Assembly: GCA_031258155.1 (NCBI GenBank)
Contig: JAIRNH010000008.1
Coordinates: 1-32,059, forward strand
Reading direction: 5' to 3'
Source of the DNA: Helicobacteraceae bacterium
GTDB taxonomy: Bacteria > Campylobacterota > Campylobacteria > Campylobacterales > SZUA-545
DNA length: 32,059 bases
A program made the position numbers and the translations under genes. The stretch's first letter is position 1. Each line of letters starts with the position of its first letter. The notes under the pieces are model-generated. The model did not search any database. It was given only the letters and a program-made list of their open reading frames with translations, and was not told the DNA's origin. This document shows, one piece after another, positions 1 through 32,059 of the stretch.

Positions 1-165
1 TTTCTAAACAGCCTTCAAATGGGTTTCAAAACGCTGGCTATCGAGAAGCGATCGAGCGAGGTTTGGGCGTTGCTCGGCGCGGTTAAAAACGAATTCGGCA
101 AATTTGGCGAGACGTTGGACAAAGCGAAGCGCCAACTGCAAACCGTCGCCAATGTCTTGCGCTAA
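1..165 (+). CDS. rmuC: RmuC family protein, C-terminal fragment (gene continues left of window)
   Basis: Frame 1 is open from the first base and ends in TAA at 163-165, giving 54 residues. The segment reads LNSLQMGFKTLAIEKRSSEV, then VWALLGAVKNEFGKFGETLD, which is the conserved C-terminal helical part of RmuC. RmuC is a predicted nuclease-fold protein that limits recombination between short inverted repeats. Family membership is by recognition of this tail only; the nuclease core lies outside the window. A decayed copy of this same tail follows immediately downstream. Confidence 0.8.
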   Translation, partial: FLNSLQMGFKTLAIEKRSSEVWALLGAVKNEFGKFGETLDKAKRQLQTVANVLR

Positions 166-176
166 ATGGCGATTAT

Positions 177-352
177 CGCGCTTACGTCGTTTTCATCGCC
201 TGTTAATATGTGGCTGTTATAAACGCGCAAACGCCATTGTTAGATCGGCGATCAGCGCATTTATGCTAAATGAGTTTGGCAAATTATTTAGCGAGAGTTG
301 AAAAAGACAAAACGCAAACCGTCGCTAATGCTTTGCGCTAAGAGCGGCGGTT
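177..352 (+). repeat. decayed tandem duplicate of the rmuC 3' end
   Basis: Sequence at about 211-345 matches 35-169 at a constant offset of 176 bases. TGGCT at 35-39 recurs at 211-215, GCAAACCGTCGC at 138-149 recurs at 314-325, and the GCGCTAA containing the stop recurs at 335-341. GAGTTTGGCAAA near 272 pairs with GAATTCGGCAAA near 94. The copy contains stops in the rmuC frame and has small indels, so it is not coding. The first 30 or so bases of the copy are too diverged to be sure. Apart from this, 166-358 holds nothing recognisable. Confidence 0.65.
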
Positions 353-358
353 GATTTG

Positions 359-1693
359 CTAAACTTTAACCAGCTTCCATTTGCCGCGTTTGAAAACCGC
401 GTATAGCCAAAAGCCGCAAATCCAAGTTTCTACCACCATCGCCAGCCAGATAAGCCATATATTATTAAACGCTTTCGCCAAAATGATCGACGGGATAATT
501 CTGAAAACGCACATCGCGGTGAAGTTAATGTAAAAACTTGTTTTCGTATCGCCCGCGCCGCGAAACGCCCCGCTTAGCACAAAACTTACGCCAAGCGGAA
601 TCTGGCTTATCCCAACGCAGATTAGATACCCCGTCGCCGCTTCGATCACCGCCTCGTCGTCGCCTCTGAAAATCTCCGCTAACGGACGCGCGAAAACGGC
701 GATCGCGATCCCCGCCGCGCCCATAACAATCGCCGCCAAAAAAGCGGTAAATAGCGCGTCTTTCTCGGCTTCGATCGGATTTTTCGCGCCGAGCGATCGC
801 CCCGTCAAACTCATAGCGGCGATAGTAAAGCCGATCCCCGAAGTAAAAACCAAGCTCTCTATACGCAAGCCGACCTGATACCCCGTCATCACGCTATCGC
901 CAAACTCGGCGATAATACGCATAAAGATCAGAAAAGCGCCGTATGTAAAGAGCCGCTCCGCGCCGCCGGGGATACCGATCTTAATTCCGCGCGCGAACAA
1001 AGAGCGATCGATGGACAAAAGCGCGCGAACGGGACGTTTTTTGACGAGCAAAAAGTAGAAATAACAGGCGCTTTCAATATAAAACGCGATCGCCGTAGCC
1101 GCCGCCGCGCCAGCCACCCCGTAAGCGCCTATCCCAAGCGGCTCGACGCCGAAAATTAGCGCGTAGCTCAACGCCACGTTGATTATATTGCTTACAATTT
1201 TCACGATCAGCGGCGTTTTAATGTCGGCGGCGGCGCTAAAAGCGCTAAAGACGATCTGATTTACCATCATTGCGGGCAGGGCGAACGCCATAATATAAAG
1301 ATACGATCCGCCAAGCTCCACCACGCGATCGCCTCCGTTCATCATCTTGAAGGGCAGTTCGGCGAACGCCGTAGAAATAAAAAAAGCCGGAAGGCTAAAG
1401 ATAAGCGCGAAGATCGCGAAGGTGGAAAAAACCTTGTTCGCGCTCGTCGGATCGACCGCGCCGAAAAATCGGCTCATCAGCGCGTTCGAGCCGATGTAAA
1501 ACACCCCCATAAAAACGTAAAAAAGCCCCATAAACTGCACCGCGATCCCGATCGCGGCGGTCGCGGCGACCTCCAAATCCTTGACGAGATAAAAGTCGAT
1601 CAACACCTGCGTCATATCGATAAGCGCGCCAAGCGCGGCGGGCAGAGCCAGCGCGACGACGCGTTTTAGGCGTTCCATACAAAAAAACGGCAA
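359..1693 (-). CDS. MATE family multidrug/Na+ efflux transporter
   Basis: A polytopic membrane protein of 444 residues, the usual MATE length, with about twelve hydrophobic segments in two related halves. Typical segments are the N-terminal ALPAALGALIDMTQVLIDFYL, the mid-protein GAYGVAGAAAATAIAFYIES, and a second half beginning IGIPGGAERLFTYGAFLIF. MATE proteins exchange Na+ or H+ for cationic compounds; the substrate cannot be told here. Start choice: a TTG at 1691-1693 is preceded by GAGGG seven bases upstream, whereas the ATG at 1676-1678 (MERLKRVV) has no ribosome site, so the TTG is preferred although both are possible. It stands alone on the minus strand and runs toward rmuC, with which it is convergent. 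Confidence 0.9.
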   Translation of the reverse strand: MPFFCMERLKRVVALALPAALGALIDMTQVLIDFYLVKDLEVAATAAIGIAVQFMGLFYVFMGVFYIGSNALMSRFFGAVDPTSANKVFSTFAIFALIFSLPAFFISTAFAELPFKMMNGGDRVVELGGSYLYIMAFALPAMMVNQIVFSAFSAAADIKTPLIVKIVSNIINVALSYALIFGVEPLGIGAYGVAGAAAATAIAFYIESACYFYFLLVKKRPVRALLSIDRSLFARGIKIGIPGGAERLFTYGAFLIFMRIIAEFGDSVMTGYQVGLRIESLVFTSGIGFTIAAMSLTGRSLGAKNPIEAEKDALFTAFLAAIVMGAAGIAIAVFARPLAEIFRGDDEAVIEAATGYLICVGISQIPLGVSFVLSGAFRGAGDTKTSFYINFTAMCVFRIIPSIILAKAFNNIWLIWLAMVVETWICGFWLYAVFKRGKWKLVKV

Positions 1694-1805
1694 GATAATT
1701 CCCTCGATCTAGATAAAAATGCTATATCTTTAGGCGGCGCTTACGTCGGAAGACGGGGCGAAACGGATCCCTTCGATAAAAGGTTAATTATACTACTATC
1801 GTCCA

Positions 1806-1907
1806 ATGACTACCGTTTGGGACTATATCGCGTGGGGCGCGATCGCGCTTGTGTTTATCTACATTATTCGCGGGTATCACAGAAAGAAAACGGGGCTTGA
1901 CGACTAG
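1806..1907 (+). CDS. small membrane protein, 33 residues
   Basis: ATG at 1806 opens a 33-codon frame ending TAG at 1905-1907. The product starts MTTVWDYIAWGAIALVFIYI and ends IRGYHRKKTGLDD: one membrane span, then a basic and hydrophilic tail, the usual look of a small single-span bacterial protein. A possible -10 TATACT lies at 1789-1794, only about a dozen bases before the ATG, so a leaderless or very short-leader transcript would be needed; no clear ribosome site is present. It lies in the same direction as the exonuclease gene starting 31 bases later. It resembles CcoQ/FeoB-associated small proteins only in general shape. The coding call rests on amino-acid character and position. Confidence 0.5.
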   Translation: MTTVWDYIAWGAIALVFIYIIRGYHRKKTGLDD

Positions 1908-1938
1908 GGCGATCTGATTTTAGGCGCAAAGGATCAAA

Positions 1939-2691
1939 ATGGCGGCGTTTATTTTGCTAGATACCGAGACTACGGGCGGCGGCGAGAAAGATCGTATCTG
2001 CCAGTTGGCGTTTTTGGTCGCGCGAACTAAAGAGCCGCTTAAACTCTTTAACTCCCTATGCAAGCCGCCCGTCGCGATCGACTTCGAGGCGATGGCGATC
2101 CATCATATCACCCCCGAGGCGATAGAGGACAAGCCGCCGTTTGCCGAATGCGAGGCGGCGATCGCGCTAAACGAGTTAAACACAGAGGAGAACGCGCTGG
2201 TTATCCAAAACGCGCCGTTCGATCTTGAAATGCTTAGGCGCGAGGGGTTTGAGTGGAAAGGCGTCGCGATAGACACCCTGCGCGTTTCGCGCCATCTGCT
2301 TGGCGATCTGCCGCGCCACTCGTTGCAGTATCTGCGTTATGCGCTATCGTTGTATCGCTCGGAGGGGGAGCTTGCGGCGCAATTTGGCGGCAAAATTTCG
2401 GCTCACGACGCGGCAAGCGACTGCGTAGTTTTGTATCTTTTAACCCAATATCTGTTGGCTATGACGGGCAAATCAAAAGACGGCGTGTTTAAGCTAATCG
2501 AGCTTTCAAACAAGCCCGTAGCTCTCAAAACGATCCGCTTTGGCAAACACCGCGATAAGAGTTTCAACGAGATCGCCAAAACGGATCGCGGCTATCTGGA
2601 GTGGCTTTTTCACAGCGAAACGCAAAAAGAGAGCCCCGATAGCGATCTGGTCTATACGTTAGAACAGGTATTAGCGGCGGATCGCCAATGA
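1939..2691 (+). CDS. DEDDh 3'-5' exonuclease with ExoX-type C-terminal domain
   Basis: The 250-residue protein has exonuclease motif I DTETTG (D8, E10), motif II in NAPFDLEML (D95), and motif III HDAASD (H156, D161), the full DEDDh set. Residues about 197-235 (RFGKHRDKSFNEIAKTDRGY and following LEWLF) match the small domain at the end of exodeoxyribonuclease X proteins (DUF3820-like). This separates it from the plain DnaQ epsilon subunit. The expected role is removal of nucleotides from 3' ends during repair. AAGGA sits eight bases before the ATG. It may be co-transcribed with the small ORF before it and the membrane protein after it. Confidence 0.88.
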   Translation: MAAFILLDTETTGGGEKDRICQLAFLVARTKEPLKLFNSLCKPPVAIDFEAMAIHHITPEAIEDKPPFAECEAAIALNELNTEENALVIQNAPFDLEMLRREGFEWKGVAIDTLRVSRHLLGDLPRHSLQYLRYALSLYRSEGELAAQFGGKISAHDAASDCVVLYLLTQYLLAMTGKSKDGVFKLIELSNKPVALKTIRFGKHRDKSFNEIAKTDRGYLEWLFHSETQKESPDSDLVYTLEQVLAADRQ

Positions 2692-2730
2692 ATCGCGGCT
2701 ACGAAAGACGGTTTGTAAGCGAGTTTTGGC

Positions 2731-3144
2731 GTGATTAAACTGACGCTGATTGCGATCTGGATTATTTTGATTGCGATCTTGTTTTTGTCGGTCAATTTCT
2801 ATGTTTTGGGTAACGTTTTCCACAGAGATCGGCGCGCGAAAAAACCAAAGCCGACTGTCGTCGCGGATATAGCGATCGCCGAAATGGAACGGACGGTAAA
2901 AGATAAAAACAGCGCGACAGAAGCGTTGCGAGGCGTGATCGAGGCTCTGATCGCGCACCATACGATAGAGCCGAAAACAGACGGCAAAACGAGCAAAGAG
3001 GCAAAACGCTTGCTGGACATTATCTTCACGATGGCGGGTCATAAAAATATGCCGACCGAGCTGCGTAGCGATATGCTTAGGCGTTTTAGCGAAAAAAATC
3101 CTAGCTATTCGAGCGATTTTGAACGCGCGTTATCAAAGCGGTAG
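2731..3144 (+). CDS. membrane-anchored hypothetical protein
   Basis: 137 residues starting at a GTG, with an N-terminal span (LTLIAIWIILIAILFLSVNFYVL) followed by a basic stretch and a soluble helical domain of about 100 residues. The topology is therefore probably N-out or a membrane anchor with a cytoplasmic domain. I do not recognise the family. A second very short frame (ATG at 2688 overlapping the exonuclease stop as ATGA, 15 codons) precedes it and ends at 2735, so translational coupling is possible. The gene ends 95 bases before the tRNA, which is on the other strand. Confidence 0.65.
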   Translation: MIKLTLIAIWIILIAILFLSVNFYVLGNVFHRDRRAKKPKPTVVADIAIAEMERTVKDKNSATEALRGVIEALIAHHTIEPKTDGKTSKEAKRLLDIIFTMAGHKNMPTELRSDMLRRFSEKNPSYSSDFERALSKR

Positions 3145-3238
3145 GCGATAAAATTAGAGCAAATGTCGCGAAATTAGCGAGAACGAACGCGATTTAACTC
3201 CGTTTCGCGCGCGTTAAAAAAGCGGGCAACCTCCAGCG

Positions 3239-3314
3239 TGGCGCGCCCAGCAGGACTCGAACCTGCAACCTCCGGCCCCGCAAACCGACGCTCTATCCGT
3301 TGAGCTATGGGCGC
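3239..3314 (-). tRNA. tRNA-Arg (anticodon GCG)
   Basis: On the minus strand a full cloverleaf can be drawn: acceptor GCGCCCA pairing with TGGGCGC, D-stem GCTC/GAGC, anticodon stem TCGGT/GCCGG, seven-base loop TTGCGGG, T-stem GCAGG/CCTGC with loop TTCGAGT, discriminator G and an encoded CCA at 3239-3241. The anticodon is GCG (3279-3281), reading the arginine codons CGC and CGU. A after GG in the D-loop (A20) and C35 are the known arginine identity elements and fit the assignment. Most bacteria use ACG, modified to ICG, for this box, so G34 is notable. A T6 tract (minus strand, 3216-3221) follows the gene. Confidence 0.93.
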
Positions 3315-3379
3315 ATTTATTGGATTTGAAGTTCGGCATTGTATGATTCTGTTCATTAAAAAGACGATAAAGAGGTTAT

Positions 3380-3718
3380 ATGCGAGCGATTGTAGCGGCG
3401 GCGTTGATCTACGTTTTGGCTTTTGCGGCGGACGCGAAAACGGGCGATTATCAAAAAGGCGAGCGGCTGTTTTATTCGCAGTTAGCCGATACGATGGGGA
3501 TTAACGGCGCGGATTTTGGCATAAAACATACGAGCGCCGAGTGGGAGAAGCTGTTTGAAAATCGCGGCGAAGGGTTTATCGCCGAAGTTAGCGCGGCTTA
3601 TCCGCGGTTAAAACCGACGATCTCCAAAGAGAGCTTTATTAGGGATATGCCCGATCTAAAGGCGTTTTTGACGCTCTACGCCAAAGACGGCGGCGGTTTC
3701 CCCGCTTGCGACCGCTAG
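3380..3718 (+). CDS. small exported protein, cytochrome-c-like size but without haem motif
   Basis: 112 residues with a short signal peptide (MRAIVAAALIYVLAFAADA), then a soluble domain containing GERLFYSQLADTMGINGADF, a KHTSAEWEKLF segment and the end DLKAFLTLYAKDGGGFPACDR. It resembles a family of small periplasmic proteins of Campylobacterota sometimes labelled cytochrome c. There is no CXXCH and only one cysteine near the C terminus, so covalent haem binding is not expected. AGAGG four bases before the ATG is a good ribosome site. A hairpin follows at 3742-3766, suggesting a single-gene unit. Function unknown. Confidence 0.7.
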   Translation: MRAIVAAALIYVLAFAADAKTGDYQKGERLFYSQLADTMGINGADFGIKHTSAEWEKLFENRGEGFIAEVSAAYPRLKPTISKESFIRDMPDLKAFLTLYAKDGGGFPACDR

Positions 3719-3741
3719 ACGAACCGCCGGGTTTATCGACG

Positions 3742-3766
3742 CGCCGATTTGGGAGCTAAATCGGCG
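3742..3766 (+). terminator. Rho-independent terminator candidate
   Basis: CGCCGATTT (3742-3750) pairs perfectly with AAATCGGCG (3758-3766) around a seven-base loop and is followed by TAAATTTTA. It lies 23 bases after the small exported protein and before the rplI promoter, where a terminator is expected. The T-rich tail is interrupted, so strength is uncertain. Confidence 0.6.
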
Positions 3767-3797
3767 TAAATTTTACGTTCTTCGTCCAAAATCGCGT

Positions 3798-3825
3798 TTG
3801 CGAGAAAGCCGCGACTTGTTACAAT
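3798..3825 (+). promoter_or_regulatory. sigma-70 promoter of the rplI-hslVU-era-csd6-msh unit
   Basis: TTGCGA at 3798-3803 and TACAAT at 3820-3825 are separated by 16 bases, giving a good housekeeping promoter 30 bases before the rplI ATG at 3856. The leader then carries AGGAA at 3846-3850. No other convincing promoter was seen until the region upstream of the Crp-family gene, though internal promoters cannot be excluded. Confidence 0.65.
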
Positions 3826-3855
3826 GAGGTCTTAGCGTGAATTTTAGGAACAACG

Positions 3856-4299
3856 ATGAAAGTATTGCTCGTAAAAGACGTAAAAAGTCTGGGCAGAGCG
3901 GGCGAGCTTAAAGAGGTCAAAGAGGGCTACGGACAGAACTTTTTGATCGCCAAAGGGTTCGCCAAATTAGCCACCGACGCGGTTATCCGACAGTGGCAAG
4001 CGCGCGAAAAGACGAGAATCGAGCGCGAAAACGAGGAGATCGAGCGTCTAAAAACGCTCTCAAGCAAGCTAGAGACGGTAACGATCAAGATAACAAAAAA
4101 AGTCGGCGCGAACGGATCGCTCTTTGGCGCGCTAAAAAAAGAGGACGTAGCCGAAGCCTTAGCGAAAAGCGGTTTTGAGATCGACAAAAAAGATATAGAG
4201 ATGGACGGCGCGATCAAAGCGACGGGGCTATACGAGGTAAGCGCGAAGCTAGGGCGCGGCGTTCATCCGCGTTTTAGAGTCGAGGTCGCGGGCGAATAA
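3856..4299 (+). CDS. rplI: 50S ribosomal protein L9
   Basis: 147 residues against a usual length of about 148. The N-terminal domain starts [20 protein letters not shown] and keeps [13 protein letters not shown], the rRNA-binding face. A long connecting helix rich in charged residues follows, then the C-terminal domain with [20 protein letters not shown] and the terminal [14 protein letters not shown]9 binds 23S rRNA and helps keep reading frame. It opens the conserved rplI-hslV-hslU-era-csd6 order also found in Helicobacter pylori. Gap to hslV is five bases. Confidence 0.97.
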
Positions 4300-4304
4300 A
4301 CGCT

Positions 4305-4847
4305 ATGACCGCTTTTGAAGCCACGACCATATTAGCCTACCGAACGGACGAACTAGCCGTGATCGGCGGGGACGGGCAGGTGAGCTTCGGCGCCACCGTT
4401 ATGAAAAACAACGCGGTTAAGATTAGAACGCTTTGCGGCGGCAAGATTTTGTCGGGTTTCGCGGGTTCTACCGCCGACGCTTTTATGCTTTTTGATATGT
4501 TCGAGCGGATTTTAGACTCGCAAAAGGGCGATCTGCTTAAAAGCGCCGTCGCCTTCGCCAAAGCGTGGCGAAGCGACAAAATGCTTCGCCGCTTGGAGGC
4601 GATGATGATCGCTCTCGATACGAAGCGGCTGTTTGTCCTAAGCGGCGCGGGCGACGTGATCGAACCGGAGGATGGCGCGCTGGCGGCGATAGGAAGCGGC
4701 GGCGCGTTCGCTCTGAGCGCCGCTAGAGCGCTGAAAAACTTTTCCGATCTTAAACCCGAAAAGCTGGTCGAGGAGTCGCTTAAAATCGCGGGCGATATTT
4801 GCATATATACCAATCAAAACATCAAAACTTTAACTTTGAAAGCCTAA
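4305..4847 (+). CDS. hslV: ATP-dependent protease HslVU peptidase subunit (ClpQ)
   Basis: 180 residues, a proteasome-beta-type threonine peptidase. The active-site strand is [20 protein letters not shown], followed by [17 protein letters not shown]. The later part has the [14 protein letters not shown] segment typical of HslV. In most HslV proteins the catalytic threonine is residue 2 and is exposed by loss of methionine; here six residues (MTAFEA) precede TT, so T7 needs processing of a short propeptide. Campylobacterota HslV proteins usually begin MFxATT, so this is a slightly longer version of a clade trait. It forms two stacked hexamers capped by HslU, whose gene begins four bases after its stop. 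Confidence 0.96.
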
Positions 4848-4851
4848 CGCA

Positions 4852-6183
4852 ATGGATTTAACGCCTAAAGAGATCGTGAAATATCTGGACGATTTTATCG
4901 TCGGACAGGACGAGGCGAAGAAGGCGATCGCCATCGCGCTTAGGAACCGTTGGAGGCGGCTTAAACTAGAGGGCGATATTCGCGACGAGGTTCTGCCGAA
5001 AAATATCCTGCTGATAGGTCCGACGGGCGTGGGCAAAACCGAGATCGCCCGCCGAATGGCAAAGTTGTTGAAACTGCCGTTTATTAAGGTAGAGGCTACA
5101 AAATACACCGAAGTCGGCTTTGTCGGGCGCGACGTGGAGTCGATGATCCGCGATCTGGTTTTCGACGCGATCAAGATCGTAAAAGAGGAGGAGATCGCCC
5201 GCCAAGAGCCGCAGCTAGACGAATATATTTACGACAAGATCGCAAGCGAGCTAGTTAAATCTCTTCCAAAAGGCTCCTCCGAAGCGCTTAACGCGCAGCA
5301 AAAAGCGGCGAAAGCGGCGATGAAGGAGCGCGTGAAAAGCGGCGAGGCGGATCATCTGACAATCGAGATTGAAATATCGCCAAAAACGCACGTCGAGGTC
5401 GCGGGGCTAGATAATCTGCCGCCGGAGATGGCGCGTTTGCAAGAGTCGATCGGCAAGATGTTTGGGCAGATGAACGCGCCGATCAAAAAGGAGACGAGCG
5501 TCAAAGAGGCGAAAGAGCTTTTGCGCCAAGAGGCGAGCGATCGCCTGCTCGATATGGAGAAGGTGCGGCGCGAGGCGCTTAAACGCGCGGAGGAGGGCGG
5601 CGTCGCGTTTATCGACGAGATGGACAAGATCGCGCTCCCAAACGGCGCGATCAGAAGCGGCGATCCAAGCAAAGAGGGCGTTCAGCGCGATTTGCTTCCG
5701 ATAGTCGAGGGCAGCGGCGTGAACACCAAATACGGCTCGATTAGAACCGATCACATTCTGTTTATCGGCGCGGGCGCGTTTCATATAACCAAACCTAGCG
5801 ATCTGATCGCCGAGCTTCAGGGACGTTTTCCGCTTCGCGTGGAGATGAATCCGCTAAACGAAGAGGATTTATACAGGATTTTAGACGCGCCTAAAAACTC
5901 GCTTGTCAAGCAATACGCGGCGCTTATGCGCGTCGAGGGGGTGGAGCTTAAATTCGACGATTCGGCTCTGCGCGCGATGGCTAAACTAGCCAAACAGGCG
6001 AACGACAAAACCGAAGATATAGGCGCTAGACGGCTGCATACTATTATGGAAAAAGCGTTGGAGGAGATCAGTTTTGAGGCGCTTGAGAACGCGGGCAAGA
6101 CAATCGAGATCACTTCCGAGCTAATTCACGACAAGCTCGATAGGGTCTTCGAGAGCGACGATGCGGCAAGATACATCCTCTAA
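4852..6183 (+). CDS. hslU: ATP-dependent protease HslVU ATPase subunit (ClpY)
   Basis: 443 residues. Walker A GPTGVGKT is at 56-63, Walker B VAFIDE at 251-256, and the I-domain insertion lies roughly between 105 and 235. The C terminus ends RYIL, the tail that inserts into HslV and activates it. The pore loop usually written GYVG reads GFVG here (89-92), keeping an aromatic gripping residue. HslU unfolds substrates and feeds them to HslV in the cytoplasm. Its last 23 bases overlap the start of era in another frame, so the two are translationally coupled or at least co-transcribed. Confidence 0.97.
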   Translation: MDLTPKEIVKYLDDFIVGQDEAKKAIAIALRNRWRRLKLEGDIRDEVLPKNILLIGPTGVGKTEIARRMAKLLKLPFIKVEATKYTEVGFVGRDVESMIRDLVFDAIKIVKEEEIARQEPQLDEYIYDKIASELVKSLPKGSSEALNAQQKAAKAAMKERVKSGEADHLTIEIEISPKTHVEVAGLDNLPPEMARLQESIGKMFGQMNAPIKKETSVKEAKELLRQEASDRLLDMEKVRREALKRAEEGGVAFIDEMDKIALPNGAIRSGDPSKEGVQRDLLPIVEGSGVNTKYGSIRTDHILFIGAGAFHITKPSDLIAELQGRFPLRVEMNPLNEEDLYRILDAPKNSLVKQYAALMRVEGVELKFDDSALRAMAKLAKQANDKTEDIGARRLHTIMEKALEEISFEALENAGKTIEITSELIHDKLDRVFESDDAARYIL

Positions 6184-7054
6184 AGCGGGTTTTGTCGCGT
6201 TAATCGGACGACCAAACGCGGGCAAAAGCTCCCTGATCAACGCGTTGAGCCAAGATCGGATCGCCATGACAAGCCGCAAAGCTGGCGCGACGCGCAAAAA
6301 ACAGCTTGCGATCGTTACGCGAGGCGACGCGCAGATCGTATTTATAGATACGCCCGGACTTGACGGGCGAAACGGAAAGCTAAGAGAGTTTATGCGAAAA
6401 GAGGCGCTAAGCGCGATCAAAGACGCCGATCTGAGCGTCTTTTTGGCGGATATGGCGGATACGACCGACGAGTATAAGCGTTTTTTGTCTATCGCGGGGG
6501 ATAAAAAGCATATCGTCGCGCTGACAAAATCGGACAACTTTAGGCACGAGCAGATATTAAAAAGACTTGCCGACTACCAACCTTTTAGCGATCGTTTTTT
6601 AGCGATCGCGCCGATCAGCGCGAAAAAGAACGACATAGCGCCGCTCTTAAAAGAGATAATCGCGCGTCTGCCCAACCGCCCGTTTTACTACGAGCCCGAC
6701 GATCTTACCAATCTGAGCGTTCGCGAAATATACGCCGAGATGATCCGCGAGGCTCTGCTCGATAGCTTCAACGACGAGGTGCCGTATTCGTGCGGCGTGG
6801 AGATCGAGAGTTTCGCGCAAGGCGAGCGGCTTGATAAAGTCGGCGCTAAAATTTTTGTCGAAAAACCTTCGCAGATGGCGATTGTAATAGGCAAAAACGG
6901 CGCGGGCATAAAGCGCGCGGGCATTAAAGCAAGGAGATTAATGGAGCGATTCTCGTTGAAAAAAACCTTCTTGAAATTGGAGGTAGCCGCGCTTAGATCG
7001 CGAAGCAAAGACGATAAACGTTTATCTAGGCTTGTTGGCGGAGAAAACCGATGA
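6161..7054 (+). CDS. era: GTPase Era, 16S rRNA-binding ribosome assembly factor
   Basis: 297 residues. G1 is GRPNAGKS (16-23), G3 DTPG (63-66), and G4 TKSD (122-125, a common variant of NKXD). The C-terminal KH domain has IVIGKNGAGIKRAGIKARR with the GKNG loop at 244-247. Era binds the 3' end of 16S rRNA and acts in 30S maturation. The ATG at 6161 lies inside hslU and gives a protein of standard length with G1 in the standard place. The last four bases overlap the start of csd6 (ATGA). Confidence 0.96.
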   Translation: MRQDTSSKAGFVALIGRPNAGKSSLINALSQDRIAMTSRKAGATRKKQLAIVTRGDAQIVFIDTPGLDGRNGKLREFMRKEALSAIKDADLSVFLADMADTTDEYKRFLSIAGDKKHIVALTKSDNFRHEQILKRLADYQPFSDRFLAIAPISAKKNDIAPLLKEIIARLPNRPFYYEPDDLTNLSVREIYAEMIREALLDSFNDEVPYSCGVEIESFAQGERLDKVGAKIFVEKPSQMAIVIGKNGAGIKRAGIKARRLMERFSLKKTFLKLEVAALRSRSKDDKRLSRLVGGENR

Positions 7055-8028
7055 GAGGATTTATATATTTTGCTTTCGCGGCGATTTTAGCGTTTGGCGC
7101 GGACGATCTAGCCGAAATTTACCGCGTTAAAGGCGTAAACGCGCTAGAGGCTAAAGCCAACGAAATTCTATCCGATCCGTCGTATTGGCTAGATCGCTTG
7201 GACAAAGCCGATACGCGCTTTGGCTATTTTGAATCGCCTAAACATATTTTTATCGTCGATAAGGCGGCGCGAAAGTTCTTTTTCTACGATTACGAAGGCG
7301 GCGTTTTAACGCGCGTAGCCGAATACGACGCCACGATGGGCGACGCGACGGGCGATAAATACAAAGAGGGCGACAACAAAACCCCCGTGGGCGTCTATAG
7401 CGTTACGGCGAAGCTAAAACAGGGCGAACGGCTTTTTGATAAGTATTACGGACCGCTCGCGTTTGTTACCAACTATCCAAACGCCTTTGATCGCAAGCTG
7501 AAGAAAACGGGACACGGCATCTGGCTACACGGTTTTCCGATAAACGGATCGCGCGAAAATCCTAACACCAAAGGGTGCGTGGCTATCGAAAACGAACATT
7601 TGACCTTCCTTGATTCGCGCGCCGATCTCGCCAAAATAACGGTTATGATTAACGAAGAGGGGACGTTGGAAGCTAAAAAAGAGGATCTCGCCGCGGTCAT
7701 GGCTTTGCTATACGAGTGGCGTTGGACGTGGAAAATTAACGATTTAGAACGATATTTAAGACTTTATTCAGAGGATTTCGTCAGATCGGACGGAATTTCA
7801 AGAAAAGAATTTGATAGAATTAAGCGTTTAATTTTCGGAAAAGGCGAGAAAAAAAGGATCGAATTTTCCGAGATCGAGGTTGTTCCTTACCCGAACTCGC
7901 TAAATAAATTGATTTACAAGGCGAGTTTCTGGCAAGATTATGAGGCAACAACCCATAGATCGAGTCGCGTGAAAGAGCTCTATCTTCAAAAAAGCGGCGA
8001 TCGCTTTGAGATTGTGCTAGAGCGCTAA
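7051..8028 (+). CDS. csd6: L,D-transpeptidase-fold peptidoglycan L,D-carboxypeptidase (Csd6/Pgp2 type)
   Basis: 325 residues with a signal peptide (MRGFIYFAFAAILAFGA). The YkuD-type catalytic core contains GIWLHGFPINGSRENPNTKG, with H160 and C176 in the positions of the Csd6 active site. The C-terminal part from about 225 is an NTF2-like domain (RWTWKINDLERYLRLYSEDF). In Helicobacter pylori Csd6 (HP0518) and Campylobacter Pgp2 trim muropeptide tetrapeptides to tripeptides and are needed for helical shape. HP0518 lies directly after era (HP0517), the same order as here. This suggests a curved or helical cell, as inference. The msh block starts 25 bases after it. Confidence 0.92.
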   Translation: MRGFIYFAFAAILAFGADDLAEIYRVKGVNALEAKANEILSDPSYWLDRLDKADTRFGYFESPKHIFIVDKAARKFFFYDYEGGVLTRVAEYDATMGDATGDKYKEGDNKTPVGVYSVTAKLKQGERLFDKYYGPLAFVTNYPNAFDRKLKKTGHGIWLHGFPINGSRENPNTKGCVAIENEHLTFLDSRADLAKITVMINEEGTLEAKKEDLAAVMALLYEWRWTWKINDLERYLRLYSEDFVRSDGISRKEFDRIKRLIFGKGEKKRIEFSEIEVVPYPNSLNKLIYKASFWQDYEATTHRSSRVKELYLQKSGDRFEIVLER

Positions 8029-8053
8029 CTCAACAAGGGATAAGGGGGGTAGA

Positions 8054-9580
8054 TTGGCAAAGAACAAATTAGCGTCGCGACCCAGAGTCGCGTATTTGGC
8101 TTCCGCGCCTGATAGGTGTTGGACGCTGTATGGCGACGAGGTCAGAGTGGACGATCTCTCCGAGCTTGAAAATCCCGGATGCACGGTAGTCGCTTTTCCG
8201 GATAAAGAGCTTATTTTCCATCAGTTTGATCTCGCAAAGGATATGACGAGCGAGCAGCTCGTCGAAAACGTCGAGGTTAAAGTGTTCCAAGACGCGGGCT
8301 TGAACCCGATGTTGGAGTATAAAACCTCGTTTACCAAACGAGTCAGCCGACAAGACGAGCGAATGTGGACGATCGGAGCGATCGCCGCGTCCACCGGCGC
8401 GATAGAAAGCGTTACGGCTTCTTTGCTGACGCGCGCTAACTATATCGACTCCATCGTGCCGGCAAGCTCGCTTCCCTACGCGCTATACAACGCGAACATA
8501 TTAGAGCCTAAGCGCGACGTGTTCATCTACTTCCAAAAAGACTCGCTCATCATATCGATCTTCGACGGCGGCGAATATGTTTACGGCAAGAGTCAGGATC
8601 ACGGCATTAAAAAGCTGATGGAGTCCTACGCCCAGCTTAGCCACGCTCGCATGGAATACGAAGATTTTGTTTCGATGTTGACCAGCGCCTCCGCAAGCGA
8701 GGATAAAGAGCAGAATCTTCGCGCCCTAGCGGATTTGCGCGAGGCGATCTCAAACGCGCTGTTCGGCGTAAAAAATATTCTTCTATACGCCGGTAGGATC
8801 GTCGGCATAACCAGCATGGATCGCCTGTTTATAGGCACTAGCGAAGGGCTCGTGCCGGGGCTTGAAGATTTGGCGCAAGAGCTTCTTGAGGTCGAGGGGC
8901 ACGAGTTCAACTTCAGCACCCCGTTTTATTCGCAAAACGATCAATATGTCGATCAGTTAGCTATTTTGACGTTGCTTGAGGCGAACAATATCGTCGGCGG
9001 GCTAAAAGCCAATCCGTTTAACTGCACCGCAAAAGCGCGTCCCGGGGCGTTCTTATCGAGAGACGGCGGAAAGGCTATCGCGCTGGTTAGCCTCTCTCTT
9101 GCCGTAGCGATCGCTTGGCCGCTTTGGTTTGTCGCCTACGATCAGTGGTATTCCTATAAATCTAGGTCTGAAATGGTAGAGCTTAGACAGAGCGAAGCCA
9201 AGTTCAAAGCCCTAGAGACTGAAAAGACGCAACTAGAACAAGAGGTTGCGGCGTTAGGAGCCGAACAGCAAGAAAAGCAGGCAAAGCTGACCGAAACCAA
9301 AAATCTGCTTGTCAAAATTCACGATATGCGCGTTTTAGCGCAACCGGCGGCGGCAGGGTTGGCGGGGTTATTTGAGCGGCTGACCGAAGCCAACGTGCGC
9401 GTGGAATCTTTAGAGATGACCGGTCGCGATACGGCGGCGCAGATTAGAGCGCCGCGCGATACGCAGATCACGAAGTTGCTTGAGCGGCTTGCCGAAGACA
9501 ACTATCTTCCGGAGCTTAGAAAGATCGTTAAAGGCGAAAATGGCGCCTTTAGCGCGGAGCTGAAAGTGAGGTTACCATGA
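8054..9580 (+). CDS. mshI: MSHA-type pilus assembly protein MshI (PilM-PilN/GspL-like)
   Basis: 508 residues. The first about 330 form a cytoplasmic actin-like (PilM/GspL-type) region with FIYFQKDSLIISIFDGGEYV. One membrane span follows at about 341-361 (AIALVSLSLAVAIAWPLWFV), then a coiled coil at about 370-420 and a PilN-like periplasmic end. It combines PilM and PilN roles, as MshI/GspL proteins do, linking the assembly ATPase to the alignment complex. Start: TTG at 8054 behind a strong AAGGGGGG site. It overlaps the next gene by four bases. No cysteine or enzyme motif is seen; the call rests on topology and operon order. Confidence 0.82.
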   Translation: MAKNKLASRPRVAYLASAPDRCWTLYGDEVRVDDLSELENPGCTVVAFPDKELIFHQFDLAKDMTSEQLVENVEVKVFQDAGLNPMLEYKTSFTKRVSRQDERMWTIGAIAASTGAIESVTASLLTRANYIDSIVPASSLPYALYNANILEPKRDVFIYFQKDSLIISIFDGGEYVYGKSQDHGIKKLMESYAQLSHARMEYEDFVSMLTSASASEDKEQNLRALADLREAISNALFGVKNILLYAGRIVGITSMDRLFIGTSEGLVPGLEDLAQELLEVEGHEFNFSTPFYSQNDQYVDQLAILTLLEANNIVGGLKANPFNCTAKARPGAFLSRDGGKAIALVSLSLAVAIAWPLWFVAYDQWYSYKSRSEMVELRQSEAKFKALETEKTQLEQEVAALGAEQQEKQAKLTETKNLLVKIHDMRVLAQPAAAGLAGLFERLTEANVRVESLEMTGRDTAAQIRAPRDTQITKLLERLAEDNYLPELRKIVKGENGAFSAELKVRLP

Positions 9581-10224
9581 GCGCGAGGAGCGAAGGGCTA
9601 GGAGCCAAGTTTGAAAAGTTTGTGGCGCGGCTTGACGAATGGATTGGACAACGCAAGAAAAACGAGATTATGATCATCGCGATAGCGATTCCGTTGGCGC
9701 TATTGGCGATAGATTATAAGTATGTCGTTCCAAAAGCGGAGTCCAAAGCGATCGCCACGAAAAAGAGTTACGACGACATTATGAGACGCATCGCGGAGTT
9801 CAAAAGCGGCGGCGGCGAGGCGAAAGTCGTCGAGCTTCGCGCGAAGGTCGCGGAGTTAAGAGACGATATCGAGAGGCTGGATACCACGGAGACGTATATT
9901 CAGATGCGCTTAACCGAACTCGATCACCTATATTTCACGCGGTTAGAATGGGCGCAACACCTTGACTTTATCACGCAGAAGGCTACCGAATATCGCGTTA
10001 CGATTCAGGCGCAAGAAAACGCGATCGAGCCTGAAAAGACGGGCTTTGCTCCCGTTATGTCCGTAAGTTTAGACGGACAGGGGTCTTTCGCCTCCGTTTT
10101 ACGCTACCTCTTTTTGGTAGAGGCAAGCGAAAAGATCACCCCCATAGAAAAATTGACGATGAAAATCGACGATAAAGATTTCTTGGCGTTTACCGCTACA
10201 AGCGTGTATTGGGGGATGAGATGA
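9577..10224 (+). CDS. mshJ: pilus alignment protein MshJ (PilO/GspM-like)
   Basis: 215 residues with a short cytoplasmic start, one membrane span at about 29-48 (NEIMIIAIAIPLALLAIDYK), a periplasmic coiled coil (EAKVVELRAKVAELRDDIER) and a small ferredoxin-like C-terminal domain. This is the plan of PilO and GspM. These proteins pair with PilN or MshI to form the periplasmic ring between inner membrane and secretin. The ATG overlaps the mshI stop (ATGA), and the stop overlaps the next start in the same manner. Confidence 0.78.
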   Translation: MSARSEGLGAKFEKFVARLDEWIGQRKKNEIMIIAIAIPLALLAIDYKYVVPKAESKAIATKKSYDDIMRRIAEFKSGGGEAKVVELRAKVAELRDDIERLDTTETYIQMRLTELDHLYFTRLEWAQHLDFITQKATEYRVTIQAQENAIEPEKTGFAPVMSVSLDGQGSFASVLRYLFLVEASEKITPIEKLTMKIDDKDFLAFTATSVYWGMR

Positions 10225-10643
10225 AACGATTTGTTCTGTTAGCAGGGATAGCTTCGATAGCCTTTGGCGCCGCTCAGATGGATCCAAAAGACGTGGCGAG
10301 CACGGATACGCAGATCGACGCGATCAAGGAAGCGACTCGTCCGGAAGTTCCGGCGTTTCGCAATCCGTTTTATTATCCGCCGCGCCCCGTCGTAGTCGTA
10401 GAAGGCGCGGAGCCGCCGGCGGCGGTAGCGACGCCAAAAGAGCCTATACTGCAATCTGTTTTAGGCGCGAAAGCGCTGATCAACGGAGAGTGGAAAAAGG
10501 CGGGCGAAAAGACTATCGGCGGTTGGAGAGTTCAGAGGGTGCTAGTTGATTCGGTCATTTTAATCAACGGCAATTCAAGAAGAACGTTGTCTATGGACAG
10601 CGGCGTCAAGAAAAATAATTACATCGTGAAGGTAGGTGGATGA
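10221..10643 (+). CDS. mshK: pilus assembly protein MshK (PilP/GspC-like)
   Basis: 140 residues from the ATG at 10221, which overlaps the mshJ stop as ATGA; a longer frame from a TTG at 10209 adds only four residues before the signal peptide. The signal MKRFVLLAGIASIAFGAAQ is followed by a proline-rich linker (RNPFYYPPRPVVVV). A C-terminal homology region follows, of the pattern GAKALINGEWKKAGEKTIGG then WRVQRVLVDSVILINGNSRR, typical of PilP/GspC domains that contact the secretin. Position directly before the secretin fits MshK in Vibrio and may correspond to CtsR in Campylobacter. Confidence 0.78.
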   Translation: MKRFVLLAGIASIAFGAAQMDPKDVASTDTQIDAIKEATRPEVPAFRNPFYYPPRPVVVVEGAEPPAAVATPKEPILQSVLGAKALINGEWKKAGEKTIGGWRVQRVLVDSVILINGNSRRTLSMDSGVKKNNYIVKVGG

Positions 10644-12202
10644 TTATGAGAGCGCTGAGAGCATTGGTTATAGCGTTTGCTATGGCGGGGACGATATATG
10701 CGGCTTGCCCGGGAGAGAGATTCGACATAACGATCAAAGAGCCGATCGCGCTAAAAGACGCGCTAGTGGCGATCGTTGACGAGTGCGATCTCTCCTTATC
10801 GCTAGAAGGCGAAGGGACGCAGACGCAGTTTGATTCGGCGAAAATCGGCTACGTAACGTTAAGAGCGGTAAACGCGGAAGAGGCGGTTGACTTTTTCCTG
10901 CAAAGAGCCAATCTGCACGGCTTCCTGGCGAACGATCTGCTGACGATTCGCTATTTGGATACGCGGCTATTTAGAGTGGATTTCGTGAACAACAGCAGAG
11001 AAGGCACCAGTAGCGCCGACGTTAAGATCGGCACGGCGACAGGCAGTACCTCTACCACCGACGGCACCTCTTCAAGCGATAGCGCCACAACGATTAAAAC
11101 CTCCGAGAAGTTTGATTTATGGTCAACCTTAGACGCGGAGATCGCCAACGTTTTGAACCGTCCCGAAGACGGCGCCAAAACTAACGCGAACGCCGTATTC
11201 GTAAATTCGACGACCGGCATAGTAACGATAACGGGGACGCGCCGTCAGATCGATCGCGTTAGCGAATACCTAGACAAGTTGCTGAACTCGCTTAAAAAAC
11301 AGGTGCTAATCGACGTTCAAATCTACGAGGTTCAACTGGACAACAACAACGTTAGCGGTATTGATTGGTCGAAACTATCGTTAAGTTTTGGTAGCGTCAA
11401 TGGAATTGACCCTATTGGCGATTATAGGTATGAGGATGGTTGGACGGGATCGACGGACGCCAGAACGATTACAAAGGGCTTTACTTTCTCTGGTAGAGCG
11501 CATTTTGACGCGTCGGGCGTGCTAGATTTCTTAAAAACGGAGGGCGATACCCGTTCGCTTTCCAATCCTAAGGTGTTGGCGATGAACAATCAGCCGACGC
11601 TTATTAGCGTTGGTAAAAATATCAACTACCAAACGCTAAGTAGCACCACGTTATCTGGCAGCAGCAGCGGTTCCTCTACGCAAACCGCCGACAACGACTC
11701 GCTGTTTGTAGGCGTGCTATTGGATATTACGCCGCAGATTGACGACGACGGCTATATTACCCTTAGGCTTAATCCCTCTTATAGCGATCTGTTGCGCACT
11801 CAAGACGAGGATCCTTGCTTTAACGGCGTTCAATCTATAGCGGGCGGCAATTGTATTCGTCAGATCGCGCCAGATACCAAAAGCCATCGTATTAGCTCCG
11901 TTGTGCGCGTGCGCGATAACGATATAATCGTTTTAGGCGGTCTGATCGATAACGGCAACGCAATTACCGAAAATAAGGTTCCGATTTTGGGCGATATTCC
12001 CTTCCTTGGCAAGCTGTTTGGCTCTAAAACGACAACTATAAGGAATCGCGAGATTGTCTTTGTGTTGACGCCGCATATTGTCGTCGATAACCAAACGCAA
12101 CCCTCTCTTAAGGCGTTAGGCTTTAGCGAAACGTTGATTAGCAACATTAGGGATAGTCAAAACGATCGCTCGCCGAAACTGAAAGAGTTTGATGACGAAT
12201 GA
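10640..12202 (+). CDS. mshL: outer-membrane secretin MshL (CtsD/PilQ/GspD family)
   Basis: 520 residues with a signal peptide (MIMRALRALVIAFAMAGTIY). The N-terminal STN/N0-like domain contains FDITIKEPIALKDALVAIVD. A Ser/Thr-rich linker of about 35 residues is seen near 120-155, then an N1-like domain and the secretin core: LIDVQIYEVQLDNNNVSGID, VGVLLDITPQIDDDGYITLR and VPILGDIPFLGKLFGSKTTT with REIVFVLTPHIV. It forms the gated outer-membrane channel for the pilus or pseudopilus. An in-frame ATG six bases downstream is an alternative start. It overlaps mshK by four and mshM by eleven bases. Confidence 0.93.
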   Translation: MIMRALRALVIAFAMAGTIYAACPGERFDITIKEPIALKDALVAIVDECDLSLSLEGEGTQTQFDSAKIGYVTLRAVNAEEAVDFFLQRANLHGFLANDLLTIRYLDTRLFRVDFVNNSREGTSSADVKIGTATGSTSTTDGTSSSDSATTIKTSEKFDLWSTLDAEIANVLNRPEDGAKTNANAVFVNSTTGIVTITGTRRQIDRVSEYLDKLLNSLKKQVLIDVQIYEVQLDNNNVSGIDWSKLSLSFGSVNGIDPIGDYRYEDGWTGSTDARTITKGFTFSGRAHFDASGVLDFLKTEGDTRSLSNPKVLAMNNQPTLISVGKNINYQTLSSTTLSGSSSGSSTQTADNDSLFVGVLLDITPQIDDDGYITLRLNPSYSDLLRTQDEDPCFNGVQSIAGGNCIRQIAPDTKSHRISSVVRVRDNDIIVLGGLIDNGNAITENKVPILGDIPFLGKLFGSKTTTIRNREIVFVLTPHIVVDNQTQPSLKALGFSETLISNIRDSQNDRSPKLKEFDDE

Positions 12203-12986
12203 TCGGCTCTACGCGCGCGCAAGAACACTATTTGAGGACAGCGAAAGCAACTCCTATTTTGTGCTTCTTACGCGCACGAGTCAGGTCTATAGCCGAATCG
12301 AAAACGCTTTCAAAAACCCTTTCAAGATACTACTGATCACGGGAGCGCCCGGCACAGGCAAAAGCTATGTGCTGAGGCGCTTTTTCAACGATCATCGCGA
12401 TCGTTTGCCCATATTTATATATCCGAGCGCTACCTTCACGAGCGATCGTTTGCTTGAGATTTACGAAAAATTGCACAATAAACGCCTTGCCGCCAAAGAC
12501 ACGCAAGAGATTATCGACGCCTTCAGAGAAGGGGGCGTCGGTCCGATATTCATATTGCTAGACGAAGCGCAGCTTTACGAGAGCGAACGGCTAGAGTGGA
12601 TTAGAATGCTCTCGAACGAGGAGATTTTTCGTTTTGTCGTCGTCGTTCATAGGGTGAAACAAGAGGACCTGCTGGCTAAAGAGCATTTTAGAACCCGCAC
12701 CTTTGAAACCATCGAATGCTGTCCGATAGATCCGGCGGAAACGCCTAGGTTTATTGAAACCAAACTCTTGCTCGGCGAGCTGCTAGAGTTTTACGATCGC
12801 TTCAAACAAGCTAATTTTGATAGAATTTACGATCTTACGCAAGGAAACTTGCGCGATCTTAATCGGTTGATGAATCGTTTTTTTGATTTGCTAGACGATT
12901 ACGAACAAAATAGACCTCACAAACTGCCCTCTCGTTTTTCTAATAAGTTTATCGAGATGGCGGCGATAGAGCTAGGAATGCTTTAA
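12192..12986 (+). CDS. mshM: ExeA/MshM-type AAA ATPase (CtsP-like)
   Basis: 264 residues from ATG 12192 (a TTG one codon earlier is also possible). Walker A GAPGTGKS at about 51-58 and Walker B FILLDEAQ near 120 mark an ExeA/GspA-like AAA protein. Cytoplasmic except for possible contact with its neighbours. In Vibrio mshM and in Campylobacter ctsP sit just after the secretin, as here. GspA/ExeA proteins help secretins pass or assemble in the cell wall, but this one lacks a membrane and peptidoglycan-binding part. Those features may be supplied by the next gene, mshN. The stop TAA shares one base with the next ATG. Confidence 0.85.
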   Translation: MTNDRLYARARTLFEDSESNSYFVLLTRTSQVYSRIENAFKNPFKILLITGAPGTGKSYVLRRFFNDHRDRLPIFIYPSATFTSDRLLEIYEKLHNKRLAAKDTQEIIDAFREGGVGPIFILLDEAQLYESERLEWIRMLSNEEIFRFVVVVHRVKQEDLLAKEHFRTRTFETIECCPIDPAETPRFIETKLLLGELLEFYDRFKQANFDRIYDLTQGNLRDLNRLMNRFFDLLDDYEQNRPHKLPSRFSNKFIEMAAIELGML

Positions 12987-13771
12987 TGGATAGAATTGAC
13001 AGGTTGGAGCGTAGTTGGATTATTTATAAAACAAAAAAGATTGCCAGAAGCGCAAGTTTTTTTGTTTTGGCGCTAATAATTGGCGCCCTCGTCGTCTATG
13101 TAGCCCTGCGTTACGTCAACGCGACGGGCGATACGCCGCCGATCGCGCAGATTGCAAACGCCCCTCAACCGATCGCTACCGCGACCGTTGCCCCGCAGAT
13201 AAGCGCCCCCCAGCCGACGACGCTCGCCGCCGCGGAGAGCGCGCAAACGGGGCAAGAGGCGAACGCTCCTAAGCCGACCGAAACCCAAGCGGCGCAATCT
13301 AAGCCCAAGATGAACATTACCCCTAATTTTGATTTCGCCAGCGAGGTCGATCGCCGAGTGGCGGCGTCGCTCTCGGCTTCGCGACCGAACGTTCCGTCAA
13401 CGCCGATCCAGCCGCCCGTTCGAAGCGAACCGACGCAAACTGTGTCAAACCCTGTTTCGCTTCAAAGGGTGAGCAACGTAAAGGATTTAATAAGCGCGTT
13501 TGATAGGCAGCCAACCTACTCTAAAGCGGTCGATATCGCGGAGTCCTATCTGAAGCAAAACGACTTTCAAAACGCCTATAGCTGGGCGTTAAAAGCCAAC
13601 GAGCTTAACGTAAACGACGAAAGAAGCTGGGCGGTGTTCGCGTTGTCAAGCTACAAAATGGGGGACAAGGTTCGCGCCGTAAACGCGCTAAAAGGTTATC
13701 TAGGCGTAAGATCGTCCGAACGTTTAAGCAAATTGCTTTATCAAATCGAACGCGACGAAAGAGGATTATGA
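12986..13771 (+). CDS. mshN: MshN-like bitopic protein with Pro/Ala/Gln linker and TPR end
   Basis: 261 residues. A short basic N terminus leads into a membrane span at about 23-45 (ASFFVLALIIGALVVYVALR). A low-complexity periplasmic linker of roughly 100 residues rich in Pro, Ala, Gln and Thr follows. The C-terminal helical repeat part (YSKAVDIAESYLKQNDFQNA, YSWALKANELNVNDERSWAV) looks like TPRs. This is the plan of MshN, which follows mshM in the Vibrio MSHA locus. It could be the periplasmic partner of the MshM ATPase, comparable with GspB/ExeB. Sequence conservation is low, so the symbol rests on architecture and order. Confidence 0.7.
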   Translation: MDRIDRLERSWIIYKTKKIARSASFFVLALIIGALVVYVALRYVNATGDTPPIAQIANAPQPIATATVAPQISAPQPTTLAAAESAQTGQEANAPKPTETQAAQSKPKMNITPNFDFASEVDRRVAASLSASRPNVPSTPIQPPVRSEPTQTVSNPVSLQRVSNVKDLISAFDRQPTYSKAVDIAESYLKQNDFQNAYSWALKANELNVNDERSWAVFALSSYKMGDKVRAVNALKGYLGVRSSERLSKLLYQIERDERGL

Positions 13772-14310
13772 TGAGGCTTATTCTTATTTTTTCGCTATTT
13801 TTCGCGACGCTAAGCGCGGCGCCTTCCGATAGAGTTATAGAGCTTTATCAGAAAAAAGAGTATGAGAAAGCCTGCTTAGAGGGCGCGAAAATTGCGCGAG
13901 AGCTTAGATTTGACGAAGTTTTTCTTAGCGCCTATGGCATTTCGTGTATCAATAGCGATTATATCGACTTTGCGGCGCTCGCGGGCGTCTATTTGCGGGA
14001 GACGCCCGGATCGCGTCAAAACGCAAACTATATACTTACCGTCGCCTTTCAAAAAAAGTTGCTTTACCAATCGCTCGCCGACGGAATTGATTTGGGCGAT
14101 ACGCATTTGCCCGATACGCCGCATATACTTTCTAAGGCGTTTAGCGCTTATGTAGCCGGCAAATACGAAAAGCGAAGCGACGGCTCTTACTATATCGATC
14201 AGGACGGCGATCAGCTTTTGCTTGATAGCATAGTGGAGAACTCCCGTTTCAAAGTGCGTATTAGAAGGCTTGACGAGGGGCGCGTAGTCGAAGAACATCT
14301 GTATTGGTAA
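13768..14310 (+). CDS. exported hypothetical protein inside the pilus operon
   Basis: 180 residues with a signal peptide (MRLILIFSLFFATLSAAPSD). The mature part begins with a TPR-like helical pair (VIELYQKKEYEKACLEGAKI, ARELRFDEVFLSAYGISC) and ends with a beta-rich tail (DGSYYIDQDGDQLLLDSIVE). Two cysteines, one in each helical hairpin, could form a disulfide. An extra hypothetical gene also sits between ctsP and ctsE in Campylobacter (Cj1472c), so this may be its counterpart, as inference from position only. It overlaps mshN by four bases; an alternative ATG is one codon later. Confidence 0.72.
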   Translation: MMRLILIFSLFFATLSAAPSDRVIELYQKKEYEKACLEGAKIARELRFDEVFLSAYGISCINSDYIDFAALAGVYLRETPGSRQNANYILTVAFQKKLLYQSLADGIDLGDTHLPDTPHILSKAFSAYVAGKYEKRSDGSYYIDQDGDQLLLDSIVENSRFKVRIRRLDEGRVVEEHLYW

Positions 14311-14320
14311 GGAGCTAGGA

Positions 14321-16036
14321 TTGGATTACGCAACGAGCGGCGGGTTAAGACGGGTTCGATTAGGCGACGTGCTAATATCCGCCGGACTGATCACCCAAGA
14401 AGACGTAGCGCGCATAGTCGAGTTACAAAAAAGCGACGCTAAGAATAGAAAATTAGGGCAGTTGATTATCGACGAAGGGCTTGTTTCCGAAGAGGTCGTG
14501 TTAAAAACGCTCGCCGAACAGATGCGCGTTCAGTATCTTGAGCCCGGCACTTTTGAAGGCGATTTGCGGCTTGCAGGCAGATTGAGCCTAAACATACTTC
14601 GACGCTTTTCGGTAGCGCCGGTGCGCGAAGAGGACGACGGTTACTTAGTCGCGTTCGTCGATCCGCTAGATTTCGCCGCTCAGGAGGCGGTTCAACGCGC
14701 GTTGTCCGATAAACCGTTAATTATAGCGATCACCGCGCAATCCGAAGTTCAGAGAATCGTGTCGCGTATTGAAACGCAAGAGGGGCTAAAAACGGTGCTC
14801 TCGGAGATTCGCAGAGAGATGGCTTCCGGAGCCGCCGACACTCTTACCTTAGCCGGCGCGGAAAACGAATCCGCCATTATGCGCCTAATCAATATCATTT
14901 TTACGACGGCTATTTCGCGTAGGGCAAGCGATATTCATATCGAACCGGGCGAAGCGAACTGTTCCGTGCGGGTTCGCGTGGACGGTTTTCTAGTCGAATG
15001 CTTTGCCTTTGAAACGGAACTCTACGCGCCGCTAAGCTCCAGAATCAAACTGCTAGGCGATCTGGACATAGGCGAAAGAAGAAAACCGCAAGACGGGCGT
15101 TTCAGCTCGACCATCAACGGCAAAGAGTATGATTTTCGTCTTTCCACGCTTCCGATCGCGCACGGCGAATCGATCGTTATGCGTATTCTGGACAAATCCA
15201 AAACGCTTGTGCGTCTCGACGAGATGGGCTTTACGCCGTTAAATCTGGAGCGGTTTCGCCGCGCTATGTGCGCGCCAAACGGCATCGTTTTTGTTACCGG
15301 TCCCACCGGCAGCGGTAAGACCACCTCGCTTTATGCGGCGCTTAACGAAGTAAAAAGCGTTACGCACAAGATTATTACGGTCGAAGACCCCGTCGAATAT
15401 CGTATGACCATGCTCCAACAGGTGCAAGTTAATGAAAAAGCGGGGCTTACGTTCGCGGGCGCGCTAAGGTCGATCCTGCGCCAAGACCCCGATATTATCA
15501 TGGTGGGCGAATCTCGCGATAAAGAGACTATCTCGATCGCTATTCAAGCGGCGCTTACGGGACACCTAGTTTTCACCACGTTGCACACCAACGACGCGCC
15601 AAGCGCCATAACGCGCGTTATGGATATGGGCGTAGAGCCGTTTCTGCTCGCCTCCTCGATGATAGCGGTTCAAGCGCAACGGCTTGTGCGCAGGGTATGC
15701 CCGCATTGCAAAAAAGAGGTTAAATACCCAAAAGACCTAATTGAGCGAATCAAACATATGACGCCTAGCGAAATGAATCTTTCCGATATTGTTTTCATAA
15801 AGGGCGAAGGTTGTAAGAACTGCAACAACGTTGGCTATTCCGGTCGAACGATGATTAGCGAAGTTCTTGAGATTAACGAGCGTATCGCGGGAATGATCGT
15901 CGCCAACGCTCCGAAATCTCAGATATTGGAAGAGGCGCGCAAAGGCGGATTCGAGGAGATGTTCACCGACGGTCTTCGCAAAATAGCGATGGGCGAAACC
16001 AGCCTCGAAGAGGTTATGCGCGTCGCTAAACTATGA
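14321..16036 (+). CDS. mshE: pilus extension ATPase MshE (GspE/PilB/CtsE family) with MshEN domain
   Basis: 571 residues. The N-terminal MshEN domain has two c-di-GMP motif copies: RLGDVLISAGLITQEDVARI at 13-32 and KLGQLIIDEGLVSEEVVLKT at 44-63, each followed by LQ or EQ. The ATPase core has Walker A GPTGSGKT (327-334), an Asp box near 355, Walker B around DIIMVGESRD (391-400) and a His box near 415-423. The zinc tetracysteine is C460-x2-C463 and C498-x2-C501. It powers pilus or pseudopilus assembly at the inner membrane. Start is TTG at 14321 with AAGGAG before it; the next in-frame start would cut into the domain. The usual GEIRD of the Walker B region reads GESRD here. No platform gene follows. 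Confidence 0.93.
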   Translation: MDYATSGGLRRVRLGDVLISAGLITQEDVARIVELQKSDAKNRKLGQLIIDEGLVSEEVVLKTLAEQMRVQYLEPGTFEGDLRLAGRLSLNILRRFSVAPVREEDDGYLVAFVDPLDFAAQEAVQRALSDKPLIIAITAQSEVQRIVSRIETQEGLKTVLSEIRREMASGAADTLTLAGAENESAIMRLINIIFTTAISRRASDIHIEPGEANCSVRVRVDGFLVECFAFETELYAPLSSRIKLLGDLDIGERRKPQDGRFSSTINGKEYDFRLSTLPIAHGESIVMRILDKSKTLVRLDEMGFTPLNLERFRRAMCAPNGIVFVTGPTGSGKTTSLYAALNEVKSVTHKIITVEDPVEYRMTMLQQVQVNEKAGLTFAGALRSILRQDPDIIMVGESRDKETISIAIQAALTGHLVFTTLHTNDAPSAITRVMDMGVEPFLLASSMIAVQAQRLVRRVCPHCKKEVKYPKDLIERIKHMTPSEMNLSDIVFIKGEGCKNCNNVGYSGRTMISEVLEINERIAGMIVANAPKSQILEEARKGGFEEMFTDGLRKIAMGETSLEEVMRVAKL

Positions 16037-16098
16037 TAAACGCGCAAGATAATCCGTTTCCGCGCCCGCTCGGATAAGCGAAACGAAGGGAAACGCGT

Positions 16099-17820
<1,722 letters not shown>

Positions 17821-17848
17821 TTAACGTCAGGATAATTTATAGATTAAC

Positions 17849-17863
17849 GTGATATAATTTCAC
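17849..17863 (+). promoter_or_regulatory. -10 box with overlapping palindromic operator candidate
   Basis: GTGATATAATTTCAC has arms GTGA and TCAC seven bases apart, with a perfect TATAAT (17853-17858) in the centre, 29 bases before the ATG of the Crp/Fnr-family gene. No good -35 is present, as is common in Campylobacterota. TTAACGT occurs at 17821-17827 and again at 17844-17850 as a direct repeat 23 bases apart. The arms resemble Crp-type half-sites, though the spacer is seven rather than six. Autorepression is inferred. Confidence 0.5.
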
Positions 17864-17891
17864 ATTTATTAAAAGAACGGAGAGTTACGAA

Positions 17892-18551
17892 ATGTCGGAT
17901 ATTGAAGCCATTGAAGCCAGCGGGCTTTTTTCATCGTTAGAGGATTCGGATAAAAGTTGCCTTTTCCAAGTTTTAAAAACCAAGCAGTTGCAGGACGGCG
18001 AGATACTTTTCTACGAAAACGCCGCGATGGATCGGGTGTATTTTCTTGTTAGCGGCAGCGTCAAGTCTTACAAGGTTAATCGTTTCCACAACGAGATTTT
18101 CCTATTTAGACAAATCAATAGCGGTCTTATAACGCTATACACGCCGTTTTCGCATAAGACGTTGAGCCAGTTTTTTAGCAACGTTGAAAGCATCGGCGTA
18201 TCGCTTGTGGCTTACCTTGAAAGAGAGCAGATAGACAATCTATGTATCGAGCGACCAAATATCGCCAAGCTTTTCTTCCAGCTGTTTGCCGAGAGGCTTT
18301 CGCTGTTGCAAAACATTATCACGCGAGATATGGTTTATGACAGCGTCGCGAAAGTCGCTTACACGATCGACAAAAAACCGGAAGATTTCAAGACGTATAA
18401 AAAACAAGACGTCGCTTATATGCTCAACATCCAGCCTGAAACGCTTTCGAGGATACTGGGCAAGCTCAAAAGCGAAAAAGTCGTGGAAGAAAACCGCCGC
18501 GTCTTTACGGTAAAAGATCGCGCCGCCCTCAAAGGCTACTACGAGCTATAA
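17892..18551 (+). CDS. Crp/Fnr family transcriptional regulator
   Basis: 219 residues. The N-terminal cyclic-nucleotide-type beta barrel spans about 10-125 (QDGEILFYENAAMDRVYFLV, SGSVKSYKVN), a dimer helix follows, and the C-terminal winged helix has KKQDVAYMLNIQPETLSRIL then GKLKSEKVVEE. There is no FNR-type N-terminal cysteine cluster, and the PRR/cAMP phosphate-binding signature is not evident, so the signal is unknown. NssR, CprK and other Crp-family members are possible relatives. GGAG precedes the ATG by about seven bases. Its promoter carries a palindrome over the -10. A 12-pair hairpin follows the gene. Confidence 0.88.
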   Translation: MSDIEAIEASGLFSSLEDSDKSCLFQVLKTKQLQDGEILFYENAAMDRVYFLVSGSVKSYKVNRFHNEIFLFRQINSGLITLYTPFSHKTLSQFFSNVESIGVSLVAYLEREQIDNLCIERPNIAKLFFQLFAERLSLLQNIITRDMVYDSVAKVAYTIDKKPEDFKTYKKQDVAYMLNIQPETLSRILGKLKSEKVVEENRRVFTVKDRAALKGYYEL

Positions 18552-18570
18552 AGGCGCGTTCATAAACCTA

Positions 18571-18603
18571 TCAAACGCGCCCGCGCAAAAAGGGCGCGTT
18601 TGA
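18571..18603. terminator. strong hairpin between convergent genes
   Basis: TCAAACGCGCCC (18571-18582) pairs perfectly with GGGCGCGTTTGA (18592-18603) around a nine-base loop GCGCAAAAA. It lies between the Crp-family gene (plus) and the GDYXXLXY gene (minus), so it can end transcription from both sides. The plus-strand tail TCTCTTCT is only moderately T-rich. Confidence 0.75.
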
Positions 18604-18633
18604 TCTCTTCTATCAAAATCCTTCGTTGGCGAA

Positions 18634-19251
18634 CTAGAAAAGGCGGTTATCGTCGTCGGCTTCTTTGTTTTCGCGTAAATACTCTTGTAGCGTTTGTGAG
18701 CCAATCATTACATTTTCTACGAGACCGACGCCGTTTAGCGCGCGGATAACCACTCTCGCGTCGTTGTTGCTCGTCAGCAGGTTGGGATCGCGATCGACCG
18801 CTTTGGCTTGATCCTCTTGCATATAGAAGCGATCGAAACTGTAATCGAGACGAACGACGGTTTTATAATCATAGGGAAAGCAGACGCCTTTGACTTTTAG
18901 GTAGGCAAGCTCCGTTTGCGGCTCGCTTGCGTAAACCCCGTCGATCACGCTTAGATTGCGATCGTCTGGCTCGGCTTTATAGGTAACAAAAAACTCGCCG
19001 AGGCGCCGATTGGCGCAAACCTGCTTGTCGGTTGCGAACTCGGCGCTACCGACGTTCAGCCTAATATACCGTCCGCGCATGGGATCGAAGGGATCGTATG
19101 ATATTGTCAAAAGCGTTATCAGTTTGCCAAGTCTAAGCGCGCTTTCATATCTAACGATCTGATAGACGCAGGCAAAAGCTTGCGCGGCTAAGCAAACGCC
19201 CAGCGCCGATAAAACGATTTTTACGCGATTGCGCTCCAGAAACGCTCTCAT
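18634..19251 (-). CDS. GDYXXLXY-type membrane-anchored protein
   Basis: 205 residues with one N-terminal membrane span (VKIVLSALGVCLAAQAFACV) and a periplasmic domain. The segment DPFDPMRGRYIRLNV matches the GDYXXLXY family signature, with Arg in place of the usual Asp. Proteins of this family are found beside DUF2157/DUF4401 membrane proteins, as here; their function is not known. Three cysteines lie in the predicted outer part. Its ATG overlaps the stop of the DUF2157 gene (ATGA), so the two are translated as a pair. The C-terminal acidic tail is unremarkable. Confidence 0.75.
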   Translation of the reverse strand: MRAFLERNRVKIVLSALGVCLAAQAFACVYQIVRYESALRLGKLITLLTISYDPFDPMRGRYIRLNVGSAEFATDKQVCANRRLGEFFVTYKAEPDDRNLSVIDGVYASEPQTELAYLKVKGVCFPYDYKTVVRLDYSFDRFYMQEDQAKAVDRDPNLLTSNNDARVVIRALNGVGLVENVMIGSQTLQEYLRENKEADDDNRLF

Positions 19252-20510
19252 TTTGCTTCCTTAATATAGCGACCGATGAAAAAGCTCGCCGCCAAAAACG
19301 CTACGCCGACAAGAATAAAGCCGATCCCTTTTTCGATAAAACCCAGCTCTGAATCAAAAAACTTTATCGCAAACAGCGCCGCAAGCCATACGATTCCTTG
19401 ATAGGCGAGCGTAGTATTTAGCCGTCTTATCCCGCCGTATATAAACGACGCGCCGCCAACTAAGCAGGCAAGCGAAAAGAGCCATTTTGAGGCGTCGCCC
19501 GTATTGGCGACAAGAACGATATAAAAGACAAACGGCGCGATTGGCACGATAAGCTCGCATAGGCGATCGCGCAATTTGACGACAAAAAAGCCAAATAGCG
19601 CAAAATAGGGCATGCAGAATAGATAAAAAGTCGAGAGCGACTCATAGTTATCGAACCGGTAAAAATTCGATATTGTTTCGGAGCTTCCGATAAGCAGCAT
19701 AAGAGCGATCGCTAACTTTGCGATCTCCTCGGCGGGACGAGAAAAAAACTTGGTTTCGCGCGGATATAGTAGCGCGCTCGCAAGCCAGAAAGAGCCAAAA
19801 AATAGCGCGTGGTAGAGCATGTCGTATGAGTAATTAAACCTTAATTCCGCGTTCATAATCGCAAGCGCCCCAAACATAAAAAGCAGATTAAACGCCAGCG
19901 TAATATGCGAATCGCGTTTTTTGACTAGCCTATAAACATACCACGCCGCCCAAACGACAAAATAGAGCCACCCGACGATCTGCGACTCGTATGCGTTAGT
20001 TTCAAAGCATATAAGCGAAACGATTGCTATAAACAAGATCGCGCTTGCGCCTTTGGCGTTGAAGATATAGATAAGAGGCAGCGTAAGGGCGATTACGACT
20101 TTAGTAAAATCTATTAAGCTGCCGCCTAGATGATAGGTCTGCGCGATAATAGCCAGCGCGCCTGTGAAAGCAAATAGTAAAAATAGGCTCGATCCTTCGG
20201 CGTAAGCCGCGATTTGCGGCTTTTTCAGCTTCGCGTAGATCGCCAAAGCCTGCGCGGAAAATAGCAACGAAAACGCGATTACGGCTTTAACGCCGCGCGT
20301 TAGCGCCTCCCAGTTGAACGCGAGAAGCGAAATGATCCCAAGCGCGATCAGCGTCGCGCCAAAAGCGGCGAAAATCGCCGTCGCCCAATTGACGCGCGGC
20401 TCGTCGCTACGGTAGCGCGCTAGGATTTTAGCCGCGTTCTCCTCGCTTATAAGCGATTCGCGCGTCCACTCTTTAACCTCTTTGTTAAGCCAATCGATCG
20501 TTCTTTTCAT
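19248..20510 (-). CDS. DUF2157 polytopic membrane protein
   Basis: 420 residues. The N-terminal soluble part (DWLNKEVKEWTRESLISEEN, AAKILARY) is the hallmark of DUF2157, followed by a first membrane pair (VNWATAIFAAFGATLIALGI) and about a dozen hydrophobic segments ending in FILVGVAFLAASFFIGRYIK. The protein is an inner-membrane protein of unknown role. It is paired with the GDYXXLXY gene downstream, an association seen in many bacteria, which suggests a joint envelope function. AAGAAG lies a few bases before the ATG. The 141 bases upstream, before the end of tyrA, show no gene. Confidence 0.8.
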   Translation of the reverse strand: MKRTIDWLNKEVKEWTRESLISEENAAKILARYRSDEPRVNWATAIFAAFGATLIALGIISLLAFNWEALTRGVKAVIAFSLLFSAQALAIYAKLKKPQIAAYAEGSSLFLLFAFTGALAIIAQTYHLGGSLIDFTKVVIALTLPLIYIFNAKGASAILFIAIVSLICFETNAYESQIVGWLYFVVWAAWYVYRLVKKRDSHITLAFNLLFMFGALAIMNAELRFNYSYDMLYHALFFGSFWLASALLYPRETKFFSRPAEEIAKLAIALMLLIGSSETISNFYRFDNYESLSTFYLFCMPYFALFGFFVVKLRDRLCELIVPIAPFVFYIVLVANTGDASKWLFSLACLVGGASFIYGGIRRLNTTLAYQGIVWLAALFAIKFFDSELGFIEKGIGFILVGVAFLAASFFIGRYIKEAK

Positions 20511-20651
20511 AGCGTCTTCTTTGGCGTTTATTTAAATCTGCAACATTAAATCGTTTTTGCCCTTAAAAATACGACGATCGGTTTGAACCGCTTGATCGCG
20601 GCAAACTAGGTTTCGTTTGCGAATACGATACGCGCTTGATCTAATTTCGCG

Positions 20652-21494
20652 TTACGTCGGTTTGAAAATCTCGTGTAGCGCGTTAGCCGACTTTATCCAC
20701 TCTTCAAGCGCGCTCCAATCCTCGTTTTCGAGTAGCTTTTTCGCCTTTTTTAACTCGTCGTCAAAAACGTCGATCGCCGATAAGAGCGAATGTTTGTTCT
20801 GTTTGAAAATATCGATCCACATCGAGGCGGAGCTTTTGGCTAGGCGGCTCATATCCCGAAAACCGCCCGCGGCGAGCGCCAAAATGCTCTGCTTGTCCTC
20901 TTGATTTAAGACGGAATTGGCGAGCGCGTAACTAATGGCGTGCGGTAGATGACTGATAAACGCCGCGTGGCGATCGTGCTCGACGGCTTTCATCTTCGCA
21001 ATCCGCATTCCGATCGCCTTAAACAGCCCCTCTACCGTTTCAAGCGCCTTTTTATCGTTAGCTTCCGTATCGCATAGAACGACGATACGATCATTGTAAA
21101 GCGAGCCAAACGCGGCTTTCGCGCCGCTGTATTCCGTGCCGCACATGGGGTGCGCCGCCACGAAACGATCGCGGATCGAGGGCGCGATCGCCCGAATGAT
21201 CGCCGTTTTCGTGCTGCCGAGATCGACAAAAACCGCGTCGGATTTGGCGGCGACAAGTTTGGGCGCGAGCGCGACAAGCGTTTCAACGGGCGCGGCGAGC
21301 GCGATCAGATCGCTTTGCTCTATAACCTCGTCAAACGTCGCGGCGCGATCGATAATACGCAGATCGAGCGCGGTTTGCAGATTTTCGCGGCTTCTGCCGC
21401 ACCCTACGATACGGTCAAACAGCCCCTTTTCGCGCGAAGCCAGCGCTAGAGAGCCGCCCATCAACCCAACGCCCACGATTCCAAGTTGCCGCAT
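20652..21494 (-). CDS. tyrA: prephenate dehydrogenase
   Basis: 280 residues from the ATG at 21494, which has a near-perfect AGGAGG five bases upstream. A longer open frame to 21656 exists, but its extra 54 residues overlap pseudogene sequence and are not part of the enzyme. The NAD-binding fold starts GIVGVGLMGGSLAL. The catalytic region has AHPMCGTEYSGAKAAF and FISHLPHAISYALA, with the histidines expected of TyrA. It oxidises prephenate to 4-hydroxyphenylpyruvate in tyrosine synthesis. In Campylobacter tyrA lies beside bamA, as here apart from the pseudogene between them. Confidence 0.94.
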   Translation of the reverse strand: MRQLGIVGVGLMGGSLALASREKGLFDRIVGCGRSRENLQTALDLRIIDRAATFDEVIEQSDLIALAAPVETLVALAPKLVAAKSDAVFVDLGSTKTAIIRAIAPSIRDRFVAAHPMCGTEYSGAKAAFGSLYNDRIVVLCDTEANDKKALETVEGLFKAIGMRIAKMKAVEHDRHAAFISHLPHAISYALANSVLNQEDKQSILALAAGGFRDMSRLAKSSASMWIDIFKQNKHSLLSAIDVFDDELKKAKKLLENEDWSALEEWIKSANALHEIFKPT

Positions 21495-21529
21495 TGCGCC
21501 TCCTACATAGGCGAGATTGTAGCAAGCAT

Positions 21530-22860
21530 CTAGTAAAGCGCGGGATCGTCCGCAAGCTCGTCTAGCTTGCCTCCGCTTACGATAGGATCGAACTCTTCGG
21601 GAAAATCCGTTAGCTAGTAACGCGGATCGATCCCTTCGCTTTGAGCGCCAATCCATACGGCGAAAAGATCGATAAAACGCGAGGCGTTAAGTCGCCGTTT
21701 GATAAAAACGCGCTCGTTAAAATCGCTGCGCGAAAAGCGGAACTTCGTAGGCTTGTTTTACCCGTTCGTTATGACGCATAGCCCGCGATCGCTGAAATAC
21801 AGAAGCGAGCGCTTCGCTCTCGTCGCGTTGAGCCGCTCGGTCGCGCCGCTAAGAAAACGATCGAGTTTTTCAATCGCGGCAAGATAACAGTTATGATCCT
21901 CGCCGTAAGGCAGAGCGAAGGAGCGCGAATCGCCAGCGCTCAGGCGTTTGCAACTTTTGGGGCGCTAACCCATAATACGCAAAAAGATCAGTTTCGGCTT
22001 TCCGTTTGTATCAAGAGCAAGCGCCCATTCAAGCTCCGTTCGCAGATTAAGATCGTCGCTTAAAAACTCCAGCGATCGCGGGCGAAAGAAGTTTGAGCGA
22101 GAGGTTTGAAAAGCCAGCCGCGCTACGATACGCTTGAAATCGGTATAGGTTTGTGCAGAGAGCCAAAAGGTTTCGTAACCCGCGGCGTTGGCAAGGCTTA
22201 CCGCATTGCGCCCGTAATCTAGATCGCCGTTTTCGTTTTTTATCGCGTAGCCCGCTTTTGTCGTAAAGCCGTCGATGAACGCGCCGTTCGCGTTTCGCAA
22301 AAACGGGGTCGTATCAAGCGGATGTCCGTAGGCGCTTATATAGTCTTTGCGCGCGCTTTCTCCGACAACGCCGACGCGAACGCCTGTCGCAAACGCCGCG
22401 CTTAGCCTCCATTCGCCTCCGCTCGCGATCGCTTGAGCGGCTTCAATATTGGCGCGGTATTCGACGTAACCCAAAACCGCGACGGACTAGAGCCGATCCG
22501 CAAAACCGCGTCGCTATAAAGCTAAACGCGCGAACGCGCTTTATCCAAACTAGGCTAGGACGGGAGCAAAAGCCGAACTCTTGTTTGCAAAACCAAACAG
22601 CGCAAAGACGAGCAGAGCGCACAAAAGACAGGCAAACGCCAGATCGAGCGGATTGATCGTCGATATAAGCGCGCCTATAAAATCGGGCGTAAGGCGACCG
22701 TAAGCCAATCCGACGACGCTAAAGGCGATCGCGCCAAGCGCGAGGATCAAAACAAGTTTTGCCGATCGCGGATCTTCTCTGGCGAGCAAAATCAGCGCAA
22801 AGCCAAAGAGCGTTCGTCCGTTTTGGTTTGCGCGCCAGCGCGTAATCCTAGCTCGAAAGC
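21530..22860 (-). pseudogene. phosphoethanolamine transferase (EptA/EptC type), multiply broken
   Basis: Four pieces in consistent order on the minus strand. About 22550-22860: membrane segments with VGLAYGRLTPDFIGALISTI then NPLD, ending at a stop. 21965-22474: the catalytic domain with VGVVGESARKDYISAYGHPL then DTTPFLRN, and an IFLRIMG strand cut by TAG at 21965-21967. About 21758-21964: same frame, RSFALPYGEDHNCYLAAIEK and LLYFSDRGL, ending at TAA 21758-21760. 21530-21757: frame-shifted AYEVPLFA, then RRLNASRFIDLFAVWIG, ending at 21530-21532. The intact family adds phosphoethanolamine to lipid A, core sugars or flagella. At least two stops and two frame shifts, plus a shortened membrane part, mean it is not functional. 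Confidence 0.85.
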
Positions 22861-22959
22861 GGCGACGGCGAGAATAAACGTCAGCTATCTTTAGCGGCGC
22901 TAAGAAACTAATCGCGCATTGGATAAAATCGCGCTCTTTTAGCCCAAAAATGGATTGCA

Positions 22960-25206
22960 ATGCGCGCTATAGCCCTATTTATCTGTTTTGTAGTTGTTTC
23001 GCAGGCGAAAATATATCAAGAAATTCGTTTTGATTCGTTGGCGAGGCTTTCGCCGCAGACGGCGACGGAAATTATCGGCTTTAGCGCCGGCGAGGATATA
23101 AACCAAAAAGCGATCAACGAGGCGATCCGCAAACTTTTCGCGCAGGAGTATTTTACGGATATTGTCGTTGACGAGCCGTCAAACGGCGTTTTACGATTTA
23201 AGTTTGTAGAAAAACCGGTGATCGCTCGTATCGATTTCAAAGGCGTTAGCGAAACGGAGCGCAACGATAAGTATATGCCCGTTTTTGGAATCAAAAAGGG
23301 CGAAATATACGACGAAAGGCGAATCGAAGCCGCGAAAAAACGGCTGGTTATCCTGGCGCAGAGCGAAGGCTATTACGATACGTTAGCCGAAGTCGTCCCG
23401 ACTTTCGAGGCAAATAAAGTTTATCTTGAGGTTACATACGCGAAGGGCAGTCAGATTACCATAAAAGAGAGCCGTTTCAACGGCGCGAACAGCTTTGACA
23501 AAAACGATCTGCAAAAGAAGCTCGCCAACAAAGAGGCGCAGTTTATGGGCTGGTTTCCCGGTCGTAGCAACGGCGCTTTGCGATTGTTGGAACTGCCTTA
23601 CGACGGCGCGAGACTAAAGGATTTCTACCTATCCAACGGCTACTTGGACGCGGAGATAAGCGATCCGTTTTTAGAGGTCGATTTCGATACCTATTTCGCG
23701 ACGCTGGAATACGACGTAATCGAAGGAGAGCCTTACAATGTCGATAAAATAACGATAACTGCCGTAGATCGCCGCGTCGATTTTTCCTATATGATCGAGG
23801 ACCTTAAACTGAAAACAGGGCGCCGATTCAGCTCGGAAAAAATGCGATCGGATATAGACAAGATTTTTGAAGAGGCGGCGCAAGACGGCTACGCCTTCGC
23901 CCGCGTTTCGCCCGATATACGAAAAGACGAAGCCGATCGCTTGGTTTCAATCGATTTTCGCGTAACTTTCGGCAAGCCGGTTCGCATTCGCAACGTGATT
24001 ATCAGCGGCAACGGCAGGACGCTTGATCGCGTTGCGCGCAGAGAGATATATTTAGCGCCGGGCGATCTCTATAGCTTAACCGATCTAAGAGAGTCTAAAT
24101 CGGCGCTAAGAAGGCTCGGATATTTTGAGAGCGTCGAGATCGAGGAGCGGCGCGTTAGCGAAGATGAGATGGACCTAGTCGCCGTCGTTAAAGAGACCTC
24201 TACGGGCAGTCTGATGGTCGGCGGCGGATATAGCTCCTACGACGGATTTATCATAAACGCCTCGATCAACGATCGCAACCTATTTGGCAGCGGTTACGCC
24301 TACTCTTTGGGGATCGACACCTCCAAACGCTCCCGCAGGTATGAAATATCGCTGGCAAACCCAAGAGTGCGAGATTCGGCGTATTCGCTTAGTTTCAGCA
24401 TATACGACACGCATTACGAGGCTACTACTTATGTGCGGGACACTCAAGGCGGGAGCGTTACGGCAAGCCGCCGGTTTGGGCGTTATTGGAACGGCGGTTT
24501 GACGGGAAGCTCGTCGAACAACAAAAACGAATACGACGATCCCGACGATTTTTACGTCAACGGCAGAACGACAAAACTCTCCTTGACGCCGTATGTCGGC
24601 TTTGACAATACCGACGACTATTTTGTTCCCCGATCCGGCGTCGCGCTTTCTCAATCGGCGGAGTTCGCGGGTTTTGGAGAGGACGAATCATATACTAGAA
24701 CAAGCTCTAACTTCGCCTTTTATTATGGCTTTCAGGAGCTAATAGACTACGATCTGATCCTTCGTTATCGCGCCCGCTTTCAGTATGTGGACGCGGACAT
24801 AAACGACATTAAGAAATATCCGATCGGATCGCGCCTGTTTTTGGGCGGGACGCGATCTATACGCGGCTATCAAAGCGGTTCCGTCGCGCCGTATAGATAC
24901 GAAAACGGAAAAATAGCCAAAGATAGCGCCGGCGACGCGCGCTATATCGGCGGGACGATGGCGTTTAACAACTCCGTCGAGTTAAGCCTGCCGCTTATAG
25001 AGGAATCTCAAATGCGCTTCGCCGTTTTTTACGACTACGGCGCGATCGGAGTCGACGATCTCGATATGAAGCGCAGCAGCTACGGGCTGGCGCTAGAGTG
25101 GATCTCGCCGATGGGTCCGCTCCAGTTTATCTGGGCGTGGCCAATCGACGATAAACCCGAAGATACCGTCTCTAATTTTGAATTTACTATGGGGCAGAAG
25201 TTTTGA
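22960..25206 (+). CDS. bamA: outer membrane assembly factor BamA (Omp85)
   Basis: 748 residues. After a signal peptide (MRAIALFICFVVVSQAKIYQ) come five POTRA domains to about residue 400 (for instance RIDFKGVSETERNDKYMPVF and VRIRNVIISGNGRTLDRVAR). The 16-strand beta barrel follows with the conserved loop RSIRGYQSGSVAP (VRGF-type) and a C-terminal strand ending in F (NFEFTMGQKF). BamA inserts beta-barrel proteins into the outer membrane. A possible -10 TAAAAT lies at 22924-22929; no strong ribosome site is seen. It is divergent from the broken transferase and convergent with ppx/gppA, the two stops being three bases apart. Confidence 0.96.
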   Translation: MRAIALFICFVVVSQAKIYQEIRFDSLARLSPQTATEIIGFSAGEDINQKAINEAIRKLFAQEYFTDIVVDEPSNGVLRFKFVEKPVIARIDFKGVSETERNDKYMPVFGIKKGEIYDERRIEAAKKRLVILAQSEGYYDTLAEVVPTFEANKVYLEVTYAKGSQITIKESRFNGANSFDKNDLQKKLANKEAQFMGWFPGRSNGALRLLELPYDGARLKDFYLSNGYLDAEISDPFLEVDFDTYFATLEYDVIEGEPYNVDKITITAVDRRVDFSYMIEDLKLKTGRRFSSEKMRSDIDKIFEEAAQDGYAFARVSPDIRKDEADRLVSIDFRVTFGKPVRIRNVIISGNGRTLDRVARREIYLAPGDLYSLTDLRESKSALRRLGYFESVEIEERRVSEDEMDLVAVVKETSTGSLMVGGGYSSYDGFIINASINDRNLFGSGYAYSLGIDTSKRSRRYEISLANPRVRDSAYSLSFSIYDTHYEATTYVRDTQGGSVTASRRFGRYWNGGLTGSSSNNKNEYDDPDDFYVNGRTTKLSLTPYVGFDNTDDYFVPRSGVALSQSAEFAGFGEDESYTRTSSNFAFYYGFQELIDYDLILRYRARFQYVDADINDIKKYPIGSRLFLGGTRSIRGYQSGSVAPYRYENGKIAKDSAGDARYIGGTMAFNNSVELSLPLIEESQMRFAVFYDYGAIGVDDLDMKRSSYGLALEWISPMGPLQFIWAWPIDDKPEDTVSNFEFTMGQKF

Positions 25207-25209
25207 TCT

Positions 25210-26670
25210 TTAGATAATCTTTATCGCGAGATCAAACGGCGGCTTGAAACGGCTAAAAGCCTCGCGGCTTAAATACGAAGCGCCGGCGATCGAAAGCGTA
25301 GAGCGATCTAATAAGTAGTCGATCTTAGGACGCTCCATAGCGAGATTGATTGTCCGCGCTATAAACAAAACTAGCGCGAGCCATCTGATCGTTTTTGTAT
25401 CCGGCAGTATCCTCTCATAATTTTTTGGCGTCGTCCAAGAGGACAGCTCCTTTTTTTGCGCGGTTTTCAAAATTGCGGCTATCAATAGCCGATCGCGATG
25501 AGAAAAGCCGTAAGAGAGCCCGTTTCGCGCTAACAAGCTCTCCTGCTCGGCGGCGCGGTAAGGATCGATCGCCGCTCCCGCGCCGGAAAGTTTAGCCGCC
25601 TCGATCAGCGCCGCTTTAAAATTGTCGCTCAGGTTATGAAGGCTTTTCAACGTTTCAAAAATTTTAAGAGCGTTAGCGGCGATCCAGCGGGACTGCTTTT
25701 TGTCCTCTCCAAAGCGATCTAAAAGGCTTATCAAACTTGGTTTTACGCCGTTTGGCAGCCTTCCTCCGCTTGATCGAAGCATGTCGTTTAAAAACGCGCC
25801 CTCGCGCACGCCGGCGCCGCTCGTTATCGTCTCTTTCGCGTCGATCGCTTCGGCGGCGAGTTTGAAGATCAGCGTCCCCTCGCGGATCACGTCGAAACGT
25901 TCCTGCTTGAACCCTAGATTTTTCAAGCCGTCAAAATCGCTCTTTACGATCCGATCGAAAAAATCGGCGCGGTTATCCAGCGAAAAGCTAAAGCCGTGCA
26001 ACGCTTCAAAAGGATAGTTTTCCTCTTTGATAATAGCGTTTGAAAGCGCGCGCATCGTGCCGCCCACGCCGATAATAAGATCGCTCTTAAACTCGGAGGG
26101 CAGATCGGCGATTGTCTCTTTAACAAAGCGGATCGCGCTTTTAACGTCGCTCTTTTCGTCAAAAAACAGCTCTTTTAGCCGCACCGTTCCTATATTAAAA
26201 GAGATCGTTTGGGCGATTTTGCCGCCTTTTATCAGCGCTAATTCGGTCGAACCGCCGCCAATATCGATCGTAACGCCATCCGTTACCGACAGTAGATTTG
26301 CCGCCGCTACGCCGCCAAGCCGCGCCTCCTCTTTTCCGTCGATAACTCGAATCTGCAAGCCGCTCGCTTCGCGCGCTTCGCGCAAAAACTCAAGCCGATT
26401 CGGCGCGTCGCGCGTCGCGCTGGTCGCTATAACTATCGTTTTGCGCGCGCCGTATGATTTCGCAAGCCGCGCAAACTCTTTTAAGGCGCCTTTAGCGCGC
26501 TCTATCGCCGCCTTTTGCAAAACTCCGCCGTTTTTATAGGCGTTCTCGCTGATCCTAACGCGCGATTTGACCTCTCTTAGCAGGTGAAATCCGTATCGGC
26601 TTGTGCGCTCGAAAATCGCCATTCTCGCGCTATTGGAGCCGACGTCGATTACGGCGGTAACGCGCGCCAC
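25210..26670 (-). CDS. Ppx/GppA family exopolyphosphatase or ppGpp phosphohydrolase
   Basis: 486 residues. The actin-like ATPase-fold core has VIDVGSNSARMAIFE at the start, VTIDIGGGSTELALIKGG in the middle and LIIGVGGTMRALSNAI further on, the phosphate-binding loops of the family. A C-terminal HD-like helical part follows (KAALIEAAKLSGAGAAIDPY). The enzyme hydrolyses polyphosphate and/or pppGpp; the two activities cannot be told apart by sequence here. GTG start at 26668-26670 with AAGAAGAG before it. It is one base from the ferredoxin stop, so the two form an operon; the same pairing is known in Campylobacter (Cj0353-Cj0354). Confidence 0.92.
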   Translation of the reverse strand: MARVTAVIDVGSNSARMAIFERTSRYGFHLLREVKSRVRISENAYKNGGVLQKAAIERAKGALKEFARLAKSYGARKTIVIATSATRDAPNRLEFLREAREASGLQIRVIDGKEEARLGGVAAANLLSVTDGVTIDIGGGSTELALIKGGKIAQTISFNIGTVRLKELFFDEKSDVKSAIRFVKETIADLPSEFKSDLIIGVGGTMRALSNAIIKEENYPFEALHGFSFSLDNRADFFDRIVKSDFDGLKNLGFKQERFDVIREGTLIFKLAAEAIDAKETITSGAGVREGAFLNDMLRSSGGRLPNGVKPSLISLLDRFGEDKKQSRWIAANALKIFETLKSLHNLSDNFKAALIEAAKLSGAGAAIDPYRAAEQESLLARNGLSYGFSHRDRLLIAAILKTAQKKELSSWTTPKNYERILPDTKTIRWLALVLFIARTINLAMERPKIDYLLDRSTLSIAGASYLSREAFSRFKPPFDLAIKII

Positions 26671-26671
26671 G

Positions 26672-26923
26672 CTACTCTTCTTTTTTTGAGTTATTAAATT
26701 TCAACGTAAGCTCTTCGGCGCTTTCTATATTATCCGGATCCGGCGTTATGCAATCGACGGGGCAAACCGCCACGCAAGCCGGCTCGTCGTAATGTCCCAC
26801 GCATTCCGTGCAGGCGTCGGGATCGATAACATAGATCGGATCGCCCTCTTCAATCGCGGCGTTTGGGCATTCGTCGATACATGCGTCGCAAGCGATGCAA
26901 TCTTCCGTGATGAGCAGAGACAT
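26672..26923 (-). CDS. YfhL/FdxB-type 2[4Fe-4S] ferredoxin
   Basis: 83 residues. Cluster I ligands are in CIACDACIDECP and cluster II ligands in CTECVGHYDEPACVAVCP; the eight-residue gap in the second CxxC-C pair is typical of the YfhL family. The product carries two low-potential iron-sulfur clusters and serves as an electron carrier in the cytoplasm; its partners are unknown. AAGGA sits before the ATG. A possible minus-strand promoter lies in the AT-rich stretch at about 26940-26980. It is first in a two-gene operon with ppx/gppA. Confidence 0.93.
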   Translation of the reverse strand: MSLLITEDCIACDACIDECPNAAIEEGDPIYVIDPDACTECVGHYDEPACVAVCPVDCITPDPDNIESAEELTLKFNNSKKEE

Positions 26924-26980
26924 AATTTATTCCTTAGTCCTATATTCAGCTCGCTTTTTACATAACCTATACTTAAAGAG

Positions 26981-27200
26981 TTGAAAAACGCGAGGTATTT
27001 CGCGGCAAAAGAGCGCGGTTCGTCGGACGCGGCGCGTAAAATCAGCCTCGATTGTCCGTTTGACGCAACCGAACGCGCGTTCTTTGCCGACGCTGGAATA
27101 ACGGCGCGCGCGATAACGACGCTAGGAACGCGGATCGTCATACCCGCTCAAAGCGGTTTTCGCCCGCAATCGCGAAGGAAAGCGGCAATCCATCTCTCTC
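26981..27200 (+). pseudogene. possible decayed C-terminal fragment of RsmE-like 16S rRNA methyltransferase
   Basis: An open frame here reads CPFDATERAFFADAGITARA, then ITTLGTRIV, and after a shift of frame TRSKRFSPAIAKESGN. This order resembles the SPOUT knot of RsmE (GxEGGF, ERALF, LGxRILRxETA, AIAK). If correct it is a truncated and frame-shifted remnant with no N-terminal part. The match is by eye and short. The rest of 26924-27464, a 541-base gap, shows the ferredoxin leader at its left end and an aldo/keto reductase leader at its right; nothing else is recognised. Confidence 0.3.
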
Positions 27201-27432
27201 TCGCTTTCGGCGTATCTGGCGCGATCGGCGCGCAAATTAATGCGCTCGCTCGCAAGCGGTTGCGCCGCGAACCAAAACCGATTATTTCAGCGCAATCGCG
27301 CGGCGTTTGGTCAAGATAATTTTGACGCGAAACGCCGATCGCGAAAGCGGCGACTATGTTATTCGCGAAACGCCGCCGTCCTTGCGGATTAGATCGAACT
27401 TAAGCTCCCTAAAGCGACGCGCGAAGTTTTGT

Positions 27433-27438
27433 TATGAT
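27433..27438 (+). promoter_or_regulatory. -10 box candidate for the aldo/keto reductase
   Basis: TATGAT lies 26 bases before the ATG at 27465, followed by AAAGG as ribosome site. No -35 is evident. Confidence 0.4.
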
Positions 27439-27464
27439 CGCAAAAATCAAACAAAGGCTCGAAT

Positions 27465-28526
27465 ATGATTAAAACGCTTAGGCTTGGGACAAGCGATCTG
27501 ATCGTCCCCAACGTATGCCTTGGCACGATGACTTTTGCCTCTCAAACCGACGAGGCGGACGCGCATAGCCAGCTTGATTACGCCGCGCAAAACGGCGTAA
27601 ACTTTATCGATACGGCGGAGATGTATCCCGTGCCGCCCGACGAAAAAACCTTTAACGAAACCGAAAAGATCGTGGGGCGGTGGCTCAGACGCAAACGGCG
27701 CGATAGCGTAACGATCGCGACCAAAATCGCTGGCGCGGGGCGCGGAATGGAGTATTTGCGCGGCGGCAAGCCCTTGCGCGTAAATCGCGAACAGATTCGC
27801 GCGGCGCTAGAAGGCTCGCTTAAACGGCTACAGACCGATTATGTCGATTTATATCAGATTCATTGGCCGGATCGCAATCAACCGATGTTTGGGCAATGGC
27901 GTTTCGATCCCGCCGCCGAGCGCGAAACGACTCCGATCGAAGAGCAGCTAGAAGCGCTTGACGAACTTGTTAAGGAGGGCAAAATCAGGGCGATCGGCGT
28001 GTCAAACGAGCATCCGTGGGGCGTTATGGAGTTTACGCGAATCGCCAAAGCGAACAACCTGCCTTATATCGCCTCCACGCAAAACGCCTACAACCTGTTG
28101 AATCGCAAGTTTGAATACGGCTTGGACGAGGCGTGTTGGCGCGAGTCGGTGGGGCTTTTAGCCTATTCGCCGCTTGCGTTCGGACATTTAAGCGCGAAAT
28201 ATCTGGATAATCCGCAGGCAAAAGGACGCATAACGATTTTCGCGGATAGAGGTTACGGCGAGCGCTACGAGCGTCCCGCCGTGCAAAGCGCCGTGAGAGC
28301 CTATGCCGATTTAGCGCGGTCAAACGGTTTAACGCCGACGCGTTTGGCGCTGTTTTTTGTCGTAAGCCGACCTTTTGTATCCTCTACCATTTTGGGCGCG
28401 TCTAGCTTGGCGCAACTAAAGGAGGATATAAGCGCGTGCGCCGAGCCGATCGAAGGCGAGTTGGCTAAACGGCTTTTAAGCGAGATCGATCGGATTCATC
28501 TAACGCATTCCAACCCCGCGCCGTAA
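27465..28526 (+). CDS. aldo/keto reductase, Tas family
   Basis: 353 residues in a TIM-barrel aldo/keto reductase fold. Catalytic tetrad positions can be seen: D in NFIDTAEMYP, Y in the same motif, K in TIATKIAGAGRG, and H in YQIHWPDRNQPMFG. The insertion around GQWRFDPAAERETTPIEEQL and the segment IGVSNEHPWGVMEFTRIAKA match Tas/YghZ-type enzymes. The C-terminal cofactor region has SSTILGASSLAQLKED. It uses NADPH to reduce carbonyl compounds; the natural substrate is unknown. The gene stands alone, with decayed sequence on both sides, and its 3' coding sequence is partly repeated just after the stop. Confidence 0.93.
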   Translation: MIKTLRLGTSDLIVPNVCLGTMTFASQTDEADAHSQLDYAAQNGVNFIDTAEMYPVPPDEKTFNETEKIVGRWLRRKRRDSVTIATKIAGAGRGMEYLRGGKPLRVNREQIRAALEGSLKRLQTDYVDLYQIHWPDRNQPMFGQWRFDPAAERETTPIEEQLEALDELVKEGKIRAIGVSNEHPWGVMEFTRIAKANNLPYIASTQNAYNLLNRKFEYGLDEACWRESVGLLAYSPLAFGHLSAKYLDNPQAKGRITIFADRGYGERYERPAVQSAVRAYADLARSNGLTPTRLALFFVVSRPFVSSTILGASSLAQLKEDISACAEPIEGELAKRLLSEIDRIHLTHSNPAP

Positions 28527-28529
28527 GCC

Positions 28530-28560
28530 GCGTCTAGCTTGGCGCGGTTAAAGAAAGCAA
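28530..28560 (+). repeat. decayed repeat of the aldo/keto reductase 3' coding sequence
   Basis: The 16 bases GCGTCTAGCTTGGCGC at 28398-28413, inside the gene, recur exactly at 28530-28545, three bases after its stop. In the same relative frame the copy reads ASSLARLKKAN against ASSLAQLKEDI in the gene. The offset is 132 bases, a multiple of three. Similarity fades after about 30 bases. Confidence 0.6.
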
Positions 28561-28651
28561 ACGCCCGTTTTAGCGTAAATCGACGGATCAACGTCTCGCG
28601 CGCGATATTTGCCGCAAAAATAGGTTACGCGTCGATTGGCGTAGGTTATTA

Positions 28652-29220
28652 GCTTTTTGGAGCGCTCGACGGTATAGTTTCGGGCGCCACGCGGAGGAGT
28701 TGCTTTAGGCGTTCTGGTTTTTGGTAGATTTCTATCGCTAAAGCAATTAAATACTTTTCTCCGTCGTTAAGCTCCTCGACGATAAACCTAAACTTAACGC
28801 CGTTTTTTCTAAATCGTAACCGTAGCGAGCGCCGTTTGCCGTTTCGCTAAAACTATCGGTTTCGGATAACGTCGCCTATCTCTAGCGTCTTTCGCGGCGT
28901 TAAACCGCCGGTAGCGTCAATCCCGCCGTTTTCATACTCCCACGCGATTAGATCCGCTCTTAACTCCGTTTGCGCCGCTTCGCCTAAATACGCCTCCCTA
29001 ACTAACCTCTGCTCGTCGGTTAGCGTAGCGGGTCGTCGCTAGATCGTCTTTTACTCTCTTTGCGCGATCCGCTCTTGGCGTTTTAGTTTTCGCGCCGTTA
29101 AGCTGTCGGCTAAACGATCAGCCGCGCCGTTTTTTTGGCAAGCCAATCTCGCGCCGCCCTAATTCGCGATTTTTGCCCGATAAAGCCGTTTTTCGCGTTG
29201 CGCCGCAATCGAAAGCGATC
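28652..29220 (-). pseudogene. decayed gene of unknown family downstream of htpG
   Basis: One minus-strand frame reads as protein between stops over about 300 bases: REKRLYRAKIAN, stop, GGARLACQKNGAADRLADSL, TARKLKRQERIAQRE, stop, KTI, stop, then RRPATLTDEQRLVREAYLGE, AAQTELRADLIAWEYENGG and TPRKTLEIGDVI. A shift gives TDSFSETANGARYGYDLEK, and another gives VKFRFIVEELNDGEKYLIAL, AIEIYQKPERLKQLLRV, ending in a stop near 28652. The continuity across three stops and two shifts is typical of a broken gene. I do not recognise the family. This accounts for most of the 697-base gap between the reductase and htpG. Confidence 0.55.
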
Positions 29221-29223
29221 GGT

Positions 29224-31089
29224 TTATATCGCCTTAGCCAAGATTCTTGACAGACGCGCCCCAAACGCGGCGGGGTCCTTTAGCGTCATGCCGGCGATTA
29301 GTTGCGCTTGCTCAAAAATTAAGAAGCTAACGTCGCCAACTAGCGCCTCGTCCTCGATTGCGCCGATCTTTAGGACAATTTCGTGCGACGGGTTCAGTTC
29401 CAATATCGGTTTAATATCCGGCTCCGGTATATTGCCCATCGCTTTGAATATTTGCCGCATTTGAACGCTCGGATCGTTTTCGTCCAAAACTAAGCAGGCG
29501 GGCGATCCGCTTAATCTCGCGCTTATTTTGACCTCTTTTACCGCGTCGCCGAGCGCTTTCTTGACCTTTTGCGCGATCGGCTCGGCGGCTTTGATCGTCT
29601 CCTCGTCGCGCGTTTTGGGCAGATCGTCCTCCGCGCCCGACTTGTTGATTGCTTTAAGCGGCGTTCCCTTGTATTCGCTAATCTGCGACATAACAATCTC
29701 GTCGATCTCGTCGTCCATAATCAACACTTCCAGCCCTTCGGCTTTGAAGCTCTCTAAAAGCGGCGAGTTTCTAAGCAGCGATTCGCTTAACCCCGCGATA
29801 TAGTAGATCGCCTTCTGATCGGCTTTCATTCGCTCTTTATACTCCGAAAGAGCGCTTAAACCGTCGTCTTTGGTAGTTTTGAAGCGAACCAGCTCCAAAA
29901 GCTCGTCTCGATTGGCGTAATCGCTATACAGCCCCTCTTTGACGCACCGTCCAAACTCTTTATGGAATTCGGCGTATTTCTCTTTGTCCTCGCTTAGTTT
30001 TTTAATTTCGCTTAGAATCTTTTTGACCGACGCGCTTTTAATGTTGGCTAAAATTTTGTTTTGTTGCAAAATCTCTCGGCTGACGTTAAGCGGCAGATCT
30101 TCGCTGTCGATTACGCCGCGCACGAAACGCAGATATACGGGCAAAAGCTCTTTGTCGTCGTCGGTGATAAACACGCGCTTGACGTATAGCTTAACGCCCG
30201 ATCTGTAGTCCATTCTGTAGAGATCGAACGGCGCGTTTTTGGGGATAAAAAACAGCGTCGTATATTCCAGCGCGCCTTCGGCTTGCGTGTGGATTGTCGC
30301 TATAGTCTCGCCGCTGTCGTGGCTGATTGTTTTGTAAAACTCCAGATACTCCTCCGGTTTGATGGAGTTTTTCGGGCGTTTCCATAGCGCCGTCGCGCTT
30401 CCGATCTGCTCGTTTTTGGGCGTTTTGCCTTTTTCTTTGCCCTTGTCGTCGTATTCGGTTTGTTCGTATTCCAAGAAAATGGGAAAAGGAATATGATTGG
30501 AATATTTTTTGATCGCGCTTTCAAGCGTCCAGCGGTTGGCGAACTCTTTGCCGTCCTCTTTCAGATTTAGGCGGATCGTGGCGCCGAAACTTTCGCGCTC
30601 CGCCTCCTCGATCGCGTATTCGCCCTTGCCGTCGCTGGTCCATCTATACGCTTTATCCTCTCCAGCCTTTTTGGTCGTAACTTCGATTGTTTCCGCGACC
30701 ATAAACGCCGAGTAGAAACCCACGCCGAACTGCCCGATCAGATTGGAGTCTTTTTTGCGATCGCCCGTTAGTTTGGAGACGAAACTTTTTGCGCCGCTTT
30801 TGGCGATCGTGCCTAAATATTCTACTAAATCAGATTCGTTCATACCAATGCCGTTGTCGCTAATCTCCAGCCACTTGCGATCCGCCGCGTCGAAACGGAT
30901 TTGAATCTTTGGGTCGAAAGCGATCTCTTTGAAGCTATCGTCGCTAACCGTGAGAAACTTGAGCTTATCCAGCGCGTCGCTCGCGTTGCTAATTAACTCG
31001 CGCAGAAAAATCTCGCGGTTGGAATATAGCGAGTGAATCATCAGATCAAGCAGTTGATTGACCTCTGTTTGAAAGGCGTATTTTGACAT
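29224..31089 (-). CDS. htpG: molecular chaperone HtpG (Hsp90)
   Basis: 621 residues. The GHKL ATPase domain begins with NREIFLRELISNASDALDKL, then WLEISDNGIGMNESDLVEYL and GQFGVGFYSAFMVAE. The middle domain has LYVKRVFITDDDKELLPVYL, RFVRGVIDSEDLPLNVSREI, with the catalytic arginine helix, and the C-terminal dimer domain ends in ARLSRILAKAI. It is a cytoplasmic ATP-driven chaperone. GGGAG precedes the ATG. Upstream are a TATAAT box (minus strand, 31121-31126) and a CIRCE-like repeat at 31168-31194, pointing to heat-shock control. Confidence 0.97.
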   Translation of the reverse strand: MSKYAFQTEVNQLLDLMIHSLYSNREIFLRELISNASDALDKLKFLTVSDDSFKEIAFDPKIQIRFDAADRKWLEISDNGIGMNESDLVEYLGTIAKSGAKSFVSKLTGDRKKDSNLIGQFGVGFYSAFMVAETIEVTTKKAGEDKAYRWTSDGKGEYAIEEAERESFGATIRLNLKEDGKEFANRWTLESAIKKYSNHIPFPIFLEYEQTEYDDKGKEKGKTPKNEQIGSATALWKRPKNSIKPEEYLEFYKTISHDSGETIATIHTQAEGALEYTTLFFIPKNAPFDLYRMDYRSGVKLYVKRVFITDDDKELLPVYLRFVRGVIDSEDLPLNVSREILQQNKILANIKSASVKKILSEIKKLSEDKEKYAEFHKEFGRCVKEGLYSDYANRDELLELVRFKTTKDDGLSALSEYKERMKADQKAIYYIAGLSESLLRNSPLLESFKAEGLEVLIMDDEIDEIVMSQISEYKGTPLKAINKSGAEDDLPKTRDEETIKAAEPIAQKVKKALGDAVKEVKISARLSGSPACLVLDENDPSVQMRQIFKAMGNIPEPDIKPILELNPSHEIVLKIGAIEDEALVGDVSFLIFEQAQLIAGMTLKDPAAFGARLSRILAKAI

Positions 31090-31120
31090 TGTTTGCTCCC
31101 GTCGTCATATTTTTGCGCGA

Positions 31121-31126
31121 ATTATA
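31121..31126 (-). promoter_or_regulatory. -10 box of htpG
   Basis: On the minus strand this reads TATAAT, 31 bases before the htpG ATG. A matching -35 is not obvious. The CIRCE-like repeat begins about 41 bases further upstream. Confidence 0.6.
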
Positions 31127-31167
31127 CAGAAAACTTGATAAGAAAGGACTAAAGTTAGCTTAGCAAC

Positions 31168-31194
31168 TTAGCGCTTATATTAAAAGAGCGCTAA
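31168..31194. promoter_or_regulatory. CIRCE-like inverted repeat (HrcA operator candidate)
   Basis: TTAGCGCTT, nine bases (ATATTAAAA), then GAGCGCTAA. The classic CIRCE is TTAGCACTC-N9-GAGTGCTAA. The 9-9-9 geometry is exact, the outer TTAGC/GCTAA arms are conserved, and the A-to-G and T-to-C differences keep the pairing. A plus-strand TATATT lies in the spacer (31176-31181) and could be a -10 toward lolA, so the site may act on both genes. HrcA binding is inferred. Confidence 0.65.
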
Positions 31195-31346
31195 TACAGC
31201 CCTTGCGGTTTGGGGGCGAACTTTACCAATCAAGATTAACGGGCGCGAAGCCGAACGCGCGATTGCGGCGATCGCTTGTTGAAAAACAAAGGGCAAAACT
31301 TTGGCGCTCCTTTGATATGCTTACAAAAAAACCCGAAGGAGCCAAA

Positions 31347-31868
31347 ATGCTACGCGGATTAGTCGCGTTTTGCGTCGCTTTCGCCGCGCTCTGCGCGCGA
31401 ACGCCCATTGATTTTACCACGCTTAAACAGAGTTTTATCCAGCGCGTTACGAACGAGCAAAACCAAACGATTACTTTTAGCGGCGCCGTTTGGCTAAAAC
31501 AGCCCAACTTGGTTAGATACGACTACGTAAAACCTCAAAAAAAGACGGTTACGGCTAGGGGCGATCGGATTTTGATCCTTGAACCCGATCTAGAGCAGGC
31601 GACGCGGTTTACAAGCGAGATCGCGCTTAATATCATCGATCTGTGGAGGCAAAGTTACGCGGTAGGCGAAGGCAAACGCGAAGCGATTATCAAAAATCAA
31701 AAGATCGCGATTGAACACGAAGGCGCGAACATAACAAAGGTTTACTATACGGACGATCTGGATAATTTTGTGGAGATTATGCTAAGCGATCCCGAGCGCG
31801 ACAAGCCGATCGACGACGGGTTTTTCACCCCCGCGATACCTAACGGCTGGGATATTATCTCTCAATAA
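31347..31868 (+). CDS. lolA: outer-membrane lipoprotein carrier protein LolA
   Basis: 173 residues from the ATG at 31347, which has AAGGAG six bases upstream. An open frame reaches back to 31203, but that part precedes the signal peptide and lacks a ribosome site. The signal is MLRGLVAFCVAFAALCA. The mature domain has FTTLKQSFIQRVTNEQNQTI, TFSGAVWLKQPNLVRYDYVK and a C-terminal ITKVYYTDDLDNFVEIMLSD, the LolA pattern. It ferries lipoproteins across the periplasm from LolCDE to the outer membrane. Its last 114 bases are repeated downstream. The gene copy ends TPAIPNGWDIISQ; the repeat lacks the IP codons. Confidence 0.92.
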   Translation: MLRGLVAFCVAFAALCARTPIDFTTLKQSFIQRVTNEQNQTITFSGAVWLKQPNLVRYDYVKPQKKTVTARGDRILILEPDLEQATRFTSEIALNIIDLWRQSYAVGEGKREAIIKNQKIAIEHEGANITKVYYTDDLDNFVEIMLSDPERDKPIDDGFFTPAIPNGWDIISQ

Positions 31869-31880
31869 GGTTTTGGCGAG

Positions 31881-32012
31881 TTGCGCGTCAGCGTTTATTA
31901 TGGCGATCTGGATAATTTTGTGGAGATTATGCTAAGCGATCCCGAGCGCGACAAGCCGATCGACGACGGGTTTTTCACCCCCGCGAACGGCTGGGATATT
32001 ATCTCTCAATAA
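31881..32012 (+). other. chimeric ORF: start of downstream gene fused in frame to lolA tail
   Basis: A TTG at 31881 opens a 43-codon frame reading MRVSVYYGDLDNFVEIMLSD and ending NGWDIISQ with TAA at 32010-32012. The first eight or nine residues are shared with the next start at 32025; the remainder is the lolA C terminus in the lolA frame. It is a by-product of the tandem duplication. Whether it is translated is unknown; the region AAGG(N)9 before the TTG is a weak ribosome site. Confidence 0.6.
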
Positions 32013-32024
32013 GGTTTTGACGAG

Positions 32025-32059
32025 TTGCGCGTCAGCGTTTATTACGGCGATCGGGATAA
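32025..32059 (+). CDS. probable 5' end of the next gene (cut by window)
   Basis: TTG at 32025 starts a frame MRVSVYYGDRD that runs to the window end. It shares its first residues with the chimeric ORF and then departs from the lolA sequence at GATCGG, so it probably represents the original gene start. Only eleven codons are visible, and no family can be named. Confidence 0.4.
   Translation, partial: MRVSVYYGDRD

Follow-up and report, generated by a model that had tools for sequence, protein, structure and literature searches.

A minisatellite-like tandem array of the lolA 3' end in a Helicobacteraceae draft genome

The contig analysed here ends inside a head-to-tail array of short repeats, which is very probably a lineage-specific, minisatellite-like tandem array with a unit of 144 bp, comprising at least four units and built from the tail of lolA together with its 3' flank. 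The window is the whole of contig C8 (G000:C8:1-32059; 32,059 bp), which belongs to a draft genome (1.94 Mb, 71 contigs), and its final genes are htpG and then lolA. The relevant features are the following.

29224-31089, minus strand: htpG
31336-31341, plus strand: SD sequence of lolA, AAGGAG
31347-31868, plus strand: lolA, intact, 173 aa, Pfam LolA (PF03548)
31754-31903, plus strand: repeat unit A, 150 bp, which is lolA's own 3' end and 3' flank
31837-31842, plus strand: hexamer TACCTA of unit A, in its ancestral state
31866-31868, plus strand: stop codon of lolA, TAA
31869-31904, plus strand: 36-nt linker from the lolA stop to the next unit, the former lolA 3' flank, in frame with the copied tail
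31881-32012, plus strand: 43-codon ORF opening with TTG, made of the rest of the linker and the copied LolA tail and closed by the copied lolA stop
31904-32047, plus strand: repeat unit B, 144 bp, the first derived copy, without the hexamer
32048-32059, plus strand: first bases of the third unit (CGATCGGGATAA), which the contig end truncates; the array resumes at G000:C29 (L003:1-269)
L003:340-363, on contig C29: strong hairpin with the look of an opposite-strand terminator

Repeat units and the lolA gene

Positions 31754-31836 and 31904-31986 are identical over 83 bases at a spacing of 150, and a second spacing of 144 links 74 bases at 96% identity. TRF places the array at 31748-32059 with a score of 540, the runner-up array in the 32-kb window scoring 67. 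Adjacent head-to-tail units of high identity (at least two) are therefore present, as in a tandem duplication or minisatellite array. The tandem duplication in units of 150 and 144 bases that a sequence-only reading of this DNA had described is borne out by these values, and so is its third unit at the window end, which begins at 32048; the sequence TACGGCGATCGGGATAA at 32043-32059 belongs to the opening of this repeat unit 3. Every extra unit is made up of the terminal ~115 bp of lolA, with the stop codon but shorter by 6 nt, and of ~36 bp of 3' flank. Translated in frame, the array reads ...WDIISQ*GF(G/D)ELRVSVYYGD(L/R)DNFVEIMLSDPERDKPIDDGFFTPANGWDIISQ*..., and within the linker lie a weak hairpin and a promoter-like TTGRCG-N17-TATTAT.

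The lolA gene is intact, with its own stop, and the C-terminus of its product is unaltered, since the copied tail follows the original stop and brings along a copy of that codon. The altered termini envisaged from the sequence alone are thus not seen in LolA. The ORF scores 59.7 bits against the Pfam LolA model (cut-off 23.6) and passes the curated threshold, and the protein has the same length of 173 aa in the congeners. The best-scoring Pfam stretch of the full protein stops before the duplicated tail. Unit A accordingly belongs to a complete gene for LolA, the outer-membrane lipoprotein carrier (PF03548), whereas each extra copy is limited to the ~38 C-terminal residues and has no family match.

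Relatives, polarity and origin of the array

Four congeners (G001, G003, G004 and G006), whose lolA DNA is 78-82% identical to that of G000, have a single lolA tail without a repeat, and their matches stop at or just past the lolA stop. The comparison with relatives for a single-copy state that had been proposed thus indicates a lineage-specific array. The repeat unit found no match in G002 and G005. We also considered a dispersed element; this was ruled out, as the unit occurs at two places in genome G000 and, beyond lolA itself, at none in 14 other genomes of the family.

The polarity of the array can be read from a hexamer that encodes residues I-P of PAIPNGW. Unit A and each of the four congeners keep the form ATACCN, which is missing from units B, D and E. 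By this comparison lolA's own unit is ancestral and the extra copies are derived, because the congeners and lolA's own copy keep ATACCN and the extra copies are without it. The array is also young on the scale of the genus, since the differences between units (~1-3%) are small beside those to the congeners (~20%), yet its units are no longer identical. The description of the duplication as fresh holds in part only: substitutions, together with a 6-nt deletion that the extra copies share, already set the units apart. Unit B is a mosaic, which opens with the CTG variant of unit A and leads into a unit with CGG as in the later units, a pattern consistent with unit-to-unit exchange once the first duplication had occurred.

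In the most likely course of events, a first illegitimate duplication would have joined the flank GTTTATTATGGCGA to lolA (GTTTACTATACGGACGA) at a short patchy similarity, and at the repeat junction this flank meets lolA at GATCTGGATAATTTT. One copy would then have lost 6 nt, and the array may have grown from that copy, the near-identical units allowing expansion via unequal recombination or replication slippage. The result would be a 3' passenger, probably neutral. At the parental sites the similarity is gapped (GTTTAyTAT..GG.CGA....G.TAATTTT) and reaches p about 0.12 against shuffled sequence; when the whole of lolA was searched with the flank, the best match fell elsewhere than at the breakpoint. 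Homology at the breakpoint was therefore rejected as the driver, the similarity being present but not significant. The earlier proposal of an origin at a short shared sequence stands insofar as the breakpoints lie at or near short similar sequences, but the true similarity of lolA and flank is gapped and weak. The 17 bases of near identity between lolA and a next gene, on which that proposal had been based, compare lolA with its own copy, the second sequence being a unit junction that contains copied lolA, and are partly circular. The weak similarity at the breakpoint does not fix the initiating mechanism; we infer that a few matching bases helped illegitimate recombination or slippage to start the array, with homologous unequal exchange afterwards.

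Continuation on contig C29 and alternative readings

The array is also found, in the same orientation, at base 1 of contig C29, and at no further site in the genome. One complete and one partial unit occupy C29:1-269, with a period of 144 (TRF score 524), ending TTATTATGGCGAGTAATTTTAGCG. The frame runs past the last unit into VYYGE and then a stop; beyond lie ~165 bp without a clear gene, followed by a convergent minus-strand ORF of 397 aa. This ORF has no Pfam match and, by eye, looks like an outer-membrane porin in its signal peptide and composition. No conserved neighbourhood of lolA and the downstream ORF was found in the congeners; in each one compared, the two lie on separate contigs. 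The simplest reading makes C8 and C29 neighbours, as the ends of both fall within an array that is the only one of its kind. The repeat could not be resolved, and so the assembly broke at this point. Taken together, the two ends give lolA's own tail and at least three 144-bp copies, that is, at least four units. If the cut unit of C8 is the first unit of C29, 10 bases are missing and the array consists of lolA's unit and three copies; otherwise there are more. The sample for the base rate of such arrays was limited to 20 other contig ends; a long-period array was seen at none of 19 contig starts, and the far end of C29 had none either.

It is conceivable that the repeated units do not lie in one molecule and reflect an assembly artefact or a mixture of strains. 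The genome is a draft, the records of the congeners carry MAG titles and k119 contig names, and the contig breaks within the array, where the ends of C8 and C29 overlap by just 14 exact bases. We nevertheless regard this explanation as quite unlikely, as the novel junction of flank and lolA is found in both contigs and within contigs, and the units carry unit-specific variants in addition to their common 6-nt deletion.

A still smaller probability is assigned to an array under selection, which would either be translated, by reinitiation downstream of the lolA stop, into 43-aa LolA-tail peptides or act as a promoter, variable in copy number and antisense to the convergent gene. The 43-codon ORF at 31881-32012, which we found where the sequence-only reading had placed it, is kept in every unit, with TAA and TTG 12 nt apart, and TTGACG-N17-TATTAT (10 of 12 positions) recurs in each derived unit. 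However, the array is absent from all relatives searched. The recurrent motif is one consensus match that has been copied, and the frame is largely expected by descent: it is mostly open as inherited, and the rest needs only an in-phase, stop-free 36-nt linker, which is not unlikely. The TTG lacks a good SD, the best candidate being AAGG 10 nt upstream, compared with AAGGAG at lolA. The 43-codon copies have no Pfam match and hence are not scored as LolA. An RNA element was likewise rejected, as unit and linker fold no better than shuffles (z 0.5 to -1.0). Of the four differences among derived units within the 43-codon ORF, three are synonymous, against 21-33% expected; this is a slight, non-significant hint of coding constraint, with too few differences to decide. 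The 43-codon ORF is thus probably not a gene, and the array is probably neutral, with no function indicated.

Hardly any weight can be given to the two-gene chimera of the sequence-only reading, in which unequal exchange fused the start of the next gene to the lolA tail: the linker, in frame with the copied tail, does give a 43-codon ORF, but on C29 the array continues and only intergenic flank and the opposite-strand ORF follow, so that the array is followed by no same-strand gene whose start could have been copied, the supposed next gene (TACGGCGATCGGGATAA) is the third repeat unit, and the ORF is made of the lolA tail and an untranslated 3' flank with no second gene supplying its 5' part.

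Other repeats of the genome and comparison with known arrays

Repeats of another kind were observed elsewhere in genome G000, which contains 16 (AG/CT)n tracts with nine or more units (up to 19); such tracts are present in all seven genomes of the genus. Sites include L049:455-488, L058:101-138, L089:655-688, L095, L091, L101 and L053 (contigs C10, C19, C3, C36, C18, C59 and C14, respectively). Five tracts have related leaders with a strong SD (MQFARFGSILNPLSKVKKRFLSLSL...), and three of the five run, in another frame, into a lipobox (VISLTFLILLAGC), LLAGC. Several tracts sit in the signal peptide of paralogous lipoprotein-like genes, most of which read OFF as assembled, and these genes are likely a phase-variable lipoprotein family. 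The layout resembles the CT-repeat switch of Helicobacter pylori oipA as outlined in PMC10564699. CT tracts near other ORF starts (L100:486-535; L092, reverse strand 512-545) mark further candidates for phase variation, one reading into FATPKERSEISKHYRPDIDGLRA (acyltransferase-like by eye) and one preceding a 187-aa frame. The ends of G000:C18 (30057) and G000:C45 (31153) lie inside a CT/AG tract, and the sequence beside the tract of C45 matches the continuation beside the tract at the start of C19; paralogous tracts may have caused assembly breaks or misjoins. Contig C5 starts with a 77-base C-rich near-homopolymer (L045:1-77; 84% match), which may be a poly-C tract or an artefact of the assembly end.

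The lolA array resembles minisatellite or VNTR-type arrays at gene 3' ends in its few head-to-tail units of ~0.15 kb, their small differences, the mosaic pattern and the absence from sister species. It differs from them in that the unit is mostly the tail of a known gene, and it is seen here in one genome of the species. Partial (3'-end) tandem gene duplication by illegitimate recombination is alike in its breakpoints in gene and flank, its short patchy similarity and its single-copy relatives; unlike such a duplication, the array has at least four units and not two. Literature searches, which covered tandem duplication, partial gene duplication and termite-gut MAGs, yielded nothing specific to this locus.

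The array is thus an ordinary repeat, in which no gene birth is shown. It calls for caution with contigs that end in a repeat, where the next unit can pass for the next gene, and it offers a polarised example in which the 3' end of a gene has been multiplied and the gene itself left untouched.
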